From NCBI GenBank assembly GCA_033398695.1, contig CM065818.1:52050001-52114000 (forward strand): DNA of 64,000 bases. Direction: 5' to 3'. The translations under genes and the position numbers were made by a program. Under the pieces are notes generated by a model. That model did no database searches. It saw nothing but the letters and a program-made list of their open reading frames with translations, and was not told the DNA's origin. Positions 1 through 64,000 of the stretch are shown here, one piece after another; position 1 is the first letter of the stretch; every line of letters starts with the position of its first letter. The DNA is from Orobanche coerulescens (lineage: Eukaryota > Streptophyta > Magnoliopsida > Lamiales > Orobanchaceae).

Positions 1-307
1 CATAATTCATCAGTTAACAATCCTCAATCATCATTTTCATTTTGACCAGGACAGTCATGTTAACTCGTTAATCACTCAATTTATTTCATTACTCAGTTGT
101 TGATCAGGAAGATCATATCATTAATCTTGTTAACTTGTTCAAGATAATCATTTCAAGAATTTCATCAGATAATCATGTCACCTCGGTTAATCATTCATAT
201 AATCACTGTGTTAGAGCGTGTATGCTCATTTTCATCATTTAATGACGTAATCATAATGTGATATTCATGCGGGAGATTTAATTATCATGTGACTTTCCTA
301 CTTCAGT
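1..307 (+). other. Untranslated leader of element A
   Basis: AT-rich sequence with many short TCATT/ATCATTT motifs lies between the missing 5' LTR and the Gag start. No primer binding site (TGGTATC-type) occurs here, and the sequence does not match the 3' LTR, so the window begins inside the internal region. I see no gene in it. Confidence 0.6.
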
Positions 308-1530
308 ATGGAGAGAACAGGCAAAGGACGTGGAGGACGAGGCCGCAGAGCGGTCCGAATTCCTAGAGCTCGTGTGAATACACGTGCGAACGCGAGGAAT
401 AATGCTAACTCATCAAGCAGCGATGCTGCTACTCGTTCACCTGGATGTGATCATTCTCTATCGGGGAGTTGTACCCGGGACACCGCTCAGTCAGAAGGTG
501 TTCGGGTTGACCCACTCGCTTTTATGCAGGGCATGATTGCCCAAATGACTCAGATGGCACAACTAATGGAGATGATGCACAACTCAGTTAATCAAAATCA
601 ACAGGCTCCTCCGCCGCCACCTCAGAGGCAAGAGAGGAGTGTGGGCAGTATCATCGGCGACATCTCTCCCCAAAGGCCACCTACTTTTGAGGGCTCATCT
701 GAGCCGGCGGATATTGTTCATTGGCTCGAGCATTTCAAGAAGTTATTGGCTATGGTGGAGTGTCCCGAAGGACACAAAGTTTCGGTTGCGGCTTACTATC
801 TGGGTAAGGGCGTTCATTCTTGGTGGTTGTCGTTGAAGCTCACCGATGGATCATGTACTTGGGATCAATTCAAGACACTTATGATGGAGAGATATTATCC
901 GGCCCCACTCAGAGAGGCCAAACTGTCAGAATTACTCACTCCCGACCCTTCAGCGGACGATGATGTTCTCGCCATCGCCGAGAAATTTCAGGAACTTCTT
1001 CCTTTCGCCTCATCCATCATTCATTCAGAGGCGGACAAAATCAAGTATTTCAGCAAGAGGCTGAAACCCCGTATGAGACTACAGTTGCTTAATCATCATT
1101 GCACCACTTTGGCCGAATTTATTGAGAAAGCTCTTATGAGCTTACTGCTAAGGAAATTGCTAAGCAGCAACCTTCGCCTGCTAGCAAGAAATCGAAGAAT
1201 CGTAATCAGTCTGAAGGTGGTCACACAACCTTCAAGAAACCTTGTGCGGGCACCACTTTCTCTGAGCGACCTCCTGTGGCGCCCAGACCTGCGGAATCGC
1301 AGTCCCGAGCGGCCAGTTTGGCCATCACCTGTTTTAACTGTGGGGATCTTGGTCATGTCAGCACCAAGTGTCCGAGACAGACTGTCACATGTCATAATTG
1401 TGGGATTGCTGGGCATAAGGCCCGTTTTTGCCGTAGGGACTCCAAACCTACTCCGACGTCATCTCAGGCCCCGAAGCAGTCAGCCGTTCAGAATCAAGCT
1501 ACTCAGTCAGCATCGTTTAAGATGACATGA
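308..1530 (+). pseudogene. gag: gag of element A (frameshifted)
   Basis: Encodes the Gag polyprotein that would package element RNA. From ATG 308 it has a basic, Arg/Gly-rich N-terminus, a Pro-rich stretch before 'GDISPQRPPTFEGSS', and a retrotransposon Gag domain ('WLEHFKKLLAMVECPEGH', 'YYPAPLREAKLSELL'). Near 1135, after 'FIEKAL', the frame breaks: compared with element B about 4 nt are missing. The C-terminal half continues in the next frame from about 1140, with two intact zinc knuckles, 'CFNCGDLGHVSTKC' and 'CHNCGIAGHKARFC' (about 1330-1435). A TGA at 1528-1530 ends that frame although the pol-like sequence carries on without a frame change, so it is a nonsense mutation or sits near the gag-pol boundary. 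Confidence 0.9.
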
Positions 1531-2039
1531 GCGAACAAGGGTGGAGCCTTTAGCCATCAGACGAGAGCATCCGGTGCCGGGACTAGCAAGCCCCGGATTT
1601 ATGAGATGAAGAAGACCGACGATCCGGAGGCCCAGATGATCTCAGGTACACTCGATATTCTATCTCAACCTGTGTGTACCCTTTTTGATACTGGTGCAAC
1701 ACATTCATTCATTTCCGAGTCATGTTCGAGTAGACTGCGTCTCGGTAGTGCTACTAGTTGTGAGCCTTATGTCATTGGTCTACCAGATGGTAGACGAATT
1801 ATCGGAAATCGTGAGATTCAGAATTGTCCGATTCAGCTTCATGGCCGTGTATGGCCAGCGAACCTAATCGTGGTAGATTTGCCGAGAGACAACTTCATCT
1901 TGGGTATTGATTGGATGGATCGTCATGATGCCATCATTAGTGTCCGTAAGCGTATGGTCACTATCTTTTCAGACGATGGGGTCGAATGTGTGTTTCAGGG
2001 AGGTAATCCCAGTTGTTCTGGTAGAGTTATCAATTTGTG
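1531..2039 (+). pseudogene. pol (PR): protease region of element A pol
   Basis: Aspartic protease that would cleave the polyprotein. The active-site motif 'LFDTGATHSF' (about 1681-1710) is intact, and the flap-side 'ILGIDWMDRHDAIIS' follows about 70 residues later, as usual for Ty3 elements. The segment is read in the same frame as the zinc knuckles. It ends at TGA 2038-2040. Alignment with element B ('GRVISAMKAVRLL') shows this stop comes from a 1-nt deletion near 2035, after which the reading frame moves by one into the RT leader. Confidence 0.88.
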
Positions 2040-3353
2040 AAAGCAGTGAGATTACTCAATCAGGGGTGTGTTGGTTATTGGTGCTATATGACCAAAACCG
2101 AGAAATCGTCAATGATGTTGGCGGATATTCTGGTAGTGAGAGAATATGCCGATGTATTTCCAGACGAGTTACCTGGTTTGCCTCCACAGAGAGATGTGGA
2201 ATTCACAATTGAGTTGGAGCCTGGTACATCTCCAATATCGAAGGCACCGTACCGGATGGCCCCGACCGAAATGTAGGAGTTGAAGAATCAACTTGAGGAA
2301 TTGTTCGAGAAAGGTTATATCCGACCGAGTGCATCCCCGTGGGGAGCACTAGTGTTGTTTTTCAAGAAGAAGGATGGTTCATTTCGTTTGTGTATTGATT
2401 ATCGGGAGTTGAACAGGGTGACAATCAAGAATAAGTATCCCTTACCCCGTATTGATGATCTCTTAGATCAACTTCAGGAAGCTTCAATATTTTCCAAGAT
2501 CGACCTAAGATCTGGATATCATCAGTTGCGAATTCGAGAGTCGGATATCGCAAGGACAGCATTTCGTACACGCTATGGTCATTATGAATTCGTAGTTATG
2601 CCGTTCGGGCTAACTAATGCACCTGCAGTATTCATGGAGTTAATGAATCGGGTTTTCATCGACATTTTGGATCAGTTTGTTGTTGTCTTTATCGATGACT
2701 TTTTGATTTATTCTCGTGACCGAGAGGAGCACGAGGTTCACCTTCATCAGGTTCTCGACGTGTTGAGACGAGAGCAACTTTATGGAAAGTTTTCCAAATG
2801 TGAGTTCTGGATGTCCGAAGTGACTTTTCTCGGGCATGTAATTTCATCAGATGGAGTGCGTGTTGATCCTCAGAAGACGGAGGCTATCCAAGATTGGTTA
2901 CCTCCGAAGAATGTTAACGAAATCCGAAGCTTTCTCGGATTAGCCGGTTATTATCGGCGGTTTGTGGAAGGATTTTCTAAAATTGCTCAACCATTGACGA
3001 ACCTTTTGCGAAAGGATAAGAAATACACGTGGTCCGATGCATGTCAACGGAGTTTTGAGGAACTCAAGAGCCGATTAGTTTCAGCACCTGTACTTTCCTT
3101 GCCGCAAGGGATGGAAGGATTTGTGGTTTATAGTAATGCGTCCGGGCAGGGTCTCGGATGTGTACTCATGCAGAATGGGAAGGTTATTGCTTATGCTTCA
3201 CGGCAATTGAGACCTTACGAGGTTAATTATCCTACCCATGACCTGGAGTTAGTAGCCATGGTTTTCGCGTTGAAGATTTGGCGTCATTACCTTTATGGCG
3301 TCACCTGTCAGATTTTCACCGATCACAAGAGTTTGAAGTATATATTTACTTAG
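2037..3353 (+). pseudogene. pol (RT-RH): reverse transcriptase and RNase H of element A pol
   Basis: RNA-dependent DNA polymerase with its RNase H. The linker '[19 protein letters not shown]' leads into RT motifs '[15 protein letters not shown]', 'CIDYRELN', '[15 protein letters not shown]', '[11 protein letters not shown]' and the polymerase centre '[12 protein letters not shown]' (about 2686-2721), with both Asp present. An in-frame TAG (2274-2276) splits the linker. RNase H has '[14 protein letters not shown]', where the first catalytic Asp (YSDAS in B and C) is Asn, probably a G-to-A change; '[12 protein letters not shown]' follows. A second TAG (3351-3353) stands where B and C have a Gln codon. 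Both lost residues and stops make it inactive. Confidence 0.92.
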
Positions 3354-4907
3354 AAGGAGTTAAATATGCGACAGAGGTGGTGGTTGGAACTAATAAAAGA
3401 TTATGACATCGAGATCCTTTACCACCCGGGCAAGGCAAACGTTGTCGCCGACGCCTTGAGTCGTAAGTCCATTCAGGAGCAAATGCTTGCTCGTTTAACA
3501 GTTCAGAAGGAGCTTCAACAGGAACTCCTTAGACCCGAGATTGAGGTCTGGCTTCAGCGAGTACAAGGGCAACTTTGCATGTTAGAGATTTCATCGCCAC
3601 TTGAGGAGGCAATCAGAGAGAATCAGGGTTCAGACCCAGCATTGTTGCGCATCCGTGAGGATGTGGCTCAGGGGAAAGCCCCTGGATTCGTGGTCCACGA
3701 GGATGGACTTTTGAGATTTAAGAATCGGTTGTGCGTACCGGCGAATGACGAGTTGAAAAACTCGATTTTGAGAGAAGCTCATGCTACCCCTTATTCTGTT
3801 CATCCGGGGTCTAGCGAGATGTACAAGGACTTGAAACAAAATTACTGGTGGAATATGAAGCGAGAAGTCGCAGAATTTGTTTCGAGATGCTTAACCTATC
3901 AACAAGTCAAGATTTAACATCAGCGACCAGCGGGTATGCTGAAACCTCTCCCTATTCCAGAATGGAAGTGGGAAGACATTTCTTTGGATTTCATCACGAG
4001 TTTGCCGACGAGTCGTCATGGCATGAATACGATCTGGGTGATTGTGGACCGCTTAACTAAATCAGCTCATTTCCTTGAGATTAAGGATACGTGGGGTCCC
4101 GAGAGACTTGCCCAGCTATTCATCAAAGAGATAGTGAGACTGCACGGTACTCCTAAAAGTATCGTTTCCGATCGTGACGGACGGTTTGTGTCTCATTTTT
4201 GGAAATCAGTTCATCGTGCTATGGGAACTCAGCTTAATTTCAGCACATCTTTTCATCCTCAGTCCGACGGACAATCAGAGAGGACTATTCAGACATTGGA
4301 GGACATGTTGAGGGCATACGTCCTCGATTGGAAAGATGATTGGGAAGCCCAACTACCATTGATCGAGTTCACGTATAATAATAGTTGGCATACTTCAATT
4401 AAGATGGTGCCTTACGAGGCCTTGTACGGTCGTCGTTGTCGATCTCCTTTGTGTTGGGATGACTTATCAGAGTCAATCGGCACCAAGCCCGATATGCTTA
4501 TAGCCGCCCGTGAGAAGGTAGCTTTGATCAGGGGTCGTTTGTTGACCGCTCAGAGTCGACAGAAATCTTATGCAGATAATCGTCGTCGACCACTAGAGTT
4601 CGAGATAGGTGACCACGTGTTGGTCAAGGTATCCCCGAGTCGAGGTATCTTCCGTTTCGGGAAGCGGGGAAAGTTGAGTCCAAGATTTATTGGACTATTT
4701 GAGATTTTGGAACGAGTAGGCGAGCTAGCTTATCGTTTGGCCTTACCTCCGGCGTTGAGCCGAATTCATAATGTGTTTCATGTCTCTCAGTTATGGAAGT
4801 ATGTTGCCGACCCGAGTCACATACTTCAGTTCGACGAAATCGAGATCGCGGATGATCATTCGTATGAGGAGCGTCCTATACGAGTTTTAGAGCGGCGAAT
4901 CAAATAG
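3354..4907 (+). pseudogene. pol (INT): integrase of element A pol
   Basis: Integrase that would join element DNA to the chromosome. After the end of RNase H ('[22 protein letters not shown]') comes the HHCC zinc domain ('[10 protein letters not shown]...CLTYQQ'). Its last Cys is Tyr here (CLTC in B and C), and one Gly codon before 'NMKRE' is missing. TAA 3915-3917 replaces a Glu codon. The catalytic core keeps D ('[11 protein letters not shown]'), D ('IVSDRDGRF') and E ('DGQSERTIQTLED'). The GPF/Y-like region reads 'PRFIGLFEIL', then 'HNVFHVSQL'. TAG 4905-4907 replaces a Gln codon after 'ERRIK'. Confidence 0.92.
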
Positions 4908-5027
4908 TTGAGGAATAAGGAGATTCTTTTGGTTAAAATTCAGTGGTATAGACACGGAGTCGAAGAGGCTACTTGGGAAACTGAGGATAGTATGCGGGAG
5001 AGTTATCCCGAGTTGTTTGACCCTTAG
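4908..5027 (+). pseudogene. chromodomain-like tail of element A pol
   Basis: The reading continues in frame past the TAG at 4905 and ends at TAG 5025-5027. It contains 'ILLVKIQWYRHGVEEATWE' followed by 'TEDSMRESYPELF', the pattern of the chromodomain that Tekay-type integrases use to bind methylated histone H3. B and C have the same tail. The aromatic residues are W and W in the expected spacing. The assignment is by family knowledge, without a profile search. Confidence 0.75.
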
Positions 5028-5061
5028 TTTCGGGGATGAAACTCTTTTAAGGGGGGGTGTA
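5027..5061 (+). other. 3' hairpin and polypurine tract of element A
   Basis: GTTTCGGGGATGAAAC (5027-5042) can form a 6-bp stem (one G-T pair) with a GGGA loop. It overlaps the pol stop by one base. A tract TTTTAAGGGGGGG follows and then the LTR start TGTAATACCC at 5062. The purine run would prime plus-strand DNA. The same hairpin occurs 20 nt from the LTR in B, C and L0. Confidence 0.8.
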
Positions 5062-5480
5062 TGTAATACCCGGTTGTAATTCAGTCATTATCATTCAGTA
5101 ATTTCATTCGGTAATTGTCATTATGTAGTTTTTCATTTGATAATAATCATTCATCTGTGTTCACTGTTAGGAATAACTTCGAGTTGTGTATCGATATTGT
5201 TCATCTTTCAACCCTACTCGGGAATCGAGACAAGAGTATTATCTTGATTGTTGTAATTGATTCAATAGTCGATGTTGACGTTGGAGTTCATGTCATTTCA
5301 AATCTCCTTAATGTTCAAATTGTATTTTTGTTGGGCGAACTCTTGTAATCATCGCATGGAAACACCGTTTTGGAGTTTTCGCACTTCCATTTCGTGTTAT
5401 TGCTTCCCAAATATTGATTCCTATTGCTTTTATTCTCTTCCCGGGTCATTTTTCATCATTTTAGGACCCAAGGGGGGTGT

Positions 5481-5770
5481 GGGCCGTGGCACAAGGAGTG
5501 TGCGCCGCGGCACACACATTTTTCAGTTTTGGCCAAGCAGCCTGTACCGTGGGCCGCGGCTCATCCCAGCAGGGCCGCGGCACACTGCCGCGGCACACCC
5601 GTCCGGGCCGCGGCACACTCGTGTTGCAATCTTTGGCCGACCTGTCTGTACCGGGGGCCGCGGCTCATGCCAGCAGGGCCGCGGCACACTGTCGAGTCAC
5701 TGTCGCGGCACACTCAGCCGGGCCGCGGCACCGCGCGCCACAGGAGCGATTTTGGACTGTGCCACGGCAC
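5481..5770 (+). repeat. CCGCGG palindrome array in U3 of element A
   Basis: About eleven copies of GCCGCGGC or close variants, most followed by ACAC or TCAT. Centre-to-centre distances are mainly 20-21 bp (5486/5507, 5556/5577, 5590/5610, 5660/5681, 5705/5725). A larger unit of about 104 bp is duplicated: CTGTACCG plus GGGCCGCGGCTCAT occurs near 5542 and again near 5646. The GC-rich block stands out from AT-rich surroundings and lies just upstream of the TATA-like motif. Confidence 0.85.
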
Positions 5771-5803
5771 ACTCGGCTCAGGCGGCAGCACAGCGATCGG
5801 CAC

Positions 5804-5810
5804 TATAATT
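5804..5810 (+). promoter_or_regulatory. TATA-like motif in 3' LTR of element A
   Basis: TATAATT lies about 40 bp downstream of the last CCGCGG-type palindrome, the same relative position as the clearer TATA boxes of L0, B and C. It is a candidate core promoter only. Confidence 0.4.
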
Positions 5811-7471
5811 GCAGTTTTTTGTGCGGATCAACTCATTTTTTCCATTTCTTCACTTTGGTCCGAGAGAGAGGGTTTGTGGGAGAGAATCTTCATCATCAAT
5901 CACTTGAGTTCTCGTTTTTCATCATTTTCATTCGGTTGTGAAGCTCGGATTGTCGATCTAACGCGATTTCATCGGATTAAAGTACTTGGATCTTCAAAGG
6001 TAATATTCATCAAACCTCTTGGATTTCGATTTGTGTTGAGATATGATGTTTTGGATGTTAAGATCATGTCGTATGAAGTGATATACGCATGATTATGGAT
6101 ATGTTTGATTATTCATTGGATTATTGAAGGATTATTCAAGAACACTTTGAATATTGAGTTGGATTTGGGGGTATTCGATTAATCGTTGTTGTAATCACGA
6201 ATTTGAATATTCATATTGGATTATTGATCGTATTGAAGATGTTTTGTTGGTTTGAAACACTTCTTGGGGATTTGATGTTGGTATTATTGAAGTTTGGTTG
6301 TAAACAAACGAAGTTTGGCCGCAAAGTGTTCGATATAATGCCCCAAAGAACTTGGTTTAGTCGTATCGACGTTTTGAGTTCGTTATATTCGTGTTTGATT
6401 CGTATGTTGAACGGATTGTTGGTATTTGTGTTGTTCAAGGTTGTTCGAGCGACCGATATCTCAATTAGGACGTTGTTCGTGGAAGGATAATTGTCACCAG
6501 TGTTGAGTAAGTTAATTCTTACTCGGTTAAAAGGATACTCATTCTTTTTGTTGTTGTTGATTCATAATCATAACTCATTCATCATTGAATTAACCGTATT
6601 GAGACTTGTAATTATCGAATAATCACTTCATTCACGAGTAACGACGGTTCCAATCACTTCATTGAGTTATCAATCACTTCACTATTATTTTCATCTCGGT
6701 GAGTCATTCTTGACCTTGTCGAATTATTATTCATTGATATTCATTGTGGTCATTCTCGTTTATATGACCTTCTGGGTTCATATTGCGTGGCCGGGTGCGG
6801 ATGTGTGGAATTTTTAGTCGGGCACACGATGGTCATGTATTGGGTTCACCGATACATTGGACCGTGCACACGGTAACGCTTACCTCCGTGAGACTAATTA
6901 GGTACAAGGACGGGTGTGTCCGGTCATTCGTCTTGTATACTTGCACAGAACATTACGGGCGTACTATGATACTCCTCTTCAGCGTAATTCATAACTAAGG
7001 ATATTTCATAACTTCAGATATATCATGATTATGTTTTTTCAACCCTTGAGGATTGTTGTTACGTATGGCCCGGCCGTTGGGGGATTTTGTTTTCAGGTCA
7101 CGGCAAGGCAAAGGCACGGGAAGAGCATGTTGACGGCGATGAGTCCCAGTGATACTAGTAGGGGGCCCCAGTCATTCCGGTTATTCTAGTCATTTCAGTC
7201 GTTCTTATTTCTCTTCATTTGTATTTCCGCTGCAAATTCTGTTTGAGATGTTTATTTATTCAGGGTGGTGTATTTTATCTTCATATAAAATATACTAGTA
7301 TTCTGTATTGTCCTGGTGTATTGTACTTAAGCTCCTCATCGGAGTATTTGGTAATATAATGTGGTTCGGTACTACAATTATATTATTTAATTCATCAGTT
7401 TTCATTCGCCTGGTGAGTCCCAGTCGGGGGTCCACGGCACTGTAATATCCGCCTAGTTTGGGGGTGTTACA

Positions 7472-8160
7472 CTACTGAAAATATTACATTGATTCAAGCC
7501 AACTTATGTGGTGCTTTAGAAACAGCACAAGATGTATATCAATACTTCATCACGTTCACTAATGATCATACTAGGTATTATTTTGTGTACTTGATGAAGC
7601 ATATATACAAAGACTTTGAGAAATTCAAGGGATTTAAGGCTGTAGTCAAAAATCAAACTGGTCATCATATAAAGGCACTTTGGTCAGACCGAGGAGGCGA
7701 ATACATAAGTATCACAATTCACACCTCAATCAACCTGATGAAGGTGGAGAAATTGGAAGCTAGGTCTATTAAGGTACGTTTCGTAGGATACCCACCTGAC
7801 TCAATGGGTTATCTATTCTACATGAACGAAAATCAAAGGATCGTTGTTAGTTTACATGCACACTTCCTGGAAGATGAGTTTATTCAGGAAGGTGGAACAG
7901 GTAGAAATGTTTCTTTGGAAGAACATAGAGAACCTCCCGAGGAGACACCTGTGCAATAAGAAATAACCGAACCTTCTGAAACCCAACCATTACCACCGCA
8001 TAGGTCAAGTATGATATCTCAACTACATGAGAGGTACGGCTACATGCATCTGGAGGAACTGAGTCTCCACCAAACATATGATAGCCAAGAGAAAGATCCT
8101 ACTTCTCACGAACAAGCGATGGTAGATTGGACTCCGCAAAGTGGCATGAAGCCACAGAAG
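7472..8160 (+). pseudogene. pol (INT): E1 copia fragment: integrase region
   Basis: Remnant of a Ty1/copia integrase. 'LCGALETAQDVYQYFITFTND' and 'HTRYYFVYLMKH' are the start of the core. 'HIKALWSDRGGEY' carries the second catalytic Asp. An internal deletion then joins directly to 'KLEARSIKVRFVGYPPDSMGYLF', so the segment bearing the catalytic Glu is gone. Stops occur after 'EETPVQ' (7957). Copia D (41460-42300) is the close relative, with the same order and wording. Element A interrupts this gene on the left: the first E1 bases at 7472 follow the LTR end directly. Confidence 0.88.
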
Positions 8161-8686
8161 TTGAGATAGACTCGACGATCATTGGGAACAAATAGATCTT
8201 CAAAAGAAAGACTGATAGAGATAGAAACATGGAAGCCTATAATTTTAGGCTTGTGGCTAAGGGTTATACCCAAAAGGAAGGTATTGATTGTCATGAAACC
8301 TTCTCACCGATTGCCATAATCAAGTCTGCTCGTATGATGCTTGCCAATGATTATAAAATATGGCAGATGGACTTGAAGACGACATTGCTCAAAAGATACC
8401 TCGAAAAGGAAATCTAAATAGAACAGCCTATAAGCTTCGTGTCCACTTATGATATTCATAAAGTATGCAAGCTTCAGCGTGATATTTATGGACTGAAGCA
8501 AGCTTCATGAAGTTGGAATTATCATTTTGACGAAGCAGTCAAAGAGTTTGACTTCGTGGAAAATGAGGAAGAACCTTGTGTTTACAGAAAGTTTAGTAGG
8601 AGAAATATCTCGTTCTTAGTCCTATATGTAGATGACATTATACTAATAGGAAATGACGTTGGATTGCTCAATTCTGTGAAAGCTTG
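8161..8686 (+). pseudogene. pol (RT): E1 copia fragment: reverse transcriptase region
   Basis: Ty1/copia reverse transcriptase remnant: 'LVAKGYTQKEGIDCHETFSP', 'WQMDLKTTLLK' (normally DVKTAFLNG), 'IYGLKQAS' and 'LVLYVDDIILIGND' (about 8617-8655) with the YVDD centre intact. Several stops (for example 8416 and after 'KQAS') and small deletions show it is dead. It is cut at 8686, within the sequence before 'WLS', by the Cassandra element and resumes at 9617-9705. Confidence 0.88.
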
Positions 8687-9003
8687 TGTTGGGATTCGGT
8701 CCAGCATCCTGCCTGCATGGGCTTAAAAATGCGCGAGACGCAGCTTGCGATTCGACTTGTGAGATCTGCACTAGAAAGTGGTTAAATGAATTGATTTGGA
8801 CTACTCATACCAACAAGATGCATCTTCTTTTCTGGTATCCATCCCATAGAAACTCCAAAGTTAAGCGTGCTTGGCCTGGAGTAGTTATGGGATGGGTGAC
8901 CCACTGGGAAGTTTCCCAGGTGCGTGTGAGTGAGGACAAAGTGCGCTAGAAAAGACTCGTGTTGGTACAATGAGGATAGTCTTCATCATTTGTGGGACCA
9001 ACA
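8687..9003 (+). repeat. 5' LTR of Cassandra element
   Basis: 317 bp, from TGTTGGGATT to GGGACCAACA, directly before the primer site. It contains the 5S-like block at 8836-8925. The first 73 bp (to 8759) have no counterpart in the 3' LTR. Confidence 0.9.
8836..8925 (+). promoter_or_regulatory. 5S rRNA-like RNA polymerase III promoter block, 5' LTR
   Basis: Reads like the central and 3' part of plant 5S rRNA: AACTCCAAAGTTAAGCG, TGCTTGGCCTGGAGTAGT and GATGGGTGACCCACTGGGAA. These correspond to the internal control region (A box, intermediate element, C box). The 5' third of 5S rRNA is not recognisable, so it is not a functional 5S gene. In Cassandra this block is thought to drive Pol III transcription. 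Confidence 0.88.
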
Positions 9004-9005
9004 AT

Positions 9006-9017
9006 TGGTATCAGAGC
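9006..9017 (+). other. Primer binding site of Cassandra element
   Basis: TGGTATCAGAGC, complementary to the 3' end of initiator tRNA-Met, two bases after the end of the 5' LTR. Confidence 0.92.
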
Positions 9018-9327
9018 AGGTCACGTGTGCAGATTCCCTCGAAGTATCCTACAGTGAAGGCTGTCAGAGTGTTGGAACTAAGAGGCGGGCATGCAGCAAA
9101 TTTTGCCAGTTGACCGGAACTAAGATGTTGGCGCTGTGGAGGTTGTCAGGTGCTAGAGGGCTATGTGATCAAATCTAGTATGCTGGAACTGAGATACTGG
9201 CGCAACAGAAGTAAACGTAGCTAGAACAAATGCTGATGTCAAGTGTTGGAGGACTGTGTGAATGAATCCAGCCGCTAGAGGGCTATGTGATCAAATCTAG
9301 TTCGCGGAGGTTTCCAGACTATGGGGC
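9018..9327 (+). other. Non-coding internal region of Cassandra element
   Basis: About 310 bp without coding potential. A 28-bp direct repeat starting GCTAGAGGGCTATGTG occurs near 9150 and again near 9272. ACTATGGGG just before 9328 could be the remains of a purine tract. Confidence 0.7.
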
Positions 9328-9616
9328 TGAGATCTTCACTAGAAAGTAGTTAAATGAATTGATTTGGACAACTTATACCAACAAGATGCATCTTCTTTTC
9401 TCGTATCCATCTCATAGAAACTCCAATGTTAAGCGTGCTTGGCCTGGAGTAGTTATAGGATGGGTGACCCCCTGGGAAGTTTCCGAGGTGCGTGTGAGTG
9501 AGGACAAAGCACGCTAGAAAAGACTCATGTTGGTGCGTGTGAGTGAGGACAAAGCACGCTAGAAAAGACTCATGTTGGTACAGTGAGGATATTCTTCATC
9601 ATTTGTGGGACCAACA
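9328..9616 (+). repeat. 3' LTR of Cassandra element, 5'-truncated with internal duplication
   Basis: Similarity to the 5' LTR begins at TGAGATCT and ends GGGACCAACA. The first 73 bp of the 5' LTR are missing. A segment of about 45 bp (GTGCGTGTGAGTGAGG to CTCATGTTG) is duplicated in tandem near 9490-9580, where the 5' LTR has one copy. Confidence 0.88.
9403..9487 (+). promoter_or_regulatory. 5S rRNA-like promoter block, 3' LTR
   Basis: Second copy: TGTTAAGCGTGCTTGGCC, AGGATGGGTGACCCCCTGGG. It is closer to plant 5S at 'AGGATGGGTGACC' than the 5' LTR copy. Confidence 0.85.
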
Positions 9617-9705
9617 GCTTGGCTTTCAAGTACGTTCTACATGGAAGACTTTGGAGATGCTTCCTATATCCTGAATATCCACATCTCTAGGGATAGAGCG
9701 AAAAC
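9617..9705 (+). pseudogene. E1 copia fragment resumes after Cassandra
   Basis: Continues the reverse transcriptase of E1: 'FYMEDFGDASYILNIHISRDRAK' matches 'FSMKDLGEATYILGIRLYRDRAK' of copia D at 42970. Similarity stops after GGGATAGAGCGAA, near 9703, where a minus-strand LTR-like sequence begins. Confidence 0.8.
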
Positions 9706-10045
9706 GTATTAAATGCTGTCCTATCAGCAATAAATGCTGCTTTTAACCATGAATACTTTATATATAAACAATGTTTATTTCACAACGGTTTAAATCTTTT
9801 CAATTCAGTCCTGCTGGATGTGTTTTACTTTTCCTAAGTAAAACACATACAGTCTTACTGCTGTATCCAACATACCATTTCTCTTGCCGTATGCAGTATT
9901 CACTATAGGATAGACTCTATAGAAAATCTCTTTGCTGTATGGAGAATCCTAACAACTTCCATACTTAACAGCATTTCGACTTCTTTAAGACTTCTTTGTT
10001 GTATGTTGGCAATTATCAAAACAGGAATATTTATCCTAACAATTT
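9706..10045 (-). repeat. LTR fragment of a SIRE-type copia element (minus strand)
   Basis: On the minus strand the sequence starts TGTTAGGATAAATATTCC at 10045, right after a purine tract, as the 3' LTR of a SIRE-like element does. It contains repeated CCATACAGCAAAG / GGATACAGCAG motifs. About 340 bp remain; the far end has no clear CA, so it is probably truncated. It is not the partner of the LTR at 17180-18912, which starts TGTTAGGAATACTTG and then differs. Confidence 0.65.
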
Positions 10046-10062
10046 CCCCCTTTTTGATAATG
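10046..10062 (-). other. Polypurine tract next to the 9706-10045 LTR
   Basis: On the minus strand: ATCAAAAAGGGGGAAAT followed by TGTTAGG. This is the usual plus-strand primer arrangement of SIRE/Maximus-type copia elements. Confidence 0.8.
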
Positions 10063-10535
10063 CCAAAACTTCCTCTAGATATATTCTTATAAATGCAGGG
10101 AGGCTGTCTTCAAGTCTTTTGTCGATTGATCTGATCTTCATAACTTATTCTAGAAATTTGAACCGCTCGCAGGAAAGTTCTAAAATGAGATATCCTACAT
10201 AAGTGTATTACAACTGAACTTATGATTGGCACGTAGATACAATCTTACACAGTGTGGTGTAGGTTGAATACAACTTAATCGATGAACTGTTCGCAGACAA
10301 GTTCTTACATCTTTGAGTATTTAACAAGTTTTTACTTGTTGAAATATTGCACAACTTCGTAATCAAACAGTAAAAAAAATAGTAAACGTAGATTACGAGC
10401 TGTAATCTTTCAAGAAACCAAGTTTTATTGATAAGATGAGAGAATTACATGTTCTTGAAAAATGAAAGTACATATAGATCCATACTGCACTGGTAAGCCT
10501 ATAGAAGAGAGAAATACAACGAAAACTCTAACAGG
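10063..10535 (-). other. Non-coding 3' region of a SIRE-type element
   Basis: Between the purine tract and the 3' reading frame. AT-rich, with GTTCTTACATCTTTGAG and similar words. On the minus strand CTTATCAATAAAACTTGG (near 10425) contains a polyadenylation-like AATAAA. I see no gene. Confidence 0.5.
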
Positions 10536-10930
10536 CTAGCTTCTATAATAAGAGTGCTTCCAAGGCCTCCGGTCAGGATCATTCACAATTCCTTTCCACC
10601 AGTTGTCTAGGGAGTCCTTTCCTCGATCCCGATAAATGCTTCTTCCTTCAGGGGATAGATCGTAAGCAAGGATCCAGTCTTTTGGGTGGGTGAGCCATTC
10701 ACCTTTCTGGTGCCTGGATTTTAAAAGCATCTATAGAGGGAACCTTCCTTCCGCTAACAGCCTTGAGAATTCATTTATGGCATCCTTCAGCGTCTTGAAT
10801 CGGTTGAAGAGGGCAAACTCCCTGATGAGTGTACAGAAGTATCTCATCAGTTCATTTTTCTTCCAACTTTTCAGTTCATTGGCTAAAGGTGGTCGATCAC
10901 CGGGCACCAAAATCTCAGATGGATTTTACA
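10536..10930 (-). pseudogene. Unrecognised 3' reading frame of a SIRE-type element, one in-frame stop
   Basis: On the minus strand a frame of about 130 codons runs from near 10930 to TAG/TAA at 10536, broken by one TAG just before the Met at 10730. The first part reads 'LANELKSWKKNELMRYF' and 'FALFNRFKTLKDAINEF'; the second reads 'GEWLTHPKDWILAYDLSPEG' and 'DNWWKGIVNDPDRRPWKHS'. It is rich in Trp, Lys and Arg, soluble, with no signal or membrane segment. I do not recognise it. It lies downstream of a pol-type region and upstream of the purine tract, the place where some large plant copia elements carry an extra reading frame, so it may be an accessory gene or captured sequence. Confidence 0.45.
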
Positions 10931-11000
10931 CATTGTTCTTACATGGGATGTTGGGATCCTAGAACTCAGTTCGAGAGCCAGTTACCCTGTAACCCACTGG

Positions 11001-11306
11001 CTACCTTATTACTGACAGCACAGCTACGTGCTGGCACTCAATTAGTAGCGCTGGCACGTCATTCGGCCCCTCGCCTCACTTCAGTTGCAAACACTTTCTC
11101 CTTAGGCTCATGTCTCAGCAACATAAAACGAGGGTTTCGCTTGTTATAGGACTTGACCAAACATCTCACGACACGATCTAACGACAGCCATGCAACACCT
11201 GTATGAAAGTAAGTACCATCCCGTTAAGGACATGTTTTTGTGTTCATATGTCAAGGGATGTTAAGGTTTTGCGCGTTGTATTGAATTAAACCACATGCTC
11301 CATAAT
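11001..11306 (-). pseudogene. rrn18: Plant mitochondrial 18S (rrn18) rRNA fragment inserted in nuclear DNA (NUMT)
   Basis: On the minus strand this reads as the 3' domain of a small-subunit rRNA: GGAGCATGTGGTTTAATTC, CAACGCGCAAAACC, CATGGCTGTCGT, GTCGTGAGATGTTTGGTC, ACTAATTGAGTGCCAGCACG, TAGCTGTGCTGTCAGTAA. The wording (TGTTTGGTCAAGTCC, GACATGAGCCTAAGG) fits plant mitochondrial rrn18 from memory, not plastid 16S or cytosolic 18S. Deviations from the expected sequence are largely C/T and G/A changes, as in an old nuclear copy. Flanks are retrotransposon sequence, so this is a nuclear insertion and not a working rRNA gene. Ends are approximate. Confidence 0.87.
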
Positions 11307-11349
11307 CAAATAATCACATGTCGGTCAAGGGATGAGAAACTTAGCTGGT

Positions 11350-11692
11350 TTACCGTTTTACTTCTGATGAGCTGTGATTTCAATTCCTTATCTGCTCTGA
11401 TCAGGGGGCATTTCTTGTCTGTGCTTCTGATCAGCTAGCTTTTCTTCGTCTGTGCTTTGGATCCTCGTATACTCTGATCATGTGGCTTATTTTGTTTGGT
11501 TATCATCAGGTGGTGTATCCTTGTCTGGATCAGGTTACTTTTCTTGGCTGGTCTAGGTCAGATGGCTTTTCTTCGTTTGATCTGATCAGATGATTTTTCT
11601 TCATCTCTCGTCTGCTTCATGTCAGATGACTTTTCGTTCGTCTCTTATCTGCTTCAGGTCAGATGAATTTTTACATCTGTTTTTCAACTAAG
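11350..11692 (-). repeat. Irregular tandem repeats downstream of E2 pol
   Basis: Six to eight imperfect units of roughly 40-55 bp built on TCTGATCAG and GGCTTTTCTTCGTCTG lie between the pol stop and the NUMT. Related words (CTGATGATATCTCGTCTG) recur in the E2 LTR near 18430-18640. Such repeats are common in untranslated regions of SIRE-like elements. Confidence 0.65.
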
Positions 11693-11693
11693 T

Positions 11694-12500
11694 ACTAGAT
11701 TCCCACTCTAGTATTCCAAGATCCATGCTAAGTTCCAGAAACCTTTCTTCTGGTAAAGGCTTAGTGAATATGTCATCAATTTGATACTCTATGATGACCA
11801 TTTCCACTGTTACTCTTTTGTTAAGCACATGATCTCTGATAAAGTGGTGTTTGACATCTATATGATTTGTTCTTGAGTGTAGGACTGGATTGTTGGTTAT
11901 ATCAATTGCGCTATTGTTGTCACACCATATAGGAACTTCATTTGCTATGATATTGTAATCCCTTAGCTAGTGTCTGATCCAAAGAATTTGAGCACAATAG
12001 CTATCTTCAACTAAGTATTCTGACTCAGTTGTGGATATTAAGTTAGATACTTGCTTCTTGATGAACCATGTATGAAGTATGGTTCCAAGGAACTGACACA
12101 TTCCATGGGTGCTTTTCCTGTCAATCTTGCATCCTGCAAAGTCTGCATCTGAATATCTTGAAAGTTCGAAGTTGTCATTCTTTGAATACCATAAACCAAC
12201 ATTGATTGCGGACTTAAGGTATCTGATTATCCTTTTAGGTGCTTTCTGGTGAGACTGCTTTGGCTTGGATTGAAATCTTACACACACTCCTACTGCATAT
12301 GAAATATATGGTCTGCTTGGAGTGAGGTATAAAAGTGATCCAATTAGTCCTCTGTAGTGTGTTGGATCCACTGGAATGCCTCATTCATCTGCATCATTGT
12401 GTAAGGATGTGCTCATGGGAACTCTTAGTGGTTTGGCTAAGTCCACGCCAAATCTTTTGATTAATTCCCTTGTATACGTTGCTTGGTTGATGAAAATTCC
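11694..12500 (-). pseudogene. pol (RH): E2 RNase H region
   Basis: Degrades the RNA strand of the RNA/DNA hybrid. On the minus strand: 'YRGLIGSLLYLTPSRPYISYAVGV', 'YSDADFAGCKIDRKSTHG', 'SEYLVEDSYCAQILWIRH', then a stop at 11967 where other elements read on. The frame continues: 'VPIWCDNNSAIDITNNPVLHSR', 'NHIDVKHHFIRDHV' and 'DIFTKPLPEERF', ending with a stop near 11693. The catalytic Asp of 'YSDADFAG', Glu of 'TESEYL' and Asp of 'WCDNNSA' are all present. Confidence 0.88.
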
Positions 12501-12529
12501 ATTGTTAACTTGTTTGACTTGCAAACCAA

Positions 12530-13180
12530 GCTAGAAATTTAGCTTTCCCATCATACTCATCTCAAATTCTCCTTGCATGAAATTTGAGAATTTTTCACAT
12601 AGCTCAGGGTTGGTTGAGCCAAATATAATGTCATCTACATATATTTGAACAAGTAATATGTGGTCTTCATATTCAACTCTGAAGAGGGTCGTGTCCACTT
12701 TTCCTTTGCTGAATCCATTTTTCTCAAGAAATACTAATAAAATTTCATACCATGCTCTTGGTCTGTTTGAGTCCATATAGAGTTTCGAGAAGTTTGTATA
12801 CTTTGTCTCCTTTTGCAAATCCAGAGGGTTTCTCCACATAGGCTTCTTCTTCTAGTACTCCATTGGGAAAAGCACTCTTCACATCCATTTGGTAGACTTC
12901 AAAATCCTTGAATACTGCATATGCAAGTAATAGTCCGATAGCCTCCAGTCTTGCTACATGTGCATATGTTTCATCAAAATCTATTCCTTCTCACTGAGTA
13001 TATCCTTTTGCAACTAGTCTGGCTTTATTCCTAACAATAGCTCCATCTTCATCACATTTATTTTTATACATCCACTTGGTACCTGTGACTTTCTTGTGAT
13101 CTGGTCTGTCTGTTAGTTCCCAGACATTGTTTCTCTCCATTTGGTTTAGCTCCTCTTGCATTGCAATTATCCATGACTAG
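12530..13180 (-). pseudogene. pol (RT): E2 reverse transcriptase
   Basis: On the minus strand: 'NQMERNNVWELTDRPDH', 'KWMYKNKCDEDGAI', 'QMDVKSAFPNGVLEEEAYVEKP', 'RAWYEILLVFLEKNGF' and the polymerase centre 'VQIYVDDIIFGSTNPELC' (near 12620), followed by 'MSMMGKLNF'. The YVDD motif is intact. Frameshifts near 12840 ('ETLYGLKQ' is out of frame) and stops (for example at 12990 within 'YTQ.EGIDFDE') inactivate it. Confidence 0.88.
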
Positions 13181-13325
13181 TCATCCAGGTCCTGTTCAGT
13201 TGTTTTGGGTTCCATCTGAGACATAAAACATGAGAACATTGCCCTCCTGCTGGTTGTGTAGATTGCCTGGTTTTGACTCAATCAGTTAAGTTTCCAATGA
13301 TTTGTTGAATGGGATGATTTCTGAG

Positions 13326-13943
13326 CTATTTGGGGGTATCATCTTTAGGGTTTGTCCCCCCTGTAGATTTGCTTTGATGGACTTCGTCTCTACCTGCATC
13401 AGCTTGAATTTGGCCTTCTTGGTCTGCAACTGGTTCAGCTATGGTTTTGTCAGCTGCAGATGGGGATCCTGTCTGCTTAGCAGTTGTGTCTTTATTAGAT
13501 GCAGTTGGGACAGGTACAGTTGGAGATCCAATCTGATCTGCAGTTGGGTCTCTTGTATGATCTGCAGTTGGGTCTCCTGCCTGATCTGCAATTGGGTCTT
13601 CAGTTGGGTCCATCATTCCTGTGTCATTGATGATAATTTCTTCCAGGGAGGCGGATTTGAGCTTTTTCTCAATTGATTCCGCCTGTTTCCTGTACTCAAT
13701 GGTAGATTCATCATACACAACATGGGGTGTTTCTTCCACAACTAATTTTCTTTTATTAAATACTATATATGCCTTGCTTATTTGTGAGTATCCCGTAAAG
13801 AGACCATCATCAGTTTTAGCATCAAAGGCATTCAATTGGGTTTTACCATTGTTGTGGATGAAACACTTAACCAAAAATATGAAAGTATGCAACCGTTGGT
13901 GTTCTGCCATTCCAAACCTCATAGGGAGTTTTGCCATGTCCAC
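13326..13943 (-). pseudogene. pol (INT): E2 integrase C-terminal part and repetitive linker
   Basis: Begins 'MAKLPMRFGMAEHQRLHTF', then 'CFIHNNGKTQLNAFDAKTDDG' and 'FTGYSQISKAYIVFNKRK', the region after the integrase core. A long acidic, Thr/Asp/Ala-rich linker follows, with a degenerate repeat of about 8-10 residues (ADQAGDPT, ADHTRDPT, ADQIGSPT). It carries no catalytic residues. Such low-complexity linkers between integrase and reverse transcriptase occur in SIRE-like proteins. Confidence 0.8.
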
Positions 13944-14509
13944 CTACTATCATACTCCTATTTTGAGTATGACATGCTGTGTTGACAGCTTCAGCCCAGA
14001 ACCTCTTTGGCAGGTCAGCTTCAGCAATCATTGACCTGGCTGCTTCCTTCAGGGTTCTGTTTCTTCTTTCAGCTACACCATTTTGCTGTGGTGTTCTTGC
14101 TGCAGAGACTTCATGCTGGATTCCATTCTGATCACTGTATTCAGTGATTGCCTTGTTAAGAAATTCTCCACCTCTGTCTGATCTGATCTTTATGATTGAG
14201 AGACATTTCTCATTCGGAATTTTCCTCGGCAGTTCAGGTAGCTTTGTTCAGGTTTCACTCTTTTTATAGAGGAAAACAAACCCATGTATATCTGGAGTAG
14301 TCATCTACTACTACTAGGGCATGGTTCCTTCTACTCAATTTCCTTGGCTTGATGGGTCCAAAGAGATCCATATGAAGTAGATCCAGAACTCTGGTGGTGA
14401 GAGTGGTAGGCTGAACTGGTTTGGAAGTTGCTCTGGTTTGCTTTCCCTTATGACATGCATCACAGAGGGCTTCTTTCTTGAATACTTCTTCTGGAAGTCT
14501 TCTGACCAA
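13944..14509 (-). pseudogene. pol (INT): E2 integrase core
   Basis: On the minus strand: 'EALCDACHKGKQTRATSKPV' (zinc-domain Cys pair), 'LLHMDLFGPIKPRKLSRRNH', 'ALVVVDDYSRYTWV' with the first catalytic Asp. A frameshift lies near 14270. Then come 'IRSDRGGEFLNKAI' with the second Asp, and 'TPQQNGVAERRNRTL' with the Glu (near 14070). All three catalytic acids are present, but in different frames. Confidence 0.87.
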
Positions 14510-14582
14510 CTTTTGAGAGCTGATTTTGTTGATGGCTTTGAAATTCAGGTGACATAATATTTTGTGTCATAGCCATCCCTTC

Positions 14583-14972
14583 TCAGCATGTTTTTGATAG
14601 AAAACAGGTGTTTGGAGTGCCTGTAGTCCAGTCTATCATGTAAACGTCTCTTCTTCTGAATCCTTGTAGTTTCACTTCTCCAGATAGGATGTTAATCATC
14701 ATGCATTTCCAAATAGTGAAAACTACTAAGTTCTTTTCATCCCAAAATTGACTTATGCTCAACAGGTTGTATTTGAGCCCTTTGACATACTGCACTTTTG
14801 ATATGATTATGTTTCCTCTGTGCAGCTCTCCATATCCTTTTGTTTGGCCTCGAGAACTATCTCCAAAAGTTACATCAGGACCTTTTTCTTTGATGTAGTT
14901 TGTCATCACCTTCTTATTCCCTGTCATGTGCCTTGAGCATCCTGAATCCAAAAACCATTCTTCACCTCCCAT
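14583..14972 (-). pseudogene. pol (PR): E2 protease and integrase leader
   Basis: Aspartic protease with 'WFLDSGCSRHMTG' (active site DSG intact, near 14945), then 'VTFGDSSRGQTKGYG', 'VKGLKYNLLSISQ' and 'GEVKLQGFRRRDVYMID', the usual run into the integrase zinc domain. The start at 14972 is simply the first Met; in a working element this would be part of one Gag-Pol protein. The frame ends at 14583. Confidence 0.87.
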
Positions 14973-15009
14973 TATTGATCATGAGGTGACATAATGATAG
15001 TCCTTCCAC

Positions 15010-16998
15010 CTTTTCTGCAATCAGACAAGCAGAGATTCAGGTACCCAAATTTGAGTGGGTCCTTTGGAGTTAGTGGGCTTCCTGGAGAATTGATTTCTCC
15101 TGGTGTTTTGAAAATATTGGTTATTCCTATGAGGTGCATAGTGTATAGGTCTATATCCTTGGTTAGGATTGTATACTGAATATGCCTCATAATGTCTCTG
15201 GTGTGGGCCATTCCTAAATCTTGGCTCAGACCATTTATTAAAGCTTTGGGGTCTCCACACCTGTTCAATTTGAAAATTTGGATAACCTTGAGGTTTCCAT
15301 TTACCTATCCCATTTTGAAATCTGTTTTTGGGGAGTCTTTGGTAATAATTTGAATAATGTTTTGACTACTGCTTTTGCCTTGGCCATTGCCTAGTCTCCT
15401 GTCTAGGTGGTTGCTTTGTAAACTCTGGATGATGTCTAAACTTTTGACTAGGCTGCTGCCTATTTTGAAATACAGGTTTGTTTATAGGCTCAGCAGTCTA
15501 GACATAAGTTTCTCCCTTGATAAAAGTGGTTTTGAGCTAGAGGGAGTGTTGGGGTCATATCCAAGGCCTGATTTTAAATAAAGTGGCCTCTTATTTATAC
15601 ACAATTTATCTAAGGTTATAGATGCTTTCATAGATGTTATCTCTTTAGCTTGTGCACTGTTTAGCGGTTTCAAATTAGAAAGCTCAATTTTGATATGAGC
15701 AAGTGCAACTGACTTTTCACTGTTTAAAACAGTCAGCTTATGAACCTCAGCTGTGGTATTTTCAGCTGAGTTTTTCAAAGTGTTTTCAGCTTGTTTTTCA
15801 AACTCAGCTATAATGTTTTTAAATTTTGCTGCTCTTGGCTGAGTTTGTCAAAATCGTTTTTCAGCTGGACTTTCTCATTTTTCAGCTGTGCATTCTCAGT
15901 TGTAACAGACAGGTGGGCTGATTTTAAGGTTTCAAAATCTTTAAGAAGCTGTTTACAGATTTATGAAGATCAATGTCTTCAGACATGTCAAAACTTAAAC
16001 CTTATGAAGTTTGAGGTTTAGATGTTACCTCTTCATCAGCCAAATTAGCCATCAAGTAGTTGTAGTCATCATCATCAAAAGAATCCACTGCTTGATTCAA
16101 CTCTTTCTTGATCTTCACCAATAAGAGCTTTCCTTTTATCATCTTTTCTTCCCATGTCCTTCTTGCTTTCATCCTTCTTGAGTTCAAGGCAGTCAAACTG
16201 GATATGTCCTGTCTTGTGATAGTTGTAGCATTCTACTTTCTAGTTTCCAGCTTTTTGGTTTCTTCTTGGGTTCTCTTTGAAGTTCTTCTTGTACTTTTAA
16301 TAGTTTTTCCTGAAGTTGCTGAACCTTTGGATAATAAATGCCATCTCTTATTCAAAATTCAGAGGGCTGGGGGGACTAACTTCAAGTTGACTCTTTGCAG
16401 GTGATTCTGCTGCAAAGGCCATTCCTTTCTTAGCTGGCTCACTAGTTGATGAGCAAGGCAGCTCAAACTCGAATGCTTTGAGGTTTGAGAAAATTTCTTG
16501 GATCTTTATTTTATTAAGATCTTTAGATTCCCTCATAGCAACGACCTTCATTCTCCAATCTGGTGTGAGAGATCTTAGGACTTTCAGAGCCATATCTCGG
16601 TTGCCATAAGTCTTTCCAAGAGAATTTATTTTATTTATGATCTCTGTGAATCTTGTGTCCACTTGGTCAATTATTTCACCATTCTTCATCATGAAGTTGT
16701 CAAAGTTTTGAGTAGCAATTGGCAACTTGTTCTCCTTGATCAGCTCAGTTCCTTCACATATTATAGCTAATGTGTCCCATATTTCCTTGGCATTCTTGTA
16801 GTTTTTGATTTTAACCATGGTTGCCTTGTGAGGGGTCTGATATAATACATCTCTGGCCCGGTTGTAAAGATTGGCCAGCTTCCTTTCTTCAGGTGACATT
16901 TCAGTTCTCTTCATAGGAATCTTCTCTAGCTTCCCAGCTGCAATTTCTTTTGCTGTGTTGTCCTTTAGGAAGATGAATGGTCCTCGATTATACACCAC
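15010..16998 (-). pseudogene. gag: E2 gag
   Basis: Minus strand from ATG 16998. 'NAKEIWDTLAIICEGTELIKENK', 'MMKNGEIIDQVDTRFTEIINKINSLGK' and 'VLRSLTPDWRMKVVAM' are the copia Gag capsid domain. Downstream near 16190-16240 lies a zinc knuckle 'CYNYHKTGHIQFDC' whose second Cys is Tyr. From 15780 to 15480 a helical, coiled-coil-like spacer leads to 'LYLKSGLGYDPNTPSS', a Gag-tail motif of SIRE-like elements. The stretch to 15010 has basic, Asn/Tyr-rich sequence ending near the protease. Several frame changes (near 16345, 16000, 15790, 15480) break it. Confidence 0.85.
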
Positions 16999-17166
16999 AT
17001 ATCATCATGGATAGATGATAGATGAGCCTGCATTCTTATTTTCCAAAGGTCATTTTCATCAACAGAAAAGACATGTAGTCTAGAATGCATGTGTTATATT
17101 ATAATGAGAGATTAAGATAGATATACTCAAGTATATGGATCTGGTTCTGTAAAATTGAACCAACCC

Positions 17167-17177
17167 CTCTGATACCA
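17167..17177 (-). other. Primer binding site of E2
   Basis: The minus strand reads TGGTATCAGAG (initiator-tRNA-Met type), two bases inside the LTR edge at 17180. It fixes the strand and the inner LTR boundary. Confidence 0.88.
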
Positions 17178-17179
17178 CT

Positions 17180-18912
17180 TGTAGGTCACAAGTCATCAGG
17201 AATAAGTCTAGGGGGGGTGAATAGACTTATTCAACTCTTTTTCTGAATCTCAGGTGAGTAACTCAGCTGATATAATATGCAGCTAACAAACCTTAACTGC
17301 AGATGACTAATGCGGAACCCCAACTGATGACAATGCAGGTGACTTATGTCGACTGCAGGTGATTTATGTCAACTGTAAAGCTAAGTTATGCAGAAGACCA
17401 TTGACTGCTAAATGGAACAGTAAATATGAATGCAACAGATAAATATGATGCAATAAAAACACACATGCACTTATAGTGGTTTTAGAGGTGGGGTAATCCT
17501 CTACTAGTCCACTTCTCTCCAAACCAGATGGAGATAAATTCACTATCAATGTCAACTAATGATAAATGTTACAATGAATTCTCTAGTTACAACATCTTCC
17601 AACCAGTGAAAACCCATGGCCGTTGCAACTCCCTTTGACTGCCTAGCACCTCCTGATTGAAAACCCGTGGATGCCTCAACAACTTGCAAGCTGTCTATAA
17701 CCTTCCAATCAAGAACCCGTGGATGCCTTATTAGCCTCGAAACTTCTGAAAACCTCGTTCATAGAAGTACCCCTTACTCAAACTTTAAATACAAGAGTGT
17801 TGTCTTCTCCAACTCAAGAGCTTATAGTATATGAACTTTAAAACTTTGCTCTTCACGATGCTATAGTTCGCTTTGATAGCTTTTACTGCTTTGAATACTT
17901 TATTCACTTGTAAGTGTTGTCCACATCATACTTTGCTCAAATATGTCTTCAGATGTTTATAGTACGAATCTTGAGCTTCTTCATAGCCGTTGCATCTCTT
18001 GTAACAAATCCGTCCATTAGAGAGTGGACTTCTTTGTTTATTCATTCATCTCTTTGCACAAATTGTCTTTTACTTCAAATCTATCCAGTTGAAGAATCTT
18101 CCCGTTGCACCGTTATTCTAGATTACTTTATTTAGAAAGTCTTCCGGGCGCCAATATCTAGGAATAAATTATTTCTTAACTTCCGGGAATCATTCACTTT
18201 GTCTCCTTGAATTTACGTCCGTATGTCTTGCCGTTATTGTTGACTTTCAATGCTTTGCTGACGTAGACTGAGCTTTTTATCTGATACTCAAACTTGGCTG
18301 TAGAATTAGTTTGGTTAACCTCCTTTGATTTTCTGTTTGACCGAAACCTTGATTTATGAAGTACTCGTCTGTAGTCAACCTAAAACTGATGTTCCTTTCG
18401 ACCGAATCTTGCCTGATAGCTTGTCTGATGATATCTCATATGTGGTCAACCTCAACTGATGATTTGTGTTGACACACCTTCTCTGATAATAAGTCGTCTA
18501 TGGTCAAACTTCTCTGATATACTCTGTTGACCAGAACTCGCCTGATATGTCGCCTGATGATATCTCGTCTGTGGTACAACTTATGTTATCTGTTGAGTAG
18601 ACAAGAACTCGACTGAAGTTATCTCGCCTGATGATTACTTGTCTGAACCTCGGCTACTACAGTGTTTTGGTCAAACCTCTCTGTTATTACAGTTGGCCAA
18701 AACTCGGCTCAAAATTAACTCATTTGATATTTTGATAGTTCTATACTTGGCCGATTTTCTACTGATTAACTCTTGAATCAAACTTAGCATATTCAATGGC
18801 TTATAGAAGATACTCATTTGGTTCTTTACAATGCCAAGTACTTAGAGCATACATTTGAATAAATCATAAATACAGGGATAACATCATCAAAATCTAACAA
18901 GTATTCCTAACA
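17180..18912 (-). repeat. 5' LTR of E2
   Basis: 1733 bp; the plus strand begins TGTAGGTCACAAG and ends GTATTCCTAACA, so the minus strand reads TGTTAGGAATAC...CCTACA. It contains several words of the type CTGATGATATCTCGTCTGTGG and GACTGCAGGTGA. It directly abuts E3 at 18913. Confidence 0.82.
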
Positions 18913-19673
18913 CAGAGAAGAAGGAGATCTTGTATACAAGCTATGGAAAATGCTGTACGGGCTTAAGCAAGCACCCAAGGCATGGTATGAAACCCCGTGA
19001 TTGTACCTTATCAATAATGGATTTCTGAAAGGTGTTGTTGACAAAACCTTCTTCAAAATCCAGGAAGGTGATGATATCTTTATGGTGCAAATCCATGTAG
19101 ATGATAATATTCTTGGTTCAACTAACCTTGATATGTGTAAGAAGTTCTCTCATCTCATGCAAAGTAAACTTTAAATGAATATGATGGGAGAACTTAGCTA
19201 TTTTGTAGGGTTGATGGTTAAACAACTACCTATAGGTATATTCATCAACTAGGAGAAATACAGCAAAGAGGTGCTCAACAAGTTCAGGATGAACACTTCA
19301 TAGTCTTCATCCACCCCCATGAGAATTTCCACACATATAAGTGCCGACAAAGCTGGAAATCTAGTAGATCAATCACTCTATAGGAAGTTTATAGGTCACT
19401 CATGTACTTAACAGCCAGCAGGCCTGATCTCCAGTTTGCTGTAGAAGTGTGTGCTCGGTATCAGGTAGCACCTAAAGAGACACTTTTCACCACAACCAAA
19501 CAAATTCTTAAGTACGTCAAAGGAACAACCAATAGGATTGTGGTATCTTAAAAAGGAGGATTTGATTTGGTAGGCTACAATGAATCAGATCTCAGAGGCT
19601 GTAAGTTAGATAAGAACAGTATGAGCTGGACTTGTCACTTTCCTAGACCTAGACTTGTGTCATGGTTCAGTAA
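18913..19673 (+). pseudogene. pol (RT-RH): E3: SIRE-like copia remnant, reverse transcriptase to RNase H
   Basis: Plus-strand copia sequence: 'LVYKLWKMLYGLKQAPKAWYET', 'NGFLKGVVDKTFFKIQEGDD' and 'MVQIHVDDNILGSTN', where the usual YVDD is HVDD. Then 'LMYLTASRPDLQFAVEVCARYQ' across a frameshift, a 'YNESDLRGCKLDKNS' RNase H block and 'SWFSN'. Stops and frame changes are frequent. Its left side is cut by the E2 LTR and its right side, after AGTAA, by a CACTA-type end. The preceding half of the gene is not elsewhere in the window. Confidence 0.82.
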
Positions 19674-19972
19674 CACTACCAAAATTACAACTTTAGCTCA
19701 CGAAAATCCAGAGAACAGCCGACGGCCGATCGACATCGTGGGCTAAAGTCTTACAGTTTAGCCGACGGATGAAGTGTTGTCGGTTAAAGTACTTTAGCCG
19801 ATGACTTTGCTTTTGATCATCGTCAAAAGTCCTGCTAGCCGTCGTCTAAAGTGGAGTAGTTTAGCCGACGACTATGAGACTTTAGCCGATGACTTTGTAA
19901 TGTTTAGCCTACGACTATCATACTTTAGCCGACGGCTTGTCACCGGCTAAAGTCTTGCGTGTTTTTTTGTGC
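19674..19972. mobile_element. Small CACTA-type (En/Spm) element
   Basis: The left end is CACTACCAAAATTACA after TAA (possible 3-bp target site). The right end is near GGCTAAAGTCTTGCGTG plus a T-run and TTGTGC, which inverted gives GCACAAAAAAACACGC, similar to the usual CACTA ends. Between them are about ten copies of TTTAGCCGACGAC or AGCCGATGACTTT and their inverses, spaced roughly 20-25 bp, like the transposase-binding subterminal repeats of CACTA elements. There is no coding capacity at about 300 bp. The right end is degraded and its target duplication is unclear. Confidence 0.7.
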
Positions 19973-20199
19973 AAAATATATAATTATCTCACACTTCAAC
20001 ACACTATTTACAACATACTCAGAAATTGCACAACAAGAACACGAAAAACAACAATCTTCTCTGGTTTGATCATTCAATAAATCATATTGACGGTTTGTTT
20101 TATTGAAATTTGATATCAGTTATTTCTAATATGCATATAATATATTTGTTTTGATGATTATGGATATGTTTAAAAACCGGATCTATTTAGGCTTGTCAA
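19973..20199. other. Unassigned AT-rich sequence
   Basis: Between the CACTA-like end and the E4 LTR. I see no gene or repeat; it may belong to either neighbour. Confidence 0.4.
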
Positions 20200-21504
20200 T
20201 TAATTAACTAAACAGATTAATAAACAATCAAATAAATATATTTACGCATGGGAGTCGGTAATTAATACCTTTGACGCGAAGTGGTAGAAATTTCCTCCTT
20301 GGATCGATCGAACTACTCCCTTTATTCTTCTTCGATCTACTTGTATTTCTACCTCAAAGTCTTCTAGAGTATATCCCGCCTATGATCCGGATATCGTGTG
20401 GGCAATAATCTACCGGACTACTTGGACAACAATAGGGATCGGCCGAAATATTCTTTCAAAATTCCTTTCGATTTTCTCTCTATTTTTATTGAATATTTGT
20501 GGTATTTTATAAAAATATTGTGTTAACTAAATTATGGAATCCAAGACACAAGTCAAGATCCACAATTAAACAAACACAAAAAATCGAAATTTTGGCTCAA
20601 TAATAATGAATAAAATCGGCCACCCCATGCTACCTATTTATAGGTGTTTTGGGCTACTCTAAGGACCTTAAGGAGGATATGGTAAGGACTCTTAATAGAT
20701 GTCATCTTCCTATATTAGAACTCTTCCTAATATAATGACAATTAATATCAACTTAGTCCACTAAAAAGTTGATATTGCATTTCCTACCAAAATCCCAAAT
20801 TACGAAATTGGGCTCCTTTTTGGATTAATTATTTTCCGTGTTTAAGATATTCCATGTCCATTAATTAATTTAAGCTACTGACAGCTTTTAATTAATTAAT
20901 GTGTTATACATGAGTATACCACTCGACTTTTATTATTATATCAGAACCCGACTGGTCGGGACACGATTTCTAGCTATAATATTATTTATCATATAAATAA
21001 TAATATTGCCCAAAATATCAAGCATATTGAGTCAATCATTGTGACTCTCACCCATGATAAATCAAAGCAATAAATACTAAATATATGTAATTAAATATTA
21101 ATCACTAGAATTAAGAAATAATAATTGTCCGAGATGTACGTTCTTCTTATAGTCAGTACAGAAGAATCTATCTCACCTCGATCCTGTTCAATGCATACCA
21201 ATATATGCTAATGGTCAAGACCAACCAATCTCAAGCATATACTACAACCTCTCACATAACGGTTTAATGCTATATAGGTTGTGAACTAAATATTACTATA
21301 TAAGGAACCGATAATGTGATCTTCTGTGTGACACGACACACCACATTATCTACAATATAAAGCAATTAGACAATATTTGCATAACCATAGCGTGAATAAA
21401 TATGCAAAACATGTAATAAAATGAATTAAATATTCTCATAGATAAAGACCGGGAAATTAGGTAATACAAGCATAAAGTATGCTTTGATACATACAACCCT
21501 AACA
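20200..21504 (-). repeat. 3' LTR of E4 (left end approximate)
   Basis: On the minus strand it starts TGTTAGGGTTGTATG at 21504, immediately after a purine tract. The other end is not sharply defined; I place it near 20200 by sequence character. The partner LTR lies beyond the window, because L0 and everything nested in it separate the two halves of E4. Confidence 0.65.
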
Positions 21505-21516
21505 ATCTCCCATTTA
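21505..21516 (-). other. Polypurine tract of E4
   Basis: The minus strand reads AAATGGGAGAT directly before TGTTAGGG, close to the GTGGGAGAT of copia D. Confidence 0.75.
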
Positions 21517-21578
21517 TACTCAAAGCATGCTTTTGAAGTATACTATCTAGACTATGTCTATCTATCTCCCACTTATAC

Positions 21579-23198
21579 TCAAAGCAATGCTGCCATACAT
21601 CTCAACCCCATTCCTTCCACATGCCCTTCAAATGTCTTTGAGGGCAACCCTTTCGTGAAAGGATCAACTAGATTGTCTTCAGATGCTATCTTGGAGACAA
21701 TAATATTCCTTCTCTTCACAAAATCTCGAATGATATAATATTTTCGCTTGATATGTTTGCTTGCTTTCTGGGCCCATGGTTCCTTCAAATTTGCAACAGC
21801 ACCGGTATTATCACAACAAAGTGTAATACTCCTAGGCAAATTAGGAATCACACCCAAATCCTTTAGGAAGTACTTGAGCCATACTGCCTCTTTAGCTGCC
21901 TCTGAGGCTGCTACATACTCGGCTTCCATGGTAGAGTCCGCTATGCATTTCTGCTTCACACTCCTCCAACTGATGGCTCCACCTCCCAAAGTGAAAACAT
22001 ATCCGGAAGTTGATTTCGACTTTTCTTTATCCGCACTGAAATTTGAGTCAGTGTAACCCAAAGAACAAAGTGTATCCGATTGATATACAAGCATATGCTC
22101 CTTAGTCCTTCTCAGGTACTTGAGTATATGATTGACAGCAATCTAATGTCCCGGTCCTGGGTTCGACTGATATCTCGCCACTATGCCTACAGCATGACAG
22201 ATATCAGGCCTAGTGAAAAGCATAGCATATATGAGGTTTCCCACTGCCGAAGCATAAGAGACCAGCTTCATGTCATCTATCTCCGTCTGTGTCTTAGGAC
22301 ACATAGCCTTAGATAGCTGAATTCCATGTCTGTAAGGTAAGAAACCTTACTTGGAATTCTCCATACTAAACCGATTTAGCACCGTATCGATATAGGATGC
22401 CTGAGATAAGCACAACATCCTTTTCTTGCGACCTCGAAAGATCTTAATACCAAGGATGTGCCCGGCTTCTCCCAAATCCTTCATATCGAACTGCTCAGAC
22501 AGCCATACCCTTACGTTTGATAATACCTTCACATTGTTTCCAATTAGAAGTATATCATCTACGTACAGTACAAGAAACACCAGCACGTTTCCATCGCACT
22601 TTTTGTATACACAAACCTCACTAGGACACTGTTCAAAACCATACGATTGAATGACTTCATCAAATCGCATGTTCAAGGACCTTGGTGCTGGCTTGAAACC
22701 ATAAATGGCTCTTTTAAGTTTCCACACTAAGTGATCCTCTCCGTCAGCAATGAATCCCTCAGGTTGGCGCATATAGATTTCCATATCAAGACTCCCGTTC
22801 AAGAACGCAGTCTTGACATCTATCTGCCAAATCTCCATATCCAAATGTGCAGCTATAACTAAGAGAACCCGGATCGATTTAAGCATGGCTACTGGCGAAA
22901 AAGTCTCATCGTAGTCGATGCCCTCCTTCTGAGTGTAACCTTTCGCAACAAGCCTTACTTTGAAGGTTTCAACCTTCCCTTTCAATCCTCTCTTACGCTT
23001 GTAGACCCACTTACTTCCAATGGGTTTTACCCCATTGGGTAGCTCTACTAGCTCCCACACTTGATTAGAATCTATAGATCCCATTTCGGATCCCATTGCT
23101 GTTTTCCAAGATTCAGCATCCTTATATTGAACTGCCTGCTTATACGTACATGGATCCATTTCATCCTGGTCCGGGGAGTTATCCGAAGACGCTCCCAC
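21579..23198 (-). pseudogene. pol (RT-RH): E4 reverse transcriptase and RNase H
   Basis: On the minus strand: 'SKWVYKRKRGLKGKVETF', 'LVAKGYTQKEGIDYDETFSP', 'IDVKTAFLNGSLDMEIYMRQP', 'FLVLYVDDILLIGNN' (YVDD intact, near 22560) and 'MKDLGEAGHILGIKI'. TAA at 22347-22349 stops it after 'FSMENSK' although the reading continues ('GFLPYRHGI'). A TAG near 22144 interrupts 'NPGPGH'. RNase H follows: 'GYTDSNFSADKEKSKSTSG' (first Asp in 'YTDSNF'), 'TMEAEYVAASEAAKEAVWL' and 'LCCDNTGAVANLKEP', ending 'DPFTKGLPSKTFEGH' before the stop at 21579. It is close to intact, with two nonsense changes. Confidence 0.9.
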
Positions 23199-23925
23199 AC
23201 CGATGAAACGTTGAGGTTGACAAACAACCCTCCCACTACGACGAGGCGTGTAGTGTCGATACGTGGTTCACTAGGTGTTTGTACAATTAGTATTGTCGAA
23301 ATCTCGCCCCTAAGTTCTTCTAGAATGACCTCACTCCTAGGCTTGTGGCTTATTACACAGTCCTCATCTAAGAACTGGGCATTTGTGCTAACAATGACCT
23401 TCTGGTCTTTAGGACTGTAGAATAGGCCACCCTTCGTTCCCTTCGGATATCCTACGAGCACTCGTACTTCTGTACGAGATGCCAACTTATCAGCTTCCTT
23501 ATTCAGCAGTGTGCTGGTGAACCCCAAATCCGAATATGTCCTAGACTGGGCTTGCGCCCATTCCACAGTTCTGTGGGTGTTTTTGGAACTGATTTTGAAG
23601 GCACCAAGTTTAGAATGTACGCCGCTGTTTCCAAGGCGTATCCCCAAAACGAAATAGGCAAATCAGAATAACTCAACATTGACCCAACCATCGCTAATAA
23701 AGTACGATTCCTTCATTCAACAACACCATTTTGTTGTGGTGTACCAGGCGCTGTGAGCTGGGAAGTAATCCCCTCATGTGCCAAGAAATCCAAAAACTCT
23801 CCACTAAGGTACTCGCCACCACGATCAGATCGCAGTGACTTGATACTCTGTCCATGACGCTTCTCCGTTTCAGCCTTGAATTCTTTGAACTTATCAAAAG
23901 ATTCAGACTTACGTCGCATCAAGTA
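23072..23925 (-). pseudogene. pol (INT): E4 integrase (core to C-terminal), cut by L0
   Basis: On the minus strand: 'LMRRKSESFDKFKEFKAETEKRHG', 'IKSLRSDRGGEYLSGEF' (catalytic Asp), 'TAPGTPQQNGVVERRNRTLL' (catalytic Glu), '[21 protein letters not shown]', '[11 protein letters not shown]' and 'RVLVGYPKGTKGGLFYSPKDQ'. Frames change near 23715, 23640 and 23515, and the C-terminal part is out of frame with the reverse transcriptase. The first catalytic Asp lies beyond the L0 insertion. Confidence 0.88.
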
Positions 23926-24209
23926 TGTAATATCCGGAATTTCTACTACTATTGTTTAGTATTATTTTATCCGATTTATATTGTACAGCATGGAATCTGT
24001 ACAGTATGGATAAAATAAATGAAGGACTACGACACCTGTATTGGTATTATTACCGCACTTGGTTGACAGTTGTATTGGAATACATTGTGTGTCGGGCTTA
24101 TCGTATGAGAATATTGTTTGAAGATGTATATGTATTCAGTATGCCGTATGTTCGTATTCTGCATGTCGAGACATTAGACAAGAGTAGCTGAAAATGGCTA
24201 AGTATAGCC

Positions 24210-24705
24210 TTATCAGCGCGCGCTAATATTCATGCATAGCGCACGCTAATGTGCAGGTTTAGCGCACGCTACAGGGATAGGTTAGCGAAAGCTAGTGCAG
24301 AACAGCTCAGAGGGAATTTACGTGTGGACCCGGCCACTTTCGGCGCACGTGCCGACGAGGTCAACAGATGTTTATTTTGAAGGGTTAGCGCACGCTAATA
24401 CATATTGTTAGCGCACGCTAACATCAAATTGGTCCAAAGGGAATCTTATCCTAGTCAGAGCTATCGGCGTGTGGACCCGTATTCAGATCATACAGACAAA
24501 CGAGTCAACTATGAGTAGTGCACGCTATGATCGGACACTAGCGTATGCAAAATAGAGGAGGTTACATATGTTATTGCATGGGCATTGCGTACGTAAATCA
24601 TTGTATGCAGTAAGGCAGTAGCCTCTGGACTGCGATAGCGCACGCTAACAAAGACAGTTAGCGCACGCTAAACGTATGACGTATGTTAAATGAAGATGTT
24701 AGCGT
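24210..24705 (+). repeat. AGCGCACGCT palindrome array in U3 of L0 5' LTR
   Basis: Ten-base near-palindromes AGCGYRCGCT start at 24215, 24238, 24261 and 24284 (each 23 bp apart), at 24387 and 24410 (23 bp), and at 24637 and 24660 (23 bp). Degenerate copies occur between these and near 24678-24705. The 13-bp spacers between palindromes are not conserved. Confidence 0.9.
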
Positions 24706-24722
24706 ACGTTAATAATGTAAAG

Positions 24723-24735
24723 TATATATATATAA
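24723..24735 (+). promoter_or_regulatory. TATA box of L0 5' LTR
   Basis: TATATATATATAA directly downstream of the palindrome array; transcription would be expected to begin about 30 bp further on. Confidence 0.65.
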
Positions 24736-24828
24736 GTGCAGTTGGCCATTATTCGTCATTTCCATCCATTTCTTCATGTGAACCGATAGAGAGAGTCCTG
24801 AGAGGTATTTGAGGTTCCCAAACATTGA

Positions 24829-24833
24829 GAGAT
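24829..24833 (+). other. Target duplication of B, left copy
   Basis: GAGAT, matched by GAGAT at 55073-55077. The L0 3' LTR has a single GAGAT at 61071. Confidence 0.92.
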
Positions 24834-27231
24834 TGTAACAGCCCAAAAACAGTGGCTATTACAGTGTCGTGGACCCCTACCGGGACCCACCAGGCGATAT
24901 CACAATATACATTTATAATCTGACAACGTGGCACCGTACCACAATATTTATCAAAACCCCGGTGTGGAGTATGAGTTATTCATGTCTTTAATACGAGCAA
25001 ACATACACAGGATCCAAATTCGGTACAGACCATATGACGATGGGCAGTACCTAACAAATTTTAGTACATTCATCCGACACAAAATAAAATGAAAGTCACA
25101 ATAAAACATAACCGAACAACCAAAAGACTCGGGCCCCCCGAAATAGCATACTTCAGAACCCTCCGTCGCCATTGTGCTCCTCCTGTGCCTTGCCCTTTCC
25201 TCGCCCTGAAATACAAGTATTTCGCCCCAAACCACAGGGTCAGCTATACATGATAATAATTATCATGACATTATACAATTCATATATATATATATACTGA
25301 TCTCAAAGAAAACCATCGACTACTGAATATACCCCGAAGGCGTATAAACAATCAGTCCCAACTGTCGAACATAACCAAATATACGAACGACCATATAATA
25401 TGGCTCAAGACGGATGTCACAGTACGCCCGATCCGGAAATGTGTCCATGCACATGTCCACCCCGTATACGGAATCCAAAATATACGTGGGACGATGTACC
25501 TAATTAGCCTCACGAACTACGTCTCATGTGCACGATCTAAATGCGGAAAACATCCACGCATGATCATCAAGTGCCCGGATAAAAATCCTACACATAACCA
25601 ATCGGCGCGCAGATATGACTTCAGAGATGTCACGATACAACATGACAACGAAACTCAACGAATTACACTTTTACCAAGGAATCGAACAACTCACCGAAGT
25701 GTCAACAAAGCTCAAAAGGACTAACGGTAACAAGGACGGTAATTTCGGGTATATCATCCCCAACACCATGACAATACGATCAAGGGTATCACCATATCAC
25801 AAATCATAGATTATCAGAACATTTCATACACACGAAACGCATAATAATCACAAGAATTCAACCATCATTATAACCAAGCAAGATAACTTGCCTCAATTCC
25901 GTAGATGAATAATCCTTCTTTGAATGGTCAAACGAACGGTATCCTCATCTAACAATACTCACGTGAACAAGCAACCTTGAATGAAATGTAATTCATTCAA
26001 CAACACATTCATACGATAACGGTATTATTACATAAATAATATTCGTAAATTTACTTGAATAAATCAATTATCCTATTGATCACTTTAATGTTCTTATTAC
26101 AAATCATCGTATGTTTATCATGTTCATTCACATATTCTAACATTAATGTCAAATACTTGATGTCTAGTTTATCATCAATGTAATATCGTGAAAATATCTT
26201 TTCAAATCATCGACACTTCCAATTACGATATCAGTTTGTGTTTAATTACGTTCTTCATTATTTTACCAACGATTACATTCAAAACTTGATTACTATATGA
26301 AACATAAGTTTAAGTTTTTAGTGAACTAAGAACATCATCTTAATTTACGTCTCTTAACACGCACGGATTAATGAAATGGAATTCGGCTACTCCTCTACCG
26401 CATTTGTATCATCAAATTCAACACAATCCTCTTAAGAACATTATCAACCTATTAATGTAGTGATTAACACCCTTTAACGAAATCGATTAATTTGAACATA
26501 TGAAGATTACAACTTCCTTCTATCAACATCCATTGTTTTACTTTTGAAGAATTTATTAAAAGCCTAGTTATATCATTGTATACTTGAAATTTTTGAAGTA
26601 ACTTCATCCCATCTAGCGAAGATCATCTTCAAAGGGTTAACATAATCTTTCAAACAATTTTATTACAAAGGTTTTAGAGGCCAAAAATCATGGTTCCATA
26701 TTACCTTCAAGAATCAATTGAATATTCAATACAAATTTAACATTTCTCACATTTAATCATTAAGGATATCATCCCTAACATGTTCCTAGTGTTGAGACTA
26801 TAATCAACTTCCGATTATCATGTTATACATCAGGTTTTATGTATATCATTATCAACACAATCGCATTATGAAGTTATTTACATCAAGAAGTAACACTAAT
26901 ACCCTCAATGTTAATCTTCACTTAGTTTGAGCATGATTCAATTAACTTATCATGTTTACACTAGTTTAAACTAACATTATGTGAAGTATTTATCTACTAA
27001 CATCATCATAAGCATGGAATTGATATGAGTTAAAGAAAGACCAACCTCAAAATGAAGAACAACACCAACACTTCAAGGGATACACTTCAATCTCTAACTC
27101 TCCAAGTCACCAATCAAGTGCTGAAGCTCCAACACAAGTTAGAAAGGCTTAGAAACGGAGTTGGAAGGGAAAGGAATCGTTTCTCAGTTGGGAGGTTGAA
27201 AGGGTCGAGTAGGAAATGAATGGCAAGTCAT

Positions 27232-27242
27232 ACTTTTATAAT
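27232..27242 (-). promoter_or_regulatory. TATA box of B 3' LTR
   Basis: The minus strand reads ATTATAAAAGT, immediately downstream (in element sense) of the palindrome array. Confidence 0.65.
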
Positions 27243-27254
27243 CTGAACTCGGCA

Positions 27255-27582
27255 TTACGTACGTTAACGAAAGTGGTTAACGTACGTTATAGCCCTTACG
27301 TACGTAATCTTATGATCATTACGTACGTAACCAATTTCATCAGATCTTTCTGCCTCAAAACACGCAATTCGTTACGTACGTAACTATATAGCTATTACGT
27401 ACGTAATAGCCGTTGACTTGGCTGTCGCGATCGACTCCCGACCACCTACCCCCGCTCGGCCCCACCCGCCGAAAGGCGGACTACCGGTGGATCTCCCGCA
27501 TTACGTACGTTAACGTATGGATGTTACGTACGTAAGGCGACATACATAGCGTACGTTAAGAAGATAGGTTAACGTACGTTAA
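27255..27582 (-). repeat. ACGTACGT palindrome array in U3 of B 3' LTR
   Basis: Palindromes TTACGTACGTAA or AACGTACGTT have centres at 27260, 27283, 27301 and 27324 (steps 23, 18, 23), at 27377 and 27400 (23), and at 27506, 27529, 27552 and 27575 (23, 23, 23). Spacers differ. The B 5' LTR copy is at 54568-54896. Confidence 0.92.
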
Positions 27583-27758
27583 GTACTATAACAAGCATAA
27601 ATGGAATTCTCCCAATATCACCCAACAGTTAATATAGTATGAATGACCATGATTCTAACTTAATATAATTCGTCGATACTTGCTACAACATCACAGATAT
27701 TGTGCGAAAATACTCAGCTTAAATCATAAAATACAATATTAAAGGCGAGGGTATTACA

Positions 27759-27794
27759 TACTCCCCCCCTTAAAAGGAGTTTCGTCCCCGAAAC
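27759..27794 (-). other. 3' hairpin and polypurine tract of B
   Basis: GTTTCGTCCCCGAAAC at 27779-27794 forms a perfect 6-bp stem with a 4-base loop. Between it and the LTR the minus strand carries CCTTTTAAGGGGGGGAG. Confidence 0.82.
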
Positions 27795-28727
27795 TAAGGG
27801 GTAAACAGTTCGGGGTATTTCTCTCGCATGCTATCTTCAGTCTCCCACGTAGCTTCCTCGACTCCATGTATCGACCACTGGATTTTTAATAAGGGAATCG
27901 TCTTGTTCCTCAGCTGTTTAATTCTTCTCTCGAGTATCTGCACAGGCCGTTCTTCATACGAATGGTCATCGGCTATTTCGACCTCGTCGAATTGAATAAC
28001 GTGACTTGGATCAGCAACATACTTCCTTAACTGAGATACATGGAATACGTTGTGAATCCGGCTCAAAGCTGGTGGTAATGCTAAACGATAGGCTAGGTCG
28101 CCTACTCGTTCCAGGATCTCAAACGGACCAATATACCTTGGGCTCAATTTGCCTCTCTTCCCGAATCGGAAAACACCTCTAGTAGGAGATACTTTGACTA
28201 GTACATGGTCACCAACCTCAAACTCGAGTGGCCGTTGACGATTATCTGCATATGATTTCTGGCGGCTTTGGGCCGTTAATAGACGACTCTTGATCAGGGA
28301 AATCTTCTCGCGGGCTGCCAATAACATATTCAGGTCCGTACCAATAGATTCAGACAAATCGTCCCAGCACAAAAGGGGAACTACAACGACGACCATACAA
28401 TGCCTCATAAGGTGCCATCATGATCGAGGCGTGCCAGCTGTTATTATATGTGAATTCTACCAACGGCAGTTGGGCTTCCCAGTCAGGCTTCCAATCGAGA
28501 GCACATGCCCTCAACATATCCTCTAGAGTTTGAATTGTCCTCTCGATCGACTGGCCGGTCTGAGGATGAAAAGCCGTACTGAAGTTCAACTGTGTACCCA
28601 TAGCACGATGAACCGCCTTCCAGAAGTGCGACATGAACCGTCCATCCCGATCTGATACAATACTCTTAGGGGTGCCATGCAGTCTCACAATCTCTTTGAT
28701 GAATAATTGGGCCAATCTCTCAGGGCC
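27794..28727 (-). pseudogene. pol (INT-CHD): B integrase core, C-terminal part and chromodomain-like tail
   Basis: On the minus strand, after a TAG (28728-28730, a Trp codon in A and C), 'IVSDRDGRFMSHFWKAVHRAM' has the second catalytic Asp and 'TGQSIERTIQTLEDML' the Glu, with a local indel next to it (A and C read DGQSERT). A frameshift lies near 28370 ('YGRRC'). The next frame runs 'SPLCWDD'-like sequence to 'HNVFHVSQLRKYV', then 'LLKIQWSIHGVEEATWETEDS' (chromodomain-like) and 'KYPELFTP' to the stop at 27794. Confidence 0.9.
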
Positions 28728-30142
28728 CTAAGTATCCTTGATCTCCAAGAAGTGGGCTGATTTAGTCAATCGATCCACAATCACCCAAATCGTATTCATG
28801 CCTCGACGGCTCGTCGGCAAGCTAGTAATAAAACCCATCGATATGTTTTCCCACATCCACTCGGGAATCGAAAGCAGTTTCATCATGCCAGCTGGTCGTT
28901 GATGCTCAATCTTGACCTGCTGACAGGTCAAACATTTCGAAACGAATTCGGCAACCTCCCGTTTCATGTTACCCCACCAATAATACGGCTTCAAATCCTT
29001 ATACATTTTGTTCGATCCCGGGTGTATGGAATATAGGGTAGCATGAGCCTCCTTCAGAATAGTATTCCTTAACTCTTCGTCTGCTGGTACACATACTCGA
29101 TTTTTAAAATGTATCAGTCCATCCTCGTGAACCACAAATCCAGGGGCCTTCCCCTGATCGATTTCTCCTCGAACTCTAGATAAGAATGGGTCCGTCATCT
29201 GTTTCGTCCTGATCGTCTCATCAAGGGATGATGAAATCTCAAGCGTGCATAGTTGTCCCTGAATGCGTTGTAACCAGACCTCAATCTCTGGTCTCATGAA
29301 CTCTAATTGCAACTCCCTCTGGGCGGTCAAATGAGCCAGTATCTGTTCCTGCACCGTCTTGCGGCTCAAGGCAACGGCAACCACGTTTGCCTTGCCTGGA
29401 TGATAAAAGATCTCGATATCATAGTCTTTGATTAGCTCTAACCACCTCCTTTGTCTCATATTCAACTCCTTCTGGGTAAAAATATACTTCAGGCTCTTGT
29501 GGTCCGTAAAAATCCGGCAAGTAACTCCATACAGATAGTGGCGCCAGATTTTTAAAGCAAACACTACGGCTGCTAACTCCAAGTCATGAGTCGGGTAGTT
29601 GACCTCGTAAGGACGCAACTGTCTAGATGCATAGGCGATCACTTTCCCGTCCTGCATTAATACGCAGCCAAGGCCCTGTCTCGATGCATCGCTATATACC
29701 ACGAATCCTTCCGTTCCTCTAGGTAGTACCAAAACAGGTGCTGAAATTAATCGACCTTCGAGTTCATCAAAACTTTGCTGACATGCTTCCGACCACAAGT
29801 ACTTCTTATCTTTTCTCAACAGATTAGTCATCGGTTGAGCAATTTTGGAAAATCCTTCCACGAATCGTCTGTAATAGCCTGCTAGACCCAGAAAACTACG
29901 AACTTCCTTCACGTTCTTCGGAGGTAGCCAGTCTCGGATAGCTTCCGTCTTCTGTGGGTCTACTCTTACTCCCTCTGCTGATATCACATGTCCCAGAAAA
30001 ATAACTTCACACATCCTGAATTCACACTTAGAAAATTTTCCATAGAGTTGTTCTCGCCTTAATGCATCGAGAACCTGGCGGAGGTGACACTCATGCTCCT
30101 CATGATCACGAGAGTACACCAAGATGTCATCAATAAAAACGA
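28728..30142 (-). pseudogene. pol (RT-RH-INT): B reverse transcriptase C-terminal part, RNase H, integrase zinc domain
   Basis: On the minus strand this long uninterrupted frame (about 460 codons from 30122) begins inside the polymerase centre (FIDD lies at the frame junction, about 30125-30140) with '[18 protein letters not shown]'. It continues with '[17 protein letters not shown]', RNase H '[16 protein letters not shown]' (Asp intact) and '[12 protein letters not shown]', the HHCC zinc domain '[20 protein letters not shown]' with 'KCLTCQQVK', and the integrase start '[18 protein letters not shown]'. It ends at the TAG where A and C have Trp. A 1-nt deletion near 30145 separates it from the upstream RT half. 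Confidence 0.92.
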
Positions 30143-30736
30143 CTACAAACGATCCAGATAATTAATAAAAACCCGATTCATCAATTCCATGAACACTGCA
30201 GGTGCATTAGTCAGTCCGAAAGGCATGACAACGAACTCATAATGCCCATAGCGAGTGCGAAAAGCTGTCTTCGGGACGTCAAACTCTCGAATCCGCAATT
30301 GGTGGTACCCGGACCTCAAGTCGATCTTGGAAAATACAGCGGCTCCCTGGAGCTGATCCAATAGATCATCGATGCGAGGTAAAGGATATTTGTTCTTAAT
30401 CGTTACTTTGTTCAGCTCCAGGTAATCAATACACAAACGCAGCAATCCGTCCTTCTTCCGTACGAATAACACCGGCGCTCCCCAAGGGGATGCACTGGGT
30501 CGAACATATCATTTCTCAGTTAATTCTTCGAGTTGTCTTTTCAACTCCAGCATCTCAGTCGGGGCCATACGATATGGTGCTTTCGAAAGCGGGGACGTCC
30601 CTGGCTCCAACTCAATGGTGAATTCTACCTCTCGCTTTGGGGGTATTCCTGGAAGCTCTTCTGGAAATACATCTGGATAATCTCGAACTACTGGAATATC
30701 AATCAATTTGACTGGCCGGTCAGTTGTCTTGGTCAT
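30143..30736 (-). pseudogene. pol (RT): B reverse transcriptase, N-terminal part
   Basis: On the minus strand: linker '[20 protein letters not shown]', then '[12 protein letters not shown]' and TGA (30506-30508), where A and C have Gly ('EKGYI'). Beyond the stop: '[20 protein letters not shown]', '[15 protein letters not shown]' and '[18 protein letters not shown]'. The first catalytic Asp ('SKIDLR') is present. The frame runs out at 30143 just before the FIDD motif. Confidence 0.9.
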
Positions 30737-31351
30737 GTAACATTAATAACCAATGCATCCCCGGTTCAGTAATCTCACAGCCTTCATAGCGCTGATGACT
30801 CTCCCAGAATGATTGGGATTATCACTCCGAAAAATACACTCGACGCCATCATCCGATGTGACGGTCACCATTCGCTTACGGATGCTAAGCACGGCATCGT
30901 GACGATCCATCCAGTCGATACCTAAGATTACATCATCTTTAGGTAAATCAACCACAATCAAGTCGGACAACCACTCACGGTTGTTCATGCTAATCGGACA
31001 GTTCTGTACTTCACGACTCCCAATAATTCTTCTACCATCGGGTAGACCAATTACATAAGGTTCACAATCGGTAACATGATTCAAATGCAAACGACTCAAA
31101 CAAGAACTAGACAAAAAGGAGTGTGAAGCACCAGTATCGAAAAGAACACAAACGGGCTGAGAGTGGATCTCGAGAGTACCTGCAATCATGCTGGCTTCGG
31201 GATCATCGACTTTCTTCATCTCGTAGACTCTGGGTTTTGCAACCCCTAAGCAGTGTACCACTTGATTTCCACGGCCCATCCCTTTGTTCGCCTTAGTCCG
31301 GTAAGAAGCGGATGGAGGAGCACGTTCTGAGCAAAGATCATCTTGGAGCAA
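30737..31351 (-). pseudogene. pol (PR): B protease
   Basis: On the minus strand: 'VYEMKKVDDPEASMIAGTLE', active site 'VLFDTGASHSFLSSS' (intact), 'VIGLPDGRRIIGSREVQNCPI', 'VILGIDWMDRHDAVLSI' and 'GRVISAMKAVRLLNRGCIGY'. It ends at a stop near 30743, where A reads on ('WCYMTK'). It overlaps the Gag frame by a few bases in another phase, so a frame change near 31345 separates Gag and protease. Confidence 0.9.
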
Positions 31352-32514
31352 GAGATGCTACTGGAGCACGCCCGAGTCCACCCCGGCAATAGCGAGCACG
31401 ATGACCGTTCTTCTCACAAGTGTGACAGGCAACGGCCGACTTCGGACACTTGGAGCTGATATGCCCCTGGTCCCCACAGTTATAACTCACGACAGGTGAG
31501 CTGATTGCCCGAGAGTGCGCTCCTGCCGGTTTCGGTGCCATAGGTGGCCGCTCAGAAGGATTTGGTACAGGCTGGGGTTTCTTGAATACCCCCCGGTTAC
31601 TGTCTCCTTGGGTCTGGTTCCTGGATCTCTTGTTGGAAAATTGAGGCTGCTTCTTAGAAATCTCCTTCGCAGTAAGTTCATATTCCAAAGCCTTCTCAAT
31701 AAACTCCGGTAAGGTCGTACAGTGGTGATTGATTAATTGCATCCTCATTCGGGGTTTAAGGCTCTTGAGGAAATATTTGATCTTATCAGCTTCCGAACGG
31801 ACAACTGACGTAGCAAAAGGGAGAAGTGCTTGGAATTTTTCAGCAATCGCTAACACATCCTCGTCTTCCGATGGGTCGGGGTTTAGTAATTCGGACAGTT
31901 TGGCTTCACGGAAGGGTGCAGGATAGTAACGATCTAGCATAAGATTCTTGAATTCCTCCCAAGTACTCGCGCCATCGGCAGGCCTCACAGAAAGCCACCA
32001 AGTATGGGCACTCTTACTAAGGTAGTAGGCTGCCACAGCAACTCGATTTTCCTCTGGGCACTCCACCATCTCGAACAGTTTCTCGAAATGCTCTATCCAG
32101 TGTACAATGTCGCAGGGCTCGATGAGCCTTCAAAAGTCGGAGGTCGCTATCGTGATATGTCGCTAATAATCCACTCACGATCCCGCCAGGGCACCGAGGC
32201 GGAGGCCGTTGCCCCGCCGTTGACCAAGTAGTATTCCTCTGCATAGCTTCCATCGGTGACCCATTTGGGTCATCCGGGCCATCATGCCCGCATCACGGTG
32301 TAAGGATCGACACGTGCATTCTCTCGGTGTGGTGTGATTGGTCCCTAGAAGGCGAATCACTTTGCTGGAACTCATTCCACATTCGCGCGTCTGTTGGCTC
32401 GTGGTATCGGAATTCGGCCTCTTCCGCGGCCTCGTGCCCCTCTGCCACGGCCTCTCGGATTCCTTTCCATGCTGAAAGAATCAAGTCACAAGTACAGTTC
32501 GATTTATCAATCAT
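31338..32514 (-). pseudogene. gag: B gag
   Basis: On the minus strand the N-terminal part (32514-32080) is scrambled by frame changes; pieces such as 'FRYHEPTDARMWNEFQQSDS' and a 'RPPTFEGSS'-like segment can be found in separate frames. From 32069 the capsid region is continuous: 'MVECPEENRVAVAAYYLSKS', 'YYPAPFREAKLSELLNPDPSE', 'LKPRMRMQLINHHCTTLPEF' and 'EKALEYELTAKEISK', the point where A is frameshifted. Of the two zinc knuckles the first begins 'SYNCGDQGHISSKC', with Ser for the first Cys; the second, 'CHTCEKNGHRARYC', is complete. Confidence 0.88.
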
Positions 32515-32867
32515 AATTCATGCTAAGTTAATAGCAACAGGGAATTTCCTATCCAACAAAGTAGTTTGTAAAGAATCACTGGCACTACAGGTGTTACACA
32601 CTCAATATCATATCAACATCAAGTCGAAACAATTCCAATCACATAATTAATTTAGGTTCACCTCAAACAGATGAATTTTACCTCATGTTAGCAAGATGCC
32701 AAGTTAAGTAAGGAGACCAATACATCGTCAATATCATGCCAGTAATCAAATTATGGTTCATGAGAACATACCGTATTTGACGGGTCAGGCGCTTGCACAG
32801 GTTACACGTGGCACGAAGGTTTCTTGATGCTATTTCGATTCTACAATGACTCAAAATAAAAACACAT

Positions 32868-32879
32868 GCTCCGATACCA
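32868..32879 (-). other. Primer binding site of B
   Basis: The minus strand reads TGGTATCGGAGC, five bases from the LTR edge at 32885. The same 12-mer occurs in C, and with one change in L0. Confidence 0.9.
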
Positions 32880-32884
32880 TCTTC

Positions 32885-33837
32885 TGTAACAACCCAAAAA
32901 CAGTGGCTATTACAGTGTCGTGGACCCCTACCGGGACCCACCAGGCAATATCACAATATACATTTATAATCTGACAACGTGGCACCGTACCACAATATTT
33001 ATCAAAACCCCGGTGTGGAGTATGAGTTATTCATGTCTTTAATACGAGCAAACATACACAGGATCCAAATTCGGTACAGACCATATGACGATGGGCAGTA
33101 CCTAACAAATTTTAGTACATTCATCCGACACAAAATAAAATGAAAGTCACAATAAAACATAACCGAACAACCAAAAGACTCGGGCCCCCCGAAATAGCAT
33201 ACTTCAGAACCCTCCGTCGCCATTGTGCTCCTCCTGTGCCTTGCCCTTTCCTCGCCCTGAAATACAAGTATTTCGCCCCAAACCACAGGGTCATCTATAC
33301 ATGATAATAATTCTAATGACATTATACAATTCATATATATATATATATATATATACTGATCTCAAAGAAAACCATCGACTACTGAATATACCCCGAAGGC
33401 GTATAAACAATCAGTCCCAACTGTCGAACATAACCAAATATACGAACGAACATATAATATGGCTCAAGACGGACGTCACAGTACGCCCGATCCGGAAATG
33501 TGTCCGTGCACATGTCCACCCCGTATACGGAATCCAGAATATACGTGGGACGATGTACCTAATTAGCCTCACGAACTACGTCTCGTGTGCACGATCTAAA
33601 TGTGGAAAACATCCATGCATGATCATCAAGTGCCCGGCTAAAAATCCTACACATAACCAATCGGCGCGCAGATATGACTCCAGAGATGTCACGATACAAC
33701 ATGACAACGAAACTCAACGAATTACACTTTTACCAAGGAATCGAACAACTCACCGAAGTGTCAACAAAGCTCAAAAGGACTAACGGTAACAAGGACGGTA
33801 ATTTCGGGTATATCATCCCCAACACCATGACAATACG
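32885..33837 (-). repeat. 5' LTR of B, portion left of C
   Basis: The plus strand starts TGTAACAACCC and matches 24834-25778 closely, with a longer AT tract near 33333. It stops at ATACG (33833-33837), where C is inserted, and continues at 53093. Confidence 0.92.
33833..33837 (+). other. Target duplication of C, left copy
   Basis: ATACG, repeated at 53088-53092 directly after the other end of C. Confidence 0.93.
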
Positions 33838-34319
33838 TGTAACACCCCGAGATATTCGGAATAATTACAGCGCCGTAAACCCTTTAGATAAGGATTTACA
33901 AGGCTAATTTTAAAAGAAGTGTAAAAATAATCCAATCGAACAACTGAAGTTCAAATACAGATTTGATTCAACCGATCAAACGAGTTAACTTGTACAACCA
34001 TATCGAAATGATCTCATTAAAACAGACGTACTCGAGTACTAAACGAACCAAGAAGACAAATCACAATAACAATAACATCAATCACATCACTGAGCCATAT
34101 CATCGTCCTGTCGGTACTGTGGTTGCCTCCCCGCTCCTCGGCTACCTGAACATCAAAACAATGTCCACCCCCAAAGGGGTTAGCAAAACAATGCTAGTAC
34201 AAGTATCATAATACAATAAATCATCAATGCATCATAAAACATGCAAAACGGACTTCCGCCACCGGAATCCAACGATGCGAATCCTCACGATTCCATCAAC
34301 ACAATACAGGGTAATCCAA

Positions 34320-34485
34320 ATGATCCGGCGCCTTGGTATAGATCCCCATGATGATCCCGTCGGACCAACGCATGGTGGAAAACCCGTCCAACGATCCAGC
34401 GCCCTCAGCATAGATCCCCATGATGATCCCGTCGGACCAACGCATGGTGGACATTCGATCCAGCGCCCTCAGCATAGATCCTCAT
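34320..34485. repeat. 2.5-copy tandem repeat in C LTR
   Basis: Units beginning GATCCCCATGATGATCC start at 34341, 34413 and (shortened) 34477, giving periods of 72 and 64 bp. The other C LTR has the same at 51230-51370. A related unit in opposite sense is found in L0 near 56495-56635. Confidence 0.8.
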
Positions 34486-34868
34486 GATCCCCTTGGATCA
34501 TTTATACCATAAATCAATCAACTATGCATACACATATGCATTTCAATATGTTCATCAATACGAACAAATAACAACGAATATCGCGAGAATTTTCAGAAAT
34601 ACATCTCATATTCAACAATATGAACAAACCACAAGCATGATCATAGTTTCAATATAAATCGAACTCGACATATGATACTTGCCTCGAAAATGGCAAGGAC
34701 GAAACACCTCGATGATCTCAACACACTCGAAGGCCGCCTCCTTCGATCAATGTAACAAGCTCGAACCTTAACAAAAGGAATGATATACAAATCATCTCAA
34801 GTCGAACGATGGCCTAACAATTCGGTCTACGGCCGAAAAGCTCAAAATAAACAATCTGCCTGGACTGC

Positions 34869-35072
34869 TTAGCGTGCGCTACGTACTCTACGTAACGTGC
34901 GCTAAGCCGGCCTGTTAGCGTACGCTATCGTATAAGACTAGCGTGCGCTAGCCACGAACTGACAGTTTGAATCGGCTGATACATAACGTACGTTACGTAC
35001 GTATTGTGCGTTAACTCAACCCCAATAGCGCACGCTAATTTACAAGTGTTAGCGTGCGCTAACCTTGCATGG
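34869..35072 (-). repeat. Second palindrome cluster of C 3' LTR, downstream of TATA
   Basis: AGCGTGCGCT-type palindromes with centres at 34875, 34898, 34921 and 34944 (23 bp each), then ACGTACGT forms at 34989 and 34998, and a pair at 35041/35065. The copy in the 5' LTR is at 51752-51945. Confidence 0.88.
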
Positions 35073-35735
35073 CAGAATACTGCTAACAAAAAACTGGATT
35101 GAAAGGTGATGAACTCATGAATTCTATGGTGATACAACAAGTCATTCTCAAGCATGTCATGCTAATAAGGTTTGTGGAAGTTCCATGAACAAGAGGTCTA
35201 AATATACGGATAATCATCTCAACATCATAATTCATTTTCGATCTTCAAGAAAATATTCCAAGTTCCGATTATTCCAAGTCCCAAAACATATGATTCCTTA
35301 CGTAAAACATACGAACTAGGTAATCTTCATATAGTGGTCGATTGGTTTTGAAGATACATAACATGCTTAGGAATCCACATACTAAAAGGTTCAAAGGATC
35401 ATACGATGAATAATTGTCGATACGTCAAAAGTATCCTTCTAACACATGATGTACGACTAATAACGAATCTAACTGACTAGATGAACATGATCAACATCCT
35501 TTAGAACACTACTAGTATTGGTGAAGAATCACCTACCTCAAGGTAGTGAAGAACACGGAGGAAATTGAAGCAATCCAACACCGAAGGCTTGAACACCAAT
35601 CTCCAACGATGTACGATCTTCAATCACGAGCTAGGATGTTGATATGGAGTGTTTAGGATGAAGGAAGTTATGTTCTAAGTGTAAGAATTCGGGTACTGGG
35701 AGAAGAAAGAACTGAAATCACGAATAGGATGCTGT

Positions 35736-35745
35736 CCTATTTATA
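35736..35745 (-). promoter_or_regulatory. TATA box of C 3' LTR
   Basis: The minus strand reads TATAAATAGG, about 15 bp downstream of the last U3 palindrome. The equivalent in the 5' LTR is 52618-52627. Confidence 0.7.
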
Positions 35746-35757
35746 AGAAATGGCTAT

Positions 35758-36055
35758 TAGCGCGCGCTAGTCCCTGCTCGTAGCGTGCGCTAACAGCTCA
35801 CTGACTTAACTGTACTCAACACTTAGCGCGCGCTATGCACATACCTATAGCGTGCGCTAAGGCGTTGACTCGGCTTTTCCCGAAAGCCATCCAGGTACAT
35901 CCCGACACGATCCGACAAGGGTCCCCCGGCCAGATCTCACCTACCGCACGTCTCAATCAATTTAACCACGCATAGCGTGCGCTAATGATCCTCTGTAGCG
36001 TGCGCTATTGAGTCTATGTTAGCGTACGCTACACATAGCCGATAGCGTGCGCTAC
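35758..36055 (-). repeat. AGCGTGCGCT palindrome array in U3 of C 3' LTR
   Basis: Palindrome centres at 35763 and 35786 (23 bp), 35829 and 35853 (24), and 35978, 36001, 36025 and 36048 (23, 24, 23). Variants include AGCGCGCGCT and AGCGTACGCT; spacers are unrelated. Confidence 0.92.
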
Positions 36056-36205
36056 ATGCGCAGAATTACAATTTGTAAATCACATACATGAAATCATATG
36101 CTCGACAACATCGGATTATGAAATATAGAGAATAATACTGAGATCAAGTACAACGATTACAATATCACAAGTTCCAAATACAAGTCAGAAATCTCGGGTA
36201 TTACA

Positions 36206-36240
36206 TCCTTCCTCCCTAAAAAGAAGTTTCGTCCCGAAAC
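36206..36240 (-). other. 3' hairpin and polypurine tract of C
   Basis: GTTTCGTCCCGAAAC (36226-36240) is a perfect 6-bp stem with a 3-base loop. The purine tract on the minus strand is TTTTTAGGGAGGAAGGA, directly before TGTAATACCCG. Confidence 0.82.
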
Positions 36241-36253
36241 TTAAGATGAAAAC
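36241..36253 (-). pseudogene. pol: Last codons of C pol, separated by D
   Basis: On the minus strand GTTTTCATCTTAA closes the frame that ends at 45867 ('PELF', then two Ser codons and TAA). D therefore landed two codons before the stop. AAAAC (36249-36253) is the target duplication. Confidence 0.82.
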
Positions 36254-38241
36254 TGTTAGGAGTATGCCCTCGAATGCCACTCAGAGGTTGTTGAGTGAGG
36301 GCATTGTACTTGTAATTATGTAAACCATTTATATAAGGCAAATGATTGTTTCTTTATTTACTGGTAGTTACTGGCATTCCTAACTCGTAAATAAACATAT
36401 AGAAACTAGTCCGTGTATTTGAGAGCAAAACGTTCCACTCCTTTTTGGAAAAGGGGGTCGGCACTGGAAAGGTTTATAGCTCAAATACTTAATCGTTCGC
36501 AAGTCGATGAAACTTGACTGGGCGTTAAGTTTATGTAAAGACTTGTATGACGTGTTCTTTGACATGGGGAGTGCCTGTCGAACACTAATGGTTAGTGGGA
36601 GCACACGTTATAGGTATGCTAATTAGATTAGTATACTCGAACCGACTCACCCTCGATTCGTCACATGGATTTCACTCCGGGACAGTCAATGACGGAATCG
36701 AAAGGTTGTGATAGGTATTCGTGAACCTTCGACTTGAGGATTTAGTAGGGATGTGCTTGTGACGTCAAGATTTTCATTAGAGTAGTTCGACCCTGTAAAC
36801 CGGTAGGCGGGGGTCAACCTCGACGTGCATCTTGACGGGCAAGTAGCAGGTCCTACTGAATACCAAGATAGAATTCTTTCTCCCGTTAGTGAGCGGGTTA
36901 TATGTCCTATGCGGTTATTGGCAGATGAGATCATAAGTCTTTGGCCAAAGCATTGGAGCCAGTTGTATTAGATACACGACAGCTCGATGATCTCGATTTG
37001 CATTAACGCATGCATAGCGTCAAGTACAGATAGGGTTTGACTGACCGTGACCCTAAAACTTGATCGGGACATTTGAAAGAAGGGTTTATACGTTTACTGG
37101 TATTCACGACAGAATGGTTCTTGAATGATCCCAATCATTCGTTCTCAGTTGGGGTACAGTGTAGGCCGCCAGGCTGGCTAGGTGGTGCTACTACTCTTTG
37201 GTTCCTCCCATTGCTGACTGAGACGGACCTACCGAGTCGCGCATTAGGATTGACGACGGAATGAATCGAGCTTAATCTCTCATTATAAATATTAGATATT
37301 GGATATCTAATTTGGGACATTGGATGTCTAAATCGATTTATTGGATAAATTGATTTACGGCCTAATGGATTAAATACATTACTGGGTGATTAATTTAATT
37401 CGTGAATATAATTATTTCTTGGAGAAATTAATTATATTATTATGTATTTAATGTGATTAATTGATTGGATTAATTAATCGACACAAATACATCGGAACGG
37501 AATAGGAGTTTATCTGTTTGGACTCACGGGAGTCCGAAACGAATCGAACTCATCCGATTCCTTCTAGATGGCCACCCCATCACCTACTCCCTTACTTTGT
37601 CTTGGTCTACACTTTCAAGGATGGTGGACTAGTGACCAATCAAGGGGACAAATATCACACCTTGGTGATATTGTCTAAAGTAGGAGATCATGGGGAGTTG
37701 AATAAGAATATAAGTGGAGACAAACTCTCACTTGCAAGAGCTTAATTCCAGCCGTGAGCTTTGAAGTAGTGAGAGAGAAAATTATTTTCTTAGTCTTCAT
37801 CTTCATCTTCTTCTTCACTTTTATTCTTGAGTTTTCTTGGAGAAAATTCAAGATACATTAAGAGAGATATATTATACACTTAGAGTGTAATAACAAAAGC
37901 TTCACCACTTGATTCTAGCCGTAACCTTAGAGGTTAATCAAGTGTTGTTGTTCCGATCGTTTTTCCGGCGCGTGGCAAGTAGAGACGCGGTGTTTTCGGC
38001 GTTGGATCGTTCAAGGGCTTGGAGCGGATTGAACTCGCATGCATCAAACTAAAGCTTGGGGAATAGCTCAAGAGAAGGTTTCCATTTAATCAACGGACTT
38101 GAGGGTTAGTTTCTTACAACTCTTGCTTTTCGTTTATATATTCGTATATACGTAGCTCGATCGATTCTCGTAGGGATTGGATCGAATTAATTTTCGCTTT
38201 TACCGCTTACTGGCCTTCGTTTTAGGCACCGAATCCCAACA
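36254..38241 (+). repeat. 5' LTR of D
   Basis: 1988 bp, TGTTAGGAGT to ATCCCAACA. AT-rich 3' half with CATCTTCATCTTCTTCTTC near 37798. Compared with the 3' LTR, differences cluster at CAG/CTG-containing words. Confidence 0.93.
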
Positions 38242-38242
38242 A

Positions 38243-38253
38243 TGGTATCGAGC
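38243..38253 (+). other. Primer binding site of D
   Basis: TGGTATCGAGC, one base after the LTR; it matches the initiator-tRNA-Met type site TGGTATCAGAGC except for one missing base. Confidence 0.8.
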
Positions 38254-40010
38254 GTAGGTCTTGCGATCGTATATACGATATTGGCATTTGAAATGCTCGA
38301 TTAAATGGTGAATGATTTGGAATCATTTTAGTCATAATCGTGGTATATGTTTTTCGTTCGTAATAATTGTATTTTTCGTAAGTTTATGTCTAAATATAAG
38401 ATCTTAAATTTCGGGAAATATGATTTATATTGAAGATATGAAAGTCGGAAAATATTGATATTGATATCCGTCGAAAATCTAGCCCGAATCGTCGTTTGAC
38501 GACTTTTTGGACAAAAAGGGTAATTTGGCCGAGAGTGACTCGACCGTGTCTGGTGACACGGTCGTGTCCGGCAAAGGTGTCCAAAGCATTGCTGGAGACC
38601 CGATCCGTGTCGAGACACGGGCGTGTCTGACCGAAGTGACTCGACCGTGTCACGGGAGACACGGCCGTGTCCGGCGATCTGCCAAGTCATCGCCAGCGAC
38701 CCGACCGTGTCTGGGTGACTCGGTCGTGTCCCGCCGGCATCTTCCGAGCGTGACTCGCCAAGCCAGGCGTGATCGCCGGTAGTCGCCGAGGAGTGACTCG
38801 GTCATGCCGCCTGTTTTCACCCCGGCTCGATTTTTCCGTAATCTTAAAAATTAATCTCCCGCATGTTAAATTGGATTTAATATGATTAAAATGATTTATG
38901 GTATTTCATTTTATAAGGGAAATTTGATTAATTGGAATATTTATGTTCGACCGAATTATTTTGAACGTTATTATATTACCGATTGTGTGAATCGATTGGA
39001 TCGGTTCGTATTGTTGATTGGATCAATGTATCTCTACGCTTTCCATTTATATAGTATTTATTGAATGAATGCTTTTGAATGGGGATGTGGTTCGTGGACT
39101 TAGTTTTGAATCGTTCGTTTTATTCGATTGGGTTGTAAAGGCCGTTTTGAGCCTATTTATTTTACTAGAAAAATTTGTATCTAGGATGCAATTTTCAATG
39201 TAAAATTTATATGTAATGACGAAGACCGGAGGAAGATCCATTTCGAGAAGACGAAGATTCAAGACGAAGACTTGTAATTAGATTACGGAGTTTTGTTTTC
39301 TAGGAACGGTCCATGAACCACATGTTGGTAGCAACTAGGTTGTGATTGGTTGTTTCATATTGTATGAATGCCACAAACGCGCTTAAGCGATTAATGTGCA
39401 AAGTGTAACGTTAATCGCGATAATTCTCCCACAACAAATAATTAAGTTTATAAGGTTTCAAGGTTTTCCTTCCTCCATCGAGTTTTCGAAATTGAAATCC
39501 AAACCGGATGTGCTATGCTTCCGAGTTATCGGGGTAGTCGTCGGGAGGACGGATAAATTAAGGAGCGCATTGGATGCCTTCGGTTGGAGCAAATTTTATC
39601 CCTAGAAACACGATAGGTTGCTGATAAGATTCAATTGTGAAACCGATTTGCGTCGATGGTATAAACTTAACTTGTTCACGAACCATAGAAACCGTATAGG
39701 TTGAGGGGAGTGAACAAGGGGAAAAAGAAGATCGAATCATCCATTAGATGGGTTGGTGTTGGACACCACTTTATGAAAATTAATAGACTAGAAACCTGTT
39801 CGGTTGCCCTCTATTAAGATTTATAAAGAACTCGATCACCACTATGAAGTAGAGCGACGATACTTCCGGATTTCACATGGGAGTGTGTTATTCCGATAAA
39901 AATAGTGGGAGCTGGGTAACAAGAATAGAAAGGACCTTAATTCTATACTCAGATCATAATATAACAAGTCACTAATTAATCTGTTATACTTAATGCAGAC
40001 ATAACTCAAT
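38254..40010 (+). other. Long leader of D
   Basis: About 1.75 kb without coding motifs. It contains the GC-rich palindromic block 38535-38730 and otherwise AT-rich sequence. The short open stretches here show no similarity to retrotransposon proteins. Confidence 0.65.
38535..38732 (+). repeat. GACACGGCCGTGTC palindromic repeats in D leader
   Basis: Seven copies of a 14-bp palindrome family (GACACGGCCGTGTC, GACACGGTCGTGTC, GACTCGACCGTGTC and similar) have centres near 38543, 38561, 38604, 38620, 38644, 38664, 38704 and 38723. They mostly form pairs 18-20 bp apart. Confidence 0.85.
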
Positions 40011-40832
40011 ATGACAATGAATCCACTCGCAATTCTACTCGAAAAGAACACCTTAATGGGACCTAACTTTGTGGATTGGCTCCGTAATCTGATGATTGTC
40101 CTCAGTATAGAGGCACTGGGATACGTCTTGGAGACGGACATTCCGGCGCCTCCTATGCGGACTCGAGCAAATCAGGAAGAGATTGAAAACCACGAAAAGT
40201 GGGTTAAGGATGACGTGAAAGTCCGTGCTTATATGATGGCTTCCATGTCTAATGAGCTTCAGAGAGCTCATGAGAAAATGACTTCTGCTAGGCAGATTAT
40301 ATCTCACTTAACCGAGCTTTATGGTGAGCACAGCAGAACTGCTAGATATGAGATATCCAAGCAACTGTTCGGTGCAAGGATGAAGGAAGGTGAGAAGGTT
40401 GGGGAACACGTCCTCAAAATGATATCCATGATCGAGAGATTGGAGGCTCTTGATTTTAAAATGGATACTTCTCTCCAAACTGACCTTATCCTACAGTCTC
40501 TCCCTGATTCCTTCTCACAGTTTGTTATGAACTTCAACTGCAATGAGATTGCATGTAATTTAGCTGGGCTAATGAACAAACTTGTGACCGCTCAGTCTCG
40601 AATGAAGACTCCGCGGATGAAGGAGTCTGCTCTTGTGATTTCTTCTGGACCTCGGAGGTCTAAGAATAAGAAGAAAAAGACCAAGAAGCATGGACCACAA
40701 GCTAAGGACCTTAAGGGTAAGGGCAAGGCCCCAATGGTTAGAAGAACAAGAAGAAAAAGGATACTTGTCTCAAGTGCGGTGAGCCACTGGGCTAGAGACT
40801 GTCCGATTCTTCATGGCACTTGGTCTGAGTAA
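40011..40832 (+). pseudogene. gag: D gag
   Basis: From ATG 40011: 'LLEKNTLMGPNFVDWLRNL', 'ALGYVLETDIPAPP', 'AYMMASMSNELQRAHEKM', 'LTELYGEHSRTARYEISKQL', 'GEHVLKMISMIERLEALDF' and 'DLILQSLPDSFSQFVMNFN', the copia Gag capsid. A Lys-rich tail follows. The zinc knuckle lies near 40755-40805 ('CLKCGEP' and 'HWARDC'), but a frame change near 40735 takes it out of the main frame, so it would not be made. Confidence 0.9.
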
Positions 40833-41450
40833 CTTTTAGTTTTGGAAACAAATTGTTCTCACTCTGTATTTTCTACTTCTGGATCTTGGATTCGGTGCTA
40901 GTTCTCATATTTGTACCGTGAATCGGGATGCGGAACAAAGTAGGAAGCTTGGAGTGGAGAAGTTATGATCACGGTCGGAAGCGGGCATAGTGTCGAGGCG
41001 ACCGACATAGGATCACTTCTTTTGGGTTTAGAATCCGGCTTTGTTTTGACTTTAGAAGATGTACTTGTTTTGCCCAAGGGGCACAAAACATTGTATCCAT
41101 TCGGTCATGGACCGAAAAGGCTTTTCATTTTTCATTGGTGATGGTTCTGCAAAATTTATTTTAGAAATAAACTAGTGGGTACTGCTACATTGTTGAATGG
41201 ATTGTATCATCTAAATCTCAAAGAACAAAGTAGTTGTGAATACTATGACTAGAAAACGTGGTAGGGATGAAACCAATCAAGTTTTGAAATGGCATCTTAG
41301 ACTTGGTCATGTTGGTCGGACCAAGGTTTACAAGATGGAAAAGATGGACTTATGGGTCCATTGGGATCGGATCCCTTTCCTACTTGTGAATCTTGCCTTA
41401 AAGGCAAAATGACTAAGTCCCCTTCACAGGACTTTTGAAAGAGCGATAAA
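40833..41450 (+). pseudogene. pol (PR): D protease and integrase leader
   Basis: Degraded. The protease site is readable as 'WILDS' followed in another frame by 'ASSHI' (near 40880-40905), so the DSG active site spans a frameshift. Then come 'LKWHLRLGHVGRTKVYKMEK' (41285-41345, the GAG-pre-integrase His motif) and 'CESCLKGKMTKSPF' (near 41390), the Cys pair of the zinc domain. Confidence 0.8.
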
Positions 41451-42180
41451 TCGGGATTAATCCATACCGACGTATGTGGTGCTTTAGAAGCGACGTGACG
41501 GATATCAATATTTCATTACGTTTATGATGATCATACTAGGTATGGTTATGTATACTTAATGAAACATAAATCCGAGGCCTTTGAGAAATTCCAGAATTCA
41601 AGGCCCTAGTCGAGAAACAAACCGGTAATCATATCAAAGCACTTCGGTCGGACCGAGGTGGCGAGTATATGAGTACGGAGTTTGACGAGTTCCTTAAGGA
41701 ACATGGAATAGTTTCACAACTAACACCTCCAGTACTCCTCGGTTAAATGGTGTGTCGGAAAGAAGGAACCGGACCCGTTGAACATGGTCCGTTCCATCTT
41801 GGGCTATCTTGACTTGCCGATTTACGTGGGGGTATGCACTCGATTGCGCGTATATCTTGAATAGATGTCCTTCCAAATCTGTTTCCTAAAACTCCACATG
41901 AGATGTGGGAGGGAAGGAAACCAAGTCTTAATCATATTAGGATTTGGGGATGTCCCGCCTATGTCAAGAAGACTAAGGTGGAAAAGTTGGAAGCTAGGTG
42001 CGAAGGGACGTTTCATTGGATTCCCTCGGGACGATGGGACATCTATTCTACATGCCCGAAGATCGAAGGATCATTGTTGCTTTACAAGCACACTTCTGGA
42101 AGATGAGTTCATTCGAAGGCGGAGCGGGTAGAAGTATTTCTTTAGAAGAATACAATGAAACTCCTCGAGAGACACTGTGC
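41451..42180 (+). pseudogene. pol (INT): D integrase
   Basis: 'HTDVCGAL' and 'DHTRYGYVYLMKHKSEAFEKF' start the core, 'LRSDRGGEYMSTEFDEFLKEHG' has the second Asp, and 'NGVSERRNRT' the Glu. 'EMWEGRKPSLNHIRIWGCPAYVK' and 'YMPEDRRIIVALQAHF' form the C-terminal part. The phase changes about every 100-150 nt through short deletions, many at places where relatives have CTG or CAG. Confidence 0.85.
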
Positions 42181-42960
42181 AAGAAACTGAACCGAACTTT
42201 CAAACACAAGTACAACCACCACGTAGGTCTAGTAGGGTGTCTCATTTACGAGAGGTATGGGCTTGTGCACTTGGAGGAGCCGGGTCTCCATGAGGTTCCA
42301 AGTGATAGCCAAGAGACCGACCCGACGACCTATGACCAAGCGATGGTGGATGTAGACTCCGCGAAATGGCGTGAAGCTATGGAAGCCGAGATAGACTCGA
42401 TGCATGTCAATCAGTGCTGGACTCTAGTAGACCGCCCCAAGGGCATAGTGCCTATTGGGAACAAGTGGATCTACAAGAGAAAGACCGATGGTGATGGCAA
42501 GGTTGACGCCTATAAGGCCAGGCTAGTGGCAAAGGGTTATACCCGGAAGGAAGGAATCGATTACCACGATACCTTCTCGCCCGTAGCCATGATCAAGTCT
42601 ATTCGCATGATGCTTGCTATAGCCTACCACGATTATGAGATATGGCAAATGGACGTAAAGACGGCTTTCCTTAATGGATTCCTCGAGGAGGAAATCTATA
42701 TGGAGCACCTAAAGGCTTTGTATCCGAAGTCGATATTCGAAAGTGTGCAAGCTTCGTTCCATTTATGGATCAAGCAAGCGTCGCGTAGTTGGAATCTTCG
42801 TTTTGACGAGGCACAAAGAGTTTGACTTCGTGCAAAATGAAGAGGAACCTTGTGTATACAAGAGGGTTAGTGGGAGCAAGATCGCATTCTTAGTACTATA
42901 TGTAGATGACATTCTACTAATAGGAAATGATGTGGGAATGCTCGGTTACGTGAAAGCTTG
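42181..42960 (+). pseudogene. pol (RT): D reverse transcriptase
   Basis: 'AKWREAMEAEIDSMHVNQCW', 'NKWIYKRKTDGDGKVDAYKA', 'LVAKGYTRKEGIDYHDTFSP', 'WQMDVKTAFLNGFLEEEIYM' and, after a frame change near 42700-42810, 'FLVLYVDDILLIGNDVGML' (YVDD intact, near 42890-42930). 'YGLKQAS' is disrupted. The frame breaks again at about 42825 and 42967. Confidence 0.9.
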
Positions 42961-43875
42961 GCTTTGAGTAATTTCTCCATGAAAGACTTGGGAGAAGCTA
43001 CCTATATTCTTGGTATTCGACTCTACCGGGATAGAGCGAAGAGAACAATAGGTCTTTCCCAAGCCCTCTATATAGATAAAATCTTAAAGCAATTTAAGAT
43101 GGATGATTCTAAAAGAGGGTTCCTACCGATGCGACATGGAATAAAACTCACCTTGAAGATGTGTCCTCAAAATGAGGAACAACGAAAGGAAATGAGTAAT
43201 ATACCATATGCTTCGGCCGTGGGTAGCCTTATGTATGCTATGTTGTGTACAAGACTGACATTGCGCATCCGTAAGCGTGGTGAGTAGGTTTCAGCAAACC
43301 TGTAGGGAACATTGATCGCCAGAAAGAACTTTCTCAAGTACTTGAGAAGGACTAGATATATGTTTATGATGTATTGTGGTGTAGAATTGGATGTGGTGGG
43401 ATTCAATGATTCGGACTTCCAAGGACTGAACGACGACACGATATCCACTTATGTCTAAATATTTAATCTTAATCGAGTAGCAGTATCTAGGCGTAGTCCC
43501 AAGCAAATCGCGACCGCCGATTCCACTGTCGGTGAGTATCAAGCAGCCTCGGAGGCTTCCAAGGAAGGGTTCTGGATTAAGAAGTTTCTGGGAGAACTTC
43601 AAGTGATACCATGTGCTGAGCTGCCTGTTCCGCTGTACTGCGACAACGACGGAGCTGTAGCGCAGGCCAAGGAGCCGAGGTTTCACAACAGCACCAAACA
43701 TATTGAGAGGAAGTATCATCTCGTAAGAGAATTTGTTCGCAAGGGATACATTGTGCTGCATAGAGTAGACTCGGCCGACAACGTCGCCGATCCACTGACC
43801 AAGCCACTATCTCAGACTAGCTTGGAGCGTCATCTGGAGAACATGGGTATTAGATACCATAGTGTGTGGCATTGA
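42958..43875 (+). pseudogene. pol (RH): D RNase H
   Basis: 'FSMKDLGEATYILGIRLYRDRAK' ends the reverse transcriptase connection, then 'PYASAVGSLMYAMLCTR' and, out of frame, a degraded 'YCGVELDVVGFNDSDFQG' region with the first Asp. 'ADSTVGEYQAASEA', where the usual EAEY Glu position is altered, and 'LYCDNDGAVAQAKEPRFHN' (Asp) follow. The end is 'VADPLTKPLSQTSLERHLENMG' with the stop at 43873-43875. Confidence 0.87.
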
Positions 43876-43880
43876 GTGCA

Positions 43881-43890
43881 AGTGGGAGAT
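43881..43890 (+). other. Polypurine tract of D
   Basis: AGTGGGAGAT directly before the 3' LTR start TGTTAGGAG. Confidence 0.85.
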
Positions 43891-45866
43891 TGTTAGGAGT
43901 ATGCCCTCGAATGCCACTCAGAGGTTGTTGAGTGAGGGCATTGTACTTGTAATTATGTAAACCATTTATATAAGGCAAATGATTGTTTCTTTATTTACTG
44001 GTAGTTACTGGCATTCCTAACTCGTAAATAAACATATAGAAACTAGTCCGTGTATTTGAGAGCAAAACGTTCCACTCCTTTTTGGAAAAGGGGGTCGGCA
44101 CTGGAAAGGTTTATAGCTCAAATACTTAATCGTTCGCAAGTCGATGAAACTTGACTGGGCGTTAAGTTTATGTAAAGACTTGTATGACGTGTTCTTTGAC
44201 ATGGGGAGTGCTGTCGAACACTAATGGTTAGTGGGAGCACACGTTATAGGTATGCTAATTAGATTAGTATACTCAGGCCGACTCACCCTCGATTCGTCAC
44301 ATGGATTTCACTCCGGGACGATTAATGACGGAATCGAAAGGTTGTGATAGGTATTCGTGAACCTTCGACTTGAGGATTTAGTAGGGATGTGCTTGTGACG
44401 TCAAGATTTTCATTAGAGTAGTTCGACCGTAAACCGGTAGGCGGGGTCAACCTCGACGTGCATCTTGACGGGCAAGTAGCAGTCCTATCAATACCAAGAT
44501 AGAATTCTTTCTCCCGTTAGTGAGCGGGTTATATGTCCTATGCGGTTATTGGCGATGAGATCATAAGTCTTTGGCCAAAGCATTGGAGCCGATTGTATTA
44601 GATACACGATACTCGATGATCTCGATTTGCATTAACGCATGCATAGCGTCAAGTACGAGATAGGGTTTGGTCGACCGTGACCCTAAAACTTGATCGGGAC
44701 ATTTGAAAGAAGGGTTTATACGTTCTTGGTATTCACGACAGAATGGTTCTTGAATGATCCCAATCATTCGTTCTCGATTAAAGTGCAGTAGGCCGCCAGT
44801 GGCTAGGTGGTGCTACTACTCTTTGGTTCCTCCCATTCCGATCGAGACGGACCTACCGAGTCGCGCATTAGGATTGACGACGAATGAATCGAGCTTAATC
44901 TCTCCTTATAAATATTAGATATGGGATATCTAATTTGGGACATTGGATGTCTAAATCGATTTATTGGATAAATTGATTTACGGCCTAATGGATTAAATAC
45001 ATTCCTGGGTGATTAAATTAATGCGTGAATATAATTATTTCTTGGAGAAATTAATTATATTATTATGTATTTAATGTGATTAATTGATTGGATTAATTAA
45101 TCGACACAAATACATCGGAACGGAATAGGAGTTTATCTGTTTGGACTCACGGAGTCCGAAGCGAATCGAACTCATCCGATTCCTTCTAGATGGCCACCCC
45201 ATCACCTACTCCCTTACTTTGTCTTGGTCTACACTTTCAAGGATGGTGGACTAGTGACCAATCAAGGGGACAAATATCACACCTTGGTGATATTGTCTAA
45301 AGTAGGAGATCATGGGGAGTTGAATAAGAATATAAGTGGAGACAAACTCTCACTTGCAAGAGCTTAATTCAGTAGTGAGCTTTGAAGTAGTGAGAGAGAA
45401 AATTATTTTCTTAGTCTTCATCTTCATCTTCTTCTTCACTTTTATTCTTGAGTTTTCTTGGAGAAAATTCAAGATACATTAAGAGAGATATATTATACAC
45501 TTAGAGTGTAATAACAAAAGCTTCACCACTTGATTCTAGCCGTAACCTTAGAGGTTAATCAAGTGTTGTTGTTCCGGTCGTTTTTCCGGCGCGTGGCAAG
45601 TAGAGACGCGGTGTTTTCGGCGTTGGATCGTTCAAGGGCTTGGAGCGGATTGAACTCGTAGAGATCAAACTAAAGCTTGGGGAATAGCTCAAGAGAATGT
45701 TTCCATTTAATCAACGGACTTCGAGGGTTAGTTTCTTACGACTATTGCTTTTCGTTTATATATTCGTATATACGTAGCTCGATCGATTCTCGTAGGGATT
45801 CGGATCGAATTAATTTTCGTTTTACCGCTTCCGCTGGGCCTTCGTTTTAGGCACCGAATCCCAACA
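43891..45866 (+). repeat. 3' LTR of D
   Basis: 1976 bp, partner of 36254-38241. Examples of block differences: CAGTTGTATT becomes CGATTGTATT, GCTGACTGAGAC becomes CCGATCGAGAC, and GACAGTCAATG becomes GACGATTAATG. Confidence 0.93.
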
Positions 45867-46983
45867 AAAACAACTCTGGATATCTAGCCTTCATACTGTC
45901 CTCCGTTTCCCAAGTGGCCTCTTCGACTCCGTGTCGTGACCATTGCACTTTAACCAAATGTATTGGTTTATTCCTCAATTGTTTGATCCGGCTCTCAAGT
46001 ATCTTGATTGGTCTCTCTTCGAAGGTGCCATCATTAGCTATCTTGATCTCGTCGAAATCAATGACGTGACTGGGGTCCGGTACATACTTCCGCAATTGGG
46101 ATACGTGAAACACATTGTGAACGTGACTCAGCGATGGCGGTAAAGCCAACCTGTATGCTAAATCTCCAACTCTCTCTAGGATCTCAAATGGTCCGATATA
46201 TCTCGGACTAAGCTTGCCTCTCCTCCCAAAACGGAAAATCCCTTGCGTAGGAGACACCTTCAATAGTACATGGTCCCCAGCGTCGAACTCTAGAGGGCGA
46301 TGACGTATATCTGCATAAGATTTCTGTCGACTCTGGGCAGTCAACAGTCTCTCTCGAATCAAAGCTATCTTCTCTTGAGTCTGAATAATCAATTCCGGTT
46401 CCGTCCCGATCAAATCCGAAGAATCATCCCAACATAGGGGTGATCGGCATCTTCTCCCGTACAAAGCTTCAAATGGTGCCATCTTGATAGAAGCATGCCA
46501 ACTGTTATTATAAGTGAATTCAATCAAGGGCAAGTGAACTTCCCAATCAGTTGACCAATCTAATGCACAAGCTCTAAGCATGTCCTCTACTGTCTGTATA
46601 GTTCTTTCAGACTGACCGTCCGTTTGGGGATGATAAGCTGTGCTAAAGTTGAGCTCAGTCCCCAAAGCCCTGTGAACTGCTTTCCAGAAGTGCGACATGA
46701 AGTGACCATCTCGATCTGAAATAATGGTCCTCGGCATCCCATGCAATCTGACTATCTCCGCAATAAATACTCGTGCCAATCTCTCGGGCCCCCATGTATC
46801 TTTAATCCCTAGGAAATGAGCCGACTTGGTTAGTCGATCAACTACAACCCAAATCATGTTCATTCCCGTTCTAGTCCTTGGCATACTGGTGATGAAATCC
46901 ATCAAGATATCCTCCCACTTCCACTCAGGGATCGGAAGCGGCTTTAACATTCCGGCAGGTCGTTGATGTTCAATCTTAACCTG
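45867..46983 (-). pseudogene. pol (INT-CHD): C integrase core and chromodomain-like tail
   Basis: On the minus strand from just after a TAG at 46984-46986: 'MLKPLPIPEWKWEDILMDF', '[15 protein letters not shown]' (Asp), 'TIISDRDGHFMSHFWKAV' (Asp), 'TDGQSERTIQTVEDML' (Glu), 'YNNSWHASIKMAPFEALYG', 'PRYIGPFEILERVGDLAYRL', 'HNVFHVSQLRKYVPDPSHV' and the tail 'LVKVQWSRHGVEEATWETEDS'. It is uninterrupted for about 360 codons, catalytic triad intact. D cuts it after 'ARYPELF'. Confidence 0.93.
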
Positions 46984-49677
46984 CTAACAAGTCAAACACT
47001 TCGAAACGTACTCTGCTACGTCCTTCTTCATATTCCCCCACCAGAAGTTTTGCTTTAAATCCTTATACATCTTACTACTGCCTGGGTGAATAGAATAGGG
47101 CGCGCTATGAGCTTCCTTCAGAATGGTCCGTCTCAGATCATCATCATCGGGAACGCAAAGTCGATTCTGAAATCTCAGAACTCCATCGTCTTGTAACACG
47201 AATCCTGGGGCTTTTCCTTTCTTTACTTCGTCACATAATCGAAGGATCAGAGAATCGTCCAGCTGCTTAGACTTGATCCCCTCGACTAGTGATGAAGTCA
47301 GTTCCATCACATAAAGTTGACCTTGGATTCTTGGTGCCCATACTTCAATCCCCTCGCGGATCAGTTCTCGTCGAATACTGGTTTGGGACGTAAGAGCTTC
47401 CAACACTCTGAGAGAAACAGGTTTACGGCTCAAAGCATCGGCTACTACGTTTGCTTTCCCCGGATGATAGAGAATCTCCAAGTCGTAATCCTTGATCAAT
47501 TCCAGCCACCTTCTCTGCCTCATGTTTAATTCTTTCTGACTGAAAATGTACTTGAGGCTCTTATGATCTGTAAAGATCTGACAATGAGTGCCGTACAAAT
47601 AATGTCTCCAAATTTTCAGTGCAAAGACTACAGCTGCTAACTCCAGATCGTGAGTCGGGTAGTTAACCTCATACGATTTCAATTGCCGAGAAGCATAGGC
47701 AATCACCTTATCCTTTTGCATCAACACACATCCCAGACCCTGATTTGAAGCGTCGCTGTAAACCATGTATCCATCAGTTCCATCTGGTAACGCTAATATA
47801 GGTGCTGTCGTCAGTCTCTTCTTAAGTTCGTCAAAACCAGCCTGGCACTTCTCATTCCATGTGAACTTATGAGTTTTCTGTAACAGCTGAGTGAGCGGAT
47901 GAGCAATTTTGGAAAATCCCTCTACAAAGCGGCAATAATATCCAGCAAGTCCTAAGAAGCTTCGGACTTCTTTCACGTTTTTAGGAGCTTCCCATTCCAA
48001 GATTTCTTCGACTTTCTTCGGGTCCACCTGAACTCCGTCGGATGATATCACATGTCCAAGGAAGGTTACTTCCTTAAGCCAGAACTCGCATTTTGAAAGT
48101 TTTGCATACAACTGTTCCTTCCTCAAGGTGCTCAAAACCACTCGTAAATGTTCAGCATGTTCCTCTGCGTCCCTCGAATATATTAGGATGTCGTGAATGA
48201 AGACGACCACAAATTTATCCAAGTATTCCAAGAATACCCGATTCATCAATTGCATGAATACCGCAGGAGCATTGGTAAGTCCAAATGTCATTACTACAAA
48301 TTCATAATGCCCGTACCGGGATCTGAAAGCAGATTTCGGTATATCCGATTCCTTAATTCTCAACTGGTGGTATCCTGATCGCAAGTCAATCTTCGAGAAT
48401 ACCCTTGCCCCTTGCAGTTGATCAAACAAGTCGTCGATCCGAGGTATAGGATACTTATTCTTGATCGTCATCTTATTGAGCTCCCTGTAATCAATACACA
48501 GTCGGAGGGATCCGTCTTTCTTACGGACAAAGAGAACGGGCGCTCCCCAAGGAGAAACGCTCGGTTGAATATAACCCTTCTGTAACAATTCCTCCAGTTG
48601 CTTCTTGAGTTCATACATCTCGGTTGGCGCCATGCGGTATGGTGCCCTAGAAATAGGAGCTGCTCCAGGCTCTAATTCGATAGTGAATTCCACTTCTCTC
48701 TGCGGAGGTAACCCAGGTAGTTCGTCAGGAAATACATCTGAGAACTTATTCACAACTGAAATAGACGAGAGCTCTACTCCTTCCTCTTTCCTCATGGCAT
48801 AACACCAAAGGTCGTGACATCCCTGCTTCAGTAATTTCACGGCTTTCATTGCTTTGATCAATTTTCCCGAGCTTCCCGGTCTCCATCCTCGGAATAAGTG
48901 TTCAGATCCATCATCAGCAATGATAGAAATGACTCTATCTCGGTAATTCAGAAAAGCTCCATAACGGTTGAGCCAATCATCTCCGAGAATTAAATCGTCA
49001 CCGCAGATGTCAACTACAATAAGATTCGATGGCCAATCTCTTCCTTCTATAGATACTGGGAAATCCCTAGCTTCTAGGGTTCCCACAATTTTCTCTCCGT
49101 TCGGTAATCCCACAACATAAGGTTCACAATTAAATAAGCACGAGATTTTCAAACGATTAACACAGTTCAAAGATACAAAAGAATGTGTAGCTCTGGAATC
49201 GAATAAAAAACTAACTGGTTGCAAAAGGATCTGAATTGTACCTGATGCAACAACAGTGTTCTGATCATCAGATTTCCTCATCTCGTACAGGCGCGGAGGA
49301 ACGGACCCAGCACTGGATGTCTCTCTTTTCCCAACGTTCTGCTGCTGAAATCCACTCTGCTGCGTTTGGTTCACACTCGTCTCCTTCGGTACTGGAGCTG
49401 GAGTGCGAGTACCAAAAGATCGGGTCGCATTCCCACAAAATGTTGCGCGATGTCCTTCCTGTCCACATTCGAAACAGGTCACAGCAGGCGCGAAACAATC
49501 ACGTCGAACATGTCCCGCTTTGCCACAGTTATAACACTTCTTCCTCGGTCTCAAACAGCTTGGTGCTTGCCGGAACTTCTTTCCACCTCGAGAAGGATGC
49601 GGAGGTCTCTTGGATGAGTGAAAAGAGGACCTGACCCGGCGGCCCGCTACTCTTATTCTCCGTGAAGTTGCGGACAC
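46984..49677 (-). pseudogene. pol: C pol: zinc knuckles, protease, reverse transcriptase, RNase H, integrase zinc domain
   Basis: A single 897-codon frame, the longest of the window. Gag zinc knuckles '[14 protein letters not shown]' and '[14 protein letters not shown]' come first. The protease motif reads '[10 protein letters not shown]': the Gly of the D-S/T-G active site is Arg. Reverse transcriptase 'LCIDYRELN', '[15 protein letters not shown]' and '[14 protein letters not shown]': the first Asp of the usual IDD is His. RNase H '[15 protein letters not shown]' and '[12 protein letters not shown]' are intact. The zinc domain reads '[20 protein letters not shown]' and 'SKCLTC'. TAG at 46984-46986 replaces the Gln codon that follows in A and B. 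Despite its open frame it is probably catalytically dead. Confidence 0.93.
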
Positions 49678-50504
49678 CTTGCTTTCTTTGCTTCCGTCGA
49701 TTTCTCTACTGCTGCCTCCTTCATATCATAGGCCAACGCCTTGTCCTGATACTGTCGCAAGGTGGTGCATTCAAATCCGGACATATACTGCTGAATTTCC
49801 GGCTTCATTCGCATGTCAAATGAAAAATCTTCTCCGCCTCGGTCCTGACCAAGTGGCGCACATAAGTCAGCTGGTGATTAAAAGTCTTAATCACGTCCGT
49901 CACAGATGCTTCTGAATTCTGTGGTGAGAAAAACTCTCGAACTTGGGCCTCTCTAACTGGGCGAGGACAATACTGCGCTTCCATCATCAATTTGAATTCC
50001 GTCCAGTCAACATTGTGCTCCTCCAGTCGAATGGCCTCCCACCAGTCGAAAGCCTCCCCTGTCAGAAGATACCGGCGGCGGAACCTTCCTATCGTTGGGA
50101 CAGTTAATCCTCGCAAAAATCTTCTCTAATTCCTTGACCGGTGATCCCAAGAAAGCGTCTCGGTCGAGCCATCAAATTTCGGAGGATGCAATTTGACCAC
50201 CTCGGTAAGCCATTTATCTCCCGATTATCCACGTTATCTTTGTTGTCCCATCACCGTCTGCATGCGATCCACAACTTGAGCAAACCGGTTTATCTGGGCA
50301 ACCACTGTGAAGCACTCCCGGCACGTTAGGATCTGCATTATTATTTGCCGATCCCTGCTGTCCCCCGGAATGGGAATCCGTTCGACTAGCGGTTATCTCT
50401 GGGGTAGATACCGACTCTTCTTGCCTCGCATTTCCACGTCCGCGTCCACAACCGCGTCCGCGTCCACGACCTCCTCTCAACATACTGTAAACATAAATAC
50501 TCAA
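49678..50504 (-). pseudogene. gag: C gag, N-terminal and capsid parts
   Basis: On the minus strand from 50504 (more likely start at the Met near 50483): an Arg/Gly-rich N-terminus ('GGRGRGRGCGRGRGNARQEES') like that of A, then a Ser/Asn/Gly-rich region. Frame changes near 50215 and 50120 lead to the capsid domain 'YLLTGEAFDWWEAIRLEEHNVDW', 'MMEAQYCPRPVREAQVREFF' and 'TYVRHLVRTEAEKIF' (50116-49805). Another change near 49805 leads to '[20 protein letters not shown]', which joins the frame that continues into the zinc knuckles at 49677. Confidence 0.85.
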
Positions 50505-50707
50505 TATCCAGGGAAAACTTTCTCAAAGTACATCCATCAATGTTTACAGGACATGAATTAAATAAAACGGTAGTATTAGAGATTTAGGGACTTACAACCA
50601 CGGTCCACACGACGATGCTGGCTCAGCAGTGATGTTACGAACGACCAATAATCAAATAACGTAAACAGACCCAACTAACCCGACTGCCAAGATATCCATG
50701 AATCTTA

Positions 50708-50719
50708 GCTCCGATACCA
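50708..50719 (-). other. Primer binding site of C
   Basis: The minus strand reads TGGTATCGGAGC, followed by TAAGATTC. Five bases (GAATA) separate it from the LTR. Confidence 0.92.
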
Positions 50720-50724
50720 TATTC

Positions 50725-53087
50725 TGTAACACCCCGAGATATTCGGAATAATTACAGCGCCGTAAACCCTTTAGATAAGGATTTACAAGGCTAATTTTAA
50801 AAGAAGTGTAAAAATAATCCAATCGAACAACTGAAGTTCAAATACAGATTTGATTCAACCGATCAAACGAGTTAACTTGTACAACCATATCAAAATGACC
50901 TCATTAAAACAGACGTACTCGAGTACTAAATGAACCAAGAAGACAAATCACAATAACAATAACATCAATCACATCACTGAACCAAATCATCGTCCTGTCG
51001 GTACTGTGGTTGCCTCCCCGCTCCTCGGCTACCTGAACATCAAAACAATGTCCACCCCCAAAGGGGTTAGCAACACAATGCTAGTACAAGTATCATAATA
51101 CAATAAATCATCAATGCATCATAAAACATGCAAAACGGACTTCCGCCACCGGAATCCAACGATGCGAATCCTCACGATTCCATCAACAAAATACAGGGTA
51201 ATCCAGCGATCCAGCGCCCTTGGTATAGATCCCCATGATGATCCCGTCGGACCAACGCATGGTGGAAAACCCGTCCAACGATCCAGCGCCCTCAGCATAG
51301 ATCCCCATGATGATCCCGTCGGACCAACGCATGGTGGACATTCGATCCAGCGCCCTCAACATAGATCCTCATGATCCCCTCGGATCATTTATACCATAAA
51401 TCAATCAACTATGCATACACATATGCATTTCAATATGTTCATCAATACGAACAAATAACAACGAATATCGCGAGAATTTTCAGAAATACATCTCATATTC
51501 AACAATATGAACAAACCACAAGCATGATCATAGTTTCAATATAAATCGAACTCGACATATGATACTTGCCTCGAAAATGGCAAGGACGAAACACCTCGAT
51601 GATCTCAACACACTCGAAGGCCGCCTCCTTCGATCAATGTAACAAGCTCGAACCTTAACAAAAGGAATGATATACAAATCATCTCAAGTCGAACGATGGC
51701 CTAACAATTCGGTCTACGGCCGAAAAGCTCAAAATAAACTATGCTCGATCGAAGCGTGCGCTACGTACTCTACGTAACGTGCGCTAAGCCGGCCTGTTAG
51801 CGTACGCTATCGTATAAGACTAGCATGCGCTAGCCACGAACTGACAGTTTGAATCGGCTGATACATAACGTACGTTACGTACGTATTGTGTGTTAACTCA
51901 ACCCCGATAGCACACGCTAATTTACAAGTGTTAGCGTGCGCTAACCTTGCATGGCAGAATACTGCTAACAGAAAACTGGATTGAAAGGTGATGAACTCAT
52001 GAATTCTATGGTGATACAACAAGTCATTCTCAAGCATGTCATGCTAATAAGGTTTGTGGAAGTTCCATGAACAAGAGGTCTAAATATACGGATAATCATC
52101 TCAACATCATAATTCATTTTCGATCTTCAAGAAAATATTCCAAGTTCCGATTATTCCAAGTCCCAAAACATATGATTCCTTACGTAAAACATACGAACTA
52201 GGTAATATTCATATACTGGTCGATTGGTTTTGAAGATACATAACATGCTTAGGAATCCACATACTAAAAGGTTCAAAGGATCATACGATGAATAATTGTC
52301 GATACGTCAAAAGTATCCTTCTAACACATGATGTACGACTAATAACGAATATAACTGACTAGATGAACATGATCAACATCCTTTAGAACACTACTAGTAT
52401 TGGTGAAGAATCACCTACCTCAAGGTAGTGAAGAACACGGAGGAAATCGAAGCAATCCAACACCGAAGGCTTGAACACCAATCTCCAACGATGTACGATC
52501 TTCAATCACGAGCTAGGATGTTGATATGGAGTGTTTAGGATGAAGGAAGTTATGTTCTAAGTGTAATAATTCGGGTACTGGGAGAAGAAAGAACTGAAAT
52601 CACGAATAGGATGCTGTCCTATTTATAAGAAATGGCTATTAGCGCGCGCTAGTCCCTGCTCGTAGCGTGCGCTAACGGCTCACTGACTTAACTGTACTCA
52701 GCACTTAGCGCGCGCTATGCACATACCTGTAGCGTGCGCTAAGGCGTTGACTCGGCTTTTCCCGAAAGCCATCCAGGTACATCCCGACACGATCCGACAA
52801 GGGTCCCCCGGCCAGATCTCACCTACCGCACGTCTCAATCAATTTGACCACGCATAGCGTGCGCTAATGATCCTCTGTAGCGTGCGCTATTGAGTCTATG
52901 TTAGCGTACGCTACACATAGCCGATAGCGTGCGCTACATGCGCAGAATTACAATTTGTAAATCACATACATGAAATCATACGCTCGACAACATCGGATTA
53001 TGAAATACAGAGAATAATACTGAGATCAAGTACAACGATTACAATATCACAAGTTCCAAATACAATTCAGAAATCTCGGGTATTACA
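50725..53087 (-). repeat. 5' LTR of C
   Basis: 2363 bp, partner of 33838-36205. Palindrome array at 52640-52936, TATA box at 52618-52627, downstream cluster at 51752-51945. About thirty differences from the 3' LTR were noticed; one of them (51738-51752 versus 34855-34870) is a block replacement. Confidence 0.93.
52640..52936 (-). repeat. Palindrome array in U3 of C 5' LTR
   Basis: Same arrangement as 35758-36055, with all ten-base cores conserved between the two LTRs. Confidence 0.9.
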
Positions 53088-53092
53088 ATACG
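53088..53092 (+). other. Target duplication of C, right copy
   Basis: ATACG; see 33833-33837. Confidence 0.93.
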
Positions 53093-55072
53093 ATCAAGGG
53101 TATCACCATATCACGAATCATAGATTATCAGAACATTTCATACACACGAAACACATAATAATCACAAGAATTCAACCATCATTATAACCAAGCAAGATAA
53201 CTTGCCTCAATTCCGTAGATGAATAATCCTTCTTTGAATGGTCAAACGAACGGTATCCTTGTCTAACAATACTCACGTGAACAAGCAACCTTGAATGAAA
53301 TGTAATTCATTCAACAACACATTCGTACGATAACGGTATTATTACATAAATAATATTCATAAATTTACTTGAATAAATCAATTATCCTATTGATCACTTT
53401 AATGTTCTTATTACAAATCATCGTATGTTTATCATGTTCATTCACATATTCTAACATTAATGTCAAATACTTGATGTCTAGTTTATCATCAATGTAATAT
53501 CGTGAAAATATCTTTTCAAATCATCGACACTTCCAATTACGATATAAGTTTGTGTTTAATTACGTTCTTCATTATTTTACCAACGATTACATTCAAAACT
53601 TGATTACTATATGAAACCTAAGTTTAAGTTTTTAGTGAACTAAGAACATCATCTTAATTTACGTCTCTTAACACGCACGGATTAATGAAATGGAATTCGG
53701 CTACTCCTCTACCGCATTTGTATCATCATATTCAACACAATCCTCTTAAGAACATTATCAACCTATTAATGTAGTGATTAACACCCTTTAACGAAATCGA
53801 TTAATTTGAACATATGAAGATTACAACTTCCTTCTATCAACATCCATTGTTTTACTTTTGAAGAATTTATTAAAAGCCTAGTTATATCATTGGATACTTG
53901 AAATTTTTGAAGTAACTTCATCCCATCTAGCGAAGCTCATCTTCAAAGGGTTAACATAATCTTTCCAACAATTTTATTACAAAGGTTTTAGAGGCCAAAA
54001 ATCATGGTTCCATATTACCTTCAAGAATCAATTGAATGTTCAAGACAAATTTAACATTTCTCACCTTTAATCATTAAGGATATCATCCCTAACATGTTCC
54101 TAGTGTTGAGACTATAATCAACTTCCGATTATCATGTTATACATCAGGTTTTATGTATATCATTATCAACACAATCACATTATGAAGTTATTTACATCAA
54201 GAAGTAACACTAATACCCTCAATGTTAATCTTCACTTAGTTTGAGCATGATTCAATTAACTTATCATGTTTACACTAGTTTAAACTAACATTATGTGAAG
54301 TATTTATCTACTAACATCATCATAAGCATGGAATTGATATGAGTTAAAGAAAAACCAACCTCAAAATGAAGAACAACACCAACACTTCAAGGGATACACT
54401 TTAATCTCTAACTCTCCAAGTCACCAATCAAGTGCTGAAGCTCCAACACAAGTTAGAAAGGCTTAGAAACGGAGTTGGAAGGGAAAGGAATCGTTTCTCA
54501 GTTGGGAGGTTGAAAGGGTCGAGTAGGAAATGAATGGCAAGTCATACTTTTATAATCTGAACTCGGCATTACGTACGTTAACGAAAGTGGTTAACGTACG
54601 TTATAGCCCTTACGTATGTAATCTTATGATCATTACGTACGTAACCAATTTCATCAGATCTTTCTGCCTTAACACACGCAATTCGTTACGTACGTAACTA
54701 TATAGCTATTACGTACGTAATAGCCGTTGACTTGGCTGTCGCGATCGACTCCCGACCACCTACCCTCGCTCGGCCCCACCCGCCGAAAGGCGGACTGCTG
54801 GTGGATCTCCCGCATTACGTACGTTAACGTATGAATGTTACGTACGTAAGGCGACATACATAGCGTACGTTAAGAAGATAGGTTAACGTACGTTAAGTAC
54901 TATAACAAGCATAAATGGAATTCTCCCAATATCACCCAACAATTAATATAGTATGAATGACTATGATTCCAACTTAATATAATTCGTCGATACTTGCTAC
55001 AACATCACAGATATGGTGCGAAAATACTCAACTTCAATCATAAAATACAATATTAAAGGCGAGGGTATTACA
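53093..55072 (-). repeat. 5' LTR of B, portion right of C
   Basis: Continues the B LTR from ATCAAGGGTATCACC; matches 25779-27758 almost base for base. It ends GGGTATTACA next to TSD GAGAT (55073-55077). Includes the ACGTACGT array (54568-54896) and TATA box (54546-54556). Confidence 0.92.
54568..54896 (-). repeat. ACGTACGT palindrome array in U3 of B 5' LTR
   Basis: Copy of the array at 27255-27582, with the same spacing. One core has changed (TTACGTATGTAA near 54612). Confidence 0.9.
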
Positions 55073-57698
55073 GAGATGATGATCTTTAACAAGATTAAGG
55101 TGGAGAGCATGGATTAAAGCCTTGGAAAGGAGTTCAATTGTTCTTCTTCTTGGTTCATCTATACCAGGTAATTTCGTATCCCTTTGATAGTGCTTCATTT
55201 TAAAGGATGATTACTTGTGAGGAAGCGAGTTGGATTATCTTGTGATGATGTTATATGAGATTTAATGCGATGTTTATAAGAGTTTTCGAATGTTAATTAA
55301 GATTCTCCATACTTTAAGAATTGTGTTTCGTTTAACCCGATGAAGGATGGATTTCTGAAGTATGTTGATTTCATATGAATCATGATATAAGGTTGTATTC
55401 CAGATTAAGTATGATATGATCCTTGTTATCGGGTTGGTCTGATTATTGATGTTGTCGTTGATATCTTCTTCATGATGATATATACATCGGGCTATGTAGT
55501 TTTGAATGTCATTTCGGATATTTCATATTCTTGAAGAACTCTTGAATAATATGATATGATTATTATGTAGAGGAGATGTTGGTGTTTTGGATATGAATGT
55601 GGGATATTCGTATCTAGAGCTAAGATATGTGTTTTGATATAATATTCGTATAAGAACACGAATATGATTTCGAGTATGGTGATGAGATTGAATTTGGAAA
55701 AGTTATTGTTAATCTTGGAGCATGATTTCCTTTTCATTCGTATTTGTAGTCGCAAGGTGATAGTCGATACTTTTAAAGCATGCAACTGTACAGCATTAGC
55801 GGACGCTAAGCTTGATGGCTAGCACACGCTAACGGGAGCGACTTAGCGCACACTACGATAAGTGATTAACGTGCGCTAAGTAGGCAGACAGTGCAGTATT
55901 TTCATGTTGTGGTTGTGAATTCGTCCTGGTTTGAGTTGGATTGTTCAGACTTATGTTTAACCGAGATGTCATAGAACCGTTGGGTTTGTGGATTGGTTAT
56001 ATCGATTGTTGATTGTTATCGAACTTGTTGTTTATCAATTATTGTAATAGGTTGAGATTATTGAGGAAAGTTATTACTTTCTGAGTTTATAATATTTAAT
56101 GAATGGTTTCCGTTTCCTTCATTTATAATTCATATAGCAATGTTTATAATTGTAATCACAGGAGATTTGAGATTATAAATTGTATTCAAGTTTTGGGAAT
56201 TAAATCATAATGTATATGATTTACATTTGTTATTGGCAAACGTGATATCGAGGATACATCGTGATATAGATGAATATATAAATTATCTGCAATCCGTGAT
56301 ATTTTGGACCATCGAGTATTGAGGATAATGGTTCGTGATGGTTTAGACATTGAGATTGCTCTCGAAGGACTCGGAGCAAGTATTTTAATCATTTTTGTCA
56401 TTTGTGTCGATCATGTTGTGATACATGCGTGTATCGTTGTTGTCATGCATTATGTATCATTGTTATATGCATTTATGCATTGTTGTTGTATGTCCACCTC
56501 GTGTTGGTCCGACAGGATCATTGGGGGATCTATGCAAGCGTGCGCTGGATCATCGGACAGGTTTTGCACCACAGGTTGGTCTGACGGGATCATCATGGGA
56601 TCTAGGCAGTGAACGTTGGATCATCGGATTACCATGTGTTGTTATTGTGCATATGTATATTATGGGTTTGCCATAAGTATACATTGTTGTTATTGATGTG
56701 AGCATATTGACATTGTCGTATGAGTATGCATTTGTAGGTCTTGTGTTAGGACCATGTCCGTATGTTGTGTTGATCTGATCTTGGATTAGAATGACGTGAT
56801 TTCGTCTTGCATTTCATATCTTGAGGTATGTTCCGTATTTCCTTTGGTATTTGTCTTTTGATGGACAATCGATTATCGTATTGGGATTTGATGATGTTAT
56901 CTGATGGATCAAATTGGTCAGAGCCGGTATTTTTCCGTATCATGAGTTAGTGATGATATTCTGATAGTCTTGAGTATTGTTTAAGGAACAATACAGATGT
57001 TAGGTTTGAGTTTATTGGTTAATCGAGATTAAGAGATGTACAATATGATAATGGTTATTTTGATGAGGATTATTCAAGTAAGTAAAGTTATGGCGGTAAG
57101 ATTACATTGGTCGTATTCTTACTTAGTATTTTCATTGGTATGTAATTATTGACGGGATATGATGGTTATAATTGTTGGATATTATGGCTGACCCCATCGT
57201 GGGCTTTCTTTTTAGGTTCTTGGAATATCAAGCTTGTAGAGGTCGTGGAGAGATGAGCTTCCCGAAGGATACTAGCTAAGGCATGTATTTGTGTATTGAG
57301 TTTCCTTATCAGTCCTTGTATTCCGCTGCTAGAGTATTTTAATTGTTTGTCTTTTTCCGCTGTGTGAGTATTTTTAAATGACCTTTTGGTATATGGTAAC
57401 TTAGGTTACTTTGGTAATCATTTCTAAACTATTTTGTCGGTACGTGTAAGAGATAGCTTAATGTATGTTTCCAAACTGTTGAGTTCTGGCATTTTGGGCC
57501 TTATGGTTTCAAATGAGATTTTTACGACGGTTTTGATAAACGGATTTTATTAAGTCTTTGAATGTTTTTTAAAAGGCAGTAGTGTCGTTAGCCTCTTAGG
57601 CGTTTGTAAATGTTTGCGAAAATTTCCTTTAGCCTTGTGGGTTCCATCTCGGTGCCCACGGCGCTGTAATATTCCCGGTCGGATCTGGGGGTGATAGA
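55073..57698 (+). repeat. 5' LTR of L0, second part
   Basis: Resumes with GAGATGATGATC, continuing the LTR broken at 24833, and ends GGGGGTGATAGA; the terminal CA expected for LTRs is GA here. Near 55797-55878 lies a second palindrome cluster (centres 55802, 55825, 55849, 55872: steps 23, 24, 23). Near 56495-56635 a roughly 65-bp repeat related to that of C occurs. Compared with the 3' LTR, 28 bp are missing near 55125. Confidence 0.87.
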
Positions 57699-57703
57699 GA
57701 ATA

Positions 57704-57715
57704 TGATATCGGAGC
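57704..57715 (+). other. Primer binding site of L0 (one mismatch)
   Basis: TGATATCGGAGC, preceded by GAATA as in C. It differs from the TGGTATCGGAGC of B and C by one G-to-A change. Confidence 0.8.
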
Positions 57716-60133
57716 TTAGGTTGTGAAAACCTAGGCAGTTGGGTCAAGTTGTGTCGTGCTTTTGTCGTGTCATTCGAGTTGTCGATTGACTAATATTAGA
57801 GCCATGAGTTTTTATTGTTCACTCGGGCTTGTGCATTATGTGATTCACCAGTGTCGTACTGGATTGTTGTAAACTTTTCCAAATGGTGTTAACGTGTTTC
57901 TTCGGGTAGAGATGTGTTGTGTTCATGAGTTGAACTGAGTTTGCAAAATGTGTGTTTTGAAAATATTTGTGTCGAGTATTTTCTTGAGTCGAGACATGTG
58001 TCAGTATCACGGGGAATCATCGGCTTCATGATCGGTAATTTTTTAGATTCTTGAATTGCATTGAGATTTATTGCCGTTCTAAGTTGATATGCTTTGGGAT
58101 TCAGTAGAATATTATGCGTTACAGTATGAGGTGACAAAGTTGGTATAAGATTGATGATCTTGAGAAGCTGTGAATTTGGAAATCGATATGTCGGTGAAAC
58201 TGGGAAAACGGAGTTGTGTATTCGGGAGGAGGACTGTGGATTGTTGAGAAGAACATTTAGCTATGTTAGTTCATTTTGAGATATATGAACTGTTTTTGAG
58301 CATTTGAAAATGATACTTTTCAAAATGAATGTTTTACGAATGTTTTACGGAAAATGATTTTTGGGCCGAGACTCAATCGATTTTAAAATAGTTTTATAAC
58401 TCAGGACTTGGAGTCCGAAAAGAGTTTTCCATTTTTTTAAATTTCTTGTAATGCGGAACGAGCTACGGGCTGAGACCCTAATGTTTCAAAAGGCCTTTCT
58501 ATTTTCTAAAACTCTCGAGATTCGTAAAATACTTTACCAATCGTTTATCTATTTTATTTCCGTCTTTCGGGGTTTTGATTTATTTGTTCAAATGAAACTT
58601 CTCGGGAAGTCTTTCGCTGTGTTGATTTGTGTCAATGTTTTGTCATAACATAGTTGAGGTGATCCAGGATGGGTTAATGGTTGACGTTGCGAGTCATATG
58701 TGGAAGAGGAGTTTTTATCGGAGTCTATATACTAAGATTTTGGAACTCTATCGTGTGGTTTTCCGATGGAATATCAGTGGATTTTGGTGACGAGCTGAAT
58801 TGGTATACAGGAGTATGGATGTGGTCAATCATTTGCATAATTTCATTTTATTTAATCATGGATATTCGGAAAGAATTATTATCGAATACTTGGCATTAGC
58901 GAGCCAGTTTAACTTTTCGAAAATTAATTTCGTGGTCTTACGAAAATTAATGTTTTGAGCTTTGAAATTTTTGAAGGAACTTTTGAAAATTTGCCTTCTT
59001 GACGAGATTATATGATTTCAAACTAGTTTTGAAAATGTGATTGATATACATACGCATTTAGTGCATAGTGCATATCATGGTGAAGTTATGAATGTGGCTC
59101 ACAAACTGGATAAGACATCAGTATGGTACGATGAATAGAGATTCGAACTTCAGTATGGTAGTTTGGTTATCCAGGGATGATCGGTTGATTGATCGGATAA
59201 GAAAAATATGCTGCGTGTTGTAGATTCATGCACATGATGTAATTTTGGAACTTTGAATTTTGTGAAACCGGGACATATGTGCTATGTGATTCCATTGGTA
59301 TGGTAGTAGTACGATTTTACCATAGTGATTTTTGAATGATTCCTTTGTAAGTGTAGATTTGGGGATCGTGACCCCATGCTGGTTGTTTTGGATATTGAGT
59401 GGTCGTTCCCACTCTATGTATGATTTAGTATGTTCGCCGATTTGCGATTGGTTGTTTGTATGCCGAGGGGTATGTTCACCAGTCAGGTATGTTTATTGAG
59501 ATCCACTGTATGTGATTGGTGAGTCGTTTTGAGAACATTATTCGTTCGTATATCAGTTTATGTGGTTCTATGTTGATCGTGTTGGAATTACCATGTGAAG
59601 GTATTCTCGATTATCGCTGATCGTTTGTCAGTAATATGGGAGTTTATCATGTTGATTATATTCTCGATTGCGTTTTGACCTTTGGATTGGTCGTATTAGA
59701 GTTTATCATGTCGATGATATTCTCGGTTAATTTATTGGTTGATCATTGCTGGTGATCATCTGAGCGTTTAGATTTTGTGCCGATGTTTTGGGATCTGTGT
59801 CATTGTTTTGGCAGTTGTTTTGTAGATGTATCGTGTATTATTCGTTTTATCGGAATTGGGACTTGACTGTGTAATCAGACAGATAGGATTTGACATGGAT
59901 AGATTATTTCATCCGAAGATGATATATTTTGTTAGACTCATGGAATTGTGATTGTAAGCATGTTCAGGCTTTAAAGTGAAGTCACCTGGTAGTATCTCAG
60001 GAGATCATCGACTTTGCGCATCTGTAAGTATGCTGTTTTGGTTATTCGGTAATAACGATGATTGATTGTTGTCGTGATGGTTTCGGAATATTTTGGTTGA
60101 ACGGTTTGTTTGTTTTTCTATGATGGATTGTAA
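57716..60133 (+). other. Non-coding interior of L0
   Basis: About 2.4 kb. No Gag, protease, RT or integrase motif can be read on either strand, and the open stretches are under 85 codons without recognisable content. Sequence is AT-rich, with repeated words such as GTTTATCATGTTGAT and GTTTATCATGTCGAT near 59640-59730. This is what would be expected of a LARD-type element rather than a decayed coding copy, whose motifs would still be visible at this LTR similarity. Confidence 0.75.
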
Positions 60134-60169
60134 GTTTCGAGGAGGAAACTTATTTTAAGTGGTGTAGTA
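60134..60169 (+). other. 3' hairpin and polypurine-like tract of L0
   Basis: GTTTCGAGGAGGAAAC (60134-60149): 5-bp stem GTTTC/GAAAC. It is followed by TTATTTTAAGTGGTG and, 20 nt after the hairpin, by the LTR start. The purine run is weaker than in A or B. Confidence 0.7.
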
Positions 60170-60454
60170 TGTAATATCCGGAATTTCTACTACTATTGTT
60201 TAATATTATTTTATCCGAGTTATATTGTACAACGTGGAATCTGTACAGTATGGATAAAATAAATGAAGGACTAAGACACATGTATTGGTATTATTACCGC
60301 ACTTGGTTGACAGTTGTATTGGAAGACATTGTGTGTCGGACTTATCGTATGAGAATATTGTTGGAAAATGTATATGTATTCAGTATGCCGTACGTTCGTA
60401 TTCTAGATGTCGAGGCATTGGACAAGAGTAGCTGAAAATGGCTAAGTATAGCCT

Positions 60455-60955
60455 TATTAGCGCACGCTAATATTCATGCATAGCGCACGCTAACATGCAG
60501 GTTTAGCGCATGCTACGGGGATATGTTAGTGAACGCTAGTGCAGAATAGCTCAGAGTGAATCTACGTGTGGACCCGGCCACTTTCGGCGCATGTGCTGAC
60601 GAGGTCAACGGATGTTTGTTGTGAAGGGTTAGCGCACGCTAATACATATTGTTAGCGCACGCTAACATCAGATCGGTCCAAAGGGAATCTTATCCTAGTC
60701 AGAGCTGTCGGCGTGTGGACCTGTATTCGGGGCACACAGACAAACGAGTCAACTATGAGTAGCGCACGCTATGATCGGACACTAGCGTACGCTAAATAGG
60801 GGAGGTTACGTACGTTATTGCATGGTCATTGCATACCTAAATCATTATATGCAGTAAGGCAGTAGCCTCTGGACTGCGATAGCGCACGCTAACAAAGACA
60901 GTTAGCGCACGCTAAACGTATAACGTACGTTAAATGAAGATGTTAACGTACGTGA
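60455..60955 (+). repeat. AGCGCACGCT palindrome array in U3 of L0 3' LTR
   Basis: Palindromes start at 60459, 60482, 60505 and 60528 (23 bp apart), 60631 and 60654 (23), and 60881, 60904, 60922 and 60945 (23, 18, 23). The last group ends in AACGTACGTT forms. The 23-18-23 pattern is also that of the first four palindromes of B. Confidence 0.92.
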
Positions 60956-60966
60956 ATAATGTACAG

Positions 60967-60977
60967 TATATATATAA
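60967..60977 (+). promoter_or_regulatory. TATA box of L0 3' LTR
   Basis: TATATATATAA about 12 bp after the last palindrome. Confidence 0.65.
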
Positions 60978-62026
60978 GTGCAGTTGGCCATTATTCGTCA
61001 TTTCCATCCATTTCATCATGTGAACCGATAGAGAGAGCCCTGAGAGGTATTTGAGGTTCCCAAACACTAAGAGATGATGATCTTTAACAAGATCAAGGTG
61101 GAGAGCATGGATTAAAGCCTTGTTCTTGAAGTTATTCATGATTCTTGGAAAGGAGTTCAATTGTTCTTCTTCTTGGTTCATATATACAAGGTAATTTCGT
61201 ATCCCTTTGATAGTGCTTCATTTTAAAGAATGATTACTTGTGAGGAAACGAGTTGGATTATCTTGTGATGATGTTATATGAGATTTAATGGGATTGTGAT
61301 AAGAGTTTTCGGATGTTAATTAAGATTCTCCATACTTTAAGAATTGTGTTTCGTTTAACCCGATGAAGGATGGATTTCTGAAGTATGTTGATTTCATATG
61401 AATCATGATATGAGGTTGTATTCCAGATTAAGTATGATATGATCCTTGTTATCGGGTTGGTCTGATTATTGATGTTGTCGTTGATATCTTCTTCATGATG
61501 ATATATACATCGGGCTATGTAGTTTTGAATGTGATTTCGGATATTTCATGTTCTTGAAGAACTCTTGAATAATATGATATGATGATTATGTATAGGAGGT
61601 GTTGGTGTTTTGGATATGAATATGGGATATTCGTATCTAGAGGTAAGATATGTGTTTTGATATAATATTCGTATAAGAACACGAATATGATTTCGAGTAT
61701 GGTGATGAGATTGAATTTGGAAAAGTTATTGTTAATCTTGGAGCATGATTTCCTTTTCATTCGTATTTGTAGTCGCAAGGTGATAGTCGATACTTTTAAA
61801 GCATGCAACTGTACAACATTAGCGCACGCTAAGCTTGATGGCTAGCGCACACTAACGGGAGCGACTTAGTGCATGCTACGTTAAGTGATTAACGTGCGCT
61901 AAGTAGGCAGACAGTGCAATATTTTCGTGTTGTGGTTGTGAATTCGTCCTGGTTTGAGTTGGATTGTTCAGACTTATGTTTAACCAAGATGTCGTAGAAC
62001 CGTTGGGTTTGTGGATTGGTTATATC

Positions 62027-62690
62027 TGTTGTGGGAAAATCCCTCACAATATGCCGCAAGTGCACGGTGTCAACAAGTAATAAAGTGATAAGTAAAGTAT
62101 CGTTCCCTCGAGGACTGATTTCACTAAGTACCAAAATTTAGTCAACTCACAATTTTATTTGAAGAACAATTAAGTAGAGTTTATATCTAAACTAATTGCA
62201 GAAAATAAATAATAGTAATAATAATAATAATAATAATAATACTAATAAGGGGTAGGATTATGATTTTCACCTCAAACAATCGGGAATGATATTTATTCGA
62301 TTCAATTCACTCTTATTCAATTGATTGTAAGCCAGGAATTCCTAAATTATTCTAAAGCCTTTCCCAAGGTCGATAGAAAATACTACGAATTACTAACTCG
62401 ATATATCCCTATTCGAATCAGATAATTAATAGCTAAAACAGTTCAAGAATTCCCACACTAACAGGCTTCACAATTCGCATGAGTATATCCCTATCTCACG
62501 AAAATTATGATTCATCTAACAAGAACTATGCCTAAATTTCATCTCCCGAATCCATAAAGACATTCAAAACAAATTAACTGTTGGCCAGACAATTAAAAAG
62601 CATTAAGAACAGTAAGAAGAATCCAATTCAATAGAATAACGTGTAAATCGAAATAATAATAAATAATCAAACCGTCATGAAATTGGCTAC
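62027..62690. mobile_element. Element F: unrecognised repeat-type insertion, truncated by G
   Basis: Begins TGTTGTGGGAAAATCCCTC right after GGTTATATC of the L0 LTR, where the other L0 LTR continues with GATTGTTG, so this is an insertion. CCGCAAGTGCACGG and AGTATCGTTCCC are words I associate with repetitive LTR or leader sequences in plants, without being able to name the family. It contains a (TAA)n microsatellite and no coding motif. Its far side is cut by G. Confidence 0.5.
62207..62246. repeat. (TAA)n microsatellite
   Basis: About 12 imperfect units of TAA/AAT inside F. Confidence 0.9.
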
Positions 62691-64000
62691 TGTAACACCC
62701 CCGAAACCGTATGGGAATATTACACGCCGTAAACCCTTTCCGCAAGGATCTACCAGGCTAAACGTCCATAAACAACCAAATACTTGCCCGGCCAGGGTCA
62801 AACAATATAATAATACAGACCGTTAAGGTCACTTACACATAAACACACAGACCGATGAGGTCACACAACTCTATCAACAGGACTGACTAACAACATTACC
62901 CACACAGGGTTCGAAATACGATACAACGGAAGACTGAATCAACTCTAACAATACAAATAAACTCTACCAACTCTCAACTCTTGATTAGTATCGCAGCTCG
63001 TCATCCCCTTGTGACAATCCTGTGACTGCTCCCCTGAACCTGCATGTACCTGGACGCAAAACAAACATCCACCCCCCGAATACTCCGGGGTTAGTAAAAC
63101 TCCACTGTTTTACTAGTGCAAGTATCAAACCATACGAAATGTAACAAACAAATAGCAACTACGAATTTAATACAGAAATCAATTATCAAAATGTTCCCGA
63201 GAAGTTTTAGAATTTCGAACTCAAGTAAGAGATATTTGAAAAGGAACACATCATCTCGGGGATTTTTAAAGCAGAAATTCTTTTGGATCTCGAGTCCCAA
63301 TTTACAAAACCCTTTTCGTAAACATTAGGGCCTTAGCCCGATTCTCGTTTCAAAGCATACTAAATAATATATCATTATGAGTCCGAGATCCATATTTAAA
63401 ATGTTACCCGAACAATCACTGCTACACGATCATTGTTCGTACACATCATGTACCGAACTCCAGAGGCCTCGACGTACCTTACCCGGACCACACACACTGT
63501 TCGTACACATCATGTACCGAACTCCGGAGGTCTCAACGGACCCTACCCGGCCACACACACTGTTCGTACACATCATGTACCGAACTCCGGCGGCCTCAAC
63601 GGACCCTACCCGACCACAACATCGTTCGTACACATCATGTACCGAACTCCAGAGGCCTCGTCAGACCCTACCTGGATCACACACCTTGTCCGTACACGTC
63701 ATGTACCGGACTCCAGAGGCCTCGTCAGACCCTACCTGGATCACACACTTTGTTCGTACACATCATGTACCGAACTCCAGAGGCCTCGTCAGACCCTACC
63801 TGGAACACACACACATCTACACGACACAATTCATAATCATTAAATGTCAAGTCATTCCATATTACACTGAAATGTACAATCAAGTATGTAAACCAAAACA
63901 ACACAAATATCATGATCATCACAACGACTCTTAACCAACATAACACACATTCGGTACACAATACATTGAACAACCACGTGTACAACCATCTCATATGTAC
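62691..64000 (-). repeat. Element G: chromovirus-type LTR (minus strand), runs off the window
   Basis: The plus strand begins TGTAACACCCCCGAAACCG and then GGGAATATTACACGCCGTAAACCC, which parallels the start of the C LTR (TGTAACACCCCGAGA, GCGCCGTAAACCC). On the minus strand this is the 3' end of an LTR. It includes a 63-bp tandem repeat at 63435-63813. No coding motif is visible; the element body lies beyond 64000 if it is complete. Confidence 0.75.
63435..63813. repeat. Six-copy 63-bp minisatellite in G LTR
   Basis: Units begin GTTCGTACACATCATGTACC at 63435, 63499, 63562, 63624, 63687 and 63752 (periods 62-65 bp). The core GTACACATCATGTAC is itself nearly palindromic. The last three units resemble each other most (TCGTCAGACCCTACCTGG). 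Confidence 0.92.

Follow-up and report, generated by a model that had tools for sequence, protein, structure and literature searches.

VANDAL DNA transposons have an anti-silencing system, VANC, in which an element-encoded protein binds short tandem motifs in the non-coding parts of the element. STAT tetramers, which are animal factors, are built on two palindromic dimer sites about two turns apart that are read by a dimer of dimers. A closer parallel comes from Sireviruses (Ty1/copia). In its passages on repeated motifs, the work of Bousios et al. 2010 (PMC2829016) describes them as palindromic and CpG-rich, with many copies per LTR, located in its upper half shortly before a conserved TATA box; they vary between elements and have the core CGG-CCG in all but one, and additional copies precede the ENV gene. 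Palindrome clusters of the Sirevirus LTR cis region (PMC4728375) are characterized in passages of later papers as variable and as hot spots for small RNAs (PMC5311732, PMC10760457).

The window, which is the whole 64-kb stretch that we analyzed from the 3.65-Gb assembly of Orobanche coerulescens, consists mostly of nested LTR elements. A MatK copy on a small contig of this assembly shares 92% identity with Orobanche hederae and 83% with Castilleja, as would most likely be seen in a broomrape, and nineteen contigs are of chromosome size, in line with n=19 in Orobanche. Three LTR families of the window (L0, B, and C) each have eight or more copies of a palindrome per element, placed in the upper LTR half before a TATA-like box, which is how the Sirevirus text delimits a repeated motif. 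The CGG-CCG core is different: our two main motif classes (classes 1 and 2, below) have CG-YR-CG, and only TTACGGCCGTAA contains CGGCCG. Also, the Sirevirus motifs lie on Ty1/copia elements, whereas B and C are Ty3/gypsy (a further element, L016, is excepted by its PPT/LTR junction), and neither a fixed pitch nor a grouping into pairs or tetrads is mentioned in the Sirevirus passages, whereas here we find a 23-bp pitch and grouping in even numbers. As in VANDAL elements, the motifs are short, tandem, and non-coding, and change with the family; an element-encoded protein binds them there, and none turned up here among the ATG ORFs of at least 200 amino acids in B. The sites are like STAT tetramer sites in being dimer pairs at a fixed distance; we claim no sequence relation.

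The first-pass annotation considered the arrangement undescribed. Sireviruses are already known to carry palindrome arrays before TATA (PMC2829016), so that part does not stand; but we found no printed account of fixed pitch, even grouping, or letter change at fixed geometry in the open-access literature that we searched, where the Sirevirus work alone came near. Four site strings gave no match there that was evidently about LTRs, judging by the excerpts that matched.

Elements and arrays in the window

L0 inserted first, followed by B, C, and D, with junctions at window positions 24834, 33838, and 36254. The two LTRs of an element are ~93–94% identical in L0, 98% in B, 98% in C, and 97% in D.

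23926-24833 and 55072-56009 (interrupted copy), and 60170-62032, forward strand: LTRs of L0
27758-24834, reverse strand: 3' LTR of B, a gypsy element inside an LTR of L0
36205-33838, reverse strand: 3' LTR of C, a gypsy element inside an LTR of B
inside C: D, a copia element
window start to 7471, forward strand: E1, a further gypsy element, with its 3' LTR at 5062-7471

Gypsy domains are clear in B and C, where gag, RT, RNaseH, and integrase were sought in gypsy order. Chromo scored 16.6 bits in B and 21.1 bits in C, under the cut-off of 25.1, and is unlisted for E1. The candidate chromovirus lineage for these elements is Tekay. The interior of L0 (56010-60169, ~4 kb) has no ATG ORF of at least 200 amino acids, and L0 looks non-autonomous. 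A 64-bp tandem repeat in six copies lies at the window end (63434-63814).

The arrays and TATA-like boxes are as follows.

24214..24711, forward: U3 array of the interrupted L0 LTR copy, mainly TAGCGCACGCTA, some TWACGTACGTWA
24723..24734, forward: TATA-like box of L0, 11 bp past the last site
55774..55878, forward: downstream cluster of the interrupted L0 LTR copy, by the LTR end, partly decayed
60458..60955, forward: U3 array of the other L0 LTR copy, 14 sites at 9/12 or better in runs of 4, 2, 4, 2, 2; TATA-like box at 60967
61797..61901, forward: downstream cluster of the other L0 LTR copy
27255..27581, reverse: U3 array of the B 3' LTR, TTACGTACGTAA/TAACGTACGTTA; TATA-like box at 27241
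54569..54895, reverse: array of the B 5' LTR, identical in kind; TATA-like box at 54555
35758..36054, reverse: U3 array of the C 3' LTR, TAGCGYRCGCTA; TATA-like box at 35746
34870..35061, reverse: downstream cluster of the C 3' LTR, a tetrad and further sites
52640..52936, reverse: U3 array of the C 5' LTR; TATA-like box at 52628
51752..51943, reverse: downstream cluster of the C 5' LTR
5481..5791, forward: another palindrome, GCCGCGGC(ACA), arrayed in the matching U3 place of the E1 3' LTR, before TATAAT at 5804; steps mostly 20–24 bp within units

At 9/12 or better, 14 sites precede the TATA-like box in L0, 12 in B, and 9 in C. To see how regular this position is, we counted by hand the 22 LTR families with class-1 or class-2 motifs, after a scan that took gaps of 6–45 bp with a permissive TATA pattern; second family copies were dropped, along with hits that fell within an array or on its wrong side (two each in L013 and L028, one in L016). 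In 12 of the 22 families, a gap of 10–14 bp separates the array end from a TATA-like box. Among the remaining 10, the gap is 18–20 bp in three, 33–39 bp in three, and 3 bp in one (L023 at 5137), and a TATA-like box was not found in three (L001, L002, and L013).

The first-pass annotation had placed arrays directly before TATA boxes. This is borne out by the 12 families at 10–14 bp but does not describe L0 and C fully, because both hold second clusters downstream. In particular, the C cluster that had been read as a promoter array (34871-34949) belongs to 34870-35061, which sits ~700 bp further downstream in the LTR; the promoter array of C, at 35758-36054 on the minus strand, ends 11 bp from its TATA-like box. 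The other positions hold, apart from two readings: the L0 site at 24284, given as AGCGYRCGCT, reads AGCGAAAGCT, which is outside that pattern, and the B site at 27548 is AGCGTACGTT rather than ACGTACGT.

A WRKY-type box, RGTCAAC, occurs in 8 of 16 U3 array blocks (window and L003-L030), 13 times forward and once in reverse. Its density is 1.85 per kb in array blocks versus 0.34 in 10-kb pieces.

A 12-bp oriented site, its pitch, and its grouping

The array is real and not confined to three families, as had been supposed. AGCGYRCGCT with at most one mismatch occurs 58 times in the window versus 1.88 expected, and none of 100 shuffles reached 58. The same 10-bp core is present in 12 of 24 unselected 10-kb pieces of the genome; the first 19 pieces (190 kb) have 61 ten-mers versus a mean of 1.2 over ten simulated sets. 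The repeating unit is a 12-bp near-palindrome, TARCGYRCGYTA, plus an 11-bp spacer, rather than a 10-bp palindrome: in the 24 pieces, a T precedes the 10-mer at 99% of 96 sites, although the search did not demand it, and the spacer columns hold just 0.01–0.15 bits.

Across the whole genome, we compared exact copies of each motif with those of its mirror control. There are 1,694,025 copies of TARCGYRCGYTA (control 1,058), 170,680 of TTACGTACGTAA (control 255), 184,551 of TTACGGCCGTAA (control 83), and 118,483 of TGCCGCGGCA (control 1,346). Exact matches to the pair AGCGYRCGCT-N13-AGCGYRCGCT number 291,540, versus 0 for the mirror control. Bacterial and archaeal genomes gave 0 matches to the pair pattern, and we took one match in an IMG/VR contig to be chance.

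The 23-bp spacing was confirmed: 45% of the places that lie 23 bp to either side of a perfect 12-mer match at 9/12 or better, versus 1% beyond 200 bp. Among the matches listed for one contig, adjacent steps of 12–35 bp fall at 19–24 bp in 45 of 46 cases for TARCGYRCGYTA and 20 of 22 for TTACGGCCGTAA, and at 20–24 bp in 20 of 20 for TGCCGCGGCA. The 18-bp step is indeed common to L0 and B.

Nor are the sites strict palindromes. When class-1 sites are read in LTR orientation (16 blocks, second copies of L0 and C included), the central dinucleotide is CA in 80, CG in 25, TA in 16, and TG in 5 of 126. Because the centers are mostly CA, the sites are oriented one way relative to the promoter. This also bears on whether the arrays act as RNA. 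U3 lies at the 3' end of the RNA, where neighboring palindromes could pair and either feed siRNA or serve the element's RNA. Z-scores were negative in all seven folded array stretches (-1.28 to -4.16), and the Sirevirus hot spots for small RNAs noted above are palindrome-rich LTR regions, as far as the passages cited there go. However, the CA centers break perfect self-pairing, and adjacent class-1 sites have reverse-complementary centers in only 2 of 63 pairs, versus 5.4 expected if they were independent, so pairing is not favored. RNA pairing also does not need a spacer of near-constant length, and one family (L024) has hybrid sites. We consider a hairpin or small-RNA signal unlikely.

The arrays are not open-ended, as first described, but are grouped in pairs and tetrads. 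We hand-picked 27 arrays, one per LTR family or position, and scored them at 9/12; steps of 20–25 bp make up 187 of their 212 steps between 16 and 34 bp. These families are related, so the arrays are not independent trials, and we also thinned them to one array per related group (17 arrays). The numbers of runs of each size are

all 27 arrays: 22 of one site, 56 of two, 2 of three, 38 of four, 2 of five, 1 of six
thinned to 17 arrays: 12 of one site, 41 of two, 1 of three, 23 of four, 2 of five, 1 of six
earlier automatic count, duplicate copies included: 45 of one site, 95 of two, 14 of three, 37 of four, 2 of five, 1 of six

Runs of at least two sites number 99, of which 95 are even; in the thinned set, the figure is 65 of 68. 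Under a geometric model, the 27 arrays should contain 17.5 threes and 10.6 fours. Threes are rarer in the automatic count too, less starkly than in the hand-picked set.

Helical phasing between units would favor bound proteins. With 66 gaps of at least 41 bp (shorter gaps excluded), we saw phasing at 10.7 bp (P ~0.0035), and it was weaker with 77 gaps of at least 26 bp (P 0.01). In the set with one array per related group it had disappeared (P 0.23 and 0.38), and we do not claim it. This loss slightly lowered our confidence both in the explanation that we prefer and in the geometric-code reading, which are set out in the last section.

Conservation between families and changes of motif

Most pairs of LTR families conserve the sites far more than the spacers. 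In four class-2 pairs, palindromes are 83–90% identical and spacers 37–45%.

B and L014a: palindromes 116/129, spacers 87/194; gap columns 5/328
B and L023: palindromes 103/120, spacers 75/204; gap columns 16/340
L014 and L023: palindromes 107/129, spacers 83/193; gap columns 16/338
L012 and L014: palindromes 108/130, spacers 81/192; gap columns 44/366

The contrast is smaller in three class-1 pairs among L013, L014, and L018 (0.77–0.85 versus 0.56–0.68), and is 0.79 versus 0.46 for C and L023, 0.70 versus 0.45 for L0 and L024, and 0.95 versus 0.76 for E1 and L031; palindrome columns in these comparisons were marked by a motif in either copy, which leads to a bias toward palindromes. The earlier claim that the spacers are unconserved, and that this is no simple decayed tandem repeat, thus survives. 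A decayed tandem repeat or satellite that includes a palindrome by chance would fit the short 23-bp arrays reported by Tandem Repeats Finder, as well as the larger repeats that enclose arrays in L030 and L013. But the spacers are nearly information-free while the sites are conserved, and in L0 and L024 the motif varies site by site while length is kept, so we give it hardly any credence.

Within one young subfamily, palindromes and spacers are equally conserved (67/72 versus 136/150; 68/72 versus 134/148), as expected without protection after insertion. Similarly, we compared the two LTRs of single insertions (L0, ~2 kb of B, and C). Changed positions in palindromes were 11/360 at non-CpG and 18/180 at CpG positions; elsewhere they were 102/5201 and 36/423. 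Non-CpG change is, if anything, commoner in palindromes (3.1% versus 2.0%). Since the sites are kept between families and unprotected after insertion, selection acts on elements that are still transposing, rather than through upkeep of old copies by the host.

CpG positions change 3–4 times faster than others between LTR pairs, which suggests that CpGs in these LTRs are methylated. Each class-1 or class-2 site contains 2–3 CpGs, and a repressor or methyl-CpG reader of the host might sit on such CpG-rich arrays and keep the elements off. The CpG content and the fast CpG change would both fit. A harmful platform should vanish from transposing elements, though, yet the arrays are kept between families and recur with other motifs in relatives. 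We regard a silencing platform as improbable. The first-pass annotation had proposed an enhancer or a silencing platform; of the two, the enhancer fits better and silencing less well, because copies decay unprotected after insertion while families keep the sites.

A motif-free scan for repeated palindromes in the window and the 24 pieces found 27 arrays (second LTR copies included; these are not the 27 hand-picked arrays) and none in three shuffled sets. There are four classes of motif.

class 1: TAGCGYRCGCTA
class 2: TWACGTACGTWA
class 3: TGCCGCGGCA, in E1, L031, and L015
class 4: TTACGGCCGTAA, in L013 and L029

Classes 1 and 2 grade into one another. The palindromes TGCCGCGGCA and TTACGGCCGTAA have like places and a like pitch to the main motif, with steps within units of 20–24 bp in class 3 and 21–23 bp in the class-4 arrays of L013. 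In the sister LTRs L0 and L024, the four distal sites are in register with equal spacing and different letters; the hybrid sites of L024 have one half from class 1 and the other from class 2. We built a tree from the integrases of 11 elements, and in it E1 (class 3) groups with L018 and L013 (class 1). This group is nested in a clade with class-2 elements (support 95, inner nodes 30–81) and lies apart from the other class-1 elements. The integrase region of E1 is 86% identical to that of L018 and 84% to that of B. At least two changes of letters are needed to explain three states on this tree, with place and pitch alike. Site-by-site replacement was not seen between E1 and its class-1 relatives, whose LTRs align over only the first 54–201 bp and differ in the array block.

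Such changes are what might be expected if the elements encoded a DNA-binding protein that recognizes its own LTR, with motif and protein co-evolving as in VANC: close relatives differ in motif class, and place and pitch remain alike. But in B, the only ATG ORFs of at least 200 amino acids that we found are gag/pol (smaller or spliced ORFs are still possible), and the motifs extend to other lineages. L015 (4203-4535) has class-3 TGCCGCGGCA arrays between pol and the 3' LTR, and L025 (2200-2500) has a decayed array of the same class in that position; this is another gypsy lineage, with 25–41% identity to the window elements by tblastn. Also, in L016 (4140-4770), there are 11 sites at 10/12 or better versus at most 5 in 300 shuffles, and its junction, AGGGGGAG-AT-TA, is one base off the Sirevirus twelvemer AGGGGGAG-AT-TG. 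By this PPT/LTR junction, read in a single LTR, L016 is a putative Sirevirus-like copia element; if so, the code is common to copia and gypsy elements. Sharing of the same sites with a Sirevirus-like LTR, and of the TGCCGCGGCA class with a second gypsy lineage, would favor a host factor over an element factor, and we think an element-encoded binder quite unlikely.

Downstream of the L015 and L025 arrays are an apparent leader and a possible splice donor. These arrays are perhaps an internal promoter. Their placement recalls the extra motifs upstream of ENV in the Sirevirus passages.

A putative host activator and its meaning

Sequence patterns support sites of dimer type at a fixed pitch upstream of TATA-like boxes, with binding predicted. 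Our preferred explanation, which we consider somewhat probable, is that the arrays serve Ty3/gypsy chromovirus-like LTRs as their U3 enhancer and that a putative dimeric factor of the host acts cooperatively at pairs of sites. Each site would be bound by a DNA-binding protein of the host in dimer form, and two such dimers would cooperate at 23 bp, so that the working unit would be the site pair (a tetramer). Stacked pairs beside the TATA-like box would then recruit the transcription machinery. CpG methylation of the sites may block binding, so that only new or demethylated copies fire; methylation may also be what keeps the numerous old copies from titrating the factor away. The motif classes could correspond to separate members of a single family of host factors or to altered specificity. 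We weighed SPL (GTAC), BZR (CGTGYG), NAC, VOZ, and WRKY factors as binders, and to our knowledge none fits all of the variants.

The excess of sites, their position relative to TATA, the constraint between families, and the even-number rule count for an enhancer. The second clusters that L0 and C have beyond the TATA-like box, on its downstream side, and the departures from the usual gap in 10 of 22 families, count against it.

A wider reading seems to us possible but, on balance, doubtful. The code read by one host factor family would be geometric: oriented dimer sites at 23-bp intervals, nearly always in twos or fours, with TATA at about the next slot. Unrelated groups of retrotransposons, namely the gypsy chromovirus-like elements, the second gypsy lineage, and the Sirevirus-like copia, would each have adopted this code and, keeping its geometry, changed its letters, much like an arms race in which a single activator is contested.

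Under the preferred explanation of a host-read enhancer, the arrays offer a grammar, precise and open to testing, for a very abundant kind of LTR promoter in a large plant genome. This grammar predicts a tetrameric or cooperative factor and supplies exact bait sequences to find it, and there are natural motif swaps that leave the geometry almost unchanged. Should the factor be encoded by the host, then ~1.7 million sites pose a titration problem, which CpG methylation could solve, and such a solution would tie silencing directly to promoter logic.
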